A DNA stretch of 64,000 bases, from positions 1 through 64,000 of the forward strand of contig VGVQ01000011.1 in NCBI GenBank assembly GCA_016874005.1, read 5' to 3'. This document shows positions 1 through 64,000 of the stretch, piece by piece. The DNA comes from Gemmatimonadota bacterium. GTDB taxonomy: Bacteria > Gemmatimonadota > Gemmatimonadetes > Gemmatimonadales > GWC2-71-9. The position numbers were made by a program, and so were the translations under genes. Within the stretch, counting starts at the first letter, position 1, and each line of letters begins with the position of its first letter. Under the pieces are notes generated by a model. The model saw only the letters and a program-made list of their open reading frames with translations, was not told the DNA's origin and searched no databases.

Positions 1-678
1 TGCCGCCTGGATCAATCCGCCCGTGCCAGCGATCAGGTCACCGGCCGATGCGCAGTAAACTCGAACCCCCTCGTGTCTCGAACTCGTTGACAGGTTCCGC
101 ATGCCGAACTTCGCCGGGTTGCTGTACTGGGCAAACTTGACTTGAAGTTCCGCCTGGGCGTCGGCGTCGGTCCCGCCGATGCCAGGGCCCTGCGCACCGC
201 TCCCGCGGTAACTCAACGGTGCCCACATCACGCCAAGCGGAGGGAGAGTTTGCTGAGAAGTGGGCGGTTCCGGTGTCGGTCCGGCCGCCGGCGACTCCCG
301 TTGCAGGAGCAGGCTCGGTGACCCGGGGCCCCGATTAGCCGCCGCCCACCGTGAGGGGAAGGCCGGCGGCGGGGCCAATGGAGCTTGGGCTTCGCCGCTG
401 AACTCGCTTCTGGCCGCCTGGGCCGCAGTTCCAGCACTCACGCTGGCCGGTTGTAACGGCTCGCCGTCTTCCGGCTGGCCTCTGGTCCGCTTGACCAGTG
501 CTTCTACAAACGTCTGGGAACCCGGGGCGGCAGATGGGAGATCCTCGGGGAACGATTTGCCGGCGCCGGTGCCGGTCCAAGAATCGATTGGAGCTTCCGC
601 TGAATGTCCATATGTCGTTGCTCTCCAATGAGTTGGCGTGGCAATGCCCGGTCGCGCCGTTGGTTCGGAGACCGGCAT
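1..678 (-). CDS. Unrecognised Pro/Ala-rich protein, truncated by the window edge
   Basis: An open frame of at least 226 codons runs off the left edge with no stop, read from the ATG at 678; an in-frame ATG at 684 and GTG at 687 are alternatives. The first 60 or so residues look globular. A long Pro/Ala/Ser/Gln-rich stretch follows (about residues 65-150), and then a more ordinary segment with several aromatic residues near the edge. I recognise no family. Codons such as ACT, TCA, AGT, GTA and GCA are commoner here than in neighbouring genes, so this may be foreign DNA. It lies downstream of pgi on the same strand after 162 nt. A competing ATG near 609 in another frame opens with a plausible N-terminus but stops after about 35 codons, so a frameshifted gene is also possible. 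Confidence 0.35.
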   Translation of the reverse strand, partial: MPVSEPTARPGIATPTHWRATTYGHSAEAPIDSWTGTGAGKSFPEDLPSAAPGSQTFVEALVKRTRGQPEDGEPLQPASVSAGTAAQAARSEFSGEAQAPLAPPPAFPSRWAAANRGPGSPSLLLQRESPAAGPTPEPPTSQQTLPPLGVMWAPLSYRGSGAQGPGIGGTDADAQAELQVKFAQYSNPAKFGMRNLSTSSRHEGVRVYCASAGDLIAGTGGLIQAA

Positions 679-840
679 TCCCATCACAGTATTGCAACCC
701 CAGGACCAACGAACTGACGGAGACGCTGGGAGGGATCGCTAAGGGGGGTGGCCCTGATGGCGGACGGGCCGAAGAAGCGAGCCCTGGCCGGCGGCTTGAA
801 GCTCGTGAGCCGCAAGTGCGGGAGACCCCGCCCACCCGTG

Positions 841-2235
841 TTAGGCGCCGGCCAGGTCGCTTGGCAGGCTCTGGTCGAGCGTTACGCTGCCTTCTCGGCT
901 ATACCCTGGGCGTCCCATCGCGGCGAAGGTGAGCCGCTTCCCGAGCTCGACACCCGGTTGATCGAACGGATTGACCCCGTACCAGACGCCGGCGAAACCG
1001 GTCGCCAGTTGCATGAACATGATCAACTCGCCCACCGAGCCGGCATCGAGCCGGGGAAGCGAGATGGTTGCGTTCATTCGTCCCATGCGCGCCAACGCCG
1101 CCGAGGTCGCCTCCTGTTCGGCGTTGAGCAATTCACCGATGGTGTGGCCCGGCAAGTAGGCGAAGTCGTCCGGCAGGCCCGGGCGGGTCGGGATCTTGAT
1201 TTCGTCCACCTCCTCGACCCGCACGAACGTCACCACCTTGTCGAAGGGGCCCTCCATGAACAGCTGTACCTGGGTGTGCTGATCGGTTGCGCCCACGGCG
1301 GGCACCGGCGTTGGGCCGGCGAAGATCGGCTGCCCGCGGCGGTCGGAGCGTTTGCCGAGGCTTTCCGCCCAGAGCTGAACGAACCAGGCCGCAAAGTCCC
1401 GGAGCCGGTCGCTGTACGGCATCAGGACGTGTATCCTGGCGCCTAGCCAGGCATCCGCCGCCCAGAGCAGCGCGGAGTAGAGCCCGGCCGGGTTGTTGAG
1501 CAGATCGGGTCGCTGGGCCTCGTCCAGGGCTTTCCGCGCCCCCTGGATCAGCCGTTCGATGTCGATGCCGATCAGGGCGGCGGGGAGCAGCCCGACCGGG
1601 GTCAAGACGCTGAACCGGCCGCCGACCTCGGGGGGCACATCGAGGGCGGCGATCCCCTCCCGGGCCGCCAGCTCCCTGAGGGGACCCTTGGCGGGGTCGG
1701 TGGTGAAGGCGAGGTGGCGGACGGCGGCGTCCGGCCCGAGTGCCTGGTCCAGCCAGGCCCTGACGACCAGGTACTGGGCGGCGGTCTCCGCGGTCCCCCC
1801 TGACTTGCTGATGACGTTGACGAAGACCCGGCGGGGGTCGATCCGACTGAGGGCTCCGGCGATCGAGGTGGGGTCGACGTTCTCGAGGATCGTGATCCTC
1901 GGAAAGTACTCCCTGGCCTCGTCGGAGAGTTCGTTCCAGGCGGGGGGCCGCAAGGCCGAGAGCAAGGTCTTCATCCCGAGGGCCGAGCCGCCGATGCCGA
2001 GGACCAGTACGTGGTCGTAGGCCTGGCCGACGCCATCGGCGAACTTCTTGATGCCGCGGACCACGTCGCCTTGGTCGCCCAATCCGTAGAAGCCGTACTC
2101 GCCGCGTTGGCGGCGGGTGTCGACTTCGGCGATGACCGCGGGGAACCGTTGGATCAGGTCGTTCAGCTGCGCTCGGGCGAGTCCGTGTTGCCCGTCGAGC
2201 TTGTCGCTGAACATCCGGCCGTAGGACAGCTTCAT
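841..2235 (-). CDS. pgi: Glucose-6-phosphate isomerase
   Basis: Cytosolic enzyme that interconverts glucose 6-phosphate and fructose 6-phosphate in glycolysis and gluconeogenesis. The 464-residue protein has the two SIS-type sugar-phosphate folds of the family: LGIGGSALG at 79-87, SKSGGT at 143-148, and the PGI signature GGRFSVLTPVGLLPAA at 205-220. The GATDQHTQ region carries the expected active-site histidine. The length fits the shorter bacterial PGI type, as opposed to the E. coli type of about 550 residues. The ATG at 2235 overlaps the stop of the metallo-hydrolase gene by 4 nt (ATGA), so the two are probably translationally coupled. Pyruvate kinase lies just upstream, giving a small glycolytic group on this strand. 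The stop codon is TAA. Confidence 0.96.
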   Translation of the reverse strand: MKLSYGRMFSDKLDGQHGLARAQLNDLIQRFPAVIAEVDTRRQRGEYGFYGLGDQGDVVRGIKKFADGVGQAYDHVLVLGIGGSALGMKTLLSALRPPAWNELSDEAREYFPRITILENVDPTSIAGALSRIDPRRVFVNVISKSGGTAETAAQYLVVRAWLDQALGPDAAVRHLAFTTDPAKGPLRELAAREGIAALDVPPEVGGRFSVLTPVGLLPAALIGIDIERLIQGARKALDEAQRPDLLNNPAGLYSALLWAADAWLGARIHVLMPYSDRLRDFAAWFVQLWAESLGKRSDRRGQPIFAGPTPVPAVGATDQHTQVQLFMEGPFDKVVTFVRVEEVDEIKIPTRPGLPDDFAYLPGHTIGELLNAEQEATSAALARMGRMNATISLPRLDAGSVGELIMFMQLATGFAGVWYGVNPFDQPGVELGKRLTFAAMGRPGYSREGSVTLDQSLPSDLAGA

Positions 2236-3050
2236 GCCTCGATCTCCAGGGTCATGCCGTCGTATCCGGGCTCGATGCCGTCGGGAAGTTTGCCGGCCAG
2301 TTCCTCGTGGCCGGTTTCATGAGTCAGGTGGGTCAAGATAGTGCGCTTGGCGCCGATGTCGCGAGCGGTCTCGATTGCCTCGGGGATGCTCAGATGGGTT
2401 GGGTGATGTCGCCACCAGAGGGCGTTCAAGACGAGGATCTCGAGGCCGCGGAGCTGGTCGCGTTGGGTGGCGGCAATGGCCTTGGCATCGGTGACGTAAG
2501 CCAGCTTGCCGACCCGCAAGCCGAGGACGGGCGTGGTCCCATGTTCGAACTCGAGCGGGGTGCAGGTGAGGTCGCCGATCGAGATGGCCCGGTCTGGCTC
2601 GATGAGTCGCAGTTCCAGGCGCGGTTTGGAGGTCCCGGGGAGCGGGATCACGGCCGGGTCGAAGATGTAGCGGTAGGACGCCTCGAGGAACGCCCTGGTC
2701 CGCCCCCCGGCGTAGATCGGCAAGTCGCGACGCTGTCGGAGGGAGAAGATCCTGAGGTCGTCGATGCCGGCCACGTGATCGGCGTGCTCATGGGTGAACC
2801 AGACGGCGTCGACTCGATCGACCCGGGCCGCCAGCAATGAGGTCCGGAGTTCGGGCGGCGTGTCGATGAGGAGGGTGGTGCTGGCGGTCTGGATCAGCGC
2901 GGCACTTCGGGAGCGCCGGTCCCTCGGGTCGGGGGAATGGCACACCGCGCAGTCGCACCCGAGCTGCGGGACCCCAAACGACGTCCCAGTTCCGAGCAGG
3001 CGGAGGCGAAGCACGCCACAACCTATCGCGGGGCGGGCGATCGCCGCCAC
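2232..3050 (-). CDS. MBL-fold metallo-hydrolase, PhnP-like
   Basis: Predicted cytosolic metallo-beta-lactamase-fold phosphodiesterase of 272 residues. The metal motif THEHADH is at 86-92, with further ligands in YVTDA and a late THLTHETGH stretch. An N-terminal GCDCAVC at 31-37, preceded by LGTGTSFGVPQ, is typical of the PhnP group, in which cysteines bind a structural zinc; PhnP itself cleaves a phosphoribosyl cyclic phosphate. No phn genes lie nearby, so the substrate is open. The start at 3050 gives a 12-residue extension; the GTG codon at Val13 is an equally good start because the fold begins immediately after it. The gene sits between pyk (74 nt away) and pgi (4-nt overlap). Confidence 0.85.
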   Translation of the reverse strand: MAAIARPAIGCGVLRLRLLGTGTSFGVPQLGCDCAVCHSPDPRDRRSRSAALIQTASTTLLIDTPPELRTSLLAARVDRVDAVWFTHEHADHVAGIDDLRIFSLRQRRDLPIYAGGRTRAFLEASYRYIFDPAVIPLPGTSKPRLELRLIEPDRAISIGDLTCTPLEFEHGTTPVLGLRVGKLAYVTDAKAIAATQRDQLRGLEILVLNALWWRHHPTHLSIPEAIETARDIGAKRTILTHLTHETGHEELAGKLPDGIEPGYDGMTLEIEA

Positions 3051-3124
3051 TCTGAGCGGCGGGGCGGCAGTGGGGTCGACCGGGCCCCCGACCGGATTGG
3101 CGCTGGGTCAACCCGATCGACGGG

Positions 3125-4579
3125 TCACACCGATTCGATCCGCAGCAGGTTGGTGGTCCCGGCTCGATCGAACGGGATGCCGGCGGTGACGACGATCCGG
3201 TCGCCGGGCCAGGCCAGTCCTTTCTTGACGATCAGGTCGCGGGTCAGCGCCAGCATCGCCTCGTAGTCGGGGCGCCGCTCGACCCGGACCGGCACCACGC
3301 CCCAGATCAGGGCCAGCTGCCGGAAGGTCTCCGTCTCGGGGGTGACGGCGAGGATCGGGACCGAGGGCCGGTACGACGCGACCGTGCGGGCGGTGAACCC
3401 GCTGCTCGTTAGGCAGACGATCAACGGGACCTTGAGGAGGTCGGCGGCGGCGCAGACCGCCACCGCGATGGCGTCCTCGGTCCGGGTGGTGGTGTGGGGC
3501 TGGTCGAGGAGGGCGGTCGAGGCCTGCCAGGCGTTGGCGTGGTCCTTCCCCTCGCGGCGATGGCTCTCCACTTCGCGGGCGATCTGATCCATCGCCAACA
3601 CCGCCTCGAGCGGATAGCTCCCCACCGCCGTCTCCGCCGAGAGCATCACCGCGTCGGTGCCGTCGAGGATCGCGTTGGCCACGTCCGAGGCCTCGGCCCG
3701 GGTCGGACGGGGAGCCTTGGTCATCGATTCGAGCATCTGGGTCGCGGTGATCACCGGCTTGCCGTGCCGGTTCGCCTCCCGGATCAGCTTCTTCTGGACC
3801 AGCGGGACTTGCTCGAACGGCAGCTCGACGCCGAGGTCGCCGCGGGCAACCATGATGGCGTCGGCCGCCTCGAGAATGCTGTCGAGGTGCTCGAGCGCGG
3901 TGTCCTTTTCGATCTTGGCGACCAGGCGAACCGACTTCGGGACGATTCGCCGGAGGGCCTCGACGTCCTGGGAGCGGCGCACGAAGCTCATCCCGAGGTA
4001 GTCGACACCGAGCTCGACCGCTCGGAGCGCCTCTTCGCGGTCCTTGTCGGTCAGCGCCGGGGCGGAGACGTCCACCCCGGGCAGGTTGATTCCCTTGTTC
4101 GATTTGAGCACGCCACCGTAGCGGACCGCCCCGTGGACTCGGTCGCCAACCACGCTGGTGACGTCGATCGCGATCAGGCCATCGTCGAGGAGAATCCGGG
4201 TCCCGGGGCGGACGTCCTCCGCCAGTTCCCGGTAGGTCGTGGGTAGTTCGCCCGGTTCGGCGCTCGACTCCGGCGCGAAGACCACCGATTGGCCGAAGGT
4301 CAGCTGCCGGGGTTCCGCCAGCTCGCCGACCCTGATCCGCGGCCCGTGGAGGTCAACCAGAATCGCCGAAGCTTTCTCGCGGGTGCCCTGGACTTCCTTC
4401 AGGTCGGAGATCCAGCGGGTCCGAATCTCCGGCGTCCCATGCGAAGCGTTGATCCGGACAACGTCGACTCCGGCGTCGAGCATCGCCCGCATCTGGTCGG
4501 GCTGCTCCCAGGCGGGGCCAAGGGTGGCGACGACTTTGGTTCGACGGCTTTCGCGTGGCAATGGGCCCTCTTGGTGCAC
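3125..4579 (-). CDS. pyk: Pyruvate kinase
   Basis: Transfers phosphate from phosphoenolpyruvate to ADP, the last step of glycolysis. The 484-residue protein has the full set of family motifs: RINASHGT at 42-49, [10 protein letters not shown] at 76-85, [10 protein letters not shown] at 159-168, AKIEK at 221-225, [10 protein letters not shown] at 243-252 and the signature around TATQMLESM at 278-286. A C-terminal alpha/beta domain follows. The start used is GTG at 4579. A TTG six codons further in, just before the conserved [12 protein letters not shown] block, is possible because homologues usually begin there. The gene faces away from the candidate replication origin and heads the pyk-MBL-pgi group. 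Confidence 0.96.
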
Positions 4580-4713
4580 GGTTCCAGCGGAACCATCAAT
4601 GCTAACCAGGGTCGAGCGCTGAACAAACCGTTACCAATATCGGCAGGGGCCGCCGGATTCGAAGCGCCAGTGAGATTCAGCACCAGTGCCGATTGGGTCG
4701 GTTTTCTGGGATG

Positions 4714-4741
4714 TTGACACTGTCGACTAACCACCTATGTC
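4714..4741 (+). promoter_or_regulatory. Sigma70-like promoter facing into the candidate origin
   Basis: A perfect -35 hexamer TTGACA (4714-4719) is followed 16 nt later by TATGTC (4736-4741), a fair -10. It points rightward into the DnaA-box region and no reading frame starts nearby. It could drive an untranslated transcript through the origin, a long leader for the aldolase gene, or be chance. No start site can be fixed from sequence alone. Confidence 0.3.
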
Positions 4742-5025
4742 GATTGTAAGCCATTTACCCAGAACAGTTTACCTGACAAGACCCAAGGGGTTTTCCACAG
4801 GGCTGGTGCCCCAAATTTGGGCGGTTTTCGGGGCACAATCGAGGTGCACAGTTATGTGGATTGAACCGGTTATCCACATTCGCCTCCGGCGTCTCGACCC
4901 GCCAAGCGCTCCCAAAGGCTTGCAGGACAACGTCCTTTCGGCCAACGCGGCCGTCCACAAAAAAGTCCCTTTTTGGGGAGCCGATCCACAACGGGTGCAC
5001 ATAACGACGTTATGTGGATAATGGG
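4737..5025. other. Candidate chromosomal replication origin (DnaA-box cluster)
   Basis: This gene-free stretch (4580-5158 in all) is visibly richer in A and T than its surroundings. It holds two perfect DnaA boxes, TTATCCACA at 4870-4878 and its complement TGTGGATAA at 5013-5021, and a box matching the relaxed consensus TTWTNCACA at 4791-4799. Two-mismatch boxes lie at 4855-4863 and 4982-4990, and a bare TCCACA core is at 4954-4959. The flanking genes diverge from it: pgi, MBL and pyk leftward, and the aldolase through dnaJ block rightward, the orientation expected on both sides of a bidirectional origin. The ffs-dnaX-ybaB-recR cluster 6 kb away is near the origin in some bacteria. dnaA and dnaN are not in this window, so the call rests on box clustering and gene polarity. 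Confidence 0.55.
4998..5016. repeat. Palindrome within the candidate origin
   Basis: A 9-bp inverted repeat with a single central base, CACATAACG-A-CGTTATGTG. It overlaps the first four bases of the perfect DnaA box at 5013-5021. It could bind a dimeric regulator or form a cruciform; its role is unknown. Confidence 0.6.
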
Positions 5026-5086
5026 GCGTTCGAGCCCGGACGAGGTGGCCTAGTCGGTTGGGATCAAGGCAGCGGTCGCCCTCCCT

Positions 5087-5115
5087 TTGACCAGCCCGCG
5101 ATCGGCTCCTAAATT
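5087..5115 (+). promoter_or_regulatory. Sigma70-type promoter of the aldolase gene
   Basis: TTGACC (5087-5092), a 17-nt spacer and TAAATT (5110-5115) form a good housekeeping promoter. Transcription would begin near 5122, leaving a leader of about 37 nt before the aldolase start at 5159. The TTG of the -35 element could be mistaken for a start codon of an extended aldolase frame. Confidence 0.6.
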
Positions 5116-5158
5116 GCAGTCAGATCAACGACTTGCGCGGTCACACGGAGGAGATCGA

Positions 5159-6580
5159 ATGGCAATAGAGGCGATCCAGCGAGCGGCCGCCCCATACGGT
5201 GGCGGGGTGTCGGTATCCGGCACGGCCGTGAAGGTCAACGACCCAGCCTCGTTGACCGGGCCCGCGACCGACGCCCTCGTCTGGAGCGCGGTCTTTGGGG
5301 GGGCCGAGGAGCAAGAGGCGGCCCGGTGGCTGCTGTGGGAACTCGGTCAGGCCGTTGGCGTTCGGCCCGCCTCGATCCACGACCTCTATCTGGCCCGGGG
5401 CCGAGGCGAGTGCGGCGGCTTCACGGTGCCCGCCATCAACGTTCGGATGATCACCTACGACACGGCTCGGGCAGTCTTCCGAGCGGCCCTCGCCGGGGAT
5501 GCCGGGGCGATCATCCTCGAGATCGCCAGATCGGAGATTGCCTACACCGATCAGCGACCTGCCGAATACGTCGCGGTGCTGATCGGGGCGGCCCTCCGCG
5601 AGGGCTACCGGCTCCCGCTCTTCATTCAAGGGGACCACTGCCAGGTCAACGCCAAGAAGTACGCCACCGATCCGGAAGGCGAGGTCGGCGAGGTCAAGAA
5701 GCTCATCGCGGAAGAAATCGGAGCCGGCTTCTTCAACATCGACGTCGACACCTCGACGCTGGTGGACCTCTCTCGGCCCACCCTCGACGAGCAGCAGCGG
5801 GCCAACTACGAACGGGCGGCCGAGATCACCACGTTCATCCGGCGGCTCGAGCCGAAAGGCGTCACCGTGTCGGTGGGTGCCGAAATCGGTGAGGTCGGAC
5901 ACAAGAACAGCACCGTCGAGGAACTCCATGCTTTCATGGAGGGCTTCAACCGCGCTCTAACGAAGCGCGGGGCTGGCCTCGCCGGGATCAGCAAGATCTC
6001 GGTCCAGACCGGGACCTCGCACGGCGGGGTGGTACTGCCGGACGGCTCGATCGCCGATGTGAAGCTCGATCTCGTGGCACTGGAGGCGCTCTCGGCGGCG
6101 GCCCGGTCGCCCTACGGCATGGGCGGCGCCGTGCAACACGGCGCGAGCACGCTCCCGCCCGACGCGTTCGGCCATTTCCCCCGGATCGAAACGGTCGAAA
6201 TCCACCTGGCGACGAACTTCCAGAACATCGTCTTCGATCACCCGGCGCTTCCCGGCGAGCTCCGGCAACGTGCCTACGGGTGGCTCGATGCCAACGCCCA
6301 GAGCGAGAAGAAGGCGGACGACACCCCGGAGCAGTTCTATTACCGGGCCCGAAAACGGGCCATTGGTCCGTTCAAGAAGGAATTCTGGTCGCTGCCCCAG
6401 GCGACTCGCGGGGCGATCGCGGCCGATCTGGAAAAGAACTTCCGGTTTCTGTTCGATAAGCTGAAGGTCAACGGGACCGCGGGGCTGGTCCGTGCTCACG
6501 TCAAAGCCACGCCGCTTCGCCACGCCGACCTCGCCAAGCCGGCGAGCCGAGCGGTGGACGACGCCGAGGCGGGGGAGTAG
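5159..6580 (+). CDS. Class II fructose-bisphosphate aldolase family protein
   Basis: Predicted zinc-dependent aldolase that splits or forms a ketose 1,6-bisphosphate. The zinc and active-site motifs are in order: the QGDHCQ block at 157-162, AEIGEVG at 241-247 and TGTSHGG at 284-290. At 473 residues it is much longer than the usual 290-350. It has an N-terminal extension of about 80 residues, and a C-terminal segment from about 380 rich in charged and aromatic residues. The start at ATG 5159 is set by a strong ribosome site, GGAGGAG at 5147-5153, 5 nt upstream. Glycolytic genes on the other side of the candidate origin support a role in central carbon metabolism. A tagatose-type specificity cannot be excluded. 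Confidence 0.85.
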   Translation: MAIEAIQRAAAPYGGGVSVSGTAVKVNDPASLTGPATDALVWSAVFGGAEEQEAARWLLWELGQAVGVRPASIHDLYLARGRGECGGFTVPAINVRMITYDTARAVFRAALAGDAGAIILEIARSEIAYTDQRPAEYVAVLIGAALREGYRLPLFIQGDHCQVNAKKYATDPEGEVGEVKKLIAEEIGAGFFNIDVDTSTLVDLSRPTLDEQQRANYERAAEITTFIRRLEPKGVTVSVGAEIGEVGHKNSTVEELHAFMEGFNRALTKRGAGLAGISKISVQTGTSHGGVVLPDGSIADVKLDLVALEALSAAARSPYGMGGAVQHGASTLPPDAFGHFPRIETVEIHLATNFQNIVFDHPALPGELRQRAYGWLDANAQSEKKADDTPEQFYYRARKRAIGPFKKEFWSLPQATRGAIAADLEKNFRFLFDKLKVNGTAGLVRAHVKATPLRHADLAKPASRAVDDAEAGE

Positions 6581-6994
6581 ATGGCCATGGGTCGTCGAGA
6601 CCGCGATGTCGTTTATCTCGAGCGCGAGGGAGGCGGAGGCCTCAAGTGGTTGGTGCTGGGCGCCGCGCTCGGCGCGGGCCTGGCGCTCTTGTTCGCGCCC
6701 CGTAGTGGCCGGGAACTGCGGCGAGAACTCGGTCGGGGGATCAAGGGAATGCGGGAGCTGGCCGATGAGACCTGGGACGAGATTCGCGACGAATTCGGGG
6801 CCGAGGATCACAGCCGCCGTTCCGCGGACGAGGGTGCCTCGGCGGGCGACGACGGCGGCGACGACCGGCCGTCGCGGCAAGCGGAACGTCCCCGCAAGCT
6901 CGCTGCCCGGGAGGAGCTCGAGCGCCGCCTCGAGGCGGCCCGGGCCCGGCGCCGTCCGCCGGTGACGGAGGCCGACGAGGAACCGGTCGCCTGA
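6581..6994 (+). CDS. YtxH-domain membrane protein
   Basis: A 137-residue protein whose start ATG follows the aldolase stop with no gap. After a short polar N-terminus comes one hydrophobic segment (about residues 22-40) with the family hallmark GxxLGAGLALLFAPRSGRELR, then an amphipathic charged region. The C-terminal half is highly charged and probably disordered or coiled. YtxH proteins are small membrane-anchored proteins linked to stress in Gram-positives, with no defined biochemical role. Its stop abuts the BrkB-type gene, so the three genes are likely co-transcribed. Confidence 0.8.
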   Translation: MAMGRRDRDVVYLEREGGGGLKWLVLGAALGAGLALLFAPRSGRELRRELGRGIKGMRELADETWDEIRDEFGAEDHSRRSADEGASAGDDGGDDRPSRQAERPRKLAAREELERRLEAARARRRPPVTEADEEPVA

Positions 6995-7047
6995 TCCGCT
7001 GGTCACCGGTCGCGGGCCTCCGAAGCCTCAGCCAATTCGTCTGGCGG

Positions 7048-7941
7048 GTGCTCACGGCAGCCGATCGGCACCGGATTCCGTTTTTGGCCAGCGCCCTGAC
7101 GTTCGACGCGCTGTTGGCGGCGGTGCCGCTGTTTCTTCTCCTGCTCGCCGGGGCGGCGTGGCTGCTGGTCCACTTGGGCGGGGAGCCGCTCTCGACCGGC
7201 GGGCTGATCGAACGGTTCCTCCCGCCCCACGACGCCACCGGGGGCGCCGATCCCTTTCTGCTGGTCGAGGACCTGGTGGTGCGCCTCACCGAGGCTGCCC
7301 GGCAACTGTCGATCGTCGCCGTTCCCGTGTTTCTGTGGTTTGCCACCCGCGTCTTCGCCTCGGCCCGGACCGCGCTCGACGAGATCTATTCGCTTCACGG
7401 GACGCCACCCCGTCGTCACTTCGTGCTGGCGTATCTCACCGGCAAGCTGCGGGATCTGGGCATGGTGGGCGTGGCACTGTCACTCTTCGTGGCCAATACG
7501 GTGCTGACCGTGGGCCTCGCCCTGTTGGAGGCCCGCGGCCAGGCGGTGCGACCGGCCCTGGCCTTCTTCGTGACCAGCGGCGGCCGCCTGGCGGGACAAC
7601 TGTTGGCCTTTCTGTTCTTGGTTTCGCTGTTCGCGGCGGTGTACTACGGCGCCTCACGCCGACGTCCGCCGTGGCGCCACACGGTGATCGCGTCGCTGTT
7701 CGCGGCGGTGATGTTCGAAGCCGCCAAGCGGCTGTTCGGTCTCTACGTCCGCAGTACGGTGTCGTTGCAGCAGATGAACCCCGACGCCAACTTGGCCGCC
7801 GTGTTCGTGTTCGTGCTGTGGATGTACTACTCCTCGCTGGTCTTTCTGATCGGCGCGATCGTCGCCTCGGAGCAACGGGTGGTGCGGTTGGATGGACACG
7901 CCAGCGCTGGGGCTGGTACCTTTGCCGCCTCGCGGGAATGA
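7048..7941 (+). CDS. YihY/BrkB family inner-membrane protein
   Basis: An integral membrane protein of about 297 residues with roughly six hydrophobic segments. The conserved opening RIPFLASALTFDALLAAVPLFLLLLAGAAW places it in the YihY/BrkB (formerly RNase BN) family, whose function is not established. The GTG at 7048 is used as start, but family members usually have some 20 residues before this point. The frame stays open upstream to 6994, right after the ytxH stop, though with only CTG or ATC as possible starts, so the N-terminus is uncertain. The C-terminus ends 16 nt before the M14 peptidase start. Confidence 0.8.
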   Translation: MLTAADRHRIPFLASALTFDALLAAVPLFLLLLAGAAWLLVHLGGEPLSTGGLIERFLPPHDATGGADPFLLVEDLVVRLTEAARQLSIVAVPVFLWFATRVFASARTALDEIYSLHGTPPRRHFVLAYLTGKLRDLGMVGVALSLFVANTVLTVGLALLEARGQAVRPALAFFVTSGGRLAGQLLAFLFLVSLFAAVYYGASRRRPPWRHTVIASLFAAVMFEAAKRLFGLYVRSTVSLQQMNPDANLAAVFVFVLWMYYSSLVFLIGAIVASEQRVVRLDGHASAGAGTFAASRE

Positions 7942-7957
7942 ACTTCGTGGAGCAGCC

Positions 7958-10675
7958 ATGCGTTTTCTCGTCGCCTGCCTGATGCTCGGGGCCACCCCGA
8001 TCGTGGCCCAGCAACCGTTCGCCTGGTACAACCGGGGACCGTACCGGCCGGCCGTGCCGCGGCCCGATTCGCTCCTCGGGCATCCGATCGGCTCTCGCCA
8101 CACGATGTATCATCAGCAGCAACAGGTGTTCGATCGGATGATCGCGGCGGCGCCCGACCGGGTTCGCGCCGAGATCGCGGGCTACAGCGCCGAGGGAAAG
8201 GTGCTCCGGCTCTTGATCATCTCGGCGCCGGAGAACCTGGCTCGCTTGGATCAGATCCGGGCCGATCTGGCCCGGCTGGCGGACCCCCGGACGACGACCC
8301 CCGCGGCCGCGGCCGAGATTGCCGGTCGGATTCCGGCGGTCGCCATGCTGTCGCATTCGATTCACGGCAACGAGCCGGCCGGGTTCGAGTCGTCGATGAT
8401 GACGGCATACCAGCTCCTGGCCAGTGACGAACCGGCCACCCTCGAGATCCTTCGCAACGTGGTGACGATCATCAACCCCACTATGAATCCGGATGGACAC
8501 GAGCGGTTCGCGGCCTGGAGCAACTCGGCGGCGGTGGGGTCCGACGATCCGGCCGCGCTCGAGCAGACCGAGCCGTGGAGCGTCATGGGCCGCGGCAATC
8601 ACTATCGCTTCGACATGAACCGCGACGTCTTGGCCCAATCGCAATCGGAGACCAAAGCGATCGTGGCCGCGGTGATGCGGTGGCGGCCCCAGGTGTTCGT
8701 CGATCTCCACAGCACCACCTCGCAATATTTCTTCGCCCCCGCCGCCCTGCCGGTCAACGCCAACGTCCCGGCCAAGAGCCGGGAGTGGCTGGAGCGGTTC
8801 GGCCGGGGGAATGCCGCGGCCTTCGACCGTCATAGCTGGCAGTACTACGTTCGCGACGTGTTCGATCTGTTCTACGCCGGGTATTGGGATAGCTGGCCGT
8901 CGCTGAACGGGGCGACCGGGATGACTTTCGAAACCGACGGCGGCCCCGAACTGCGGCTTCGGAAGGGCGACGGAACGGTGATGACCTTCGCGGACGGGAT
9001 CGCCCACCACTGGGTCGCCTCGGTCGCGACGTTAGGCACGCTCGCGACCGGCCGGGAAGAGCGTCTCCTCGACTACTACGACTTCCGGGTCTCGGGAATG
9101 GCCGAGGTCGGGTCCCGCCCGTTTCGGCGGGTGCTGATCGCCCCGGGCGACGACCCCGAACGCGCCGTCCGGCTCGGGCGCCTCCTGGCGAGCCAGGGAA
9201 TCGAGGTGACCCGCACCACCGCGCCGGTGACCCTGACCGGGACCAACGACTACCTGACCAGAGCCCCGGTACCGGCCCCGGCCCGGGGGGCCCGGTCGGT
9301 CGCCGGCCCGGCGAAGACGTTTCCGGCCGGGACCCTGGTGGTCGATTTGGGGCAACCTCAGGCCAGGCTGGCCACCGCGTTGCTCGAGCCCTCGAGCGCG
9401 GTCGACAGTGCCTTTGCGGTCCGGCAGTACCAGCGGTTCGAGCGAAATCGCCGGCGGGGCGAGGCGGCGTCCAGGGAAGGCTACGAGTTCTACGATGTCA
9501 CTGCCTGGTCGTTGCCCTTGGCGTACGGGCTCGACGCCTATTGGACCGACAACACCGCGCCGGTGACGGGCGACAGGGTGGGATCGGACTGGCCGGCGCC
9601 GCAGGGCGGGACGTCGGGGCGGGCCCAGTCGGCCTACCTCTGGCAGCCGGGGACCGCCGCCGGGGCCCGGCTCGCGATGCTGCTGCTTCGCGAGGGTTTC
9701 GCCGTTGGCGCCGCGGCGGAGTCACTCCGCGCCGATGGGGCGAGCTACCCTCCAGGCACCTTCGTGGCCCGAATCCAACGCAACCCGGCCTCGCTTCACG
9801 ATCGAATCGGACAGCTGGCCGGGCGCCTCGGCGCCACGGTGACCGCGGTGCAGTCCGCCTTTCCGGACGTCGGCAAGGTAGGGGTGGGGAGCGAGGCCAT
9901 CGCCCACCTCCGTGCCCCCAAGGTGCTGATCGGTGCCGGCGACGGGGTGTCGCAGACTTCATTTGGGAGTGCCTGGTTCTATTTCGAGAAGGAACTGGAA
10001 GTGCCGGCGACGCCGATCGACCTGGGGGCGTTGGGCCGGGTCAACCTGGCCGACTACAGCGTGCTGGTGCTGCCGGACGGCTTCGGAACGATGGGCGATC
10101 GGCTCCAAGCGGTCGCCGAACCGCTCAAGCAATGGGTCCGTCGCGGCGGCGCGATCATCGCGTTCGGCGGGGCCGGCCAGGTCCTGGCCCGCAAGGAGAT
10201 CGGTCTGCTCACCGTCGGGGAAGTCGGGAAGACCGACACCGCCGACAAAAAGGCTCCGGCCGATACCACCAAGCCAGCCGTGTCATTACCGATCCTGTCC
10301 GCGACCGCGCCGAAGCCGACCCAGCCCGAGGGCGTTCCGGGACTGATCGCCCGGGCCACCCTCGATCAGACCCATTGGCTGACCTTTGGGTACCGTCGCC
10401 AGGAACTCCCGGTTCTGGTCAACGGCGACGTCTTCTTCACCCCGTCGCGACAGGGCGACAACCCGGTCATGCTAGTGGGCGACAATCTCGTTCTGGCCGG
10501 ATTCACCTGGCCTGGAAATACCGAGCGACTCCTCAAAGGCTCGGCCTGGGCGGTCGTCGAGAACGTTGGGGCCGGGACCGTGGTGCTCTTCGCCGAGGAC
10601 CCGCTGTTCAGGGCGTTCTGGCGTGGCACGGCGGGCCTCTTCAACAACGCCGTGCTCTACGGCCCGGGGAGGTAG
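7958..10675 (+). CDS. Secreted M14-family zinc carboxypeptidase-like protein
   Basis: A 905-residue exported metallopeptidase. A signal peptide ending near VAQQ (residues 1-18) is followed by the M14 catalytic domain: zinc ligands His136 and Glu139 in HSIHGNEPAG, NPDG at 177-180, substrate-binding Asn-Arg at 221-222, the third zinc ligand His251 in DLHSTT, and a catalytic glutamate near 325 in TFETDGG. The C-terminal half includes a stretch from about 680 that reads like a class I glutamine-amidotransferase fold (VLVLPDGFGTM... GGAIIAFGG), a known accessory to long M14 proteins. It probably degrades peptides in the periplasm or outside the cell. The start at 7958 has a weak GTGGAG ribosome site and gives a clean signal sequence. 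Confidence 0.88.
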   Translation: MRFLVACLMLGATPIVAQQPFAWYNRGPYRPAVPRPDSLLGHPIGSRHTMYHQQQQVFDRMIAAAPDRVRAEIAGYSAEGKVLRLLIISAPENLARLDQIRADLARLADPRTTTPAAAAEIAGRIPAVAMLSHSIHGNEPAGFESSMMTAYQLLASDEPATLEILRNVVTIINPTMNPDGHERFAAWSNSAAVGSDDPAALEQTEPWSVMGRGNHYRFDMNRDVLAQSQSETKAIVAAVMRWRPQVFVDLHSTTSQYFFAPAALPVNANVPAKSREWLERFGRGNAAAFDRHSWQYYVRDVFDLFYAGYWDSWPSLNGATGMTFETDGGPELRLRKGDGTVMTFADGIAHHWVASVATLGTLATGREERLLDYYDFRVSGMAEVGSRPFRRVLIAPGDDPERAVRLGRLLASQGIEVTRTTAPVTLTGTNDYLTRAPVPAPARGARSVAGPAKTFPAGTLVVDLGQPQARLATALLEPSSAVDSAFAVRQYQRFERNRRRGEAASREGYEFYDVTAWSLPLAYGLDAYWTDNTAPVTGDRVGSDWPAPQGGTSGRAQSAYLWQPGTAAGARLAMLLLREGFAVGAAAESLRADGASYPPGTFVARIQRNPASLHDRIGQLAGRLGATVTAVQSAFPDVGKVGVGSEAIAHLRAPKVLIGAGDGVSQTSFGSAWFYFEKELEVPATPIDLGALGRVNLADYSVLVLPDGFGTMGDRLQAVAEPLKQWVRRGGAIIAFGGAGQVLARKEIGLLTVGEVGKTDTADKKAPADTTKPAVSLPILSATAPKPTQPEGVPGLIARATLDQTHWLTFGYRRQELPVLVNGDVFFTPSRQGDNPVMLVGDNLVLAGFTWPGNTERLLKGSAWAVVENVGAGTVVLFAEDPLFRAFWRGTAGLFNNAVLYGPGR

Positions 10676-10680
10676 GCGGC

Positions 10681-10686
10681 TATATT
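10681..10686 (+). promoter_or_regulatory. -10 element of the SRP RNA gene
   Basis: TATATT (10681-10686) stands out in otherwise GC-rich sequence just after the M14 peptidase stop and 3 nt before the first predicted base of the SRP RNA. A convincing -35 is not visible. The spacing to the RNA 5' end fits a transcription start at 10690-10694. Confidence 0.5.
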
Positions 10687-10688
10687 GG

Positions 10689-10793
10689 TGGCGCCCCAGG
10701 TCCGAAGGGTATTGGCGCGCGAACCGCGTCAGGACCTTGCCGGTAGCAGCGCTAAGCGATGTCCGGTATCGCTTCGGGGTGCCTGGGGCACTC
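10689..10793 (+). ncRNA. ffs: Signal recognition particle RNA (4.5S-type)
   Basis: The conserved SRP domain is present: GAACC near 10721, GTCAGG at 10728-10733, the apical loop, then GGTAGCAGCGCTAAG at 10742-10756 and the closing CTTCGGGGTGCC at 10772-10783. The ends pair, CCCCAGG at 10694-10700 with CCTGGGG at 10782-10788, giving an RNA of about 100 nt. A T-rich stretch follows at 10793-10799. The RNA binds Ffh and targets membrane proteins to SecYEG. Placement directly before dnaX-ybaB-recR matches the Bacillus scr arrangement. The apical loop reads ACC-TTGCC-GGT, not the more common GGAA tetraloop. The ends are accurate to a few bases. Confidence 0.85.
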
Positions 10794-10836
10794 CTTTCTT
10801 CAGTGGGCGCCAACGCTCACGCACGGTCGAGCATCG

Positions 10837-12504
10837 ATGATCGCCCTCGCCAGGAAGTACCGCCCCCGCCGTTTTGCAGACCTCCTGGTCCAAGACCACG
10901 TCGCGGCGGCGCTCCGGGGAGCGGTGGCCCGGGGACGAGTCGGCCACGGTTACCTCCTGACCGGGCCACGCGGAGTCGGGAAGACCACCGCGGCGCGGAT
11001 TCTCGCCATGGCGCTCAACTGCGAACGGCAGGATCGGGCCCGCCCCAGCGGTGAACCCTGCGGCGAGTGTCCCACCTGCGAGCGGATCTGGAGTGGAGGC
11101 GCCAATCTCGACGTCGTCGAGATCGACGCGGCCAGCAACCGGTCGGTCGACGACGCCAGAGACCTCCGGGAGCGGGCGATGTACGCCGCGTCCCAGGAGG
11201 ACCGTTACAAGGTCTACATCGTCGACGAAGCGCACATGCTGACCCGCGAGGCCTGGAACGCCTTGCTCAAGATCCTCGAGGAGCCGCCCCCGCGGGTCGT
11301 GTTCGTCTTCGCAACGACCGAGCCGCAGAAGATCGCCAACCTGGCCGCACCGGTTCTCTCCCGCTTACAGCGCTTCGACTTCCGACGGATCCACGCCGCC
11401 GCCATCCGAGATCGGGTCGTCCAGGTGCTCGCCGCCGAAGGCCTCGCCGCCGAGGACGATGCCGTGACGGTGATCGCTCGGTATGCCGACGGGGGCATGC
11501 GCGATGCCCTGTCGGTGCTCGATCAGGCCTTGAGCCTCTCGGAAGGTGCCCTCACGGCGGAGCGAGTCCGTCAGGCGCTCGGACTGATCGGGGATGAGGT
11601 CTACGCCGAGGTGCTCGCGGCCGTGGCCGACCAGCAGGCGGCGCCGATGTTCGGGATCGTCGACCGGCTGATGGCCTCGGGCGCCGATCTGGTCGAGTTC
11701 ATTGGTGGGATGGCCGATTTGCTGCGGGCGCTCCTGATGGATCTCACCGGCGCGGACCCTGAAGGCCTCACCACGGTGCAGCGGGACGTGATCGGCGCCG
11801 CCCGAGCGCGGCTGACCGCTGGCGACGTCCTCCGGATGCTCGCGCTCCTCACCGAAGCGGAGACCTCGATCCGACGGAGCGCCAACGCCCGCCTCGTGGT
11901 CGAGTCGCTCTTGCTCCGGTGGGCCTTGATGGACCGGACCGTGAGCCTGGAAGAGGTGTTGCGAGGAGCCGCGGTGGGCCCTCCCGGCACCGGTACCCCT
12001 CGGCCGTCTGTCGCCAGCCCGATCGAGCGGCCCCGGTCCGGGTCAGATCGCCCGGTGTCCTCGGCACCCGGCCCGGTCCCCCCCCCGGACGCCGGAGGCC
12101 CGCTTCTGGTCGGACCACTCACCACCGAGGCGCTCCGTTCGGCCTGGCCCGCGCTGGTCGAGCGAGGTAAGGCGCAGAGCCACCTCTTCGGGGCGATCCT
12201 CGCTGCCTTGTCGCCGACCGCCGTCGAGCCGGACCAGGTTCGACTCGAAATGAGCCAGGATGGCGGCCCGTTGCTTGAAGGGGCTCAAGCGCGGCTCGGC
12301 GCGATCCGCGCATTGGTGACGGAGGCGGCCGGCCGCCCGGTCGAGGTGCAGGTTGGCGCCGGGGTGGGGAAGGTCGCCAGGGCGGACCGCCCTAAGCGAT
12401 TGTCGGACAACGACATAAAGAACCAGAAATTGGGTGAGATCCGGGCCAAAGACCCGTCGTTGGACGCCGCCGCCGAGGCGTTAGATTTGGAGATCGTGGA
12501 GTAG
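10837..12504 (+). CDS. dnaX: DNA polymerase III subunits gamma and tau
   Basis: Clamp-loader ATPase of the replicative polymerase, 555 residues from ATG 10837. AAA+ motifs are clear: Walker A GPRGVGKT at 43-50, a zinc module (Cys62, 75, 78, 81), Walker B VYIVDEAH at 126-133 and sensor-1 FATTEPQKI at 158-166. A Pro-rich linker at roughly 385-430 leads to a C-terminal region like tau domain V. No A-rich slippery heptamer for a programmed frameshift was seen, so a separate gamma form is not predicted. The frame is open for 26 more codons upstream, but that part lies inside the SRP RNA, so the ATG at 10837 is preferred. Confidence 0.95.
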   Translation: MIALARKYRPRRFADLLVQDHVAAALRGAVARGRVGHGYLLTGPRGVGKTTAARILAMALNCERQDRARPSGEPCGECPTCERIWSGGANLDVVEIDAASNRSVDDARDLRERAMYAASQEDRYKVYIVDEAHMLTREAWNALLKILEEPPPRVVFVFATTEPQKIANLAAPVLSRLQRFDFRRIHAAAIRDRVVQVLAAEGLAAEDDAVTVIARYADGGMRDALSVLDQALSLSEGALTAERVRQALGLIGDEVYAEVLAAVADQQAAPMFGIVDRLMASGADLVEFIGGMADLLRALLMDLTGADPEGLTTVQRDVIGAARARLTAGDVLRMLALLTEAETSIRRSANARLVVESLLLRWALMDRTVSLEEVLRGAAVGPPGTGTPRPSVASPIERPRSGSDRPVSSAPGPVPPPDAGGPLLVGPLTTEALRSAWPALVERGKAQSHLFGAILAALSPTAVEPDQVRLEMSQDGGPLLEGAQARLGAIRALVTEAAGRPVEVQVGAGVGKVARADRPKRLSDNDIKNQKLGEIRAKDPSLDAAAEALDLEIVE

Positions 12505-12511
12505 AGAAACC

Positions 12512-12820
12512 ATGGCAGATCTCCAGCAAATTCTCCAGTTGAGCCAGCAGATGCAGGGCCGGCTCCAACAGCTTCAGGCCGATCTCGCCGACCGTTCGGT
12601 CGAGGCGACCGCCGGCGGTGGCCTGGTCCGGGTCAAGGCGGATGGTCGCGGCCTGATCCGAGAACTCGTCATCGACCCAGCCGCCTTCGCCGGGCATGAT
12701 GCCGAGCTGCTCTCCGACCTGGTACTGAGCGCGGTCGCCGAGGTGCAGCGACGAGCCGCCGAAACCGCCCAGGCCGAGATGCGAAAGGTGCAGGGCCTCC
12801 CCTCGTTGCCGGGGCTCTGA
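12512..12820 (+). CDS. ybaB: YbaB/EbfC family nucleoid-associated protein
   Basis: A 102-residue protein with the typical layout: an N-terminal coiled helix (QQILQLSQQMQGRLQQLQADL), a central beta segment (VRVKADGRGLIRELVIDP) and a C-terminal helix ending in a short GLPSLPGL tail. Family members bind DNA as dimers. The start is ATG 12512, 7 nt after the dnaX stop, and recR follows 5 nt later, so dnaX-ybaB-recR form one unit, the usual arrangement in bacteria. Confidence 0.92.
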   Translation: MADLQQILQLSQQMQGRLQQLQADLADRSVEATAGGGLVRVKADGRGLIRELVIDPAAFAGHDAELLSDLVLSAVAEVQRRAAETAQAEMRKVQGLPSLPGL

Positions 12821-12825
12821 ACCCG

Positions 12826-13416
12826 GTGGCTTCGATCGACGATCTCGTCGCCGAACTGAGCAAACTGCCCGGTATCGGTCGAAAAACCGCCCAACGCCTC
12901 ACCTTTCACCTGCTGCAACAGCCCCGGGAACGCCTGACCAGGCTCGCCGATGTGCTCGGTCAGGTGGCCGACCGGGTTCGTTGCTGCGCGGACTGCGGCA
13001 ATTTCGCCGACGCGGACCGATGCGAGGTTTGCGCCGATCCCCGTCGAGACCAGGGCCTGCTCTGCGTGGTCGAGGAACCTTCCGCGGTGGCCCAGGTGGA
13101 TCGCGCCACCGGGTTTCGTGGTCGCTACCTGGTCCTTGGCGGTCGGCTCTCGCCCCTGGAGGGGATCGGGCCGGACCAGCTTCGGATCGGGTTGCTCCGC
13201 CAGCGGATCGCCAGCGGGACGGTGAGTGAGGTCATTCTGGCGACCAACCCGTCGCTCGAAGGCGAGGCCACTGCTACATTCATTCATCAGCTGCTGGTCG
13301 GTACGGGGGTCCGGGTCAGTCGGTTGGCCCGGGGATTACCGGTCGGCGGCGATCTCGAGTACATCGACGGAGTAACGCTGAGCCACGCGATGGAGGCTCG
13401 GCGGGAGATCGTGTGA
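12826..13416 (+). CDS. recR: Recombination protein RecR
   Basis: Part of the RecFOR system that loads RecA onto gapped DNA. The 196-residue protein has the helix-hairpin-helix LSKLPGIGRKTAQRL at 11-25, a C4 zinc finger using Cys54, 57, 66 and 69, and a Toprim domain from about 75 to 170 (VVEEPSAVAQVD, ATNPSLEGEATA). The start codon is GTG at 12826. The last three bases before its stop form the GTG start of the next gene, an overlap of 4 nt. Confidence 0.95.
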   Translation: MASIDDLVAELSKLPGIGRKTAQRLTFHLLQQPRERLTRLADVLGQVADRVRCCADCGNFADADRCEVCADPRRDQGLLCVVEEPSAVAQVDRATGFRGRYLVLGGRLSPLEGIGPDQLRIGLLRQRIASGTVSEVILATNPSLEGEATATFIHQLLVGTGVRVSRLARGLPVGGDLEYIDGVTLSHAMEARREIV

Positions 13417-13685
13417 AAGCGACCAGGACGCTCGTGGTTTCGATCGGGGCGGTCGCCGGGCTCGCGCTTGGCTGGTTTCTGGCTGGGCGGCATGTGACCA
13501 GGCACCGGGCGGACTTGTTCAGCGCGAGCCGGATCAAACGGCTGGCGGCGCTGTCGTACCTCGCAGGCCAGGAACGGGTGGAAACGGTGCGGCTCCTGAA
13601 AGACTACATCGCCTGGGAACCGACCGCCGCGCTCCGGAAGCGAGCGGGCCGGATCGTCGCTCGTCTCGAGAGCCAACTCACGTGA
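13413..13685 (+). CDS. Small single-pass membrane protein, unknown function
   Basis: A 90-residue protein with an N-terminal transmembrane segment (about residues 8-25, including GAVAGLALGWFLAG). A basic, helical cytoplasmic part rich in Arg, Leu and Ala follows. I recognise no domain. Its GTG start overlaps the recR stop and its stop overlaps the mglB GTG start, so it is translationally coupled to both. It could anchor or regulate the MglB/MglA pair, but that is only inferred from position. Confidence 0.7.
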   Translation: MKATRTLVVSIGAVAGLALGWFLAGRHVTRHRADLFSASRIKRLAALSYLAGQERVETVRLLKDYIAWEPTAALRKRAGRIVARLESQLT

Positions 13686-14172
13686 CCCGAGCCACCACCT
13701 GGTCGTTTCGCGAGGACGATGCCCAACGGATCAACGCCGTCTTGAACCAGCTGTTGGGCGAAGCCAATGCCCGAACCGCGTTGCTGGTCGACCGGACCGG
13801 TCAGATGTTGGCCACCGCGGGCGAGCCGCCGACGTTCGATCCGGTGGCATTCGCCTCGCTGACCGCGGCCGACTTCAGCGCCAACGATCAGCTGGCCAAG
13901 ATGCTCGGCGAACCGGAGTTCGGCGCCCTGTTCCATCAAGGCGAGAAAGAATCGCTCTATCTCGCCGACATCGCCCGGCGAGTGATCCTGGTGGTACTGT
14001 TCGACAACCGCACCACGCTCGGGTTGGTGAAACTGCGGGTCCGGGGCGCGGTGGTGGGCTTGAGCGCCCTGTTCACCGAGTTGTTCGAGCGGCGAACCGC
14101 GGCGCCACCCAAGGTCGAAGCCGCGTTCCTGGCGAGGCCGAAGACGAGATCGACAAACTGTTCGGGAGCTAA
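13682..14172 (+). pseudogene. mglB: MglB-like Roadblock/LC7 GTPase-activating protein, frameshifted near its end
   Basis: Encodes a Roadblock/LC7-fold partner of MglA, the small GTPase encoded next door; MglB proteins stimulate GTP hydrolysis by MglA and set cell polarity. Residues 1-150 read normally (INAVLNQLLGEANARTALLVDRTGQMLATAG, later KLRVRGAVVGLSALFTELFERR). Near 14131-14133 the frame breaks. As read, the protein runs on to 14320, through the mglA start. Adding one G restores a natural end, GEAEDEIDKLFGS, with TAA at 14170-14172, giving 163 residues and a normal 15-nt gap to mglA. The lesion removes only the C-terminal dozen residues, so the product may still work. It could be a true mutation or a sequencing indel in a run of Gs. 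Start: GTG 13682. Confidence 0.85.
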
Positions 14173-14187
14173 GGGGAACCCCAAGAG

Positions 14188-14862
14188 ATGTCGCTCATCA
14201 ACTACGCCTCTCGCGAGATCAACTGCAAGCTGGTGTATTACGGTCCCGGTTTGGGCGGTAAGACCACCAATCTGGAGTACATCTATGAGAAGGTGTCCCC
14301 GTCGTCCAAGGGCAAGATGATCTCCCTTGCCACCGAGACGGAACGGACCTTGTTCTTCGACTTCCTGCCGGTGGATCTCGGTACCATCCGCGGATTCAAG
14401 ACCCGGTTCCATTTGTATACGGTCCCTGGCCAGGTCTACTACAACGCCTCCCGGAAGCTGATCCTGAAGGGGGTCGACGGGGTGGTGTTCGTGGCCGACA
14501 GTCAGATCGAGCGGATGGAAGCGAACGTGGAGTCGATGCAGAATCTCTATGACAACCTGCTCCAGCACGGCTACGACCTGACCAAGATCCCGTTCGTGGT
14601 GCAGTACAACAAGCGGGACCTGCCTAACGCAGCACCGATCGACGAACTCCAGGAGAACCTCAATCCGGGCTGGCCGGTCGACGACCCCGCCAAGCAACGC
14701 CAGGTGGCCAACCCGGACCGGCCGGGCGAGTTGCTGGTCGAACAGCTCGACGGCGCCTGGATCGAGCGGGCTCCCTACTTCGAGGCCATGGCGGTTCGGG
14801 GCGACGGCGTGTTCGACACTCTCCGATCGATCAGCAAGCTCGTCCTGAAGACCTTGGGGTAG
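14188..14862 (+). CDS. mglA: MglA-type polarity GTPase
   Basis: A 224-residue Ras-like GTPase. G motifs: P-loop GPGLGGKTT at 19-27, the switch II-equivalent TVPGQ at 78-82 (Pro in place of the usual Asp or Ala of Ras, as in other MglA proteins), and the base-specificity motif NKRDLP at 141-146. A C-terminal insertion, about 150-190, is also seen in MglA. Known relatives control the front-rear polarity of motility machines. No motility genes lie in this window, so the output here is unknown. It follows mglB and precedes pgsA by 15 nt. Confidence 0.93.
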
Positions 14863-14877
14863 ATCGAGGCCCCGCCG

Positions 14878-15504
14878 ATGTGGACGCTGCCCAACCTGCT
14901 CACCATCGGCCGGATCGCGATCACCCCGGTCATCGCCTACCTCCCGTTCATCGAAGGCTACTGGCCGAAGCTGCTGACGTTCGTCGTGTTCATCATCGCG
15001 GCCGTGAGCGACGTGATCGACGGCCGGATCGCCCGCCGCCGGGGCCTGGTGACCGACTTGGGCAAGGTGCTCGACCCCCTGGCCGACAAGCTGCTGCTGC
15101 TCGCGACGGTGGTGCCGATCTACGTGATCGCTCAGACCCGCCGCGACCTCTACGATATCCCGTTGTGGCGCAGCATCCCGGTCTGGGTCTGCCTGGTGTT
15201 GATCGGCCGGGAGTTCGCCATGACCGCTTTCCGCTGGTTCGCCAAGCGCCGCGGGGTGGTCATCGCCGCCCACGGCCACGGCAAACTCAAGACGGTGACC
15301 CAGAACATCTTCGTCGGGGGCACCATCCTCTGGTTCGCGTTTCGCGACGCCTGGAATCCGCTCGCCCTTCACAAAAGCGCCTTCTGGCAGTTCTGGAAGG
15401 ACTTTCACGGCCATTTCGTCTCCGTGAGCCTGGCGATCGCGACCGCGCTGACCGTCTATTCCTTCGCGGTGTACCTCTACCGCTACCGTCGCTTGTTCGA
15501 CTGA
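14878..15504 (+). CDS. pgsA: CDP-diacylglycerol-glycerol-3-phosphate 3-phosphatidyltransferase
   Basis: Inner-membrane enzyme that makes phosphatidylglycerol phosphate, the first step to phosphatidylglycerol and cardiolipin. The CDP-alcohol phosphotransferase motif spans residues 45-70 with every conserved residue (Asp45, Asp48, Gly49, Ala52, Arg53, Gly56, Asp60 within the DG..AR...G...D...D pattern). Four to five hydrophobic segments cover the rest of the 208 residues. The opening TLPNLLTIGRIAITP is typical of PgsA. It sits 15 nt after mglA and 27 nt before cinA; pgsA-cinA adjacency is common in bacteria. Confidence 0.93.
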   Translation: MWTLPNLLTIGRIAITPVIAYLPFIEGYWPKLLTFVVFIIAAVSDVIDGRIARRRGLVTDLGKVLDPLADKLLLLATVVPIYVIAQTRRDLYDIPLWRSIPVWVCLVLIGREFAMTAFRWFAKRRGVVIAAHGHGKLKTVTQNIFVGGTILWFAFRDAWNPLALHKSAFWQFWKDFHGHFVSVSLAIATALTVYSFAVYLYRYRRLFD

Positions 15505-15531
15505 GCCAAGCCCTCCCCGCCCTCGGGCCAC

Positions 15532-16764
15532 ATGGACATCGACCTGGTTACCATCGGAACCGAACTGCTCCTCGGGTTCACCGTCGATACCAACAGCGCC
15601 TTCGCGGGCCGAACCCTCGCCGAGGTCGGGGTTCGGATCGCCCGGCGAACCTCGATACGCGACACGCCGGAGGAGATTCGCACCGCCGTCGGTGACGCCC
15701 TGGTCAGATCGCGGTTCGTGATCACGACCGGGGGCCTGGGACCGACCCGGGACGACGTCACCAAGAAGGTCGTGGCGGACCTCTTCGGCGCGCCCCTCGA
15801 ATTCCAGGACGCGATCTGGGAAGAGTTGACGGCCAAATGGGCCCGAATTGGCCGGAAGATTCCCGACAGCAACCGCTGCCAGGCGGAAGTTCCCAGGGGC
15901 GCGATGGTGCTTCCGAACCCCCGGGGCACCGCCCCCGGTCTTTGGCTTTCGGGACCGCTCGGCGAAGTGGTCATGCTCCCCGGGGTCCCGTCCGAGATGC
16001 GCGGCCTCCTGGTGGATCAGGTGGTGCCTCGGCTCGCCGCCCGAAGCGGCGGGCGGGCGATCGTGTCGCGAGTGCTCCGAACTACGGCGATTCCCGAGTC
16101 GACTCTGGCGACCAGGCTCGCCCAGGTCGAGGACTCGCTCGATCCGCTGACCCTCGCCTACCTGCCGGGCCTCGAAGGGGTCGACCTCCGGCTGACCGCC
16201 TGGGACATGGCGCCCGCCGACGCCGAACCCCTGCTCAGGTCGGCTGCCGAGAGGATCCGCGAGATCGTCGGAGTCAATGGCTATGGCGAGGGAGACGACG
16301 ATCTCGCCGCCGTCCTGCTCGATCGACTCCGGGCCAAACGCTGGAAGCTGGCCGTCGCCGAGTCGTGCACCGGCGGGATGGTGGGACAGCGGCTCACCGA
16401 CATTCCGGGTAGCTCGGAGGTGTTCCTCGGCGGGGTGATCGCCTACCACGACAACGTCAAGGTCCGCCAACTGGGCGTCTCCCCGCTGACGATCGAGCGG
16501 CGCGGGGCGGTCAGCGAAGAGACCGTTCGCGAGATGGCGGCTGGGGTCGCGGCGGCGACCGGGGCGGAGGCGGCGGTTGCCGTGACCGGCATCGCCGGCC
16601 CGGGCGGTGGCTCGGACGCCAAGCCAGTCGGGACCGTGTGGTTCGGCTTCTCGGTGGCGGGCCGGGTCGAGGCCGAGCGCCTCGGCCTCCCCGGCACCAG
16701 GGCGGACATCCGGGGTCGGGCGGCTCAGTATGCTCTGTTTGGAATCCACCGGCGCCTTGGGTGA
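15532..16764 (+). CDS. cinA: CinA family protein, nicotinamide-nucleotide amidohydrolase
   Basis: A full-length 410-residue CinA with both domains. The N-terminal molybdopterin-binding-like (COG1058) domain starts IGTELLLGFTVDTNS and contains TTGGLGPTRDDVT near 64-76. The C-terminal deamidase domain from about 260 has AESCTGGMVGQRLTDIPGSSEVFLGG and VTGIAGPGGGSDAKPVGTVWFG. The enzyme recycles nicotinamide mononucleotide and an ADP-ribose-type pyrophosphate by-product. In some bacteria it is induced with competence, but no competence genes are near. Confidence 0.94.
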   Translation: MDIDLVTIGTELLLGFTVDTNSAFAGRTLAEVGVRIARRTSIRDTPEEIRTAVGDALVRSRFVITTGGLGPTRDDVTKKVVADLFGAPLEFQDAIWEELTAKWARIGRKIPDSNRCQAEVPRGAMVLPNPRGTAPGLWLSGPLGEVVMLPGVPSEMRGLLVDQVVPRLAARSGGRAIVSRVLRTTAIPESTLATRLAQVEDSLDPLTLAYLPGLEGVDLRLTAWDMAPADAEPLLRSAAERIREIVGVNGYGEGDDDLAAVLLDRLRAKRWKLAVAESCTGGMVGQRLTDIPGSSEVFLGGVIAYHDNVKVRQLGVSPLTIERRGAVSEETVREMAAGVAAATGAEAAVAVTGIAGPGGGSDAKPVGTVWFGFSVAGRVEAERLGLPGTRADIRGRAAQYALFGIHRRLG

Positions 16765-16791
16765 CCGAGCTCGGCCCATTCGCAGTTTGAA

Positions 16792-16832
16792 ATACCCGGC
16801 GGCCATGCCAAATTGACGTGGTCGCCGGGTAT
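16792..16832. repeat. Long inverted repeat between cinA and grpE
   Basis: Perfect 10-bp arms, ATACCCGGCG at 16792-16801 and CGCCGGGTAT at 16823-16832, continue inward through one G-T pair and three more pairs (CCA/TGG) around a 13-nt centre. There is no T-run, so it does not look like a simple terminator, and it is not the CIRCE element of HrcA. It lies 77 nt before the grpE start and could be an operator for the grpE-dnaJ unit or a transcript-end stabiliser for cinA. Confidence 0.6.
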
Positions 16833-16908
16833 GTCCGTTGCGATCATCCGGTTGGGAAGAAACCGACCGGCCCGCGAGGCCGTAAGTCACGATTAATCAG
16901 GAACCTAC

Positions 16909-17481
16909 GTGAATACCGAACGTCCCTTCGAAGAGGACGCTCCCGCTGGGGGAGCTCCCGACTTGGAGTCAGTGGTCAGCGACGCCGGCGGGGCTGCCCC
17001 GCCGATGGAGCCCGCTGAGAGCGCGGTCGGGCGCTTGGAGGGGCAACTGGCCCATGCCAACGACCGGTACCTTCGGCTGGCCGCCGACTTCGACAACTTC
17101 AGAAAGCGAGTCGCCAAGGAGCGGATCGAGTTGGCCGATCGAGCCCAGGCGGCTTTCGTCATCCGGTTGCTCGACGTTCTCGACGATCTCGATCGCCTCG
17201 CGGCCAGCGATCCCACCGGTCAGTCGTCGGTGGTCCGCCAGGGAATCGACCTGGTCGACAAGAAGCTCCGCAAGGAATTGGAGGCCGCCGGCCTGGAGCG
17301 GGTCGATCCGGTCGGTCAGCGATTCGATCCGTCGGTGGCGGAGGCGGTTTCCGTCATCGCCCCGCCCGGCGCCGAGCAGGACCACACCGTGAGCGCCACC
17401 TTCCAGGTGGGGTATCGGTTCAAGGGGGCGTTGGTCCGGCCGGCCCGGGTCCAGGTCTACAGCTCGGAAGGGCACGCCTAA
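16909..17481 (+). CDS. grpE: Nucleotide exchange factor GrpE
   Basis: DnaK co-chaperone that releases ADP, 190 residues. The acidic, disordered first 40 residues are followed by the dimerising helix ([39 protein letters not shown]; key pattern YLRLxADFxNxRKR at about 53-66). The C-terminal beta domain ends in [17 protein letters not shown]. The start is GTG 16909 with AGGA 6 nt upstream. dnaJ begins 1 nt after its TAA stop. dnaK is not in this window. Confidence 0.95.
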
Positions 17482-17482
17482 C

Positions 17483-18598
17483 GTGGCGTCCCAGGACTTC
17501 TACCAGCTACTCGGCGTGGCCGAGTCGGCGACGGCGGAGGAGATCAAGAAGGCGTATCGTCGGCTGGCCAAGCAGTATCACCCCGATGCCAATCTCAACA
17601 ACCCGCAGGCGGCCGAGAAATTCAAGCAGATCTCCGAGGCCCACGGCGTCCTGTCCGATGCCGAGAAGCGGAAGAAGTACGACCAGATGCGCCGACTCGG
17701 CGCCTTCGATTTCACGGGTCGGGGCGCGGGCCGTTCCGGGGCGGGGTCACAGGGCCGCCCTGGCGGAGCGGCTGGTGGCGGGTTTTCCGAGACCTTCGAC
17801 TTCGGCGACTTCGGCTCGATGGGGCTCGGGGACATCTTCTCGTCCATCTTCGGGCGAGGGGCGAAACGAGACCAAGCCCGTGGCGAGACGGTCGAGACCA
17901 CGCTCGCGGTCCCCTTTCGAGTGGCGGTGCTTGGCGGCAAAGTCCCGGTGACCCTGACGGTCGGCGGCGCCTGTCCGGCCTGCGCCGGGAGCGGCGCCGC
18001 CGCCGGCGCGAGCGTCGGCCAGTGCGGCGAGTGCAAAGGTCGGGGGACCATCTCCTTTGGGCAGGGTGGCTTCGCCGTCAACCGTCCCTGCCCGATGTGC
18101 CGGGGCAGGGGCAAGGTCCCCTCGCAGCAATGTCCGACCTGCGGCGGGGCCGGCGAGGTCCGAACCGAGAAGACCGTCTTGATCTCGGTGCCGGCGGGCA
18201 CCGATACCGGGACCAAGATTCGGTTGAAGGGGCAAGGCGAGGCGTCGGCGCCTGGCGGGCAGCCGGGCGACCTGCTGGTGACCTTCGAGGTCGAACCCGA
18301 CCGCTTCTTTCAGCGCGACGGCCTCGATCTCAAATGCACCGTGCCGGTGAACCTGGCGCAGGCGGTGCTCGGAACCAAGATCAAAGTCCGCACCGTCGAC
18401 GGGAAGAAAGTGGTGTTGACCATTCCCGCCGGCTCACCCCCCGGCAAGAAGTTTCGGATCAAGGGAATGGGGGTGCCCAAAGGCGATGCGCGCGGCGATC
18501 AGTTGGTCGAGATCGCGGTCACCATGCCGGAAAAGCTCTCCGAAGAGCAGGCGGCTCTCTTCCGCCAGTTCGCCGATCGGGCCGGTTTGGTCTACTGA
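17483..18598 (+). CDS. dnaJ: Chaperone DnaJ
   Basis: DnaK co-chaperone of 371 residues with the complete type I layout: J domain with HPD at 33-35, a Gly/Phe-rich linker (about 75-125), four CxxCxGxG-type zinc motifs between about 155 and 220, and the C-terminal peptide-binding domains. The start is GTG 17483, directly after grpE. The 3' end overlaps the 3' end of the convergent ppk1 gene by 7 nt, leaving no room for a terminator between the two. Confidence 0.95.
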
Positions 18599-20742
18599 CC
18601 GGCGGGCCGATACCGTTCGATCAGCGCCGGGTGGGTCGCGACCTCGGGCGAGGTCGTGGCGCGTCGTTGGCGCCACTGGCCGTCAGCGTCGAGTTCCCAG
18701 GCCTGGCGGTTGTCCCGCCACATCAACTCGAGCAGCTGGCGGATGGACTCCTGGTGGGCCGGCTCCAGGACCGGCGACGCCGCCTCGATCCGACGATCCA
18801 GGTTCCGGGGCATCCAGTCGGCCGAGCTGATGTAGACCTCGGGAGCGCCGCCGTTCTCGAACCACCAGGCTCGCGAGTGCTCGAGAAATCGCCCGATGAT
18901 GCTGATAACTCGAACCCGCTCGCTCACCCCGCGGATCCCGGGCCGCAGGCAACAGATGCCCCGAACGATCAGGTCGACGTCGACGCCGGCCCGTGAGGCC
19001 CGGTAGAGCCCCGACATGACGGCGGGGTCCACCAGGGCGTTCATCTTCGCCAGGATCCGGGCCGGGCGGCCGGCCTGAGCGTGGCCGATCTCGGCGTCGA
19101 TCCGCTCGAGCAACATCCGCCGCATCCCCGCTGGCGCAATCACCAGCTTTCGATATCCGGTCGGCGTCGCGAACCCGGTCAACACATTGAACAGGTCCGA
19201 CAAGTCGGCCCCGAGGTCCGGATCGGAGCTGAGCAGTCCAAAATCGGTGTAGGTCCTGGCGGTCTTCGGCTGGTAGTTGCCGGTGCCGATGTGGACGTAG
19301 CGGCGAATCGCCTCACCCTCTCGCCGCACCACCAAAATGACCTTGGCGTGGGTTTTGAGACCGCTCACGCCGTAGCTGACGTGAACGCCGACATCCTCGA
19401 AACGCTGGGCCCACCGGATGTTGTTCTCCTCGTCGAACCGCGCTTGCAACTCGATCAGAACGGCGACCTGCTTGCCCCGTTCGGCGGCCGCGGTGAGCAT
19501 CCGAGCGATGTGGGAGTCCCCGCCGGTCCGGTACATCGTCATCTTGATGGCCAGGACGTCGGGGTCTTCCGTCGAGGCCTGGAGGAAACGCTCGACCGTC
19601 GTCGAGAAGCTCTCGTAGGGGTGGTGGAGGAGAACGTCTCCCTCCCGAATGACGTCGAAGATGTTGCGTCCGGCCGCCAGCCGGGCCGGCGTCACCGGGG
19701 TGTGGGGCGGATCCTTGAGATCGGGGATTTCCAATCCGGCCAGCGATAGCAGGTCGGACCCGTCGAGGAGGCCCGACACTTCGTAGAGGTCGTCCGTGCC
19801 AAGCCGCTGCTCCAAGGGATCTTGGTCGGCGTTGAGCTCCGCGAGCAGGAGCTGACGAAGCGACTCCGGCGTCGATGGGCCGAGCTCGAGGCGGACCACC
19901 TCGGCGAAGCGCCGGGCCCGAACCTCCTCTTGAATGAGCGAGAGCAAGTCCTCGGCCTCTTCCGGATCGATCTCGAGATCGGTGTTGCGGGTGATCCGAA
20001 ACGGATAGGCTCCGAGGATCTCGACTCCCGGAAACAACGACTCGAGATGGTTGGCGATGACCAGCTCCAAGGGCACGAAGCGATGGACGCCGGGAAGCCG
20101 AACCCATCGAGGCAGGATCTTGGGAACCTTGAGCCGCGCGAACTTCTCCTCGCCGTCGGGGCCGCGGAGGATCACGGCGAGCGAAATGGACAGATTGGAG
20201 ATGTAGGGGAAGGGGTGGGCTGGATCGACTGCCAGCGGCGTGAGGACCGGAAACACCTGCTCGCCGAAATACCGCTCGACGGCCTCGCGATCGTCGGCCG
20301 AAAGCTCAGCCCAGTCGGTCAGCAACTCGACCCCGTGCCCGGCAAGCGCCGGGAGCAGGTCCTTGGAGAAGCAGACGTCGTGCTGGCGTTGCAGCTCACG
20401 GACCAGCGTCGAGATGGCCGCGAGCTGCTCTTCCGGTGTCAGGCCCTCCGGGGTCGGTTCCTGATAGCGGGCGGCTACCTGCTTTCGGAGCCCGGCTACC
20501 CGAACCTGAAAGAACTCGTCGAGGTTGGATGAGAAGATCCCGAGGAACTTGACCCGCTCGAGGAGCGGAGTCCGAGGATCCTGGGCCTCATGGAGCACCC
20601 GGCGGTTGAATTCGAGCCAGGACAACTCGCGATTGAGATAGAGGGCAGGGTGGCCAAGGTCGACGTCGACCGCGTCCGCCGGTCCGGTCATCGCGCCCAA
20701 GCTACTTCGCCCTTCCGCGCCAAGCGGTAACGGCTTCGTCAC
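18592..20742 (-). CDS. ppk1: Polyphosphate kinase 1
   Basis: Makes inorganic polyphosphate from ATP (reversible), 716 residues from GTG 20742. The PPK1 N-terminal domain begins [20 protein letters not shown] (about 34-53). HHPYESF near 375 and the [12 protein letters not shown] block near 460 contain the catalytic histidine region, and the second phospholipase-D-like half follows. The GTG overlaps the stop of the S9 peptidase gene (GTGA), so it is probably translationally coupled. An ATG 17 codons in (MTGPADAV) is the alternative. It is the last gene of the iscS-mnmA-S9-ppk1 unit. Confidence 0.95.
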
Positions 20743-22784
20743 GGCCTACCGGCCGGGGTTCCGGCAGCCTGACCGGTCGCAAGATGCTGGTCCAACCAGT
20801 CGAGGACGACTCCCCACCAGAGGCGGCGGTTTCGCGGCTTGAGCACGAAGTGCCCTTCGTCGGGGAAGTACAACAGCTTGCTGGGCAAGCCCTTGGTCTG
20901 CGCCGCGGTGTAGGCTTGGAGTCCTTCGGAGACGTCGACGCGGTAGTCCAGTTGCCCGTGGACGACCAACAGTGGCGTCTTCCATTGGGCCACCTGGTTT
21001 GCCGGCGACCACTGTTCGAGCAGCGAGCGGGCTTCCGGCGACGACACCGGGCCGCCGAACTCCCAATTGGTAAACCACAGCTCCTCGGTGGTCCCCGCCA
21101 TGCTGGTCGTGTTGTAGATGCCGTCGTGGGCCACCAGTGCCTTGAAGCGGTCGGTCTGACCCGCCAGCCAATACACCATGTAGCCGCCGTAGGAGGCGCC
21201 GGCCGCGCCGATCCGGCCGGCATCGACGAAGCGGAGCCGCGCCAGGTGGTCGAGACCCTTGATGAGGTCTTCCGCGGGCAGGCCGCCCCAGTTGCGACTG
21301 ATGCTGTTGGTGAACGCCTGTCCGTAGCCGGTCGAACCGTGGAAATTGACCGCCGCCACGAGGTAGCCTCGGGCCGCGAAGAGGGCGTAGTTCCAGCGGA
21401 GGTGCCATTGGTCGAGCCAGGCACTTTGGGGCCCGCCATGAATCAGGTACGCCACCGGATAGCGCCGAGTCGAGTCGAACGCCGGCGGCTTCATCAACCA
21501 ACCGTGAACCGAATCGCCCTTGGCACCGAGAAACGCGAAGCGTTCGAGCGGTCGAAGGTCGAAGCCAGCCAGCGCCGCGCCGTTGAGAGTGGTCAACTGG
21601 ACCGGGGAGCCGCCGGTGAACTTCAACTGGTAGAGTTCCGGCGGCCGGGTTGCCGACTGGCGGAGGTAGATGATCCCATCGCCGATCGGGGTGGGGCGAG
21701 CGGCGGTGTGGACCCCACCCGAGGTCAGCCGGATCCGGGGACCGGCCGGTACCGGGATTCGGTAGAGATTGCGCTCGCCGCGCTCCTCCACCTCGACGAT
21801 GACCGATCGCGAGTCGGGGAGCCAAGTGACGGCGCCGATGCTGGCGTCCCAATCGGCGGTGAGCGAGCGGCGATCGCCGCTGGCGCGGTCGTAGAGCATC
21901 AGCTGCTGCCGGTCGGCCTCGAAACCAGCGGTCGCCATCGAGAGGTACGCGATCCAGCGGGCGTTGGGCGAGTAGATCGGGCTGTGGTCGTTGCCGGGCT
22001 GATTGGTCATCGGCACCAGGCCGGCGCCGTCGGGGCCGACCAGGAAGATCTCGTTGTTGGTGCTGGTGGCGACGACCGAATCGGGATTGAAAACCACCGC
22101 CAACTCGGTGCCCACCGGCGAGATCGCGATGTCCTCGCCGCCCAGCGCCAAGGTCGGAACGTCGCGGTCGATCGGGGTGATGTCGCTGGCTTGCCCCGCG
22201 GCGTCGACCCGGAAGAGGTGGGTCCGGACCCCGGCGCGCCACTGGTTCCAATGGCGATAGAACAGCCCCGTCACCAGCGTCGCGGCGGTCGGGTAGTCGC
22301 CGTGACGGCGATCCAGCTCGGTCGCGGCGGGCCACTTGACGTCGGAGGTCACGAACAGGGCGGTGGTGTCCGGCGACCAGACGAACTGGTTGACGCCAGT
22401 CGGGAGGTTGGTCATCTGGCGCGGTTCGCCGCCATCGGTCCGGATCCGCCAAACCTGCGGTGCCCCCGAGCGAGTCGACAGGAACGCCAGGGTTCGTCCG
22501 TCCTTTGCCCAACGGGGCGATTGGTCCGACCCGGGGCCTCCGGTGAGCTCTCGGGAAATCCCCTCGGTCAAGCTATGGACCCAGATGCGAGAGACGTTGC
22601 GGTTGTCGCTGAGCGAGGGCACCGTCACCGTAAAGGCGACCATCGATCCGTCGGGAGACACTTGCGGATCGCCGGCGATCTTGAGCCGAAGGAATTCATC
22701 GACCGTGAAGGGGCGCTGGCTCTGCCCCGCCACCGAGGTCGGCCCCGCGGCCACCACCATCGCGATCATCCAGCCTCTGGTCAT
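20739..22784 (-). CDS. Secreted S9 family prolyl oligopeptidase-like peptidase
   Basis: An exported 681-residue serine peptidase. The ATG at 22784 opens a signal peptide ([15 protein letters not shown], residues 6-20). A seven-bladed propeller of WD-like TolB repeats ([35 protein letters not shown]) covers about 30-420. The alpha/beta hydrolase domain follows, with the nucleophile in GASYGGYM, the acid in HGQLDYRV and the histidine in PDEGHFV. It probably trims peptides in the periplasm. It overlaps mnmA upstream and ppk1 downstream by 4 nt each, an odd partnership for a secreted enzyme. It is only a distant paralogue of the tandem S9 pair at 47.9-51.9 kb. Confidence 0.9.
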
Positions 22785-23839
22785 CCGATCACTCCCCCAC
22801 CGAGAACTTGTCCCTGATCGGTGTACATCACTCCCGACTGTCCGGGGGTAATGGCGCGAGCCGGCACCTCGAGGTCGAGGGAGATCCCGTCCCGATCGAC
22901 CCGGGCGACGGTGGCCGGGACGGCCCGGCTCCGATACCGGACCTGCACCTGGCACCGCGCTCCGACCGCGAGCGGCTCGCTCAACCAGTTGATCTCCTCC
23001 AAGGCCACCGACCACCCATCGAGGTCCGCGGCCTCGCCGACGAGCACCGCCCGATCCTCGGGACGAATGCCAACCACGTAGAGTGGCAGCGCGGCACCGC
23101 CCGGCAAGCCCCTGCGCTGGCCAATGGTGTACCGGGCGTAACCACGGTGTTGCCCCAGAACCTTCCCACTCGTGTCGACGATCGGCCCCGGCGTCAGGGC
23201 CGGCGCGTCGGCCGGCAGGTGCCGTTCCAGGACGCCGGCATAATCGTCGTCGGGGACGAAGCAGATCTCGACCGACTCCGGTTTGTCCGCGGTCACCAGA
23301 CCCAGCCGCCGAGCCTGATCGCGGGTCTCTCGCTTCGAGAGCGAGCCGACCGGGGTCCGCATCCGGGCGATGACCGCGCGGTCGATTCCCCAGAGGAAGT
23401 AGCTCTGGTCCTTTCGCGGGTCGGCGCCCCGGAACAACGCGCCGTCGCGAGCGATGGCGTAGTGGCCGGTGGCGATCGCCTCGCAGCCGAGAGCGTCGGC
23501 GTGGGCCAATAGGTCGCGGAACTTGGTGAACGAGTTGCAGCGGACGCAGGGAATCGGGGTCCGGCCACGGGCGTATTCGGTCACGAAGTTGGCGATCACC
23601 TGCCGCCCGAACCGATCCTCGAGATTGAGGACGTAGTGGGGGATCCCGAGGCGGTGGGCGACGTCGCGGGCATCGGCGATCGAGTCGAGCGAGCAACAGG
23701 GTCGGTCCGGGACGTCGTCGCCATGACAAAACAGCTTCATCGTGGCGCCGACGACCTCGTGGCCCGCCGCTACGAGCAGCGCGGCGGCGACCGAACTGTC
23801 GACCCCGCCGGACATGGCGACCAGGACTCTCTCAGCCAC
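22781..23839 (-). CDS. mnmA: tRNA-specific 2-thiouridylase
   Basis: Installs the 2-thio group of 5-methylaminomethyl-2-thiouridine at tRNA position 34, using sulfur relayed from a cysteine desulfurase. The 352-residue protein has the ATP-pyrophosphatase loop SGGVDSS at 10-16, the first active-site cysteine in [12 protein letters not shown] (about 96-107), and the second in the [10 protein letters not shown] block near 190. The beta-barrel end LGGGVIG is present. It overlaps iscS by 8 nt, so sulfur donor and acceptor are co-expressed. Confidence 0.95.
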
Positions 23840-25007
23840 GGCCCAACGTCGCGGTGAGCTGACGCACTTTGGTGACCACCCCCGGGAAAACCGCTACCAA
23901 CCTGGCCACGTCCGCCTCGGTGGTCTCGTGGCCCAGGCTGAATCGCACCGACCCGAGCGCGAGAGCGCGATCGACCCCCATGGCCACGAGTACATGTGAC
24001 GGCTCAACCGACCCGGTCGTGCACGCCGACCCCCCCGAGGCGGCGACGCCCGCCAGGTCGAGGTGCATCAGCATCGCCTCGGCTTCGGCCCCGGGGACGC
24101 CGACGTTCAGGACGTGCGGTGCCCGAGCCGCTCGCTCGCCGTGAATCACCAGATCCGATACCGCGGCCCGAAGCCCGGTGGCCAGCCGGTCGCGGAGGTC
24201 GGCGAGGCGAGCCGACTCGGTGGCGACCTCCGCCGCGGCGAGCGTCGCCGCGCGACCTAACGCCACCGCTCCGGCCACGTTCTCGGTCCCCGGGCGGATC
24301 CCGAACTGCTGTCCGCCGCCATGAATGATCGCCTCGACGGCCTTGCGGTCGCGGACCACCAGGGCCCCGATCCCTTTAGGCGCTCCGATTTTGTGGCCGG
24401 AGAGGGTGAGCAGGGTACACGAGGTGGTCGCCAGCGAAATGGGGAACTTCCCGAAGGCCTGAACCGCGTCCGAGTGAAACGGTACCCCGGCACCGCAACT
24501 GGCTTCAGCGAGCCGGTCGATCGGCTGACGGACTCCGGTTTCGTTGTTTGCCCACATCACCGAGGCCACGGCGGGCAGCCGGTGGAGCGCCGCGACGAAC
24601 TCGTCCACCTCAACCAGGCCATCCGGCCCGACCCCGAGGATCTCCTCCTCGCCGCCGAGCTTGACGACGTGGTGGGCGGCGGCCAAGACGGCCTTGTGCT
24701 CGACCGCGGTCGTGAGGACCCGCATCGGCTGCCCCTTTTCCCTGGCGGCAAGCGCCGATCCCACGATGGCCAGGTTGTCGGCTTCGGTGCCTCCGGAGGT
24801 GAAGACGACCTGGTTCGGCTCGGCGCCGACGGCCAGCGCGACTTCCTTCCGCGCCTGTTCCAGGCCAGCCCGGGCGGCCCGCCCGAAGCGGTGGGCGCTG
24901 GACGGGTTGCCGAAGGCCGAGAGCCCGAGGTACGGCAGCATCGCGTCGAGCACTTCCGGGCGAACCGGCGTGGTGGCGGCGTGATCCAGGTAAACCGGGG
25001 TCGTCAT
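23832..25007 (-). CDS. iscS: Cysteine desulfurase (IscS/NifS type)
   Basis: PLP enzyme that takes sulfur from cysteine as a persulfide for tRNA thiolation and Fe-S clusters. The 391-residue protein has [15 protein letters not shown] at 5-19, the PLP-binding [12 protein letters not shown] with Lys206, His104 in TAVEHKA, and the persulfide cysteine at 329 in GGSACTTG. It heads the unit with mnmA. A -10-like TATTAT lies only 6 nt before the ATG, so the message may be leaderless. No iscU or other Fe-S scaffold gene is adjacent, which favours a main role in tRNA modification. Confidence 0.94.
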
Positions 25008-25013
25008 CCTTCA

Positions 25014-25043
25014 ATAATAGCTGGAAACCGTTGCGACTGCGAA
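25014..25043 (-). promoter_or_regulatory. Promoter of the iscS-mnmA unit, possibly giving a leaderless message
   Basis: On the minus strand, TTCGCA (25043-25038), an 18-nt spacer and TATTAT (25019-25014) form a fair sigma70 promoter. Only TGAAGG separates the -10 from the ATG at 25007. Transcription would then start at or within a base or two of the start codon, and GAAGG is too close to the ATG to act as a Shine-Dalgarno site. Confidence 0.45.
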
Positions 25044-25169
25044 CTTTAGGTCACTTTGCCTGGCCCGGCGATCGACCCCGTACCCGAGAATCTGGTCGAC
25101 CCATCGACGTCTCGGCCAAGGCCGAGGGCGGCAACAGCATGGCGAGTCGGACCGGGGCCCTGCTCTTCG

Positions 25170-25885
25170 CTACATGCTCTGAACTCCCAGCTGAACGAGA
25201 TCGTCGACCAGGACGGTCTCGTGAGTGAAGAACGGCTCGCCGAACCGGGAGCGAATCAGCGAGCCGTAGTGCGCGTTCTGGATTTCGACCAAGCTGTAGA
25301 GGTCCTGGCCGGTCGGGAAGATCTCGCCCGCCGAGACGGCGTCGTCGAACTGACTCGAGTAGGATCGAATCGCGGCCAGCTTGCGCTCGAACTGGTCGCT
25401 GATGTCGACGACGAACGAGGGCTTCACCGGGTCTTCGCGGTAGGCCAGCGCGTACACGATCTTGAACGGCCGATGGGGCGGCCCGACGGCCGGGTATTTG
25501 GCGAGCCCCGCGAGGAAGCAGGCATCCCGGGCCAGTTCCGAGGCGATCCGGTGGTCCGGGTGTCTCCCGACCGGGAACGGAAGGATGACGACCTGCGGGG
25601 CGAAATGTCGAATCGCCTCGACCACCGCGCGCCGACTCGGTTCGTCGTTATGGATCGCCGCGTCGGGCAGGCCGGCGTTGCGGCGCTCGGAGAGGCCCAT
25701 GATCCCGGCTGCCCGCTCCGCTTCCTTTTCGCGCGTTGCCGCGTCGCCGCGGGTGCCGGTCTCGCCGGCGGTCAGGTCGAGGACGGCGTCCGGTAGCCCT
25801 GATCCGCCGAGCGGATCAAGGCCCCGGCGCAGGTGAGCTCGACGTCGTCTCGGTGGGCGGCGATGGCGAGGACGTGAACGGCCAT
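25170..25885 (-). pseudogene. bshB1: Bacillithiol-biosynthesis-type deacetylase BshB1, frameshifted
   Basis: A PIG-L/LmbE-fold zinc deacetylase. BshB1 removes the acetyl group of N-acetylglucosaminyl malate during bacillithiol synthesis. From ATG 25885 the first 33 residues read MAVHVLAIAAHRDDVE..., with the metal motif AHRDDVE (usually AHPDDVE). The frame is lost at 25787, where one G appears to be missing. In the next frame the protein continues normally with LDLTAGETGTRG, LGLPDAAI-like text, the second metal motif HPDH, and a BshB1-like end (DISDQFERKLAAIRSYSSQF). With the G restored it would be 238 residues. As written, translation stops a few codons after the lesion, so the gene is broken unless this is an assembly error. 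bshA and bshC are not in the window. Confidence 0.85.
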
Positions 25886-25943
25886 TGGGTGGACTGGGCG
25901 AAGACCCACCCAAGATAGCGACCGGCGGGCGGAACCGGGCCCG

Positions 25944-26666
25944 CTACCAGACTCGGGTCGAGAACTCCACCGTGGCGGTGAGGGTCGATTGCCGGCCACC
26001 AACCAGCCGGTTCCCGGTTGGCTGCGGGGTCGGGGCGACCCGAGCCACGCTTCGGGTCCATCGGACGCCGACCCCAACACCACGCCGCGCCAGGCCGGCG
26101 CCGAGCACGAATCCGCCGTCGCCGTTGTTGTAGCGGGTCCCGGTGGTATTCGCCTCGCCGCAGCTTCGAACCAGACGCTCGCTCGGGTTGACCAGGCGAA
26201 GTGCCTCCGAGCAACCGATTCTGAGGGCCATGAACGGACCGCCGTAGAGACGAGGCGACAGGCCGCCAGGCGGGCCGCGGAAGCGATATTCGAGGAGCAA
26301 GGGCGCCTCGATCCAGGTAAGGTGCACGGTCTCCCTGGCGACATCCTGAGGGCAGCCGGTGGGCAGGCAGTCGATGACGGTGAGCGGGGCGGCGCCGACC
26401 CGTTTCCCGGTGATGAGGACTTCGGGCCGGAGCCGGAACCCTTCGCCAAGACTAACGCTGGCGAACCCGCCCAAGGTGCCCCGAATCTCGGAGTCGGTCG
26501 CCTCGGTGCCGCTGATCGAAGTGAGGTTCGGTCCCCCGATGATCCCGACCTCGACGGCACGGTAGTCGAACGCCCGGCGGACATAGCTGCCCAGCCGCCG
26601 TTGGGCCGCGGCCTGATCGAGGAGAGCGAGGACGAGCGCGGCGAGCAGCCAGGCTGAGCGAGGCAT
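25944..26666 (-). CDS. PorT-type outer-membrane beta-barrel protein
   Basis: A 240-residue exported protein. The ATG at 26666 opens a signal peptide (WLLAALVLALLDQAAAQ, residues 5-21); upstream frame is open but polar and not signal-like. The mature part shows alternating strands rich in Gly and aromatic residues (VGIIGGPNLTSISG, GTLGGFASVSLGEGFRLRPEVLITGKR, LLLEYRFRG) and ends ATVEFSTRVW, with an aromatic last residue as in outer-membrane barrels. This fits the PorT/OmpW-like eight-strand group. Four cysteines may form two disulfides. It is the last gene after the exporter operon, 140 nt beyond the fourth permease. Confidence 0.72.
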   Translation of the reverse strand: MPRSAWLLAALVLALLDQAAAQRRLGSYVRRAFDYRAVEVGIIGGPNLTSISGTEATDSEIRGTLGGFASVSLGEGFRLRPEVLITGKRVGAAPLTVIDCLPTGCPQDVARETVHLTWIEAPLLLEYRFRGPPGGLSPRLYGGPFMALRIGCSEALRLVNPSERLVRSCGEANTTGTRYNNGDGGFVLGAGLARRGVGVGVRWTRSVARVAPTPQPTGNRLVGGRQSTLTATVEFSTRVW

Positions 26667-26806
26667 CCGAGGCTCCGGGGTAGCGAGAGAGTCCGAGACG
26701 GGGCGACTCGATTGGGACACGAGCAACGGCGGAACGGTTGCATCGGTCCGTCCCCGATTTCCAACGGGTTCCGTCTCGGATACCGTCAGGTCGGAAGCGG
26801 CGTCAC

Positions 26807-28045
26807 TCACTCGTGGCGAAGGGCCTCGACTGGATCCATTCTGGCCGCCCGGTTGGCGGGGTAGAGACCGAACCCGAGCCCGATCGCGATCGACACCACG
26901 ACCGCGGCGGCCGCGCTCCAGAGGGGAGGACGGGCGTCGATGGCCAGGCCGGCTTTCATCACTTCGCCCATCCCGAGTCCCACCAGAATCCCGATGGACC
27001 CGCCCACCAGGGTGAGCGTCGCGGCCTCGACGAGAAACTGCCAGAGGCTCTCCTGCCGGGTGGCCCCCAAGGCCTTGCGGGTGCCGATCTCACGGGTCCG
27101 GCTGGTCACGGATACCATCATGATGGCCATCACTCCAATCCCACCGACCAGCAGCGAAACCCCCGAAAGCGCGATCATGACCAGGAAGAACGCGCCGGTC
27201 AGCCGGTCGACCATCTGCAGCATCTGATCCTGGGTGATCGTGTCGAAGGTGTTCGGCAGCCCGGGCCGCAAGCCCCGGAATCGGCGGAGTGCCACGGTCG
27301 CCTGGTCGCGGACGTCGCCGACGGAGACCGAGAGGTCGCCCAACACCACCACGAACAGCTCGCGGGTCTCGTCGAATCGGAACGAACCCTTGGCCATTCG
27401 GTAGGGGACGAAGGCTCCGGTCGTGGCCCCGGGTTGCCGGAAAGCGTTGTCGGGTGGGTGCCAGATCCCGATCACCTGGAGGGCCCGGTTGCCCATCCGG
27501 ACGTATCGGCCGACCGGGTCGAGTCGCCCGAAGATCGAACGGGCCACGTCCGACGCCAGGATGGTCACCGGCGCGCCGGTTCGGACCTCGGACGGCGCGA
27601 ACAGCCGACCGGCGAGCAGGGTTCCGCCCTGAAGTTCGATGAAGCGTTCGTCGCTGCCCCAGACTTCGGTGATCTGAGTCCGGCTGTCCTCGAATTCGAT
27701 TCGACTGGAGAAGCGGCACCACAACGCGGCGTGCCGGACCAAGGGGGCCCGAGCGATCGCGGCCGCGTCGTTCTCGGTCAGCACCGGGCGAATCCGGACC
27801 TCGTAGGGCGGGTTGCTCGGGTCGAACGGCGTGGCGCCGAACCATCGCATCACGTAGAAGACGTTGGGGACGGCGGCGTTGACGGCGTTGAAGACCTGGG
27901 TGCGAATGCCCTCGACGATGGAGGCCATCGTCATTACCGTGGCGACTCCGATCACCACCCCCAGGATCGTGAGGGTCGAACGGAGCTTGTTGACCCGGAG
28001 CGATTCCAGCGCGATCAGGACGCCTTCGTCGATGTTACGAAGCAT
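26807..28045 (-). CDS. MacB/FtsX-type ABC permease (type B, second copy)
   Basis: A 412-residue permease: one N-terminal transmembrane helix (STLTILGVVIGVATVMTMASIVEGI, about 22-46), a large periplasmic MacB_PCD domain to about 280, and three C-terminal helices ending in YPANRAARMDPVEALRHE. The coupling segment SRTREIGTRKALGAT is typical of FtsX. It is the paralogue of the gene at 29369-30640; both share EG(V)xIALES at the start and FF-LVM-AL-V-LLVGG near the third helix. It lies 4 nt after the previous permease and shares the ATPase at 31878-32582. Confidence 0.9.
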   Translation of the reverse strand: MLRNIDEGVLIALESLRVNKLRSTLTILGVVIGVATVMTMASIVEGIRTQVFNAVNAAVPNVFYVMRWFGATPFDPSNPPYEVRIRPVLTENDAAAIARAPLVRHAALWCRFSSRIEFEDSRTQITEVWGSDERFIELQGGTLLAGRLFAPSEVRTGAPVTILASDVARSIFGRLDPVGRYVRMGNRALQVIGIWHPPDNAFRQPGATTGAFVPYRMAKGSFRFDETRELFVVVLGDLSVSVGDVRDQATVALRRFRGLRPGLPNTFDTITQDQMLQMVDRLTGAFFLVMIALSGVSLLVGGIGVMAIMMVSVTSRTREIGTRKALGATRQESLWQFLVEAATLTLVGGSIGILVGLGMGEVMKAGLAIDARPPLWSAAAAVVVSIAIGLGFGLYPANRAARMDPVEALRHE

Positions 28046-28049
28046 GACG

Positions 28050-29294
28050 CTACTCGGCCCGCATGGCGGTGATCGGGTCGAGTCGGGCAGCCCGGGTTGC
28101 GGGATAGACGCCGAACCCGATCCCGGTGCCGGCCCCCAGGAGCAGCGAGACCGCCACGGACCAGGCGGTGACCTTGGCCGGGAGCGGGGTCGCCACGGCG
28201 ATCAGCTGCGCGAAGCCGGCCCCGAACGCCACGCCGAGGAGGCCGCCTAACGTAGCCAAGGCGACCGACTCGACCAGGAATTGCCGGCGAATGTCCCGGC
28301 GCCGGGCCCCCAACGACTTTCGGATCCCGATTTCTCGGGTTCGCTCCTGGACCGCCATCAACATGATGTTCATGATCACGATCCCGCCAACCAGGATCCC
28401 GATCGCCACCACGGCCGGCACCACCGCGAACAGCACCCCGGTCAGGCTGGTCCAGAACGCGATCAGGGCATCCGCCTTGTCGACGGCGAAGTCGTTTTCC
28501 TCGCGAGGCCGCAGTTGGTGGGCGCGTCGCATCGCCTCCTCGGCCCGGGCCATGGCCGCGGGAACCTCGGCGGCGGTGTGCATCTTGACCGATACGGTCG
28601 TGGTGAGACGCCGTCCGAACAGCGTCTCGAACACCGTCATCGGAAGGAGCACGAAGGTATCGAGCGACTGGCCGAGGGTCTTCCCCTTGGGCGCGATCAC
28701 CCCCTTGACTCGGACCGGCAGGCGGGCCACGTGGATGGTTTTGCCAACGGCCCGGGCGGGGTCGTCGAAGAGTTGGGTGGCCACTTCGTGGCCGATCACC
28801 GCCAGGTACCGCCGCTCCCGAACATCGGGGTCCGCGAGGGCGTCGCCGGCGACGAACCCGTAATCGTAGACCACCTGGTACTCCGGGGTGATGCCGAAGG
28901 TGATCACGTTCGGCATGCTCCGGCCGGCGTGGGCCACCTCCACGGCGGGGGTCGGCCACCCGGTCTGGAGGGCAACCGCCTTGGCATCGGGCAGCGCGGC
29001 CCGGACCGCCGCCGCGTCGTCCAACGAGACCAACGGCCGTTTGTTCATCCGGACCACGTCCTGGTCCGAAAGCATCGCCATCTCGATCGGCATCCAACGG
29101 ATCTGGAACGAGTTGGTGCCGACCATGGCTTCGGTCAGGTTGACCCGGACGTAGGCGTTCATGCCTTGGATGATGGCGACCACCGCGACCAGGAACGCCA
29201 CCGACACCACGATCCCGAGCACGGTGAAGAACGACCGGAGCTTGGCGGTCCGGATCGAATCCAGGGCGAGGCGGATGGCTTCGCGGTAGTGCAC
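28050..29294 (-). CDS. MacB/FtsX-type ABC permease (type A, second copy)
   Basis: A 414-residue FtsX-fold permease from GTG 29294 (HYREAIRLALDSIRTAKLRSFFTVLG...), chosen because the family begins there; the open frame upstream does not resemble the family. It has the usual four-helix topology with a large periplasmic domain between helices 1 and 2, the coupling motif ERTREIGIRKSLGARRRDI, and the end YPATRAARLDPITAMRAE. It is closest to the gene at 30637-31878, sharing IVIMNIMLMAV-ERTREIG and a long LRP..EN-F stretch before helix 2. A gap of 74 nt separates it from the upstream permease. Confidence 0.9.
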   Translation of the reverse strand: MHYREAIRLALDSIRTAKLRSFFTVLGIVVSVAFLVAVVAIIQGMNAYVRVNLTEAMVGTNSFQIRWMPIEMAMLSDQDVVRMNKRPLVSLDDAAAVRAALPDAKAVALQTGWPTPAVEVAHAGRSMPNVITFGITPEYQVVYDYGFVAGDALADPDVRERRYLAVIGHEVATQLFDDPARAVGKTIHVARLPVRVKGVIAPKGKTLGQSLDTFVLLPMTVFETLFGRRLTTTVSVKMHTAAEVPAAMARAEEAMRRAHQLRPREENDFAVDKADALIAFWTSLTGVLFAVVPAVVAIGILVGGIVIMNIMLMAVQERTREIGIRKSLGARRRDIRRQFLVESVALATLGGLLGVAFGAGFAQLIAVATPLPAKVTAWSVAVSLLLGAGTGIGFGVYPATRAARLDPITAMRAE

Positions 29295-29368
29295 GGCGGG
29301 GAATCTAGCCCGGCACGTTGGGGGAGGCCGGTGGCGACGATCGGCTACCGATGAGCCCGCCGCCGGGG

Positions 29369-30636
29369 CTACTCGTAGCGGAGCGCGTCGACCGGGTCGA
29401 GACGGGCCGCCTTTCGGGCGGGATAGAGGCCGAAGAAGATGCCGGTGACCGCGCTGGCCGCCACGGCCGCCACGACCGACCACAGCGGTACCGCGGCCGG
29501 GATCGGCGAGAACCGATTGACCGCCCAGGCGATCGAGCCGCCGAACGCCATCCCGATGGTTCCGCCCAGCAGGGTCAGGGTCGCGGCCTCGATCAGGAAC
29601 TGGAACATGATCTCGCGCCGGGTGGCCCCGAGCGCTTTGCGGACCCCGATCTCCCGGGTCCGCTCGGTCACCGAGATCATCATGATCGCCACCACCCCGA
29701 CGCCGCCGACCAGGAGACCCACGCTGGAGAGCGCCAGCATCACCAGGAAGAATCCGCCGGTGACCTTGTTGTACACTTCCATCATCTTGTCCTGGGTCAC
29801 CACCGAGAAATTGTTCTCCTGGCTCGGCTTGAGGCCACGCTTGACGCGGAGCGCGGTGATCACCCGGTCCTGGGCGTCCACGACGGTGGTCGAATCGTCC
29901 GGCTTGACGATCAGGAACAGCCCGCCCCGCCAGTAGTCGGCCGCCTTGGAGAAGGTCGAGTGCGGCATCACGGCGATCGGCGCGGTGTCGGAGCCGCTGA
30001 ACAGGCTCGCCGCCTCCGCGTATACCCCAACGACGGTGTAGGGAATCCCGAACAGCTTCACCAGCCGGCCGAGCGGGTCGGTGCCCGGGAACAGCTGCTC
30101 GGCCAGCTTGTCGTTGATGATCGCGACGTAGCTGCTGGCGGCGTCCTCGATCTCGGTGAACGCCCGGCCGCTGATGATCTGGCCGCCGGCCGACTTGATC
30201 AGATTGGGGGTCGCCCCGACGATGGCGATCGAGCTCACGCTGTTCAGTCCGGCCGAAGCCGGCCCGTTCGTCTCCTCGCGCCAGGCCACTTCCGCGATGC
30301 CCGGAACCCGCCGGAGCAGCCGGCCTTCGTCCACCGACACCCAGGGATTGCGGTCCCAGGGTTGCTCTGATCCGTCGTCGATGTTGACGCCGCCATGGAA
30401 ATGGCGCATCACCATGAACGTCTTGGGACCGGCCTGCTCCAGCATCCCGGTCACCGCCTTGTTGATGCCCGTGATCATCGAGGCCATGGCGATGACCACC
30501 ATCACTCCGATGGCGACACCGAGGATGGTCAGGGCCGCCCGCGCTTTGCTGACCCGAATCGACTCGAGGGCGATGCCGACGCCCTCGGTGATCCGAGCCG
30601 GATCGAGCAGCGAAACCCGGGCGAGTCGACGGCGAG

Positions 30637-30640
<4 letters not shown>
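29369..30640 (-). CDS. MacB/FtsX-type ABC permease (type B, first copy)
   Basis: A 423-residue permease from ATG 30640, which overlaps the stop of the upstream permease by 4 nt. Helix 1 (AALTILGVAIGVMVVIAMASMITGI) is preceded by about 35 residues including RVSLLDPARITEGVGIALES. The MacB_PCD periplasmic domain follows, then three helices. The motif ERTREIGVRKALGATRREI and the end YPARKAARLDPVDALRYE are conserved. It is the paralogue of 26807-28045. It probably pairs with the type A permease at 30637-31878 to form a heterodimer. Confidence 0.9.
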
Positions 30641-31877
<1,237 letters not shown>

Positions 31878-31878
<1 letters not shown>

Positions 31879-32582
31879 CAGGCGGCCCGGGTTCGATCCT
31901 GGCGGAGGTCGCTCGCGATCCGGCCGTCGCGCAGGGTCACCACCCGATCGGCGTGGGCGGCGATCTCGGCCTCGTGGGTCACCAGCACGATGGTCTGCCC
32001 TTGGGTCTGGAGCCGGTCGAACACCCTCATCACGTCGGCGCTGGTGGTGCTGTCGAGGTTACCGGTTGGCTCGTCGGCGAGCAGAATGGCCGGTTCGTTG
32101 ACGAGCGCCCGGGCAATCGCAACCCGCTGCCGTTGGCCGCCCGACAGCTCGTTCGGCCTGTGGTCCATTCGATTGCCGAGGCCGACCCGTTCCAGGGCTC
32201 GGCGGGCCCGATCGCGGCGGTCCCGACCCCCGACCCCGCCGTAGACGAGCGGCAGCTCGACGTTCTGCAGCGCGGTGGCTCGCGGCAGCAGGTTGAAGGT
32301 CTGGAACACGAACCCGATCTCTCGGTTGCGGATCCGCGCCAAGGCATCGTCGGAGAGGCGGCTCACCTCCTGGCCGGCCAGCCAGTACTCGCCGGAGGTC
32401 GGCGTGTCGAGGCAGCCGAGCACGTTCATCATCGTCGATTTCCCGGAGCCAGACGGCCCCATGATCGCGACGTACTCGTTGCGGCGAATCTCCAGGGACA
32501 CTCCCCGGAGGGCCTGGATTCGCTCGGCCCCCATCTGGTACTCGCGAACGAGGTCGACGACGTGAATGACCAGATCGCTCAC
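31878..32582 (-). CDS. MacB/LolD-type ABC transporter ATPase
   Basis: A 234-residue ATPase, the only one in the operon, so it presumably powers all four permeases. Walker [10 protein letters not shown] at 42-50, Q-loop in FVFQTFNLL, signature LSGGQRQR, Walker [13 protein letters not shown] and the H-loop VTHE are intact. [27 protein letters not shown]-type text is characteristic of the MacB/LolD/FtsE group. It overlaps the adaptor gene by 4 nt upstream and the permease gene by 1 nt downstream. Confidence 0.95.
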
Positions 32583-33841
32583 GGCCGGGTGCCCGTTTTG
32601 GCGTCCTTGGCCTGACGCACCCGAGTCGAGTCTTTCATGTCTCGGACGGCCTGGTACGGTCCCGCCACGATCGAATCGCCCGGGCGGAGACCGTCGAGTA
32701 CCTCGAAGAACTCGTCGCCGGCGATGCCAACCTTCACGGCGCGGAAAGTGGCGATGCCGTTGGCGACGACGAAGACCCCCTCGCGGTCCTTCTCCTTCTT
32801 CGCCGCCGCGCTCTCGGCGGGCTTGAGTTCGTTCGGCAACTCTTCGTGCTGTCGGACCGTGAGGGCGATGATCGGGATCGCCACCGCGTTCGATCGGGTA
32901 TCGGTTACCACCCGGGCCGTCGCCGACAGATCGGGTCGAATCCCGGCCGGCGGACTGTCCAGGATGACCTCGACGTCGAAATCGACCGCCCGGTCGGTGC
33001 TGCTGCCCGACTGCGTCGATCCCGCGACCGTGGCCGCGTTCGAGATCTTGGTGACTCGACCGGCGAAGGCGCTGTCCTGGAAGGCGTCGATCGTGACCTC
33101 GACGGAGTCGCCGAGGTGGACCTTGACCACGTCGGTCTCATCGACCTTCACCTTGGCGATGATCTTGCCGAGATCCGCGATGGTCATCAAGCGACCGGTT
33201 TCCCGGGAGAAGGTCCCGGGAACGGCGACCTCGCCAACCTCCACGGGCAGACGGACGACCCGGCCGTTGATCGGCGAAACGATGCGGGTCTTCGCCAGCT
33301 GGTCCCGGGCCTCGGACAGCGAGCCGCGAGCTTGGTCGACGTTGGCCTGGGCCGCGTTGAAGGTCGCCACCGCGACGTCGAACTGCTGCTGCGCCTGTTC
33401 GACCTGCTCCTGGGAGACCAGCGCCGCGTTGATCTTGCGCATTTCGGTCCACCGGTCGAGCTGTCGCTTGAGTTGGTCGCGATTGGTTTGGGCCTGGACC
33501 AAGGCCGCCTGGTTGGAGGCCAGGAGTCCCTCGAGCCGCTTGACCGACGACTGGTATTGGGCTGGGTCGATCTGCACCAAGAATTGACCCTGTTTGACCA
33601 AATCGCCCTCCTTGACTCCGAGCTGGACGATCCGGCCGGTGATATCGGCGCTGATATCGACCTGAGCGTCGGCCTCGATCTTCCCGCTGGCCGTGACCAC
33701 CGCGAGCAGGTCGCGATTGCCGACCTGTTCGAGCTTGACCTCGGTCGCTTTGCCGTCGCGCCAGGCCGCCGTGAGCACCGCGGCGGCGGAAAGGCCAACG
33801 ATCAGGAGTGCGGCGAGCCCGAACTTGGTGCGTTTCGACAT
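32579..33841 (-). CDS. MacA-like periplasmic adaptor (HlyD family)
   Basis: A 420-residue membrane-fusion protein that bridges inner-membrane transporter and TolC channel. The N-terminal anchor is [21 protein letters not shown] (about 7-27). Biotinyl-lipoyl halves flank a coiled-coil hairpin (about 100-190: [16 protein letters not shown]..., [19 protein letters not shown]). The beta-barrel and membrane-proximal domains follow, with a Lys/Glu-rich insertion near 350 ([11 protein letters not shown]). The order adaptor-ATPase-permease matches macAB-type operons. The substrate (macrolide, lipid, peptide or siderophore) cannot be told. Confidence 0.92.
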
Positions 33842-33859
33842 GGCGTTGTGTTTCCCGCG

Positions 33860-35398
33860 TCAGCGGAGTGAACGGCCGACCGCGAGCTCGAGCGCCGCGA
33901 TGGCCTTGTGGTATTCGTAGACCGCGTTGACGTAGTCGCCCTCGGCCCGCTGAACGTTATTCTGGGCGTCGGAGACTTCCAGGGCGCTCCCGCTGCCCAG
34001 CCGGTAACGATCCTGGGCCAACCGAAGCTGATCGCGGGCGGCGTCGCGGTTGTCGCCCTGGACGGCGATGGCGCGATAGGCGGTTTGGAGGGCCAAGTGC
34101 CGGGCTTGGACGTCGGTGCGGACCCGGAGCGCCTGGGCCCGAACGCTCTCCCGGAGGTCGTCGCGTTGGGCCCGCGCCTGGGCGACGTTGAGGTTGCGCT
34201 GGAAGCCGTCGAAGATCGGCAGGGAAACCTGAACCGAGGCGGTGAATGGCCGCGAGGTGAAGTTGAACGGAAACACGCTGTTGCGCTTGAGAATCTGCGA
34301 CTCGATCTCGGGCAGCAGCTTGTTGCCGGTGGCATCGAGACCGAGGACCGACTTGCAGTCGACCGTGCCGACCCCGGGAACGCCCCCGATCCCACCTCCA
34401 GGGAGACTCGACACCAACGAGTTCTGGAAGTCGCAGTTAGGCAGGCCCCCTTGGGCCGAACTCAGTGCCCGTCCCAGCAGGACCGAGGTGTTGGTAAACT
34501 CCTGAGTGAAGCCGTTCCACCCCGCCGAGAGACTCAAGGAGGGGAGATAGCGGCTGCGCTGTGACTTGAGGAGCCAGCCCGCCGACGACTCACGGGCCCG
34601 GGCGGCCCGGACGGCCGGGTTCTGCTCGGCGGCGATCCCGAGCAGTTGGTCGAGACGCCAGGTCGGCTCGACCACCGGGAACGAGTCGGGGAGGCCAACC
34701 GATTCGATGTCGGTGGGGGCGTCGATTCCGATTCGCCGGTAGAGCTCGAGCTTGGCTTCGTTCTCGGCCTGCCGAGCCCGGAGCAGGGACACGTCGGACT
34801 GGCCCTTCTGAACCTGGGCCTGCTTGACGTCGAGGATGGTCGCCTGGCCGACTCGGTTGCGGGCCTGGGCGAGGGCAAGGAAGTCGGCGTTTCGGGCCAC
34901 CTGCTGCCTGGCTACGTCGGCTTGGGCCGCTGCCTGCAGCGCGGTGAGGTACTGGAATACCACCTCGTAGCGCAAGCCCACCAGGGCGTTGTTGATTTCC
35001 TCGCTCACGGCGTTCTGGGCGGCTTTCTGTTGGCCCGGAGCCGAGAGCGTCGTGCCGGAGAGGGTCCAGTCGACCTGCACCCCGTAGCCCGAGTTGATCG
35101 ATGGCGACGACTGGTTGAACAGCGAGCCGCCGAATGTCGCCGAGCCCGATCCGGTGTAGCCCAGGTTGCCTCCGACCGAGAGCGAGGGAACGAGCATGTT
35201 CCCGTAGGCGTTTCTGACCGCCCACCGCGCCGCGCCGGCATCGTTGAGCGTCTGTCGGTAGGTTGGGCTCATCCGCTGGGCCTGGTCGAGCGCCTGCGCC
35301 AGCGACAACGTGGAGGTCGGGGCCGGCCGGGCCGGCGCCTGACCCGCGATCGATCGAGCAGCCCCGAGCATCAGGCCGACGATGGCCAAAACCTTCAT
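33860..35398 (-). CDS. TolC family outer-membrane efflux channel
   Basis: A 512-residue outer-membrane factor from ATG 35398, which opens a signal peptide (VLAIVGLMLGAARSIAGQ) and has AAAGGA-like purines 9 nt upstream. Two long repeats of helices and strands are visible (LSLAQALDQAQRMSPTYRQTLNDAGAARWAVRNAYG early and LDQLLGIAAEQNPAVRAARARESSAGWLLKSQRSRYLPSLSLSAGW in the second half). A Gly/Cys-containing insertion near 350-380 (including GGGIGGVPG) is unusual. It is the first gene of the exporter operon and is followed by the adaptor 18 nt later. Confidence 0.92.
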   Translation of the reverse strand: MKVLAIVGLMLGAARSIAGQAPARPAPTSTLSLAQALDQAQRMSPTYRQTLNDAGAARWAVRNAYGNMLVPSLSVGGNLGYTGSGSATFGGSLFNQSSPSINSGYGVQVDWTLSGTTLSAPGQQKAAQNAVSEEINNALVGLRYEVVFQYLTALQAAAQADVARQQVARNADFLALAQARNRVGQATILDVKQAQVQKGQSDVSLLRARQAENEAKLELYRRIGIDAPTDIESVGLPDSFPVVEPTWRLDQLLGIAAEQNPAVRAARARESSAGWLLKSQRSRYLPSLSLSAGWNGFTQEFTNTSVLLGRALSSAQGGLPNCDFQNSLVSSLPGGGIGGVPGVGTVDCKSVLGLDATGNKLLPEIESQILKRNSVFPFNFTSRPFTASVQVSLPIFDGFQRNLNVAQARAQRDDLRESVRAQALRVRTDVQARHLALQTAYRAIAVQGDNRDAARDQLRLAQDRYRLGSGSALEVSDAQNNVQRAEGDYVNAVYEYHKAIAALELAVGRSLR

Positions 35399-35737
35399 CG
35401 CGGAACGTCCTTTCCCAGATTTCCAACGGAGACGTGCGGTTGTACGGGCCGTTGTTTTCGTAGGTTTCATATTGAGACGGTCATTTGGTAACGGGTTGAA
35501 TTCGCTTGGCTTAGGCATCGACATTCCGGCGGTTCAAGGTGAGCGCCCGTACCACGGTGATGCCTGCTACCTTGCAAGACCCGGTGCCGCACTGTTGCCA
35601 CAAAGGTAACTCATTGCGGTGAAGATGCTTAGGCAGATGGAGCCGAGGGGCCCGCTTGGGGCGGGCGTCCCGGACGCGGGAACGGTTGTCCCGGCCTCGG
35701 CACAGGGGCCGATCGGAGGCGGAGTGTCGAGATCAGC
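35399..35737. other. Divergent intergenic region between the exporter operon and the NtrY-like kinase
   Basis: These 339 bp separate two divergent genes and must hold both promoters. The part nearest the exporter (35440-35515) is clearly AT-richer than its surroundings. No pair of -35 and -10 boxes is convincing enough to call. A 6-bp GC hairpin (GCCCGC at 35650-35655, GCGGGC at 35661-35666) lies on the kinase side. CTTAGGC occurs twice, at 35510 and 35628. No small gene was found. Confidence 0.5.
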
Positions 35738-38700
35738 ATGAGCGAGGAAGGACGCGACGACCGGCCGATGGTCTGGCGGTGGTGGCTCTTGGCGCTGGTC
35801 CTGTCCGTCGCCGCCGCCGCCGAGTGGGGTCGGCTGCCCGGGCCGGGGCCGGCGGCTGCCGCAACCGTGGTGCTCCTGGTCGTGGCGGTGCTGGGTTGGC
35901 GGGCGAGTTGGTGGGGACGGCTGCTGGCGGTGGTGGCTGGGCTGGCGGCGGCCGGCCTAACGACGACCCAGTGGCAGCTCCATCGCGCCTCGGCCGCCTG
36001 GCCGGAGGTTCGAGAAAGCCTCGTGGCCGGGGCGGCCGATCGATGGGCTGGCGAACTCAAGGATGCCAGGGAACTGGTGGCCGGGCTGACGGCCGCGGCG
36101 GAAGAGACGGACTCGATCGACCGCCGCGCGGCGTTCGCGCTGGTGGCGGGGCTGACCGAGCGGACCGAGGGCGAAACCGGGCTGGTGGTCGTCGACGCCG
36201 ACGGGACCCCCTACGTCTGGGGTGGTCGAGTGCGCGAGCTCCCGGAGGCCGCCGGCGATTCGATCGCCTTTCGAGGCGACTCCCCGTACCTCGCGGTCCT
36301 CGAATCGCGCCGGCCGCTCCGGTCGGGCAGGGTGGCCGTCGCGACGGTGCTGTTGGCGGCCGACTCGGCGGTGCCCGATGGCGACCGGTCCCTGGCGAGC
36401 CGTTTCGAACGGCGGACCGGCGTCGGTCTGGCCATCCTCCCGCCCGGCCTGGCCCCCGACACCTCCGACGTCTTCGACTACATGGAGCCGACCTCGCGTG
36501 GGCTGCGGCTGTTGTTCAGCGTCCAACTGATCCCGCCGACGCAGCGGGGGTATCTGGAACGGATCGATCGTCGCGGGGTCCTTCGGGTGGCGGCCGCCAT
36601 CGCGGTGGTGCTCCTCCTGGCGATGGCGGTGGCGCCGCGCGGCTGGCCGCGGTTCGTGGTACTGGCGCTTCCGGCGCTGTTCGCCACCCGGGCCTCGTTA
36701 GGCGATCCCCTCGGCTTTCCGGTTCTCTTTTCACCGGCCACCTTCTTCGATCCCCTGCTCGGTCCCGCCTCGGAAGCGGCGGGTCCGTTGCTTCTCATCA
36801 GCGCCTTCGCGGTGGTGGCCGCCATCGCGTGGCTCGGGGCCGGACGGGTGACGGGGTGGTGGGGAGCACCGATCGCCTTGCTGCTGCTGGTCGCGGCGCC
36901 CTATCTGGTCAGCCGGCTGGGCCGGGGTATTCAGCTGCCGGCCACCGGGGCGACCGGCTTCACCTGGCTCGCCTGGCAACTCACGGTTTTCCTGGTGGCC
37001 GCCGCATTGATCCTGATCGCGGCGGGTCTCCTTCCGAGGCGCTCCGGCTCCCGGTGGACCGCGCTCCTCGGGGCGGCCGGCGCGGTGCTGGCCGCCGTGG
37101 TTGGGCTGCTGATCTGGAACGCCCGGTTCGGGTGGGCCGATTGGTATCCGCTGCTGTGGGCCGGGTCGCTGGGCCTGGTGGTCTGGCCCGGCCGGCGACC
37201 CTGGATCGTGCTGGGATCGGGCATCGCGGTCGGGAGCGCGGCCGCCCTGATGGTCTGGGGCGCCGAGGTGGAGGCGCGGGTGGCGGCCGGCAGGGCGGAC
37301 TTGGGGAGGCTGGGCGCCCGGGCCGAGCCGCTGGCCGTCCCGCTGTTGGAGGCGTTTCTCGACCGGGCCACGGCGGGGCCGGCACCGCTGTCGACTTCCG
37401 AGCTGTTCGCCTTGTGGCGGGCCTCACCGTTGTCCCGGCACGGCTTCCCGTCGGCGTTAGGCATATGGACGGCCGCCGGCGAGCCCCGGGTCTCGCTCCG
37501 CCTGGCGGAACTCGATCTCCCCGACAGTCTGGTCGGCCGGCTGGTCCGATCGCTGGATTCGACCGGCCGCCAGATTGCGCCGCTGCAGCGGATTCCCGCC
37601 GTTCACTACCTGGCGATGGCTCGGCTCGACGCCGGCGCCGTGCTGGCGGTGGGCCTCGGTCCCCGGACCGCGTTGGTCCCGCCGGCCCGCCTGGGCCGGG
37701 TACTGCAACCGATATCGGCGCCGGCGCTGTATCGGCTCACCTTGGCGCCAACCGGATCGACCGAGCAGCCCCACGACGGAGTGACCCTGTGGCGGCGGAT
37801 CGACTGGACCGCCCGAGGGAGCCGAACCGTGGCGATGGCGGACGGAGCGCGTGACGTCGCCGGGGTGGTCGAACTGGGCAGGCCCGTCGGCTTGTTCGTC
37901 CGGGGCGCCCTCCTGGTCGTGCTGGATTGCCTCGTCTTGCTCCTCCTCGCCGCGCTCGCCGACTGGATGGCCCGAGGACGGGTCGAACGTCCCGGGTGGT
38001 GGCCGGACCCGAAGGCCTTTCGGACCAGGATCGCGGTCGCGTTAGGCGCCTTCTTCCTGATCCCGGCCGCCGGCTTCGCGCTGCTCAACATCGTCGAACT
38101 GTCCCGCGACGGGCAGGGGCGGCGCGACCTGATGATCGCCCAGACGCTCCGCGATGCCGCACCGAGCACCACGCTCTCGCTGGCCGGAGGGATCGATCTC
38201 GACCGGGTGCTCGATGGCCTCGCCGAGCGGGTCGACGCCAACCTGGCCCTCTACAAGTACGGCCTCCTCACCGCCTCCAGCGGAGCCGGGGTGTTCGAGG
38301 ATTTCAGCGTGGTCGATCCGCTGATCGACCCGCGGGTGTTTCAGCGGATGCAATTCGACAACGAACTGGCGGCGGTCACGGCGGGCCCGTCACCGGCGGT
38401 CCCCAGTCGGATCGGGGTCCGGGCGGTTCGGCTGCCGACCGGCGACCCGGCGATGCTGGCGTCGCCGCAACCGCTCGGTGATCCCGAGATCGCGGCCCAG
38501 CAGCGGGACCTGGCCTATGGTCTCGCGCTGGCGGTGGTCATCGGCCTGGCCGCGGCGTTGGTCGGCGCCCAGTGGTCGGCGCGGGCGCTGTCCCGTCCGG
38601 TGGCCGACCTCCGCGACGCGGCACTGGCGTTCGGTCAGGGCCATCCGTTGCCAGAGCCGCGGAGCGAGCCACCGCCGGAGCTCCAACCGGTCTTCGGGGC

Positions 38701-39406
38701 GCTCTCGAAGATGGCCGAAGACATCCGGTCGACCCAGGAGGCCCAGGAGCGGGCGGCTCGGGTCCTGGCGTGGGGCGAGATCGCCAGCCAAGTCGCTCAC
38801 GAGATCAAGAATCCGCTCACCCCGATGCGGCTCGGGATTCAGCACCTGCAGCGGGTCCACCGGGACGGCCGTCCCCTCGGGCCGACCCTCGACGACACCG
38901 CGCGGCGGATCCTCGGGGAGATCGACCGGCTCGATACCATTGCCCGAGCGTTCAGTCGGTTCGCGGCTCCAGCGGAGGGGCGAGGCGGGCCCGAGGCGAC
39001 CGACCTCGAGGCGGTCTGCCGGGAGGTCGTCGATCTCTACGCCTTGGCCCCGGACTCCGGGGTCCGGCTCGAGGTGCGAGGGACCAAGCCAGTGTACGCC
39101 CACGCCGACGAAGTCAAGGAGACGGTGATCAATCTGCTCGAAAACGCGAGGAACGCGAAAGCCAGTTCGATCGTCGTCACGATCGATGGGCCGCGGGTCG
39201 TGATCGCCGACGATGGGGTCGGGATCCCCGCCGATCGGCTGGCCCGCATCTTCGAGCCGCGGTTCTCGACCACGACGAGCGGCTCGGGGCTCGGGCTCGC
39301 GATCGTCAAGAAACTGGTGGAGGGCTGGGGTGCCGCGATCGCGGTGGAGAGCGAGCCGGGGCGGGGCACCCGGGTTCGGATCGACTTCCGGCCGGCGGCT
39401 GCCTAA
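35738..39406 (+). CDS. NtrY-like sensor histidine kinase, very large, polytopic
   Basis: A 1222-residue membrane kinase. It has two N-terminal helices, an extracytoplasmic segment of about 200 residues, a run of some eight to nine helices (about 285-510), a second large periplasmic-type segment, a helix pair (about 725-780), another sensor segment, and a helix leading into HAMP (about 945-1000). The kinase core holds [20 protein letters not shown] with the phospho-accepting His near 1021, then the ATPase motifs ([47 protein letters not shown]). The HEIKNPLTP core and HAMP layout are those of NtrY. No response-regulator gene (NtrX-like) is adjacent. Its stop overlaps the convergent hybrid kinase gene by 4 nt. 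Confidence 0.9.
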
Positions 39407-41130
39407 CGGGCCGGAAGCCAGCGGGCGAGTACCCGCGCCAGGTCGTCTTGTTGCACCGGCTTGCTGATGTAGTCGTTCATCCCCGCGGCCAGACAGCGGT
39501 CCCGATCGCTCGCTAGCGCGGCGGCCGTCATCGCGACGATGGGAATGTCCCCGAAGGACTGGCGGTCGGCCCGAATCGCGCGGGTCGCGTCGTAACCATC
39601 CATCGTCGGCATCTGGCAGTCCATCAAGACGAGATCGAACCGTTCCCGGCCAAGGACCGCGACCGCCTCGGCGCCGTCTTGCGCCACCGCGACGTCGAGC
39701 CCGAGCCGCTCAAGCATCCACACCGCGATCTTCTGGTTGGCCGGGTAATCCTCGGCCAAGAGCACTCGACCGCTCAAGCTGGTGGGAGCCGCCGCGGCGA
39801 TCACCGGGTCCTCGGGCTGCGCCGCCGGCACCGTGAAGGGGAGCCGAATCGTGAAGACGCTGCCCTGGCCAACCTCGCTGGCCACCGCGATCGATCCACC
39901 CATCAGTTCGACCAGCTGGCGGGAGATCGTCAGGCCAAGCCCGGTTCCACCGTATCGGCGGGTGGTCGAGGTGTCGGCCTGGGTGAACTTCTCGAAGACC
40001 AGAGCCACCTTGTCCTTGGGGATCCCGATGCCGGTGTCGCGTACGGTAAACACCACCGACGAATCGACCGCGACGGCATGGACCATGACGAAGCCCTGGT
40101 CGGTGAACTTGATGGCGTTGTCGATCAGGTTGGTGAGCACCTGACGGAGCCGCCCGGGGTCGCCCACGATCGTGGGAGGCACGGTGGGTTCGATCTTGAG
40201 GTGCAGTCGAATCTGCTTCTGCTCCGCTTTGGCACCGAGCAAGGTGACGACGTGGCACAGCGTTTCCGGGAGATCGAAGGCGATCGACTCGACCCGGAGT
40301 TTCCCGGCCTCGAGTTTCGAGAAGTCGAGGATGTCGTTGATGATGGTCAGCAGGTCGCGACCGGAACTCGCGATGGTGCCGGCCAGGGCCCGCTGCTCCT
40401 CGCCCAGGGCGGTGTCGAGGAGCATCGCGGTGGTGCCGAGCACGGCGTTCATCGGGGTCCGGATTTCGTGGCTCATGTTGGCCAGGAACTCGGACTTCGC
40501 CTGGGCGGCCCGAAAGGCGGCGTCGCGGGCCTGCCGCAGTTCCGCGGTCCGTTGCTCGATCGCCGCCTCGAGGCCTTTGTTGGCCCGGCGCAGCTCGGCG
40601 TGGAGCTGCTCCGATCGGACGTTGGCGGCGCAACTGGCCAGGACGATCGACACCAGCTTCTGGCACCCGTCCGGGACGAAAGGTGCCCGCTCCGGAATCG
40701 TCCCGAGGAACATCCCGACCGGGCCGCTCCGGGTCCCTAACGCGTGGAGCAGCGCGGTGCCGCCGATCGGACCGCCAGGCACCAGGACCACGTGATTGGT
40801 CTGGAGCGCCCAGGCAAAGACGCCCGTCTTGATGTGCGCCTCGATCTCCTCGCGAAGCGCCACCGTCGCCTCCGGGGGGTCGCACCAGGCCAGCGGAAAG
40901 TCGGCGGCCTCCGGGTCGACCAGAAAGAAGGCGGCCCGATCGATGGGACAGATCCTCGCCACGGCGTGACCGACCTGGGCCAAGAGGTCGGTCTGGCTAT
41001 CGGAATCGGTACCAGGGGTCACGATCCCGACCGTGCTGACCACGTCGAGGGCGTCGAGCAGCCATCGATTCATGCTCCGGGCCGCCTGGTCGACGCCGCC
41101 GGCGGCTGGCGCGTCGAGTTCGCTGGTCAC
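39403..41130 (-). CDS. Hybrid sensor histidine kinase with receiver domain
   Basis: A 575-residue soluble hybrid kinase. A GAF-like N-terminal sensor (about 20-170) is followed by a coiled coil, HisKA with [10 protein letters not shown] (His near 218), HATPase (about 320-440; [23 protein letters not shown]) and a C-terminal receiver with the phospho-accepting Asp near 502 in [15 protein letters not shown]. The start is GTG 41130, one base after the HDOD stop and preceded by AGGAG; the longer open frame upstream lies inside the HDOD gene in another frame. No Hpt or output domain is present, so phosphate must pass to a partner elsewhere. Confidence 0.9.
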
Positions 41131-41131
41131 C

Positions 41132-41995
41132 TCAGGTCTCCTGGCCCATGATGGCGGTGACCGCGTGATCGAATTGCATCTCGGTCTGGCGGAGCAGACC
41201 CGGCACCGCGCTGGAGGGGATATCGAGGCTGTTCCAGGTCTCCGGGTCGAACGGCGGCACGTTGGCCTCGCCGCTGGAGCCGAGCCCAAGTCCGTTGGCG
41301 AAGACGTCGGCACTGTGCACCACGGCGGCTTCGAGGGGAAAGCGGCCCGCCAGCCGGGGGGCGTGGTGCCAGGCCGCCGCGTCGATCAACATGCCGGGCA
41401 GGCGCCAGCGCTCCAGGAGCGCGGCGCCGACCGCCCCGTGGTGGAAGCCGAAGACTTCCTGCTCGACCTCGAACAGCGGCCGGCCGGTTTGGCGCGACGC
41501 TCGCAGCGCCCTGGCCGCATCGGAGGCCGCCTTGGTGAACATGATCGGCCGGCCAATGTCGTGGAGCAGGCCGGCCACGAAGAACCGCTCCACGTTGGCC
41601 TCGCGCCGGTGGGCCGCGAGTTGGCGGGCGGCGAGACCGCAGGCGATGCTGTGCCGCCAGAACGAATCCATGTCGGCGAGGTCCCCCGGCACGTTGGCGA
41701 ACAGCCGGATGAAGGCGGTCCCGATGGCCAGATCGCGAAGCTGGGTCATCCCGACGATGCTGATGGCCTGCGAAACGGTGTCGATCCGCGACGGGAATCC
41801 GTAGATCGGGCTGTTGACCAGCCGGAGGAGTCGGGCGGTCAGTCCGGGGTCCTCGGAGATCACCTTCCCGACATCGGCTGCCGAGCTGAGGGGGTGGTCC
41901 ATGACCAGGATCAGTCGCTGATGGAGGGTCTGGACCGTTCCGACCTCGATGGCACCGCGAATCAGGTCTTCCGGACGCCGCGGCGCGGTGATCAT
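41132..41995 (-). CDS. HDOD domain protein
   Basis: A 287-residue regulatory protein. An HDOD domain (a modified HD phosphohydrolase fold) fills about 15-220. It retains LLHDIGRP near 147 and a later WHH, which suggests some metal-site residues remain. HDOD proteins act in signalling, often with kinases and chemotaxis or cyclic-di-GMP systems, with no agreed catalytic activity. The start ATG 41995 overlaps the previous small gene by 4 nt, and the hybrid kinase follows 1 nt after the stop. Confidence 0.88.
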
Positions 41996-42318
41996 GCCTT
42001 CACCGCCTTCGAGCGGACCGCGTAGCGGAACAGCTCCGCGATCACCGGGTGGGCCAGGTCCACCGCCCTGAGCCGGGGCTCGAGCTGCGCGGTCGCCGCG
42101 GCAATACGGACCGGATCGTCGGCGAGCGACTCCGAGACGTCCGGTCCCTCGTCCGCCTCGATCTCGACCTCGGCGATTCCCCACATCTGGCAGTAGCGGA
42201 TGTGCTTCTCGGTGAGCGCGGTCCCTTTGGGCAGGAGCAAGCGACCCGCGCCATCCACGATTTCGGCGGAGAGCACCATCTCGGGTCTCAACTGCTCTTG
42301 GGTGACGCGTTTGCCCAT
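41992..42318 (-). CDS. Small protein of the HDOD/hybrid-kinase unit, unknown function
   Basis: 108 residues, beginning MGKRVTQEQLRPEMVLSAEI. The first 50 residues (MVLSAEIVDGAGRLLLPKGTALTEKHIRYCQMWGIAEVEIE) resemble the short beta-rich module found in front of HD-GYP and some HDOD domains, in which a metabolite-handling role is suspected. The rest is helical. It overlaps the HDOD gene by 4 nt and likely works with it. Confidence 0.7.
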   Translation of the reverse strand: MGKRVTQEQLRPEMVLSAEIVDGAGRLLLPKGTALTEKHIRYCQMWGIAEVEIEADEGPDVSESLADDPVRIAAATAQLEPRLRAVDLAHPVIAELFRYAVRSKAVKA

Positions 42319-42404
42319 TGGGTTACCCCTCGCTGTTCGCTTGGGGTATCGGAGTCCCGCCGGACGACTTGAGTTCCCCCGGTCCTGGCCGATGCTGGTT
42401 GGCG

Positions 42405-42737
42405 ATGGAGTATCGCTTCGACCGGGCTTACTACCGGATCGTCTATCCGCTCTTCTTGCGGCCCAGTCTTCAGGTGGGTGACCACCAATACCCGGTGGCC
42501 GACCTATCGGAAGGCGGGATTCACCTGTTGGTATCCCCGCCGGACGCGCTGGCGGTGGGCGATTCGGTCGCCGGGTCGCTCCGGCTGCCAGGTGAGGAGC
42601 GGGTTCTCGCTATCGCGGCGGCGGTGGTTCGAGTCGACGGCTGCCACGTCGGCCTCCGGTTTCTCCAGGGAGTGCCCTTCGCCCTGATCCTCGATCAGCA
42701 GCGTCTCCTTCAGCAACGGGTGCTCGGGCTTCGCTGA
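42405..42737 (+). CDS. PilZ domain protein
   Basis: A 110-residue single-domain protein from ATG 42405 (MEYRFDRAYYRIVYP). The core reads VADLSEGGIHLL and later VVRVDGCHVGLRF, the DLSxxG and hydrophobic-strand pattern of PilZ. The Arg pair normally found as RxxxR is represented by RAYYR (residues 7-11), so cyclic-di-GMP binding is plausible. It is divergent from the HDOD unit, and both may belong to one signalling pathway. The product is too short to be more than an adaptor. Confidence 0.75.
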   Translation: MEYRFDRAYYRIVYPLFLRPSLQVGDHQYPVADLSEGGIHLLVSPPDALAVGDSVAGSLRLPGEERVLAIAAAVVRVDGCHVGLRFLQGVPFALILDQQRLLQQRVLGLR

Positions 42738-42915
42738 GGCCGGTGTCAGCAAAACGGACGTTCGGGTTGGGCGGTGCAGAAGCTTGCGGTTTGGCGCGGC
42801 GCACCGCCGCCGGGTGCCCCGTTTGCTCATCGGACGGATCGACCCACCCCGCCTGGTCCGGTCGGGGCCCGCCTTATGCGCCGCGGTATCGAGGTCACTC
42901 GCAAGGCAACCTGGC

Positions 42916-43380
42916 GTGAACGTTGACCCGATCCCGCAGAACCTGATAGCCGTCCACGATCTCCTCGTGGAAACGGTGACGATCGCCAATGAACCCAGTC
43001 AACGGTTCCATTGGGGTGCGGCCGTATTCCCGCGGACCGGCCGGTTCGATGCCCCGGTGTTCGGTGTCGTCACCTGTGGTGGGGAATCCACAACGCTGAC
43101 CTACCGACTCCTCCAGTCGCTGATGGATCTTCCGGTCTATGTGAGCGGGAGGGTGCCGGCGACGATCCGCGACGGAATGGCCTTCGGACCGCGTCGAACG
43201 GCCCCCCCGCCGGCCCTGATGGATCAACCAGTTTTACACATCATGCTGACCTGCTGCATCGGTTCGACCACCGACGATCTCGACCGGACCATGCCGCTCG
43301 AGTCGACCGTGTTCGCCGGCGATCTCAAGTCGCCGATCATCCTCCTGACCGAGGGTCGTCCGGACGGCTGGCCCCGCTAG
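42916..43380 (+). CDS. Unrecognised protein, about 154 residues
   Basis: From GTG 42916 (NVDPIPQNLIAVHDLLVETVTIANEPSQRFHWGAAVFP...) the frame gives 154 residues with balanced composition and codon use like its neighbours. AAGG lies 9 nt upstream. The frame is open for 44 more codons, but that part is Arg-rich and unlikely. No domain is recognised, though two nearby cysteines (HIMLTCCIG) and a repeated VFxGxxxC pattern stand out. No signal peptide or membrane segment is seen. It converges on the M20 peptidase gene. Confidence 0.6.
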   Translation: MNVDPIPQNLIAVHDLLVETVTIANEPSQRFHWGAAVFPRTGRFDAPVFGVVTCGGESTTLTYRLLQSLMDLPVYVSGRVPATIRDGMAFGPRRTAPPPALMDQPVLHIMLTCCIGSTTDDLDRTMPLESTVFAGDLKSPIILLTEGRPDGWPR

Positions 43381-43387
43381 TCGGGTT

Positions 43388-44620
43388 TCACCGCCTGGCC
43401 GTGATTCTCACCGCGAGCAGCAGGGCCCATTGGGGGCCGAGGTAGCCGCGGTCGCCATCGTCGTACCACTCCCCGAGGGAGTGGGCGCCGTCGCCAGTTC
43501 CGCCCCCATCGATTGCCAACGCCGGGATCCCTAGGCCAATGGGGACGTTGGCGTCGGTGCTGCCGGCGCCGGTCTTCGGGGCCGGAATGCCGAGCTCGGC
43601 GGCCGCCGCGACTGCCTCGCGGACGATCCAGGCCGAATCGGGTTGGCTGCCGGCTGGACGCCGGCCGAGGACTTCGATCTCGGCGGCCAAGGAGATATTC
43701 GACTTGGGCCAGCGGGCCCGCTCGGCCTCGACGGCCCTGTCTACCGCCCGATGAAAGGCGCTGTCCACCCGAGCGAGGGCGGCGGCGGACTCCGATCGAA
43801 GGTCCACCTGCATGGTCGCCGAACCGGTGATCGAATTGACCGAGGTCCCGCCCGCGACCACCCCGACGTTGAAAATGGTCCGCGGGGCCTCCGGGACGTC
43901 GAGATCGGCGATGGTAGCGATGGCCCGTCCCATCGCGTGCATCGGATTGGGCATCCCGAAGTCGCCGTAGCTGTGGCCGCCGGGACCGCGGAAGGTGACC
44001 CGGTAGCGGTTGCTCCCGACCGCGCGGCTGACCATCCCGAGGCCGATCCCGTCGACCGAGATGAAGGCGTCGATCGGGCCGGCAGATTTCGCTTCGAACA
44101 AGTGCTTGGTGCCGCGGAGATTCCCCAGTCCCTCCTCCCCGACGTTGCCGACGAAGACGAGGTCGCCGGCGGTGGCGACCCGGGCGAGCGCGATCGCCCG
44201 GGCCACCGCCAATAGGACCGCCAGGCCGCGGCAATCGTCCCCGATGCCCGGGCCAGCGAGCTTGGTTCCGGTGCGTCGGACCCGGACGTCAGTCCCCTCG
44301 GGGAACACCGTGTCCAAATGGGCGGCGAGGACCAGGCGGCGTCCGCCGCCGGAGCCGGCCCGGGTGGCAATGACGTTGCCGACGGCGTCGATCGTGGCGC
44401 GGTAGCCTAACGCTTCGAACCGGCTGGCGTACTCGGCCGCCCGGGCCTGCTCTTGGAATGGCGGCGCCGGGATCTCGCACAGGGAGACCTGCTGCTCCAG
44501 GGTCCAGGCGTTGTCCCGTTGGAGGGTGGCCAGGGCCAGGGCGACCGCGGGGTGGTTCGACTGGGCCGCGGCGCCCGGGGCCGTGGCCATGACCGCGGCG
44601 GCCAGCGCGATCGCTCTCAC
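43388..44620 (-). CDS. Secreted M20 family metallopeptidase
   Basis: A 410-residue exported zinc peptidase. GTG 44620 opens a signal peptide (AIALAAAVMATAPGAAAQ) and overlaps the RidA-type stop as GTGA. Metal-site residues are His101 and Asp103 in AAHLDTVF, Asp128 in GIGDDC, and the glutamates in NVGEEGLGN, with a late histidine in GAHSLGEWY. A dimerisation domain sits between about 230 and 330 (GPGGHSYGDFG). It resembles tripeptidase or acetylornithine-deacetylase-type M20 enzymes. The substrate is unknown; secretion favours peptide scavenging. Confidence 0.88.
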   Translation of the reverse strand: MRAIALAAAVMATAPGAAAQSNHPAVALALATLQRDNAWTLEQQVSLCEIPAPPFQEQARAAEYASRFEALGYRATIDAVGNVIATRAGSGGGRRLVLAAHLDTVFPEGTDVRVRRTGTKLAGPGIGDDCRGLAVLLAVARAIALARVATAGDLVFVGNVGEEGLGNLRGTKHLFEAKSAGPIDAFISVDGIGLGMVSRAVGSNRYRVTFRGPGGHSYGDFGMPNPMHAMGRAIATIADLDVPEAPRTIFNVGVVAGGTSVNSITGSATMQVDLRSESAAALARVDSAFHRAVDRAVEAERARWPKSNISLAAEIEVLGRRPAGSQPDSAWIVREAVAAAAELGIPAPKTGAGSTDANVPIGLGIPALAIDGGGTGDGAHSLGEWYDDGDRGYLGPQWALLLAVRITARR

Positions 44621-45078
44621 CGGCGCCGCCCGGTCCGGCCGGACCGTTTCCGAGGGGCGGGTTTGCTGGCGCGCTTGGCGCGGACGGGCTTGGCCGGCAG
44701 GGTCGCGATGCACTGGATCTCGATCCCGGTTCCGTGGTGCAGTGGCGACACCGGGACGATGGCCCGGGTGGGTCGATGCTCGCCCATGATCCGGGCGTAG
44801 GTCTGGTTGACGGCTCCCCAGTCCTCGATCCGGGCAATGAAGATGGTCATCTGGACGGCCCGGGCGAGGGAACTGCCCGCCGCCTCGAGGATCCGACCGG
44901 TGTTGGCCAGGGCCAAGGCGGTCTGTTCCTCGATCGTCCCGGTGTTGGGAGTCCCGGTCGTCAAATCGGAGGGCAGCTGGCCGGAGACGAACACGAACCC
45001 GTTGGCGATGATGGCCTGGGAGTAGTGGCCGACGGGACGCACGGTGCCCGGCGCGTGAATGGGAGTGATGGCGCTCAT
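44617..45078 (-). CDS. RidA (YjgF/YER057c) family protein with a basic tail
   Basis: A 153-residue RidA-type protein. Family members hydrolyse reactive enamine/imine products of PLP enzymes. The motif order is GHYSQAIIANGFVFVSGQLPSD near the start and an ending like IEIQCIATLP; the classic Arg appears in HRPTRAIVPVSPL. The last 25 residues are an unusual Lys/Arg/Pro tail that may bind nucleic acid or membrane. The PLP enzyme gene just upstream makes an enamine-scavenging partnership plausible. Confidence 0.88.
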   Translation of the reverse strand: MSAITPIHAPGTVRPVGHYSQAIIANGFVFVSGQLPSDLTTGTPNTGTIEEQTALALANTGRILEAAGSSLARAVQMTIFIARIEDWGAVNQTYARIMGEHRPTRAIVPVSPLHHGTGIEIQCIATLPAKPVRAKRASKPAPRKRSGRTGRRR

Positions 45079-45104
45079 GAGTCCTGGTTAGGTGTCATAT
45101 GTAG

Positions 45105-46268
45105 TTATGCCGGTTGCCGCTCGGATGCCCGGGCCAAGGCCTCGATGAGCCGGTCGACGTCGGCGAGGTCGTTGTAGACGTGGGGGGTGATCCGGAGGAA
45201 CTGGCCCCCGCGAATGCTGATCGACACCCGTTCGGCGACCAGCCGGGCCGAGAGATCCGCCGGTAGCCCGCCGGCCATCCGCAGCCCAAGGTAATGGCGG
45301 GCGCGGCGCTCGGTAGGGACCGCGGCGTACCCCAGCTCGCCGGCCCGCTCGGCGATGAGGTCGGTCAACCGTCCGGTCGTGTCGGCGATGTCGGCCACCC
45401 CCCACTCGAGGATTTGCTCGATGGCGGCCACCGCGCCCGGCAGGAGGGTGAAGTTGGCCGCTTCGCCCATGTCGAACCGCCGAGCCCCGGGTTGAAAGGC
45501 CTCGGGGTAGTCGGTCAGCGCCGAGAAGTTCTCCGAGCCGGCCCGCCCGAACCAGTGGTGCTCCAGCGGCGTTCCCTGGTGCCAACGCGGTGCCGCGTAG
45601 AGGAACCCGATGCTGTAGGGGCCCATCAGGCACTTGTAGCTCGCCGCCACCAGGAAGTCCGGGGCAACCGCGCCGAAATCCAGCGGTGCGGCGCCGAGCG
45701 ACTGGGTCAAGTCGAGGACCAAGGCTCCCCCAACGGCGTCGAGGCCGCGGCGGATGGCGGCGAGATCGAGCTGGGCCCCGTCGAACCAGTGATTGTGGGG
45801 CAACACCGCGCAGGCGGTGGTCCCGTCGATCGCCGCCAGCACGGCGCCGGTCCAATCGTGATCCCCGGGGCGGGGCACGGTGCAGAGAGCCGCCCCGGCG
45901 GATCGGGCCCGATCGCGCCAGGTCAGGATCGAGGAGGGGAACTCCTCCTGAAGCACGATGACCTGCTGCCCGGCTCGGAGCGGGACGTTGCGGGCCGCCA
46001 CGGCCATCCCGTAGCTCGCGGCCGGCACGATCGCCACGTCGTCGGCCGACGCCGGGGCGCCGAGCAACCGGGCGAAGGCGGCCCGACCGCGATCCGCCAG
46101 CTCGAAGAAGTATCGGGGATCGATCTCCCAGGGACGGCGTTTCAGCTCCAGTCCGGCTTGGCAAGCCCGAAGCACCCGGTGCGACAACGGGGACATGTAG
46201 GCGCAATTGAGATAGGCCACATCGGGCGGGATGTCGAACTGGTCTCGTTGGCAGGGAATCACGGCCAT
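45105..46268 (-). CDS. Class V aminotransferase-fold PLP enzyme
   Basis: A 387-residue PLP enzyme with the opening AYLNCAYMSPLSHRVL (19-34), the phosphate-binding ASYGMAVAARN (84-93), a DLTQSLGA motif (186-193) and the PLP lysine at 212 in ASYKCLMGPY. It resembles isopenicillin-N-epimerase or kynureninase-like members of the group, not SufS or IscS: the persulfide cysteine loop is absent. It is 27 nt upstream of the RidA-type gene in the same orientation. The substrate is not predictable. Confidence 0.85.
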   Translation of the reverse strand: MAVIPCQRDQFDIPPDVAYLNCAYMSPLSHRVLRACQAGLELKRRPWEIDPRYFFELADRGRAAFARLLGAPASADDVAIVPAASYGMAVAARNVPLRAGQQVIVLQEEFPSSILTWRDRARSAGAALCTVPRPGDHDWTGAVLAAIDGTTACAVLPHNHWFDGAQLDLAAIRRGLDAVGGALVLDLTQSLGAAPLDFGAVAPDFLVAASYKCLMGPYSIGFLYAAPRWHQGTPLEHHWFGRAGSENFSALTDYPEAFQPGARRFDMGEAANFTLLPGAVAAIEQILEWGVADIADTTGRLTDLIAERAGELGYAAVPTERRARHYLGLRMAGGLPADLSARLVAERVSISIRGGQFLRITPHVYNDLADVDRLIEALARASERQPA

Positions 46269-46408
46269 GGTCGGATTCTACCGCGCCCGATCCAGGCTGA
46301 CCACTGCCCGGCCTCCATCCGGGAGAGTTCGTTCGCCCACGGTCGCCGTCCTCGCGGTAGATTTGAGGCGAATCGTTCGAGTCGACACCAACCGTTTCGA
46401 GGCGACGG

Positions 46409-47914
46409 ATGCGCTTGTGGCTAGCGGGGATCGTGGCGGCGGTCGGGGTGTCGACCCTCCACGGTCAGGGGCTCGACCGCGCGGTCGCGGAGTTCGACCA
46501 GTACGCCGCCAAGGCGGCCCGGGACTGGGGGGCGGTCGGGCTCGGCGTCGCGGTCGTCAAGGATGGTCGCACCGTCTTCGCCAAGGGGTACGGGGTCCGG
46601 ATCCTGGGCCAATCGGACCCGGTCGACCCGGAGACCATGTTCGCGATCGGCTCGACCACCAAAGCGATCACCGCGGCCGCGATCGGGATCCTGGTGGACG
46701 AGGGCAAGGTCCGCTGGGATGACCCGGTGATCAAACACCTGCCTTGGTTCATGTTGGCGGACCCGGTGCTGACCCGCGAAATCACCGTCAGAGACCTGCT
46801 GACCCACCGAGCGGGGCTGGCCAACGGCGACGTCCTCTGGTATCGGACCGACCTCACGCCGGCCGAGATTCTCCGCCGGGCCAGGTTCATCCCGGTGGCT
46901 TACTCTCCCCGGTCGAGTTTCATCTACCAGAACGTGATGTATGCCGCGGCGGGCGCGGTGGTGGCGGCCGCGAGCGGGATGTCGTGGGAGCGGTTCGTGG
47001 AGACCCGGATCTTTTTCCCCCTGGGCATGAAGCGCACGGTGCCGACGCTCGGGGCCACGGCGGGCCTTCCCAACGTGGCCGCGCCGCACCAGCGGGTTGA
47101 CGGAGCGGTCCGGGTCATCGAGAACGCTTCGGTCGATCCGGTGGCCGCCGCCGGGTCGGCCTGGTCGAGCGTGTCGGATATGGCCAAGTGGATGGGCTTT
47201 CTCCTCGACTCCGCCCGGGTCGGCGGCCAACGGCTCCTGACGCAGTCGACCTGGGCGGAGCTGTTCCGCCCCCAGGCGTTAGTGCCGGCGGCTGGGTTCT
47301 ATCCCACTCAGCAACTGACGGCGCCGCGCTGGATGAGCTACGGCCTCGGGTGGTTCCAGCACGACTATCGCGGCCGGATGCTCCAGTTCCACACCGGCAG
47401 CATCGATGGGATGGTGGCGATCATCGGACTGATTCCCGAGCTCGGGGTCGGCGTATACCTGTTGGGCAACCTCGATCATGTCGAGGTCCGCCACGCCCTG
47501 CTCTATCGGGCCCTCGACGTCTTCGGGTTCGGAGGGCCGGGCCGCGACTGGAGCGCGGACCTGGCCGCCATCTACCGAAACATCGAGGCCCGCGGCGACA
47601 GTGTCCGGGCGGCCGGTCGGCGGGGCCGGCGGACCGATACCCGCCCGTCACTGCCGCCCAGCGGGTATGCCGGCTGGTACGCCGACTCCCTGGCCGGCAA
47701 AGTCGAGGTCCGGGTCGAGGGTGGTGCCTTGCGTCTGGTGAAGAGCTCGGAACTCGCCGCCGACCTCCAGCACTGGCATTTGGATACCTTCGAGGCCCGG
47801 TGGAGTAAACCGTGGGTCGATCCCGACTTGGTCACTTTCCTGATTGGCCCGAACGCGACCGTCGATGCGCTGCAGCTCGGCGGTCGCCGTCTGGGCCGGG
47901 TGCGAGAACGATGA
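46409..47914 (+). CDS. Secreted beta-lactamase-fold serine hydrolase (class C/PBP4* type)
   Basis: A 501-residue exported protein. The signal peptide (LWLAGIVAAVGVSTLHGQ) ends near residue 20. The SxxK nucleophile is Ser82/Lys85 in GSTTKAIT, a Tyr-x-Asn-like YQN is near 171, and the H/KxG-like HTGS is near 330. An added C-terminal domain of about 110 residues (GYAGWYADSLAGKVEVR) fits the DUF3471-type lipocalin-like tail of PBP4* enzymes. It may cleave D-amino-acid peptides. GAGG lies 8-10 nt before the ATG. It begins the run of genes that ends with the enoyl-CoA hydratase. Confidence 0.88.
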   Translation: MRLWLAGIVAAVGVSTLHGQGLDRAVAEFDQYAAKAARDWGAVGLGVAVVKDGRTVFAKGYGVRILGQSDPVDPETMFAIGSTTKAITAAAIGILVDEGKVRWDDPVIKHLPWFMLADPVLTREITVRDLLTHRAGLANGDVLWYRTDLTPAEILRRARFIPVAYSPRSSFIYQNVMYAAAGAVVAAASGMSWERFVETRIFFPLGMKRTVPTLGATAGLPNVAAPHQRVDGAVRVIENASVDPVAAAGSAWSSVSDMAKWMGFLLDSARVGGQRLLTQSTWAELFRPQALVPAAGFYPTQQLTAPRWMSYGLGWFQHDYRGRMLQFHTGSIDGMVAIIGLIPELGVGVYLLGNLDHVEVRHALLYRALDVFGFGGPGRDWSADLAAIYRNIEARGDSVRAAGRRGRRTDTRPSLPPSGYAGWYADSLAGKVEVRVEGGALRLVKSSELAADLQHWHLDTFEARWSKPWVDPDLVTFLIGPNATVDALQLGGRRLGRVRER

Positions 47915-47937
47915 ACGGAAACGTCGAGGTGAACTTC

Positions 47938-49920
47938 ATGCGATGCGCGGCGGTGATGGTGGCAGTGGCGGTGGCCCCGCTCGCGGCCCAGCGGCCGATG
48001 ACGGCGGACGACGTGCTCAAGATCAAGCAGGTATCGGACGCCCAGATCTCGCCCGACGGTCGCTGGGTGGCCTACGTCGTCGGCAGCGTCGACCTCGCCC
48101 AGAACGCCGTCAACACGGATATCTGGTTGGTCGCCACCTCCGGCGGCGAGCCGATTCGGCTCACCTCGCATCCCAAGGCCGACGGAGAACCGAGGTGGTC
48201 GCCCGACGGGAAGTGGATCGCCTTCGTGTCGGCCCGGGAGGACCGACCCCAAGTCTGGGGCATTCGACCGGGGGGTGGCGAGCCGGAACGGTGGACGGAG
48301 AGCAAGACCCCGGTGCAGTCGTTTCAGTGGTCACCGGACGGCTCGAAGTTGGCGTTCGTGGCTCTCCGAGAGCTCACCGCCGAGGAAGAGCGGAAGGAGA
48401 AAGAAAAAGACGATGCCGAGTTGGTCGACCGCAACTTTCGGATGAGCTGGCTCTGGCTCTTCGACCTGGCGACCAAAAAGAGCGCCGAGCTGGTCAAGGG
48501 TGATTTCACGGTGAGCGAGCCCCGGTTTTCGCCGGATGGCACCCGCCTCGCGTTCGTGAGCCGTCCGACGCCGAAGGCCGACGACGGTTCGCTGTCGGAC
48601 ATCCACGTGGTGACCATCGCGACCGGGGCCGTGCGGCGGCTGATCGACAACCGGGGCCCGGACAACTCGCCCCGGTGGTCGCCGGATGGGCGATGGATCG
48701 CCTATAGCAGCCGGGGCGACTCGCTCCGGGCGTTCGGCCAGCAGCAGCTGATGATCGTCGCCGCGGAGGGCGGGGCTCCGCGGCCGGTCACCCGCAGCTT
48801 CCTCTACCAGCCTGGCCCGGTGACCTGGTCGGCCGACGGGCACACCCTCTACTTCAGCGCCGGGGTCCGGACCACCATCCAATACTTCTCGGTGCCGGCG
48901 TCCGGCGGCGAGCCCAAGCAGCTCTCGACGGGCGCGGGCGTCCTCGGGACGGTGTCCACCAGCGCCGATGGCCGGATGGCCGCTGCCACCTTCACCGACG
49001 TGCAGCACCCCAACGACGTCTTCGCGATCCGGAGCGTGGCGCCATGGCAGGTCGCCAAGCTCACCGACCATAACCCGGAATTGGCCGGGATCGCGCGGGG
49101 CCGGAGTGAAGTGATCAAGTGGAAGAGCAGGGATGGAATGGAGATCGAAGGTGTCGTCGTCTACCCGATCGGGTACCAGCCGAACGGCGGCCGGCGGTGG
49201 CCCACCATGGCCTTCATTCACGGCGGCCCGGCCGGCGCCTGGCTCGAGGACTTCCCCGGGCGGTGGGGTCACTACGCCCACGTCTACGCCGGGCAGGGCT
49301 GGCTGTCGTTCTACCCCAACGTACGGGGTTCGAGCAACTACGGGGAACGGTTTCTCAGGGCGAACGTCCGGGATTGGGGCGGCGGCGATTATCAGGATAT
49401 CCAGACCGGTCTCGACCACTTGATCCGTCTCGGCGTCTCCGACTCGACCCGGCTGGGCCAGGCGGGTTGGAGCTACGGCGGCTACATGACCGCCTGGACC
49501 CTGACCCAAACCAACCGGTTCAAGGGCGTGATGGTGGGGGCCGGCCTGACCAACATGTTCTCGATGTACTCCACCAACGATCTCCAGACCACGCTCGAGA
49601 ACTATTTCGGCGCCGAGCCATGGGACGACGAGGCCGCCTACCGGCGGGCCTCCGCCATGACGTTCATCAAGCAGGCCAAGACCCCGACGTTGATCCTCCA
49701 TGGGCAGCAGGACCTCCGAGTGCCCATTGGTCAGGCACAAGAGCTGTACATGGGCCTCAAGAAGAACGAGGTGCCCGTCACCCTGGTATTCTACCCCCGG
49801 GCCGGACATGGGCTCACCGAGCCGAGGCATCAGCTCGACAAGATGAAGCGGGAATACGCCTTCTTTTCCAAGACGGTGCTCGGTATCGAGGTCAAAGAGA
49901 AACCGGAGTTGACGCCATGA
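47938..49920 (+). CDS. Secreted S9 family peptidase, first of a tandem pair
   Basis: A 660-residue exported prolyl-oligopeptidase-fold enzyme. The ATG at 47938 starts a signal peptide (RCAAVMVAVAVAPLAAQ) behind GAGGTG; an upstream ATG at 47911 overlaps the previous stop but adds a polar leader. The propeller has repeated SPDGRWVAYV-type blades. The hydrolase domain has its nucleophile near Ser511 in GWSYGGYMTAW, the acid in HGQQDLRVP and the histidine in AGHGL. Its C-terminal domain is nearly the same as that of the next gene (for example LYMGLKKNEVPV). It ends by overlapping that gene by 4 nt. Confidence 0.92.
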   Translation: MRCAAVMVAVAVAPLAAQRPMTADDVLKIKQVSDAQISPDGRWVAYVVGSVDLAQNAVNTDIWLVATSGGEPIRLTSHPKADGEPRWSPDGKWIAFVSAREDRPQVWGIRPGGGEPERWTESKTPVQSFQWSPDGSKLAFVALRELTAEEERKEKEKDDAELVDRNFRMSWLWLFDLATKKSAELVKGDFTVSEPRFSPDGTRLAFVSRPTPKADDGSLSDIHVVTIATGAVRRLIDNRGPDNSPRWSPDGRWIAYSSRGDSLRAFGQQQLMIVAAEGGAPRPVTRSFLYQPGPVTWSADGHTLYFSAGVRTTIQYFSVPASGGEPKQLSTGAGVLGTVSTSADGRMAAATFTDVQHPNDVFAIRSVAPWQVAKLTDHNPELAGIARGRSEVIKWKSRDGMEIEGVVVYPIGYQPNGGRRWPTMAFIHGGPAGAWLEDFPGRWGHYAHVYAGQGWLSFYPNVRGSSNYGERFLRANVRDWGGGDYQDIQTGLDHLIRLGVSDSTRLGQAGWSYGGYMTAWTLTQTNRFKGVMVGAGLTNMFSMYSTNDLQTTLENYFGAEPWDDEAAYRRASAMTFIKQAKTPTLILHGQQDLRVPIGQAQELYMGLKKNEVPVTLVFYPRAGHGLTEPRHQLDKMKREYAFFSKTVLGIEVKEKPELTP

Positions 49921-51932
49921 ATCGGTCGATTGCGTTGGGCGGGGCGCTGGCCGCGATGCTGCTGCTGGCCGGGAGCGGGCTGGCGCGAGCCCAGGGTGGG
50001 ATCAGCGCGGAGCAGGCGGCCGGGATGCGGGTGCTGAGCAACGTGGCGGTGTCGCCGGATGGGCGATGGGTCCTCTACACGGTGACGACCGCCGATCTCA
50101 AAGCCAGTACCACCAACTCGGACCTCTGGCTGGTGGCGGCCACGGGCGGGGATCCGATCCGCCTCACCAACGGGAAGACCGTCGACGACCAGGGTCAGTG
50201 GTCGCCGGACGGCAAGTGGATCGCGTTCGTCTCCACCCGAGACGGCAAGCCGCAACTCTACCGGATCTCTCCGTTCGGCGGCGAAGCGACCAAGCTCACC
50301 GACAGCAAGGCTGGGGTCCGTTCCTTCGCGTGGGCGCCGGATGGCCGGCAGATCGCCTTCGTGGCGGGTCGGGATCCGACCCCGGACGAAGAGCGGAGAC
50401 AGCGAGAGAAGGACGACGCCATCGTCGTCGACGAGGGGTTCATCCCCACCCGGCTGAACCTGCTCGACCTCGGCACGGAGAAGGCCGCGGAACTGGTCAA
50501 AGCCGACGCCCAGATCGGGTCGATTGCCTGGTCGCCTAACGGTCGCGCGATCGCCTACGTGACCACCCCGACCCCCAAGGCCGACGACGCCCGATTCTCC
50601 GACGTTCAGGTCGTGGACGTCGCGTCGGGGACGAGCCGCAAGGTGCTCGAGAGCCCGGGCCCGGACAACAACCCGAGCTGGTCGCCCGATGGCGCCTGGA
50701 TCGCGCTCAGCACCCGGGGGCCCAAGGCCGTCTCGATCAGTCAGAGCCGCCTGGTGGTGGTGCCCGCCGCCGGTGGCGAACCGCGCCGAATCGGCGGCGA
50801 TTTCCTCTATGAGGCCGGACCGACGACCTGGGCGCCGGATGGCAAGTCGCTCTACTTCTGGTCAGCGGTGAGGACCCGGTCGGAGTTGTTCCAGGTCTCG
50901 CTGGCCGGCGGGACGCCGAAGCAGGTGTCGGACCTCCAGGGCTCGCTGGGGCTATTCGGCGGGGGCGCCCCGTCGATCAGCAAAGACGGCATGACCGTGG
51001 CGTTCCAGCGTTCCACCATCGAGGCCCCGGATGAAGTGTATCTGGCTCGCCTGGAGGCGCCCTGGCGTCACACGAAACTCACCTCGCTCCACCCCGAGAT
51101 CGCCTCGGCCTCCGTCGGAAAGGGCGAGGTGGTCCGGTGGAAGGGCAAAGATGGGCTCGAGGTCGAGGGGATCGTCGTGTACCCGGTCGGGTACCAGCCG
51201 GGACGCCGATACCCGACCGTCGCGATCATCCACGGCGGACCTTCCGGAGTGTGGAACGAGTCGTTTCCGGCCAACTGGTACAACTCGGCCCAGGTCTACG
51301 CCGGACAAGGGTGGGTGGCGTTCCTCCCTAACCCACGAGGATCGAGCGGCTACGGCGAGAAGTTCCTCGCGGCCAACTACCGCGATTGGGGTAACGGCGA
51401 CTACCACGACATCCAGACCGGGCTCGACCACTTGATTCGGCGCGGGATCGCCGATTCCACCAAGCTGGCGCAAGGTGGTTGGAGTTACGGCGGCTACATG
51501 ACCGCCTGGACCTTGACCCAGACCAACCGCTTCAAGGCGGTGATGGTCGGCGCCGGTCTCACCAACATGTACTCGATGTACTCCACCAACGACCTCCAGA
51601 TGGTGCTGGAGGAGTACTTCGGCGCGGAGCCGTGGGACGACGAGACCGCCTACCGCCGAGCCTCGGCGATGATGCACATCAAGCAGGCGAGGACCCCGAC
51701 CCTGATCATCCATGGCAAAGAAGACACCCGGGTTCCGATCGGTCAGGCCCAGGAGCTGTACATGGGCCTCAAGAAGAACGAGGTGCCGGTGGAGCTGGTC
51801 TTCTACCCCCGTGAGCCGCACGGGCTCCAGGAGCCGCGCCACGCCGCCGACAAGATCCAACGGGAGTACGACTTCTTCGCCAAATACGTCCTGGGGCTGG
51901 CCCCGAAGGAGCGACCGGAGCTGGTGCCGTGA
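49917..51932 (+). CDS. Secreted S9 family peptidase, second of a tandem pair
   Basis: A 671-residue exported S9 enzyme and clear paralogue of the gene before it. The signal peptide (ALGGALAAMLLLAGSGLARAQ) is followed by the propeller (SPDGRWVLYTVTTADLKAS...) and the hydrolase domain, with Ser523 in GWSYGGYMTAW, Asp in HGKEDTRVP and His in EPHGL. The histidine environment (EPHGL versus AGHGL) and the propeller differ most, so the pair may split substrate range. ATG 49917 overlaps the previous stop, and its own stop overlaps the next gene's GTG. Confidence 0.92.
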   Translation: MNRSIALGGALAAMLLLAGSGLARAQGGISAEQAAGMRVLSNVAVSPDGRWVLYTVTTADLKASTTNSDLWLVAATGGDPIRLTNGKTVDDQGQWSPDGKWIAFVSTRDGKPQLYRISPFGGEATKLTDSKAGVRSFAWAPDGRQIAFVAGRDPTPDEERRQREKDDAIVVDEGFIPTRLNLLDLGTEKAAELVKADAQIGSIAWSPNGRAIAYVTTPTPKADDARFSDVQVVDVASGTSRKVLESPGPDNNPSWSPDGAWIALSTRGPKAVSISQSRLVVVPAAGGEPRRIGGDFLYEAGPTTWAPDGKSLYFWSAVRTRSELFQVSLAGGTPKQVSDLQGSLGLFGGGAPSISKDGMTVAFQRSTIEAPDEVYLARLEAPWRHTKLTSLHPEIASASVGKGEVVRWKGKDGLEVEGIVVYPVGYQPGRRYPTVAIIHGGPSGVWNESFPANWYNSAQVYAGQGWVAFLPNPRGSSGYGEKFLAANYRDWGNGDYHDIQTGLDHLIRRGIADSTKLAQGGWSYGGYMTAWTLTQTNRFKAVMVGAGLTNMYSMYSTNDLQMVLEEYFGAEPWDDETAYRRASAMMHIKQARTPTLIIHGKEDTRVPIGQAQELYMGLKKNEVPVELVFYPREPHGLQEPRHAADKIQREYDFFAKYVLGLAPKERPELVP

Positions 51933-53515
51933 ACCGCTGGCTGACGATCTTCGCGGCCCCGGTCTGCCTGGCCGCGGCGCTCGCGGCGCAAGAGCCCGTC
52001 GATCTGCTGATCGCGGGCGGCACCGTCTACGACGGATCCGGTGGGACACCGTTCATCGCTGACGTCGGCATTCGGGGCGATCGGATCGTGTTCCTCGGGG
52101 ATGCCGGTTTGGCCGGGATTCGGGCGGCGCGCACTCTCGATGCCGCTCGGCGGGTCGTGGCGCCGGGGTTCATCGACCCCCACACCCACGTCGACGGCGA
52201 TCTCAGGAATCCGGCGACGCGTGGGCTGGTGCCGTTCCTGTTGCAGGGTGTCACGACCGTGATCTCCGGCAACGACGGTGGCGGGCCAGTCGACGTCGGC
52301 GCCGCGCTTCGCCGCCTCGAGGGCGGCGCGGGGACGAACGTGGCGTTCCTGGTGGGCCACGGCTCGATCCGGCGGGTCGTGCTGGGCATGTCCGACCGAG
52401 CCCCGAGCCCGACGGAGCTCGCTCGGATGGGGGCGATGGTCGCCCAGGCGATGGCCGACGGCGCGATCGGCCTCTCGACCGGCCTCTACTACGCGCCGGG
52501 CAGTTACGCGACGACGGAGGAAGTCATCGAGTTGGCCCGAGTCGCCGGCGCCGCGGGTGGCTACTACGATTCCCACATTCGCGACGAGTCGAGCTACACG
52601 ATCGGTCTCCTCGGGGCGGTCGACGAAACGATCCGGATCGGTCGGGAGGCCGGCGTGCCGGTCCACTTCGCCCACCTCAAGGCGCTCGGCGTCGACGTGT
52701 GGGGTCAAAGCGATGCCGTGGTGGCCCGAATCCTGGCGGCTCGCGCCGCCGGCCTCCGGGTCACCGCCGATCAGTATCCCTACACCGCGTCGGGCACCGG
52801 GCTCGGCGCCTCGCTGCTGCCCCGGTGGGCCGAGGCGGGCGGCCGCGACTCGCTCCTCCGCCGCCTCGCCGATCCGGCGATCGCCGCCAGGCTCGAGAAG
52901 GAGATGGCCGAGAATCTCCGCCGCCGCGGGGGAGCGGGATCGTTGTTGATCACCGGGGAGCCGGCCGCTTCACCCGCGGCAAGGGCTCGGATGCCGGCGG
53001 GCGGGAAGTGGAAGGGCAAGCGGCTCGCCGCTCTGGCCAGTGAGTTGGGCCTCGAGCCGGTCAAGGCGGCGATCGCGATCATCCAAGCGGGCGACGCGGG
53101 GATCGCCTCGTTCAACATGAGCGAGGCCGATCTCGAGCACCTGATGCGGCAGGACTTCGTGGTCACCGGCTCCGACGGTTCCGACGGCCACCCTCGGAAA
53201 TACGGGACCTTCCCGAAGAAGATCGCCAGCTATGTTCGGGAGAAAGGGGTCATCTCGCTCGCCCGGATGATTCAGGCGTCGAGCGCCCAGACCGCCGATC
53301 TCGCCAAGCTGACCGATCGGGGCCGGGTCGAGGTCGGCCGCCTCGCCGACCTGATCGTCTTCGATTCCGCGACGGTGGCCGATCGCTCGACCTATGAGCA
53401 GCCGGAGCGCCTGGCGGTCGGGATGGAGACCGTCATCGTGAACGGCCGGGTCGTGGTGACTGGCGGCCGTCCGATCGGCGCGCTCGCCGGTCGGCCCCTT
53501 CGGCGTGGCCGCTGA
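51929..53515 (+). CDS. Exported N-acyl-D-amino-acid deacylase-type amidohydrolase
   Basis: A 528-residue amidohydrolase of the D-aminoacylase group. A signal peptide (WLTIFAAPVCLAAALAAQ) is followed by DLLIAGGTVYDGSG, the first metal motif with His85 and His87 in FIDPHTHVDGD, and the group hallmark near 408 in TGSDGSDGHPRKYGTFPK. Such enzymes release D-amino acids from N-acylated forms or act as dipeptidases. GTG 51929 overlaps the S9 stop (GTGA). It fits with the serine hydrolase and S9 pair as a peptide-degrading set. Confidence 0.88.
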   Translation: MNRWLTIFAAPVCLAAALAAQEPVDLLIAGGTVYDGSGGTPFIADVGIRGDRIVFLGDAGLAGIRAARTLDAARRVVAPGFIDPHTHVDGDLRNPATRGLVPFLLQGVTTVISGNDGGGPVDVGAALRRLEGGAGTNVAFLVGHGSIRRVVLGMSDRAPSPTELARMGAMVAQAMADGAIGLSTGLYYAPGSYATTEEVIELARVAGAAGGYYDSHIRDESSYTIGLLGAVDETIRIGREAGVPVHFAHLKALGVDVWGQSDAVVARILAARAAGLRVTADQYPYTASGTGLGASLLPRWAEAGGRDSLLRRLADPAIAARLEKEMAENLRRRGGAGSLLITGEPAASPAARARMPAGGKWKGKRLAALASELGLEPVKAAIAIIQAGDAGIASFNMSEADLEHLMRQDFVVTGSDGSDGHPRKYGTFPKKIASYVREKGVISLARMIQASSAQTADLAKLTDRGRVEVGRLADLIVFDSATVADRSTYEQPERLAVGMETVIVNGRVVVTGGRPIGALAGRPLRRGR

Positions 53516-53520
53516 CGGCC

Positions 53521-55158
53521 GTGGCGACGATCTACGACCAAGGTCTCGAGCGGCGTCCGGCGAACTACGCCCCGCTCACGCCGTTAGGTTTTCTCGACTG
53601 GGCCGCCCGGGTCTATCCCCAACGCACCAGCCTGATCCACGGGGCCCGGCGGTTCACCTGGGCCGAAACCGCCCGCCGGGCTCGGGCCTTGGCATCCGCC
53701 CTCCGCCGCCGCGGGGTCCGTCCCGGCGACACCGTCGCCGCGGTGCTGACCAACACGCCCGAGATGTACGAGTGCCACTTCGGCGTTCCCCTTGCCGGCG
53801 GCGTCCTCAACGCCATCAACGTCCGACTCGATCCCGCCACCATTGCCTTCATTCTCGACCACGGCGAGGCGAAGGTGCTGCTGGTCGATCGGGAGTTCAG
53901 CGAGGTGGTCGGGCAAGCGTTGGCCCTGACAACCCGGCCGATGCTGGTCGTGGATGTCGACGATCCCGAGTACGCCGGTCCCGGCTCGGGGCTCGGCGCG
54001 GTCGAGTACGCCGCCCTCCTGGCCGAGGGAGATCCGGCGGACCGGTTCGACCCCCCGGCCGACGAATGGGACGCCATCGCCCTCAACTACACCTCCGGCA
54101 CCACCGGCAATCCCAAGGGTGTGGTCTACCATCACCGCGGTGCCTACCTCAACGCCCTCAACCAGGCGATGCTCTGGGGCCTCACCCGGCACACCGTGTA
54201 TCTCTGGACCCTCCCGATGTTCCACTGCAATGGGTGGTGCTTCCCGTGGTCGATGGCAGCGGTCGCCGGCACCAATGTCTGCCTCCGCCGGGTCGAGGTC
54301 GGCGCGATCTTCGCCGCGATCGCCGCCCACAGCGTCACCAACTACTGCGGCGCGCCGATCGTTCACAACACCATGCTCGCCGCTCCCGAGGCGCTCTGGG
54401 CCACCGTCCCCGGCCCGCTCAAGGCGTTCGTCGCCGGCGCGGCGCCCCCGGCCGCGACCATCGAGTCCCTGGCTCGGCGAGGGGTCGACCTCACCCATGT
54501 CTATGGGCTCACCGAGGTCTACGGCCCGGCGACGGTCTGCGCTCCGCAGGACGAGTGGGCGGCCCTCCCGGCGGCCGAGCAGGCTGTTCTCAATGGCCGC
54601 CAGGGCGTGCGGTACCTGGTCGAGGAAGGCTTCGAAGTGCTCGATCCCGACACGATGCAACCGGTGCCCTGGGACGGGACCACCATCGGCGAAGTCATGT
54701 TCCGCGGCAACATCACCATGAAGGGCTACCTCAAGAACCAGCGGGCCACCGAGGAAGCCTTCGCGGGCGGCTGGTTCCACTCGGGCGACCTGGCGGTGGT
54801 GTTCCCCGATGGCTACGTCAAGATCCGCGACCGGGGGAAAGACATCATCATCTCGGGCGGTGAGAACATTTCCTCGATCGAGGTCGAGGACGCCTTGCAT
54901 CACCATCCGGCGGTCTTCGCTGCCGCCGTCGTGGCAAAGCCGGATCCCAAATGGGGCGAGACTCCCTGCGCCTTCGTGGAGCTCAAGCCCGGGGCGGCCG
55001 TTTCCGAGCAGGAGCTGATCGACCATTGCCGGGCCCGGCTGGCCCATTTCAAAGCCCCGAAATCCGTGATGTTCGGCCCGTTGCCGAAGACCTCGACCGG
55101 CAAGATCCAGAAGTTCGTCCTTCGCCAGCAGGTCCGTTCCGCCTCCGCCATCGAGTGA
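53521..55158 (+). CDS. Acyl-CoA synthetase (AMP-forming)
   Basis: A 545-residue adenylating enzyme activating a carboxylic acid to its CoA thioester. The motifs are NYTSGTTGNPKG (about 183-194), a mid-domain THVYGLTEVYGP (about 323-334), DRGKDIIISGGENISSIEVED (about 439-459), and the catalytic lysine in KTSTGKIQK near 530. The text near PMFHCNGWCFPW fits medium-chain or acetate/3-methylmercaptopropionate-type ligases. GTG 53521 follows the amidohydrolase stop by 5 nt. Together with the next gene it could start beta-oxidation of short or branched acids from peptide breakdown. Confidence 0.9.
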   Translation: MATIYDQGLERRPANYAPLTPLGFLDWAARVYPQRTSLIHGARRFTWAETARRARALASALRRRGVRPGDTVAAVLTNTPEMYECHFGVPLAGGVLNAINVRLDPATIAFILDHGEAKVLLVDREFSEVVGQALALTTRPMLVVDVDDPEYAGPGSGLGAVEYAALLAEGDPADRFDPPADEWDAIALNYTSGTTGNPKGVVYHHRGAYLNALNQAMLWGLTRHTVYLWTLPMFHCNGWCFPWSMAAVAGTNVCLRRVEVGAIFAAIAAHSVTNYCGAPIVHNTMLAAPEALWATVPGPLKAFVAGAAPPAATIESLARRGVDLTHVYGLTEVYGPATVCAPQDEWAALPAAEQAVLNGRQGVRYLVEEGFEVLDPDTMQPVPWDGTTIGEVMFRGNITMKGYLKNQRATEEAFAGGWFHSGDLAVVFPDGYVKIRDRGKDIIISGGENISSIEVEDALHHHPAVFAAAVVAKPDPKWGETPCAFVELKPGAAVSEQELIDHCRARLAHFKAPKSVMFGPLPKTSTGKIQKFVLRQQVRSASAIE

Positions 55159-55161
55159 GCC

Positions 55162-55947
55162 ATGACCGACACGACTCCGTACCTCCTCCGGCATCAGGAA
55201 GGCCCGGTGCTCGTCCTTACCATGAATCGGGGAGACCGGTTCAACCCGCTTTCGCGTGGGATGATCGACGCCCTTCAGGTCGAGCTGGATCGGATCGCGG
55301 AAGACTGCTCGGTTCGGGTGGTAGTGCTCGCCGCGAGCGGCCGCGGCTTTTCGGCCGGCCACGATCTCAAGGAGATGCGGGCCCACGTGGGCGACGATGC
55401 CTGGCAGCGAGGCTTGTTCGAGGCCTGCAGCCGGATGATGGTGCGGTTGACCGAGCTGCCCCAGCCCGTCATCGCTCGGGTCCACGGGATCGCCACCGCG
55501 GCCGGCTGCCAGCTGGTGTCGATGTGTGACCTCGCGGTCGCCGCCGACAGCGCGACGTTCGCGCTCCCCGGGGTCAGCATCGGGGTCTTCTGTTCCACGC
55601 CGGCTGTTGGGGTGGGGCGCAACGTCGGCCGAAAGCACGCCATGGAGATGCTGCTCACCGGGCAACCCATTTCGGCGGCGACGGCCTTGGAGTGGGGATT
55701 GGTGAATCGGGTGGTTCCCGCCGCCGACCTCGACCGCGCGATCGAGGAATTCACCCGCGCGATCTCCTCGAAGAGCGCCGCGACCATCGCCCTCGGCAAG
55801 CGGGTCTTCTATCGGCAGATCGAGCGGGGGCTCGAGCCGGCCTACGCCGCCGCGGGCGACGCCATGGCCTGCAACCTCGAGCTGCCCGACGCAGCCGAGG
55901 GCATCGACGCGTTCCTGGGGAAACGGGCCCCGGTGTGGCCCTCGTGA
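55162..55947 (+). CDS. Enoyl-CoA hydratase/isomerase
   Basis: A 261-residue crotonase-fold enzyme. The oxyanion-hole segments are SGRGFSAGHDLKEM (about 55-68) and HGIATAAGCQLVSMCDLAVAA (about 110-130). LPGVSIGVFCSTPAVGVGRNVG and TGQPISAATALEWGLVNRVV are also typical. The catalytic glutamates of true hydratases are not obvious at the usual places, so an isomerase or other crotonase role is possible. It starts 4 nt after the synthetase and ends 119 nt before the lasso operon. Confidence 0.88.
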   Translation: MTDTTPYLLRHQEGPVLVLTMNRGDRFNPLSRGMIDALQVELDRIAEDCSVRVVVLAASGRGFSAGHDLKEMRAHVGDDAWQRGLFEACSRMMVRLTELPQPVIARVHGIATAAGCQLVSMCDLAVAADSATFALPGVSIGVFCSTPAVGVGRNVGRKHAMEMLLTGQPISAATALEWGLVNRVVPAADLDRAIEEFTRAISSKSAATIALGKRVFYRQIERGLEPAYAAAGDAMACNLELPDAAEGIDAFLGKRAPVWPS

Positions 55948-55979
55948 CGTCGAAGTAACCGAATCGCCGCATTGTGCCA

Positions 55980-56002
55980 GGCCGGGCCGTTCGGCCCAGG
56001 CC
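55980..56002 (+). terminator. GC hairpin after the enoyl-CoA hydratase gene
   Basis: GGCCGGGCC (55980-55988), loop GTTC, then GGCCC-A-GGCC (55993-56002) gives a 9-bp stem with one bulged A. There is no T-run. It lies between the enoyl-CoA hydratase stop and the lasso operon, where the transcript may end or be processed. Confidence 0.35.
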
Positions 56003-56065
56003 CGAAACGGCAAGATGTTGCCACCGATCGCATTGTAGCGGGTCGATCGCCGGGCGAAGGTTGGT

Positions 56066-56398
56066 GTGAAGCATCAACCGCGCCAGGGACGAGCACGCGT
56101 GATTCGATCGATCTTCGCTGGTGGATCCAGCCGAGTGGTCCGGTACCGTCAGGCACCGGCCGTTCTCAGCGTCGACCATGGACAAAAGACGGTGCTGCTC
56201 GATCCGAATTCCGAGCAGTTCTATGCGCTCGACGGCGCCGCCCAACGGATCTGGTCGCTGCTGGAGGCGCCCCGGGCGGCGGAGGAGATCGTCGCCTCGT
56301 TGCGGGAGGCGTACCCGGTGTCCGCCGATGAACTTGCCGGCGATGTCACCGCATTCCTCGACGAAATGACCCAGCTGCGGCTGGTCGAGGCCAAATGA
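56066..56398 (+). CDS. Lasso peptide B1: PqqD-like leader-binding protein (RRE)
   Basis: The 110-residue protein carries the PqqD-like RiPP recognition element that grips the precursor leader and brings it to the leader peptidase. The domain starts near residue 30 (APAVLSVDHGQKTVLLDPNSEQFYALDGAAQRIWSLLEAP) and ends in the winged-helix part (ADELAGDVTAFLDEMTQLRLVE). This is a stand-alone B1, as in actinobacterial-type clusters. The GTG at 56066 has GAAGG 5 nt upstream. A second GTG at 56099 would give 99 residues. Its stop overlaps the B2 start by 4 nt (ATGA). It is the first gene of the four-gene operon. Confidence 0.9.
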   Translation: MKHQPRQGRARVIRSIFAGGSSRVVRYRQAPAVLSVDHGQKTVLLDPNSEQFYALDGAAQRIWSLLEAPRAAEEIVASLREAYPVSADELAGDVTAFLDEMTQLRLVEAK

Positions 56399-56778
56399 GG
56401 CCCGCCTCGCCGCTGTGGTGCCTCATGGTCCTCGCCGCGGTGCGGACCTCGCTCAAGGCGGCGGGGTTCCGGCGGACGATCCGGTGGGCGCAACGACTTG
56501 CTCCGGCGCCGCATCCCGAGGCCCGCCGAGAGTTGGTCGAGGCCCAGGCGCGCGCCGTGGCCGTGGCGGCCGCCTTCTTCCCCGGGCGAGCCATCTGCCT
56601 GGAGCAGTCGATCGCGCTCTACCTCGTGCTCCGTCGCCGGCGGGTCCCCGCCGTTCTTCGGATCGGCGTCCAGCCCTATCCGTTCGCCGCCCATGCGTGG
56701 GTCGAACTGGACGGCCAGCCGATCTACGAGAACGAAGACGATCTCGCCAAGTTCGTGGCCTTCCCCGGTCTCGCCTGA
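56395..56778 (+). CDS. Lasso peptide B2: transglutaminase-like leader peptidase
   Basis: The 127-residue cysteine protease is the stand-alone catalytic half of lasso protein B; it cuts the leader just before the core glycine. The catalytic cysteine is Cys68 in AICLEQSIALYLVLR, the histidine is His100 in FAAHAWVEL, and an acidic residue follows at 106. The N-terminal helices (residues 1-60) are typical of B2. ATG 56395 overlaps B1 by 4 nt, and its TGA shares one base with the ATG of C, so all three are translationally coupled. Confidence 0.9.
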   Translation: MRPASPLWCLMVLAAVRTSLKAAGFRRTIRWAQRLAPAPHPEARRELVEAQARAVAVAAAFFPGRAICLEQSIALYLVLRRRRVPAVLRIGVQPYPFAAHAWVELDGQPIYENEDDLAKFVAFPGLA

Positions 56779-58631
56779 TGAACCCGTTCCTGGTGGTCGT
56801 CGATCTCGACGGCGGATCGCTCGGACTCGACGCCCTGCAGCCCGGCCTCCCGGCGCTGTCGCAGAGCGACGGGCGAGTAGAGGTCCTCTGGAACGAATCC
56901 TGGGCCGCGGGGTGGGTGCCTTCGGCGACCTTCGAACGGCCGGGGTTCGTCTCCCAGCATGGGATCTTCGCGGTGGGCAACGTTCGGCTCTCGGGGCGAC
57001 CGAAGGACGGAGCGCACCCCACGGCCGACCTGGTGCACCTGATCAACGAGTACCGCCGAGTCGGGCCGATGGCCGTCCGCGAGCTGATCGGCGACTTCAG
57101 CTTCGTGCTCTGGGATAGTCACAACCGCCAGGTTCTGGCCGGTCGCGACGCGCTCGGGGTAAAGACCCTGTTCTGGCAACAGCGGGGACGCCGCCTGTAT
57201 CTCTCCTCCCACCTCGACTGCCTCGAAGGCGCGGCCTACGATGGGGAGTTCATCGGGCACTTCCTGGTGGGCCTCCCCCACGCCACCGACCGCACCATCT
57301 ACGCCGATGTTCACCGGTTGCCGGCTGGCGCCATCCTCACTTGGAGCAAGAACCGGCTCGAGACCAGGAGGTTTTGGAGCCCCTCGGAGTTCATCGGCGT
57401 CGACCGGCGGATCGGGCTCCCCGACGCCGCGGCCGAGTTCCGGCGGTTGTTCGAGGAGGCCGTCGTGGCCCAGCTCGACGACCGGGTCCCGGCCTGGTCG
57501 CAGCTGTCGGGCGGCCTCGACTCGTCCGGGGTAGTCGGGGTCGCGTCGCGACTGGCCGATCGGGGGCAGGTGGCGCGGTTAGGCGGGACGGTGTCGGTGG
57601 TCGACTCACTCGGCGGTGGAGACGAGACCAAGTACTCCGACGCCGTCCTGGCCCGATACCCGTTGCCCAATGCCCAGCTGCTCGACTTCGGCGCCTGGCA
57701 GGCCGACGAGCAAGGACCGCCCCGCCAAGGCGAGCCGCGGATCTTCCTGCCGTTCTTCGCCCGGAGCCGGGCGATGAACGAGGCCGTCTTCGGCGGCGGG
57801 GGCCGAGTCCTCCTGAGCGGGTTCGGGTCGGACAATTACCTGGCCGGCCCCCACGGCTACCTGGCCGATTGGGTCCGCCAAGGCCGGCTCCTGGCCGCCG
57901 CCAAGCAGATCACCGACGTTGCGGTGGCGAGTCGGCGGTCGTTCTACCGAGTCGGCTTCGACAACGTGGTCCTCCCGCTCGTCCCGGCGTTTCTCAAGCG
58001 GCGGTGGCACGACGCCGCCGGCCAGCTGCCCCCGTGGATCGACGGCGGCTTTGCCCGCCGTCATGGCTTGATCGATCGCGCGGCTGGGATCGGCTTTCCG
58101 TCCGCTGGGTTGGGCGTGTTCGGCGATGCCCAGATGGTTGAGCTGGGGACGCTCGACCTGGCGCTCGAGCGCGGCATCTCGGAGGAAGGAATCGAGATGC
58201 GCTACCCGTTCCTCCATCGGCCGCTGGTCGAGTTCTGCTTGACCCTGCCGGCCACGCTCAAGATCGGGGCCGCTCGCAAGAAGCTGGTCATGCGTGAGGC
58301 CTTGTCGGATGTGCTCCCGCCGCTGGTCCGAGACCGCCCGGGGAAGGGGGGCATCGACGGGCGGATCGCCTGGTCACTGAGCCACGAGCGCGAGCTGCTG
58401 GGCCGATTGGTGGCGCAGAGCCGCCTGGCGGATCTGGGCTGCGTCGACGCCGGCCGGCTGGCAGCTGACCTCGCCCAGGCCCAAGCGGGCAACATCTGGT
58501 CGATCGGACCGCTCTTCGCCACCCTGGCGCTCGAAACCTGGCTGGCCGTTCGGGCCGGCCAGTATTCCGAATCTGTACCCGCAGGAGCCGCGGCAGGGGC
58601 CGCGGCCGAATCACACCAACCAAGGAGTTGA
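56778..58631 (+). CDS. Lasso peptide C: asparagine-synthetase-like macrolactam synthetase
   Basis: A 617-residue ATP-dependent cyclase. It activates an Asp or Glu side chain in the precursor core and joins it to the N-terminal glycine. The N-terminal glutaminase-like domain lacks the catalytic Cys2 (it begins MNPF) but keeps GDFSFVLWD (105-113) and GRDALGVKTLFW (122-133). The synthetase domain has the ATP loop SGGLDSS at 244-250. The loss of Cys2 fits lasso cyclases, which use no glutamine. It begins on the A of the B2 TGA and ends 2 nt before the precursor start. A true asparagine synthetase is unlikely given B1, B2 and the precursor beside it. Confidence 0.92.
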   Translation: MNPFLVVVDLDGGSLGLDALQPGLPALSQSDGRVEVLWNESWAAGWVPSATFERPGFVSQHGIFAVGNVRLSGRPKDGAHPTADLVHLINEYRRVGPMAVRELIGDFSFVLWDSHNRQVLAGRDALGVKTLFWQQRGRRLYLSSHLDCLEGAAYDGEFIGHFLVGLPHATDRTIYADVHRLPAGAILTWSKNRLETRRFWSPSEFIGVDRRIGLPDAAAEFRRLFEEAVVAQLDDRVPAWSQLSGGLDSSGVVGVASRLADRGQVARLGGTVSVVDSLGGGDETKYSDAVLARYPLPNAQLLDFGAWQADEQGPPRQGEPRIFLPFFARSRAMNEAVFGGGGRVLLSGFGSDNYLAGPHGYLADWVRQGRLLAAAKQITDVAVASRRSFYRVGFDNVVLPLVPAFLKRRWHDAAGQLPPWIDGGFARRHGLIDRAAGIGFPSAGLGVFGDAQMVELGTLDLALERGISEEGIEMRYPFLHRPLVEFCLTLPATLKIGAARKKLVMREALSDVLPPLVRDRPGKGGIDGRIAWSLSHERELLGRLVAQSRLADLGCVDAGRLAADLAQAQAGNIWSIGPLFATLALETWLAVRAGQYSESVPAGAAAGAAAESHQPRS

Positions 58632-58633
58632 TC

Positions 58634-58756
58634 ATGTCGAACTACACCAAGCCGACCGTGACCAAGATTGGCTCGATCGTGCAGAAGACCGAGGGTGGCT
58701 GGACCTGGCAGGACATCGAGGTCATGAGCAAGCGGGGCTGCGGCAGCGGCAACTAG
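58634..58756 (+). CDS. Lasso peptide A: precursor peptide (40 residues)
   Basis: The ATG at 58634 has AAGGAG (58622-58627) 6 nt upstream and begins 2 nt after the C gene stop. The leader obeys the RRE-binding rule at every position: Tyr4, Pro7, Val9 (the Leu/Val site), Gly13, Thr19 at position -2 and Gly21 as the first core residue. The predicted 20-residue core is GGWTWQDIEVMSKRGCGSGN. Gly1 can be joined to Asp7 (7-membered ring) or Glu9 (9-membered ring). Trp3 and Trp5 would lie in the ring. Met11, Lys13 and Arg14 are bulky enough to lock a threaded tail. The lone cysteine at core position 16 has no partner. The calculated mass after loss of one water is about 2148.95 Da (monoisotopic). The gene is shorter than usual gene-finding cut-offs. 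Confidence 0.88.
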   Translation: MSNYTKPTVTKIGSIVQKTEGGWTWQDIEVMSKRGCGSGN

Positions 58757-58778
58757 TCGCCGGCCAAGACCCAGTTCG

Positions 58779-58805
58779 GGCGGGCGGGCGCCAAACCCGC
58801 CCGCC
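58779..58805 (+). terminator. Perfect 10-bp GC hairpin after the lasso precursor
   Basis: GGCGGGCGGG (58779-58788) pairs with CCCGCCCGCC (58796-58805) around a 7-nt loop. It begins 22 nt after the precursor stop. The T-run is reduced to TT, so it may be a weak intrinsic terminator or a stabiliser of the precursor message. Confidence 0.5.
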
Positions 58806-58892
58806 TTGGCGCGCCCTCAACATTCCCACCGGCAAGCCGATGCCCTAGATTGAGTTACCAGCGTTGACACACCGGCTCCCCAAGGAGTCCTG

Positions 58893-61370
58893 TTGACCGA
58901 CCGCCGTAGGTTGTTGCCCGTCTGGTTCGTGCCTTGGATCCGCGGCGGCGGGTGGCTGGCTTTCGGTGCCGGCCTGAGCATCCTAACACTCACGATCCTT
59001 AGGCCCGGCTATGGCGGGCTCGCCGCCGTTCTCGTTCCGGGGTGGTCACTCGTTGCTGTCGTGTGGGCGGCGGCGGTCATTCGAGTGCGCAAGGGCGGAG
59101 CGGTTCGGCAAGCGGCTTTGGCAGCGCTCCTTGCCGTCGTGGCGTCGATGGGCATGGCCGTCGGGCTGTCGGGGGTCGGTCCGCCCCCAGCTTGGTTGCG
59201 CTGGCTGGCGATCGTTCACATGCCGTTGTTTGTGCTCAGCTTGCTCCTATGGCCGGCCCTCCGGCGGCCAAAGCAACAATGGCCCTATCTAATCATTGAC
59301 CTGTCCATTCTGGCCGTTGCGCTCGGGCTTCTAGTGTGGAACGAGTGGTACCGGCCTGACGAGCCGCCCGACGTAGAACAAGTCCTTACCGTTGCGGGGC
59401 AGGTTTCGCTCCTCCTTGGCGTAAACATAGCCGTCGTGAGGCGTCCCAGGGAACGCCACTTCGCGTCGTTCATGCTTCTGGTATGGATGTCGATTGCCGT
59501 GTTCAGCGCGAACACAGGCCTCGCGATCATGAACCCCGCGGAGAACGTCGCCGGTGCAATCGTCTCGATTGTGATGCCGACGGTTCTCCTCCTCGGCATC
59601 GCCTCCGCCGAAGCTCTCCGCGTTGAGCTCCGTTGGCCCTGGAAACGCACCGAAGGCGGCAGCCCAGTCCCTTGGATCGCGGTGCTGGCGATCACCTTCT
59701 TCGTCTTGAACCTGGTCTTCAACCAGAACGCCACTGGCGTCGGTCCCATCGTGCTCGGCGCCCTCGGCACCATGATCCTGCTGGTCATCCGCCAGGCCGT
59801 CACCGCCCGGCACAACGCCCGGCTCCAGGCCGAGCGGGCCCAACTCGAGGCGGACGCCCGGATCGCGGCGTTGGTCCGGCACACCTCCGACGTCATCCTC
59901 ATTACCGAGACCGATCTCAAAATCCGATTTGCTTCGCCTTCCGCAACGGCGTTGCTGGGCCAGGATCCGGAGGACGTCGTCGGCCGCGACATTCTCTCGT
60001 TGGTCGAACCGGATCTCCGCGAGGCCATCCAACTGATGGTGGCCGAACGCATCGCGGTGCCGGGGCAGAGCGCGGTGGCCAATTGGAAAATGCCGGGGCC
60101 CGGCGGGGACGTGCGCCGAGTCGAGGCGGTGGTCACCAACCTGGTCCATCAGCCGACCATCGGCGGCCTGGTGTTCACCCTGCGCGACCAGACCGAACGG
60201 GCCCTGCTCGAAGAACAGCTCAATCAGGCCCAGAAGATGGAGGCCATCGGACAGCTGGCCGGCGGGGTCGCTCACGACTTCAACAACCTCCTCACCACCA
60301 TCATGGGGCACAGCGAGGTCGGCCTCGAGATCCTCGAGCCCGGGCACCCCGTCCGGGACGACCTCGAGCAGGTGCTCAAGGCCTCCCAGCTCGCCGCCTC
60401 GCTCACCCGCCAATTGCTCGCCTTCAGCCGAAAACAGGTGGTCGAGCCGAAGGTGATCAACGTGAGCGGCACCCTGGCCGAAGTGGTCCGGTTGCTCAAG
60501 CGCCTGATCAAGGAGGACGTCACCACGGTGCTCGACGTGGCCTCCGATCTTGGCCACGTCAAGATGGACCCCTCGCAACTCGAGCAGGTCGTCCTCAACC
60601 TCGCGGTCAATGCTCGCGACGCGATGCCCGAGGGCGGCCGACTCACGATTCGGGCCCGCCGCCAGTTGGTCGAACGGCAGATCACCGACGCCGTCATTCC
60701 GGTCGATCCGGGCGAGTACCTGGTGATCGAAGTATCCGACACCGGCGTTGGGATGGATGACGCAACCCAGCAACGGATCTTCGAGCCGTTCTTCACCACC
60801 AAACCGGTGGGGCGCGGTACTGGCCTCGGTCTGGCCAGCGTCTACGGCATCGTCCGACAGAACAGTGGTGGTCTGGTCCTGGTGAGCCAACTCGGCCGGG
60901 GGACCACCTTCACCGTGTACCTCCCCCGGATCGAAGCGGAGCCGGAACAGGCGGCGGCCGCCCCGCGGCGCCGACCGGTTCGCGGCGAGGGCGCCACGAT
61001 CCTTCTGGTGGAAGACGAAACCGCCCTCCGGGAGATCGCCGAGAAGGTGCTGCGCCGGGAGGGCTACCGGGTCCTGGTCGCCAGCGACGGCGACGAAGCC
61101 CTCATGCTCGCGGCGGGATCGCCCCATCCGATCGACCTGGTCCTCACCGACGTCATCATGCCCGGCATGTCCGGCAGCCAGATGGTGGCCGAGATGCGCA
61201 AGCTCAAGCCGATCTCCCGGGTCCTCTATATGTCGGGCTACCCGGGAGAGGATCTCATCGGGCGGCTCGGGATCGACGACCGACTCCTCCGGAAGCCCTT
61301 CACGCCCTTCGTCCTGGTCGAGAACATTCGGGCCGTGTTCGAAGGCCGCGAGGCGCCCAGCAACCCGTAA
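58893..61370 (+). CDS. PAS-containing hybrid histidine kinase with N-terminal membrane sensor
   Basis: A 825-residue hybrid kinase. A polytopic sensor with about eight helices (residues 1-290) leads into a coiled linker, a PAS domain (about 325-435), HisKA with [18 protein letters not shown] (His near 460), HATPase (about 555-680; [22 protein letters not shown]) and a receiver with the phospho-accepting Asp near 752 ([11 protein letters not shown]). The start is TTG 58893, fixed by AAGGAG at 58881-58886. Codons for about residues 1-250 are unlike the rest: CTA, CTT, GTT, GTA and ATA are frequent there and rare after 59640. It follows the lasso operon and could sense a related signal, but no proof exists in the sequence. 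Confidence 0.9.
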
Positions 61371-61373
61371 ACC

Positions 61374-62201
61374 GTGGATCTCGAGCGGTATTTCGAACGA
61401 ATCGGCTATCGCGGTACCCCGAGCGGGAACCTCGAGACCCTCACCGCGATCCATCGCGCCCACCTCCTCGCCATCCCCTACGAGAACCTCGACATCCACC
61501 TCGGGCGGCGACTGGTGCTGGACCAGGACAGGAGCTATCAGAAGCTCGTGGTCGAGCGTCGAGGCGGCTGGTGCTACGAGATGAACGGCCTCTTCGCCGC
61601 GGTGCTGGAGCGACTCGGCTTTCGGGTCACCAAGGCCTGGGGGACGGTGGGCCGAGCCAGCCGGGGCGAGGCGGTCGAGGGCAATCACCTGGTCTTGCTG
61701 GTCGATCTCGATCGGCGATACCTCGCCGACGTGGGCTTCGGCGATGGGTCGATCGATCCGCTCCCTCTCGAAGTCGGCGGCTATCGGACCGCCGGCTTCG
61801 AGGTCGCCATCGGCCGGGAAGGCGATCGCTGGGTGTTTCGGAACCACCAGTATGGGGCCGCGGCGGAGTTCGATTTCACCGAGGCGCCTCGGGTACTCGC
61901 CGACTTCCGGCCCCGGTCGGACGCGCTCCAGACCGAGCCCGATTCGCCCTTCGTCCAGAAAACCGTGGTCCAGCGGCACCGGCCGGAGGGCATCGTCACC
62001 CTCCGCGGGGCGGTCCGGTCGTTGGTCTCGCCGGGCGGGATCGAGCGCCGCACGTTGAAAGATCCAGTAGATTTTCAGCAGACCCTGGCGACCGATTTCG
62101 GGCTCGATCTCGGCGACCAGACCGCCCGGCTGTGGGCAATCATCGAGGAGCGACACCGCCAATGGCTCGCCGAATCCCCGGAGCAACCGCCGCGCTGCTG
62201 A
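61374..62201 (+). CDS. Arylamine N-acetyltransferase
   Basis: A 275-residue NAT-family acyltransferase that moves an acetyl group from acetyl-CoA to an amine. The triad is visible: Cys67 in RRGGWCYEMN, His105 in EGNHLVLL and Asp119 in LADVGFG. The opening YFERIGYRGTPSGNLETLTAIHRAHLLAIPYENLD is standard. GTG 61374 follows the kinase stop by 3 nt. Relatives also act in natural-product assembly (amide synthases), which is worth keeping in mind beside a RiPP operon, though simple detoxification is equally likely. Confidence 0.92.
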   Translation: MDLERYFERIGYRGTPSGNLETLTAIHRAHLLAIPYENLDIHLGRRLVLDQDRSYQKLVVERRGGWCYEMNGLFAAVLERLGFRVTKAWGTVGRASRGEAVEGNHLVLLVDLDRRYLADVGFGDGSIDPLPLEVGGYRTAGFEVAIGREGDRWVFRNHQYGAAAEFDFTEAPRVLADFRPRSDALQTEPDSPFVQKTVVQRHRPEGIVTLRGAVRSLVSPGGIERRTLKDPVDFQQTLATDFGLDLGDQTARLWAIIEERHRQWLAESPEQPPRC

Positions 62202-63874
62202 TCGCGGCTCTCGTCCCCCCATCGCTGGACGGCCAAATCGTCAATCGATTCGGGGTTCGGGTTCCGATGCGCGACCGGGTCGAGCTGGTGGCCAACCTCT
62301 GGCTGCCGGCCCCGACCGGCAAGCACCCGACCATCCTGCTTCGAACCCCGTACGACAAGACGGCGCAGTATCGACGGTACCGGCTGGATCGATACCTCCA
62401 GGCCGGCTACGCCGTAATGGTCCAGGACACCCGCGGGCGGGGCGACTCCGAGGGACGCTTCGATTTCTACTTCCCGGAAGGCAAGGACGGCTACGACACC
62501 ATCGAGTGGATCGCGCGGCAGAGCTGGTCCAACGGCCGGGTGGGCATGGACGGCGGCTCCTACCTCGGCGCGGTCCAGTGGCTCGCGGCCCGCGAGCGAC
62601 CGCCCCACCTGGCCTGCATCATCCCGACCGCGTCGTCCGGGCGGCTTTTCGACGAGATCCCCTACCTCGGGGGGGCCTTTCGGCTCGACTGGGCGCTCGA
62701 CTGGCTCAACCTCACCGCCGAGCGGGTCAGTCAGGGCGATTTGAACGAGCTGGTCAAGTGGGACTCGCTCCTGCTCCAGCGCCCGCTGGCTCGCCTCGAT
62801 TCGCTGTTAGGCAGGCCGATGGCGTTGTACCAGCGGATGCTGGCCCACTCCACCCTCGACGCCTACTGGCGCCGGATTCAATTCGGCCCCGAGGACTACG
62901 CCCGGATCGAGGTGCCGGTCCTCACCGTGACGGGCTGGTTCGACGGCGACCAGCCGGGCGCGTTGTCGTATTGGGACGGGATGGAGGCGTTGGGGCGCCC
63001 GAACAACCACTATCTGATCGTCGGGCCCTGGAATCACGGCCAGACCTATCTCGGCGGGGCCGTCAAGCAGGGGGAATTCGCCCTCGATTCGACCGCGATC
63101 TTCCCGATTCAGGAAGAACGGATCCGGTTCTTCGACTGGTGCCTCAAGCGAGCCACGCCGAGCTACGATGCGCCGCGGGCCCGGGTGTACCTGACCGGCC
63201 GGAACGGCTGGCTCGCCGGGGATCGCTACCCGCTTCGCGAGGTGAGCCCTCGACCGATATTCTTGGCGAGCGGGGGGCGGGCCAATACCCTCAACGGAGA
63301 CGGCGCGCTCCGATGGGAGCCATCGGCGGCCGCCGCGGTCGACACCTTCCGCTACGATCCCGACCGACCGGTGCCGAGCCGGCCGCTCGCGACCGACCAC
63401 CGGCCGGTCGAGGAACGAGCCGACGTCCTGGTGTATACCACCGAGGTCTTGACCGATCCGCTGGAGTTGCTCGGTCGGCCGATCGTCAAGCTGTGGGCCG
63501 CCACGGACGGCCCCGACACCGATTTCACCGCCAAGCTCCTCGACGTCTATCCCGACGGCCGGGCGGTGCTGCTCGGTCCCTCGCCGACCGGGGTGCGACG
63601 GGCCCGGTACCGCAACGGGTACCTCCGCGAGGAACTGGTCACCCCGAACGAGCCGATCGAGTACACCATCGAGATGGCCGACATCGGCCATCGGCTGGCT
63701 GCCGGCCACCGACTCCGGTTGGAGATATCCAGCAGCGCCTTTCCGTTCATCGACCGCAACGCCAATACCGGCCGGCCGGTGGCCACCGATACCACCTGGC
63801 GGGTGGCCCGGCAGACCGTCTTCCACGGCGCCGAGCGGCCGTCGCGGGTCGTGCTACCGGTGCTCGCTCCGTAG
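62162..63874 (+). CDS. CocE/NonD (S15-type) secreted alpha/beta hydrolase
   Basis: A 570-residue exported acyl-peptidase-like hydrolase. The ATG at 62162 begins a signal peptide (IPGATAALLIAALVPPSLDGQ) and lies inside the last 40 nt of the NAT gene in another frame. The hydrolase core has NLWLPAPTGKHPTILLRTPYDK, the nucleophile Ser133 in MDGGSYLGA, the acid in VTGWFDGDQPG and a histidine in GPWNHG. The C-terminal jelly-roll (about 380-570; LTDPLELLGRPIVKLWAATDGPDTDFTAKLLDVYPDG) completes the X-Pro dipeptidyl-peptidase/cocaine-esterase layout. The substrate is unknown. It converges on an S9-type gene at the right edge. Confidence 0.92.
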   Translation: MARRIPGATAALLIAALVPPSLDGQIVNRFGVRVPMRDRVELVANLWLPAPTGKHPTILLRTPYDKTAQYRRYRLDRYLQAGYAVMVQDTRGRGDSEGRFDFYFPEGKDGYDTIEWIARQSWSNGRVGMDGGSYLGAVQWLAARERPPHLACIIPTASSGRLFDEIPYLGGAFRLDWALDWLNLTAERVSQGDLNELVKWDSLLLQRPLARLDSLLGRPMALYQRMLAHSTLDAYWRRIQFGPEDYARIEVPVLTVTGWFDGDQPGALSYWDGMEALGRPNNHYLIVGPWNHGQTYLGGAVKQGEFALDSTAIFPIQEERIRFFDWCLKRATPSYDAPRARVYLTGRNGWLAGDRYPLREVSPRPIFLASGGRANTLNGDGALRWEPSAAAAVDTFRYDPDRPVPSRPLATDHRPVEERADVLVYTTEVLTDPLELLGRPIVKLWAATDGPDTDFTAKLLDVYPDGRAVLLGPSPTGVRRARYRNGYLREELVTPNEPIEYTIEMADIGHRLAAGHRLRLEISSSAFPFIDRNANTGRPVATDTTWRVARQTVFHGAERPSRVVLPVLAP

Positions 63875-64000
63875 ATACCGCTCGAAATGAGCCACCAGCT
63901 TGCCTAACAAGAAGCGGGCGTCGTGTTCCCGCTGGGTCCACCCGTGAGTCGCCCCCGGCGCGAAGACGAGGTCGAAGTCCTTGCCGAGCTTGATGAGATG
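63854..64000 (-). CDS. C-terminal end of an S9-type (prolyl oligopeptidase-like) peptidase
   Basis: Only the last 48 codons are in the window: the frame enters at 64000 and stops with TAG at 63856-63854. The text includes HLIKLGKDFDLVFAPGATHGW, in which PGATHGW is the catalytic-histidine region of S9 enzymes. It overlaps the convergent CocE-type gene by 21 nt. The rest lies beyond the right edge. Lasso isopeptidases belong to a related fold, but this fragment is too short to tell. Confidence 0.75.
   Translation of the reverse strand, partial: HLIKLGKDFDLVFAPGATHGWTQREHDARFLLGKLVAHFERYLRSEHR

Follow-up and report, generated by a model that had tools for sequence, protein, structure and literature searches.

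A probable lasso-peptide biosynthetic operon from a Gemmatimonadetes bacterium, with a conserved hybrid histidine kinase gene beside it

Genes and enzymes of the operon

The 64-kb stretch of DNA analyzed here (the window) carries four genes that run head to tail on the plus strand in the order B1-B2-C-A and are followed by a gene for a hybrid sensor histidine kinase. The features of the locus are as follows.

56066-56398, plus strand: B1, PqqD-like protein predicted to bind the leader (RiPP recognition element), 110 aa, GTG start, exact start uncertain
56395-56778, plus strand: B2, transglutaminase-fold protein, predicted leader peptidase, 127 aa
56778-58631, plus strand: C, asparagine-synthetase-like protein, predicted ATP-dependent macrolactam synthetase, 617 aa
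58622-58627, plus strand: AAGGAG, ribosome-binding site of the precursor as read from the sequence, six bases 5' of the precursor ATG
58634-58756, plus strand: precursor A, frame of 40 codons
58634-58693, plus strand: leader peptide, MSNYTKPTVTKIGSIVQKTE, with Tyr at -17, Pro at -14, Val at -12, and Thr at -2
58694-58756, plus strand: core peptide, GGWTWQDIEVMSKRGCGSGN, plus stop codon, with a predicted Gly1-Glu9 lactam
58777-58807, plus strand: stem-loop downstream of the precursor, rich in G+C and lacking a T run
58846-58851, plus strand: TAGATT box, a candidate for the -10 promoter element upstream of the kinase, found in all five precursor-kinase gaps
58893-61370, plus strand: hybrid sensor histidine kinase, identified by its Pfam domains and by its conserved adjacency to and co-occurrence with the lasso genes

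An initial annotation of this DNA had described three enzyme frames coupled by overlapping stops and starts and, two bases later, a 40-codon frame, and all four were present where it had placed them. B1 and B2 overlap by 4 bases (ATGA; B2 start at 56395, B1 stop at 56398), and B2 and C overlap by a single base (TGATG; the B2 stop and the C start both lie at 56778). Only 2 bases separate the C stop (58631) from the precursor ATG (58634), and the strong ribosome site claimed for the 40-codon precursor is the AAGGAG listed above.

Profile searches agreed with the proposal that the three enzymes are the lasso B1, B2, and C set. B2 matched the NCBIfam model NF033537 (lasso_biosyn_B2) at 95.9 bits, over the curated cutoff of 33, and Pfam Transglut_core3 at 93.5 bits; its Cys68, His100, and Asp106 were invariant in an alignment of three full-length B2 proteins. 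There was one match to PF13471 in the window's genome, and a second B2 was not found there. B1 matched Pfam PqqD at 61.1 bits (cutoff, 23.4), and its top match in the PDB was TbiB1, a lasso B1 protein (E value, 1.3e-6). Scores for B1 against the NCBIfam models lasso_PqqD_Bac and lasso_PqqD_Strm were 42.3 and 42.0 bits, both below the respective cutoffs of 70 and 80. C had been described as an asparagine-synthetase-like protein lacking Cys2; it begins MNPF, without the Cys2 glutaminase nucleophile, and matched Pfam Asn_synthase at 112.9 bits. Its best NCBIfam match was lass_lactam_cya, at 194 bits (below the cutoff of 525), and its ATP motif, SGGLDSS (residues 244 to 250), was invariant in an alignment of three full-length relatives.

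When all six reading frames of the window were scanned, the strict leader motif YxxPx(L/V)xxxGxxxxxTxG occurred a single time, in the precursor, and no match arose when the residues of these frames were shuffled 200 times. The precursor fits the B1/B2 recognition rule exactly, as had been claimed. The leader scored 16.4 bits against NCBIfam lasso_leader_L3, slightly below the cutoff of 19. Each sequence element by which we recognize a lasso cluster was found here: B1, B2, C, the leader motif, and a core with Gly1 and an acidic ring residue.

Related clusters and the adjacent kinase

Searches for B2 covered 288 genomes of the order and returned matches in 41. Around the best of these matches, the closest set fell within one family, comprising G091, G092, and G090, which belong to the same genus as the window, and G069, from another genus. 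The B1-B2-C-A order was complete in G091 and G069; in G092 and G090, only the end of C and the precursor were seen, as contig ends cut these clusters before B1 and B2 come into view. Orthologous precursors lie directly after C in all four genomes, and their occurrence at this shared position supports the 40-codon frame as real coding sequence. The leader motif was kept in the precursors of all five genomes. A model built from the five precursors found no further member at an E value of 1e-3 or better among 394 genomes of the class. Weak precursor matches in G094, G096, and G194 were rejected because they begin inside the leader and resemble parts of other frames. A contig database search with the single C protein gave no match, and one with a three-member C alignment returned the G069 contig as the sole close relative. 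These five clusters are related, with four coming from a single genus, and do not count as independent samples.

Two precursor-like frames from elsewhere are recorded here as separate observations. A more distant precursor (L036 in G197, at 6638) follows C and has the core GGIFQPLLELQGTFIFRWGF, also with Gly1-Gly2 and Glu9. In G219 (L048, near 10690 on the minus strand), a frame with the exact leader motif has a core that starts GEPMGDTMECHGM and also has Glu at position 9; a long Gly-rich tail follows its core, and it lies on the strand opposite that cluster's enzymes.

The extent of the operon as initially annotated takes in the precursor and the three enzymes but left the conserved neighboring kinase gene outside its coordinates. 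Pfam assigned PAS, HisKA, HATPase, and receiver domains to the C-terminal part of the kinase. The N-terminal third had no Pfam match; about ten helices are predicted in it, and AlphaFold modeled it with low confidence (mean pLDDT for the sensor region, 46.9). The kinase gene lies directly downstream of the precursor in all five clusters. When the N-terminal region was used to query 101 genomes of the family, the only strong matches in other genomes were in G092, G090, G069, and G091, with one weak match in G094 (43.6 bits), and it was through its kinase match that the G090 precursor was discovered. Among 287 genomes of the order, a kinase profile scored about 430 to 480 bits for the four intact copies and below 80 bits in every genome without these lasso genes, a less independent test in that the profile was built from those same four copies. 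In the fifth cluster (L032, G091:C3), the kinase gene lies in pieces on either side of an insertion that includes an IS3-type integrase frame, and the lasso genes are intact; the kinase is therefore either not essential or lost in the G091 strain.

It is possible, if somewhat doubtful, that the kinase is an unrelated neighbor retained by shared synteny and that the cluster works without it, a reading compatible with lasso biosynthesis. Besides the interrupted G091 gene and the origin of four of the five clusters in one genus, the structure of the precursor-kinase gap favors this alternative, since a stem-loop and a candidate promoter for the kinase stand between the two genes. The TAGATT box occurs 77 to 153 bases after the precursor in the five gaps, against a background of 0.008 per 200 bases. 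Stem-loops follow the precursor in five of five clusters, with z scores from -1.4 (the window) to -4.8; the window stem-loop alone was not significant. A scan for consensus promoters and terminators gave nothing over chance. Against retention by synteny, the genes on the far side of the kinase differ: NAT and CocE genes follow the window kinase and are unmatched beside the G091 kinase. Upstream, an S9-S9-amidohydrolase block reflects genus synteny, being present also in G091, G092, and G089, but it was not found near the cluster of G069, the member from another genus. Moreover, in the 101 family genomes and the 287 order genomes, every strong match to the sensor region lay beside lasso genes. 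Because the flanking genes on either side differ between clusters, we take the conserved unit to be B1-B2-C-A-kinase.

With the kinase considered as a functional partner, it would most likely either control the cluster or sense the product or its target. Regulation of the cluster would be the conservative reading and direct sensing of the peptide the bolder one. We think such direct sensing unlikely, though worth stating; similarly speculative is the idea that the cluster forms a self-contained lasso signaling pair, in which the adjacent dedicated multi-helix hybrid kinase would respond either to the peptide or to target engagement by it. If true, Gemmatimonadetes would here have a system for communication or self-sensing built on a lasso peptide.

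Flanking genes, core peptide, and ring

The operon had been called “complete,” which is correct as far as A and its three enzymes are concerned, but the cluster contains neither an exporter nor an isopeptidase. No ABC exporter (D, which is optional in lasso clusters) was found among the Pfam-scanned genes from 49959 to 62201, and the interval from B1 to the kinase has no unassigned long frame. Upstream, at 48004 to 51932 of the window, two tandem S9 peptidase genes lie beside an amidohydrolase gene in the block conserved in the genus. We consider it very improbable that the S9 peptidase at 49959 to 51932 serves this cluster as its lasso isopeptidase. It does score 195 bits against the AtxE2-family isopeptidase model, but the cutoff of that model is 400 and a Dpp5 model scored higher, at 270 bits; three genes separate it from B1; and no S9 gene was found within 9 kb upstream of B1 in G069. 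Dozens of S9-type matches occur in the window's genome, and the block is present in G089, which gave no lasso or kinase match, but there a 5-kb N stretch lies near the site where a cluster could be expected. This candidate was thus rejected as an AtxE2-type isopeptidase on both score and linkage. The N run in G089 (L080, 9502 to 14501 of G089:C9) lies just inside an acyl-CoA synthetase gene, near the cluster site expected by synteny.

The sister cores are GGWNWQVIEVMSRRGKSEN (G090), GGYKFEVNELMSKRGAFGS (G092), GGLQWVVFELMGKRGGIGG (G069), and GGFKAEIMEMFSLRAAN (G091). When these were aligned with the window core, G1, G2, E9, and R14 were the sole invariant residues; Cys16 was found only in the window core. 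The core therefore has the expected Gly (or similar residue) at position 1 and an Asp or Glu at position 7, 8, or 9, with both G1 and E9 invariant. The initial annotation proposed one lasso peptide from this operon; that reading is supported, and the ring acceptor, which it did not name, is indicated by the comparison to be Glu9. In the window core, Asp7 could in principle be the acceptor, which would give a seven-residue ring, and such rings are known among other lasso peptides. However, position 7 is D only in the window, three sister cores having V there and the fourth I, whereas Glu9 is invariant, and a lasso ring closed on Asp7 is accordingly very improbable; we have set that acceptor aside. 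The invariance of E9 and the restriction of Asp7 to the window point to ring closure between Gly1 and Glu9. The mass predicted earlier, near 2148.95 Da, was recomputed as 2148.947 Da (monoisotopic, core minus one water).

It is also very improbable that this precursor is turned into another RiPP or into a branched-cyclic peptide without threading: threading is not readable from sequence, and the asparagine-synthetase fold also makes beta-lactams, with beta-lactam synthetase among the PDB relatives of C, but the full B1, B2, and C set occurs here with the exact lasso leader spacing and the top NCBIfam model for C is a lasso cyclase.

Proposed biosynthesis and comparison with known systems

We are highly confident that these genes form an operon for lasso-peptide biosynthesis in a Gemmatimonadetes bacterium, given a B2 over its curated cutoff, the leader motif, the sister precursors, the invariant enzyme motifs, and the co-occurrence of the kinase. 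We counted against this reading the scores of B1, C, and the precursor, which are below lasso-specific curated cutoffs, and the absence of an exporter and an isopeptidase from the cluster. As expected from the families of the three enzymes, B1 would bind the leader of the 40-residue precursor, and B2 would cleave after Thr-Glu, with Thr at -2, at the putative cleavage site. C, with ATP, would then activate the Glu9 side chain and join it to the Gly1 amino group around the threaded tail. The predicted product is a 20-residue lasso with a nine-residue ring and a mass of about 2148.95 Da; its expression, cleavage site, ring position, and threading are what we infer from the genes.

Lasso clusters are common. 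In the literature searched (most subscription papers and preprints lay outside its scope), we found none of the five cores; nor did we find a characterised lasso peptide from the Gemmatimonadetes phylum. The present set thus adds a precursor family with five different cores from a phylum without a characterised lasso peptide in that literature. What a lasso peptide is for is a question open for most of those found by genome mining, and the kinase beside every copy gives a concrete, testable hypothesis on the purpose of this one. An antiSMASH-predicted lasso cluster has been reported for another member of the phylum, Longimicrobium terrae (PMC7291104).

Within the same order, the clusters of G199, G200, G202, G232, G234, and G040 share the B2-C-A order and the leader motif with the window. 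Unlike the window cluster, these have an S9 gene tail to tail with the precursor, isopeptidase-like where scanned, and their cores are unrelated to the window core. In G199 and G202, the two cases tested, B1 and B2 are separated by an ABC transporter gene, whereas the window cluster has none. The B1-B2 gap of G200 carries a long frame. In a sister family (L038, L039, and L042, from G199, G202, and G200, respectively), two tandem precursor genes with different cores ending in GFGL follow C.

Compared with the split-B1/B2 clusters (the TbiB1 type, humidimycin, and MS-271), the window cluster shares the split B1 and B2, the asparagine-synthetase-like C, and a leader with Y-17, P-14, L or V at -12, and T-2. 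It differs in that the precursor gene is last (B1-B2-C-A) and in that the cluster has neither an exporter nor disulfide genes. The bsf cluster of Bradymonas sediminis also combines B1 plus B2 with a core that starts at Gly1 and the YxxPxL motif from -17 to -12 (in BsfA, Y-17, P-14, and L-12) but differs at three points (PMC10368454): residue -2 is Ile in bsf and Thr in the window, the ring closes on Asp8 in bsf and is predicted to close on Glu9 in the window, and bsf includes a precursor kinase, which the window cluster lacks.

Lasso clusters with a histidine kinase next to them have been described before, in Streptomyces and Firmicutes. The humidimycin and MS-271 clusters of Streptomyces contain histidine kinases with response regulators, and the kinase homologue MslG raised the yield (PMC7168211). 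The window kinase is instead a hybrid with its own receiver and has no DNA-binding regulator directly beside it. In ruminal Butyrivibrio and Lachnospira (Firmicutes), sensor histidine kinases recur beside lasso genes, as in the window, but those kinases are of the WalK/ResE type and the clusters, unlike ours, include HPr-kinase genes as well as lasD, which encodes an ABC transporter (PMC7533575). In mechanism, then, this is an ordinary lasso cluster; its precursor family is new by sequence, and it has a conserved kinase partner with a putative function in control or sensing.

Follow-up and report, generated by a model that had tools for sequence, protein, structure and literature searches.

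The window, by which we mean the whole 64,000-nt stretch of Gemmatimonadota DNA that was analysed, carries a gene cluster that very probably makes a class II-type lasso peptide with a nine-residue ring, in which Asp7 and Cys16 would be species-specific residues and next to which a sensor kinase would sense the peptide or control its production. The core was originally flagged for its chemistry, namely two possible ring acceptors and an odd cysteine. This chemistry can largely be read as species-specific variation on a nine-ring family, and the linkage to the kinase is a more interesting feature than the quirks at positions 7 and 16.

The precursor gene and its biosynthetic partners

The biosynthetic part of the cluster consists of the following features:
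56066-56398 (+): B1 protein, a PqqD-like, leader-binding RiPP recognition element (Pfam PF05402, 1.3e-16)
56395-56778 (+): B2 leader peptidase, transglutaminase-like (NF033537, 95.9 bits, 2.3e-27, cut-off 33; PF13471, 1.1e-26)
56778-58631 (+): C protein, an asparagine-synthase-like lasso cyclase (PF00733, 3.5e-32)
58634-58693 (+): lasso precursor leader, MSNYTKPTVTKIGSIVQKTE, with a YxxP motif and Thr at -2 (profile match and homologue comparison)
58694-58753 (+): lasso core, GGWTWQDIEVMSKRGCGSGN, precursor residues 21-40 (five-member comparison)

The precursor ORF (58634-58756, plus strand) encodes 40 amino acids. Its start, preceded by AAGGAG, lies 2 nt past the cyclase stop codon; given this spacing, this AAGGAG and homologues in four other genomes, the ORF is not a chance one. 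The codons from 58694 to 58756 on the plus strand are GGT GGC TGG ACC TGG CAG GAC ATC GAG GTC ATG AGC AAG CGG GGC TGC GGC AGC GGC AAC TAG, and re-reading their translation showed that the sequence, coordinates and residue counts of the original prediction are correct. As for the leader, its match to the NCBIfam model lasso_leader_L3 (NF033521; E=0.0066, 16.4 bits, cut-off 19) is weak on its own. The YxxP-type pattern and the Thr at -2 that belong to a class II lasso precursor are, however, present (YTKPTVTKIG...KTE/GG, the slash marking cleavage), and all five known precursors share the leader pattern YxKP..TK.G and an invariant TE/GG cleavage site. A core start at Gly21, as had been proposed, is thus supported by Thr at -2, Glu at -1, Gly1 and Gly2, all invariant in the five homologues. 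We also considered a start at Gly22, which would place the Thr at -3, and rejected it given the invariant TE/GG.

The cluster contains all the biosynthetic proteins by which a class II lasso is recognised, i.e., a recognition element (B1), a B2 protease and an asparagine-synthase-like cyclase, in the tightly coupled order B1-B2-C-A, with the precursor last and with the B1 and B2 genes overlapping by 4 nt. B1 matches the NCBIfam lasso PqqD models at 6e-11, under their cut-offs, and the best NCBIfam match of the cyclase, lass_lactam_cya (4.6e-57), is likewise under its cut-off. Alignment with homologues revealed that the Cys and His of B2 are kept and that the SGGLDSS ATP motif of the cyclase is intact. 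We thus envisage a pathway in which B1 would bind the YxxP leader, B2 would cut after Thr19-Glu20 and the cyclase would join the amine of Gly1 to the side chain of Glu9. The tail would thread the resulting nine-residue ring and would likely be locked sterically by the conserved K-R segment, above all by Arg14.

Among named relatives, Gemmatimonadetes MAGs are the nearest, and no second lasso B2 locus was found elsewhere in the 3.9-Mb genome. The cluster is flanked upstream by genes of the acyl-CoA synthetase and enoyl-CoA hydratase types and downstream by a histidine kinase and an N-acetyltransferase; no gene adjoining it was recognised as an exporter, isopeptidase or TonB receptor. About 24 kb upstream lies a group of ORFs that read like MacB-type ABC permeases and are not tied to the cluster. 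The arylamine N-acetyltransferase-type gene (61374-62201 of the window; PF00797, 1.9e-53) overlaps the start of an ORF that, by reading of its sequence only, we named a CocE-like hydrolase. Along the available extent of the contigs, the sister loci contain no match to these two genes 3' of the kinase, which we therefore did not regard as tailoring enzymes. Other Gemmatimonadota loci that bear B2 have quite different candidate precursors (L058 9389-9601, L061 2206-2325, L059 5209-5388 and L057 2019-2429); one example is MTNKQYFSPVVVNLGGASSLTL/GVLSGGIEPNAKRPA, which likely has an 8-residue ring, and at some of these loci Ser is the candidate first core residue.

Ring size and residues of the core

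Four codons of the core, for which a Gly1-Glu9 macrolactam is predicted, are discussed below:
58712-58714 (+): Asp7
58718-58720 (+): Glu9
58733-58735 (+): Arg14
58739-58741 (+): Cys16

The core contains Trp3, Trp5, Asp7 and Glu9, as originally noted, and a single cysteine, Cys16. Homologous precursors are found in four other genomes; three belong to the same genus as the window species, the fourth to a different genus within the family. Their cores are GGWNWQVIEVMSRRGKSEN (the nearest relative), GGYKFEVNELMSKRGAFGS, GGLQWVVFELMGKRGGIGG and GGFKAEIMEMFSLRAAN. We searched for further members in a phylum sample of 395 genomes, in 288 genomes of the order, in viral contigs and in plasmids, and none was found in these sets past the five. 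A weak A1 match in genome G012 (L014) overlies an ATP synthase alpha-type gene and was dismissed as chance. The sequence search of the core against the PDB yielded no match.

Within the five cores, Gly1, Gly2, Glu9 and Arg14 are invariant and no other residue is, a conservation that should be read as reflecting in part shared ancestry, with only five members known, all from one family and mostly from one genus. Positions 3 to 8 all vary, and position 7 is D/V/V/V/I. In the nearest relative, codon 7 is GTC (Val), one base apart from the GAC (Asp) of the window. Two of the four relatives have Glu at position 6; to our knowledge, there is no lasso peptide with a six-residue ring. The two Trp residues had been singled out as striking and both are indeed present, while the family as a whole displays just a loose aromatic trend at these positions (W/W/Y/L/F at position 3 and W/W/F/W/A at position 5). 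Lys or Arg is found at position 13 in four of the five members, ahead of the invariant Arg14, and Arg14 itself, five residues past the ring, is a plausible plug and would be a sensible steric lock for a nine-residue ring.

The original prediction held that the ring could be either 7- or 9-membered. An equal standing of the two options is not supported, as Glu9 is invariant in all five members (together with Gly1, which offers the free amine expected of a class II lasso), while the relatives have Val, Val, Val and Ile at position 7. A lasso cyclase requires an acceptor acid, and known ring sizes are seven to nine; the four relatives can, therefore, use only Glu9 within this range. The window cyclase belongs to the same family as theirs. 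In a review, replacing a single residue is described as usually tolerated unless that residue is the acceptor acid, and shifting the ring size by one residue as lowering production significantly (PMC13352647). Together, the invariant Glu9, the variable position 7, the shared cyclase family and the reviewed behavior of the acceptor acid favor the nine-residue ring, and we infer that the macrolactam almost certainly joins Gly1 and Glu9. Asp7 would then very likely be a species-specific residue that a single base change has put in place of a hydrophobic ring residue, and would not define the fold. The seemingly ambiguous acceptor is thus largely settled by a handful of relatives, before any chemistry.

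Seven-residue rings do exist, with the xanthomonins as an example. Asp7 could, in principle, serve as the acceptor in the window species alone. Rings of this size are mentioned in a Stenotrophomonas genome announcement (PMC4675943), one enzyme set yields both 8- and 9-residue rings in the caulosegnins (PMC13352647), and the window cyclase is only about 50% identical to those of the relatives. A seven-residue-ring family should, however, conserve an acid at position 7, which is never acidic in the other four members, and those of their cyclases that have been sequenced are homologous and intact. Moreover, Glu9 is retained in the window core, and if the ring closed at Asp7 there would be nothing to maintain the conserved spacing between Glu9 and Arg14. 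We consider such closure highly improbable. As the sole Cys of the core, Cys16 cannot form an internal disulfide, just as was predicted and as a class II assignment entails. It was further suggested that it may dimerise or be modified and, indeed, this residue would be exposed in the tail just past the putative plug, and lasso disulfides are judged to be seemingly spontaneous (review PMC9266682). Position 16 is, however, C/K/A/G/A in the five members, so that Cys is absent from all four relatives, and the immediate cluster showed no recognisable oxidoreductase or modifying enzyme. A functional Cys16, whether as an intermolecular disulfide dimer or modified, is thus improbable, and a designed site for either is unlikely. 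Our preferred reading is that Cys16 is very likely a species-specific tail residue that does not define the fold, and that it is probably a free or adventitiously oxidised thiol, or one that oxidises or dimerises spontaneously outside the cell. As the codon is found in one genome only, it may also be a sequencing or assembly error. The literature searched held no characterised precedent for a lasso peptide with a single Cys.

The sensor kinase downstream

The region 3' of the precursor includes the following features:
58778-58806 (+): GC-rich hairpin after the precursor stop, a possible transcript end (RNA fold, 11-bp stem)
58846-58851 (+): TAGATT, putative -10 hexamer of a promoter belonging to the kinase gene (each of the five intergenic regions between precursor and kinase holds a single copy)
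58893-61370 (+): hybrid histidine kinase of 825 codons, with a sensor of about ten transmembrane helices, then PAS, HisKA, HATPase_c and REC (Pfam domains, hydropathy, model)

TAGATT is rare in the 64-kb window, where the two strands together hold only 5 copies, and the kinase probably has its own promoter. The whole 101-nt stretch with the hairpin has a z of only -1.3 relative to shuffles. With a hairpin and a putative promoter between the genes, the precursor and the kinase are probably not on one transcript.

The 320 N-terminal residues of the kinase are predicted to form ten helices with short loops, both by hydropathy and in an AlphaFold2 model (mean pLDDT of 77). This sensor domain belongs to no Pfam family, and comparing its model to PDB folds revealed no match at E<=0.001, but only generic membrane-helix bundles. 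No DNA-binding regulator was recognised beside the kinase. The kinase gene lies directly 3' of the precursor at all five family loci (the window, L052, L053, L054 and L055), which are related by descent and should thus not be considered five independent events. In the order (288 genomes), the sensor domain has strong matches (430-480 bits) in just the five lasso-bearing genomes, with the match in G002 in two fragments; the next-best match scores 82 bits and no other genome exceeds this. At 15 other B2-bearing loci of the family, no related kinase was found within the stretch examined. In G002, the kinase gene is split near codon 182 by an IS3-type element (L055 5487-9348, with an IS3-type integrase at 7822-8730), while the lasso genes look intact. 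As read from its sequence, this genome is a natural kinase knock-out, and the kinase would not be strictly required in that strain.

From this gene order and co-occurrence we infer that the cluster is very likely tied in evolution to the downstream multi-transmembrane kinase, and that this kinase most likely either senses the peptide or governs its production. An unrelated neighbour retained through synteny within the genus could produce a similar picture, given that one genus accounts for four of the five loci, that G002 also has the upstream amidohydrolase and that the kinase apparently has a promoter of its own. Nonetheless, G006, which is from another genus, has different flanks and the same B1-B2-C-A-kinase order, the presence and absence of kinase and precursor match exactly over the 288 genomes, and G004 and G005, which are of the same genus, have neither precursor nor kinase. 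Synteny is, therefore, an unlikely explanation. It is quite possible, on the other hand, that the kinase regulates lasso production on another signal, or gives immunity, without binding the peptide: actinobacterial lasso clusters can include regulators (sviceucin sviG/R1/R2, PMC9266682), and the sensor does not belong to any family whose ligand is known. More tentatively, the lasso peptide may be the dedicated signal (autoinducer) of the co-inherited ten-helix hybrid kinase, in a quorum- or self-sensing circuit. A natural role has been established for only a minority of lasso peptides. This small family is always found with one sensor kinase, and neither an exporter nor an isopeptidase adjoins its genes, which makes a signalling role directly testable.

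Comparison with known systems

In the literature searched, we found no characterised precedent for lasso peptides in Gemmatimonadota. Capistruin is a class II lasso peptide with a nine-residue ring. Nine-ring class II lassos, such as caulosegnins II and III, likewise have a Gly1 donor, an acid at position 9, no internal disulfide and B/C biosynthesis. Unlike these, the window cluster comes from Gemmatimonadota, has a split B1/B2, the precursor last in the operon and a sensor kinase nearby instead of a transporter or isopeptidase, while its core has one unpaired Cys and no sequence similarity to solved structures.

Sviceucin and siamycin share with the window a lasso peptide linked to histidine kinases, a split B1/B2 and regulators in the cluster, and sviceucin and siamycin I inhibit the histidine kinases FsrC and VanS (PMC11872507). 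Those peptides are, however, two-disulfide class I lassos that inhibit foreign kinases, whereas the window kinase is the producer's own and co-inherited, with any contact being hypothetical. The peptide-pheromone receptor kinases of the AgrC/FsrC/ComD type have a multi-helix membrane sensor with short loops and stand beside a peptide gene. The window kinase differs from them in its approximately ten transmembrane helices, in its added PAS and REC domains, in having no recognised DNA-binding regulator beside it and in a sensor for which no Pfam family and no PDB fold match at E<=0.001 was found, but resembles them in having a multi-helix membrane sensor with short loops and in being co-inherited with the peptide gene that it adjoins.
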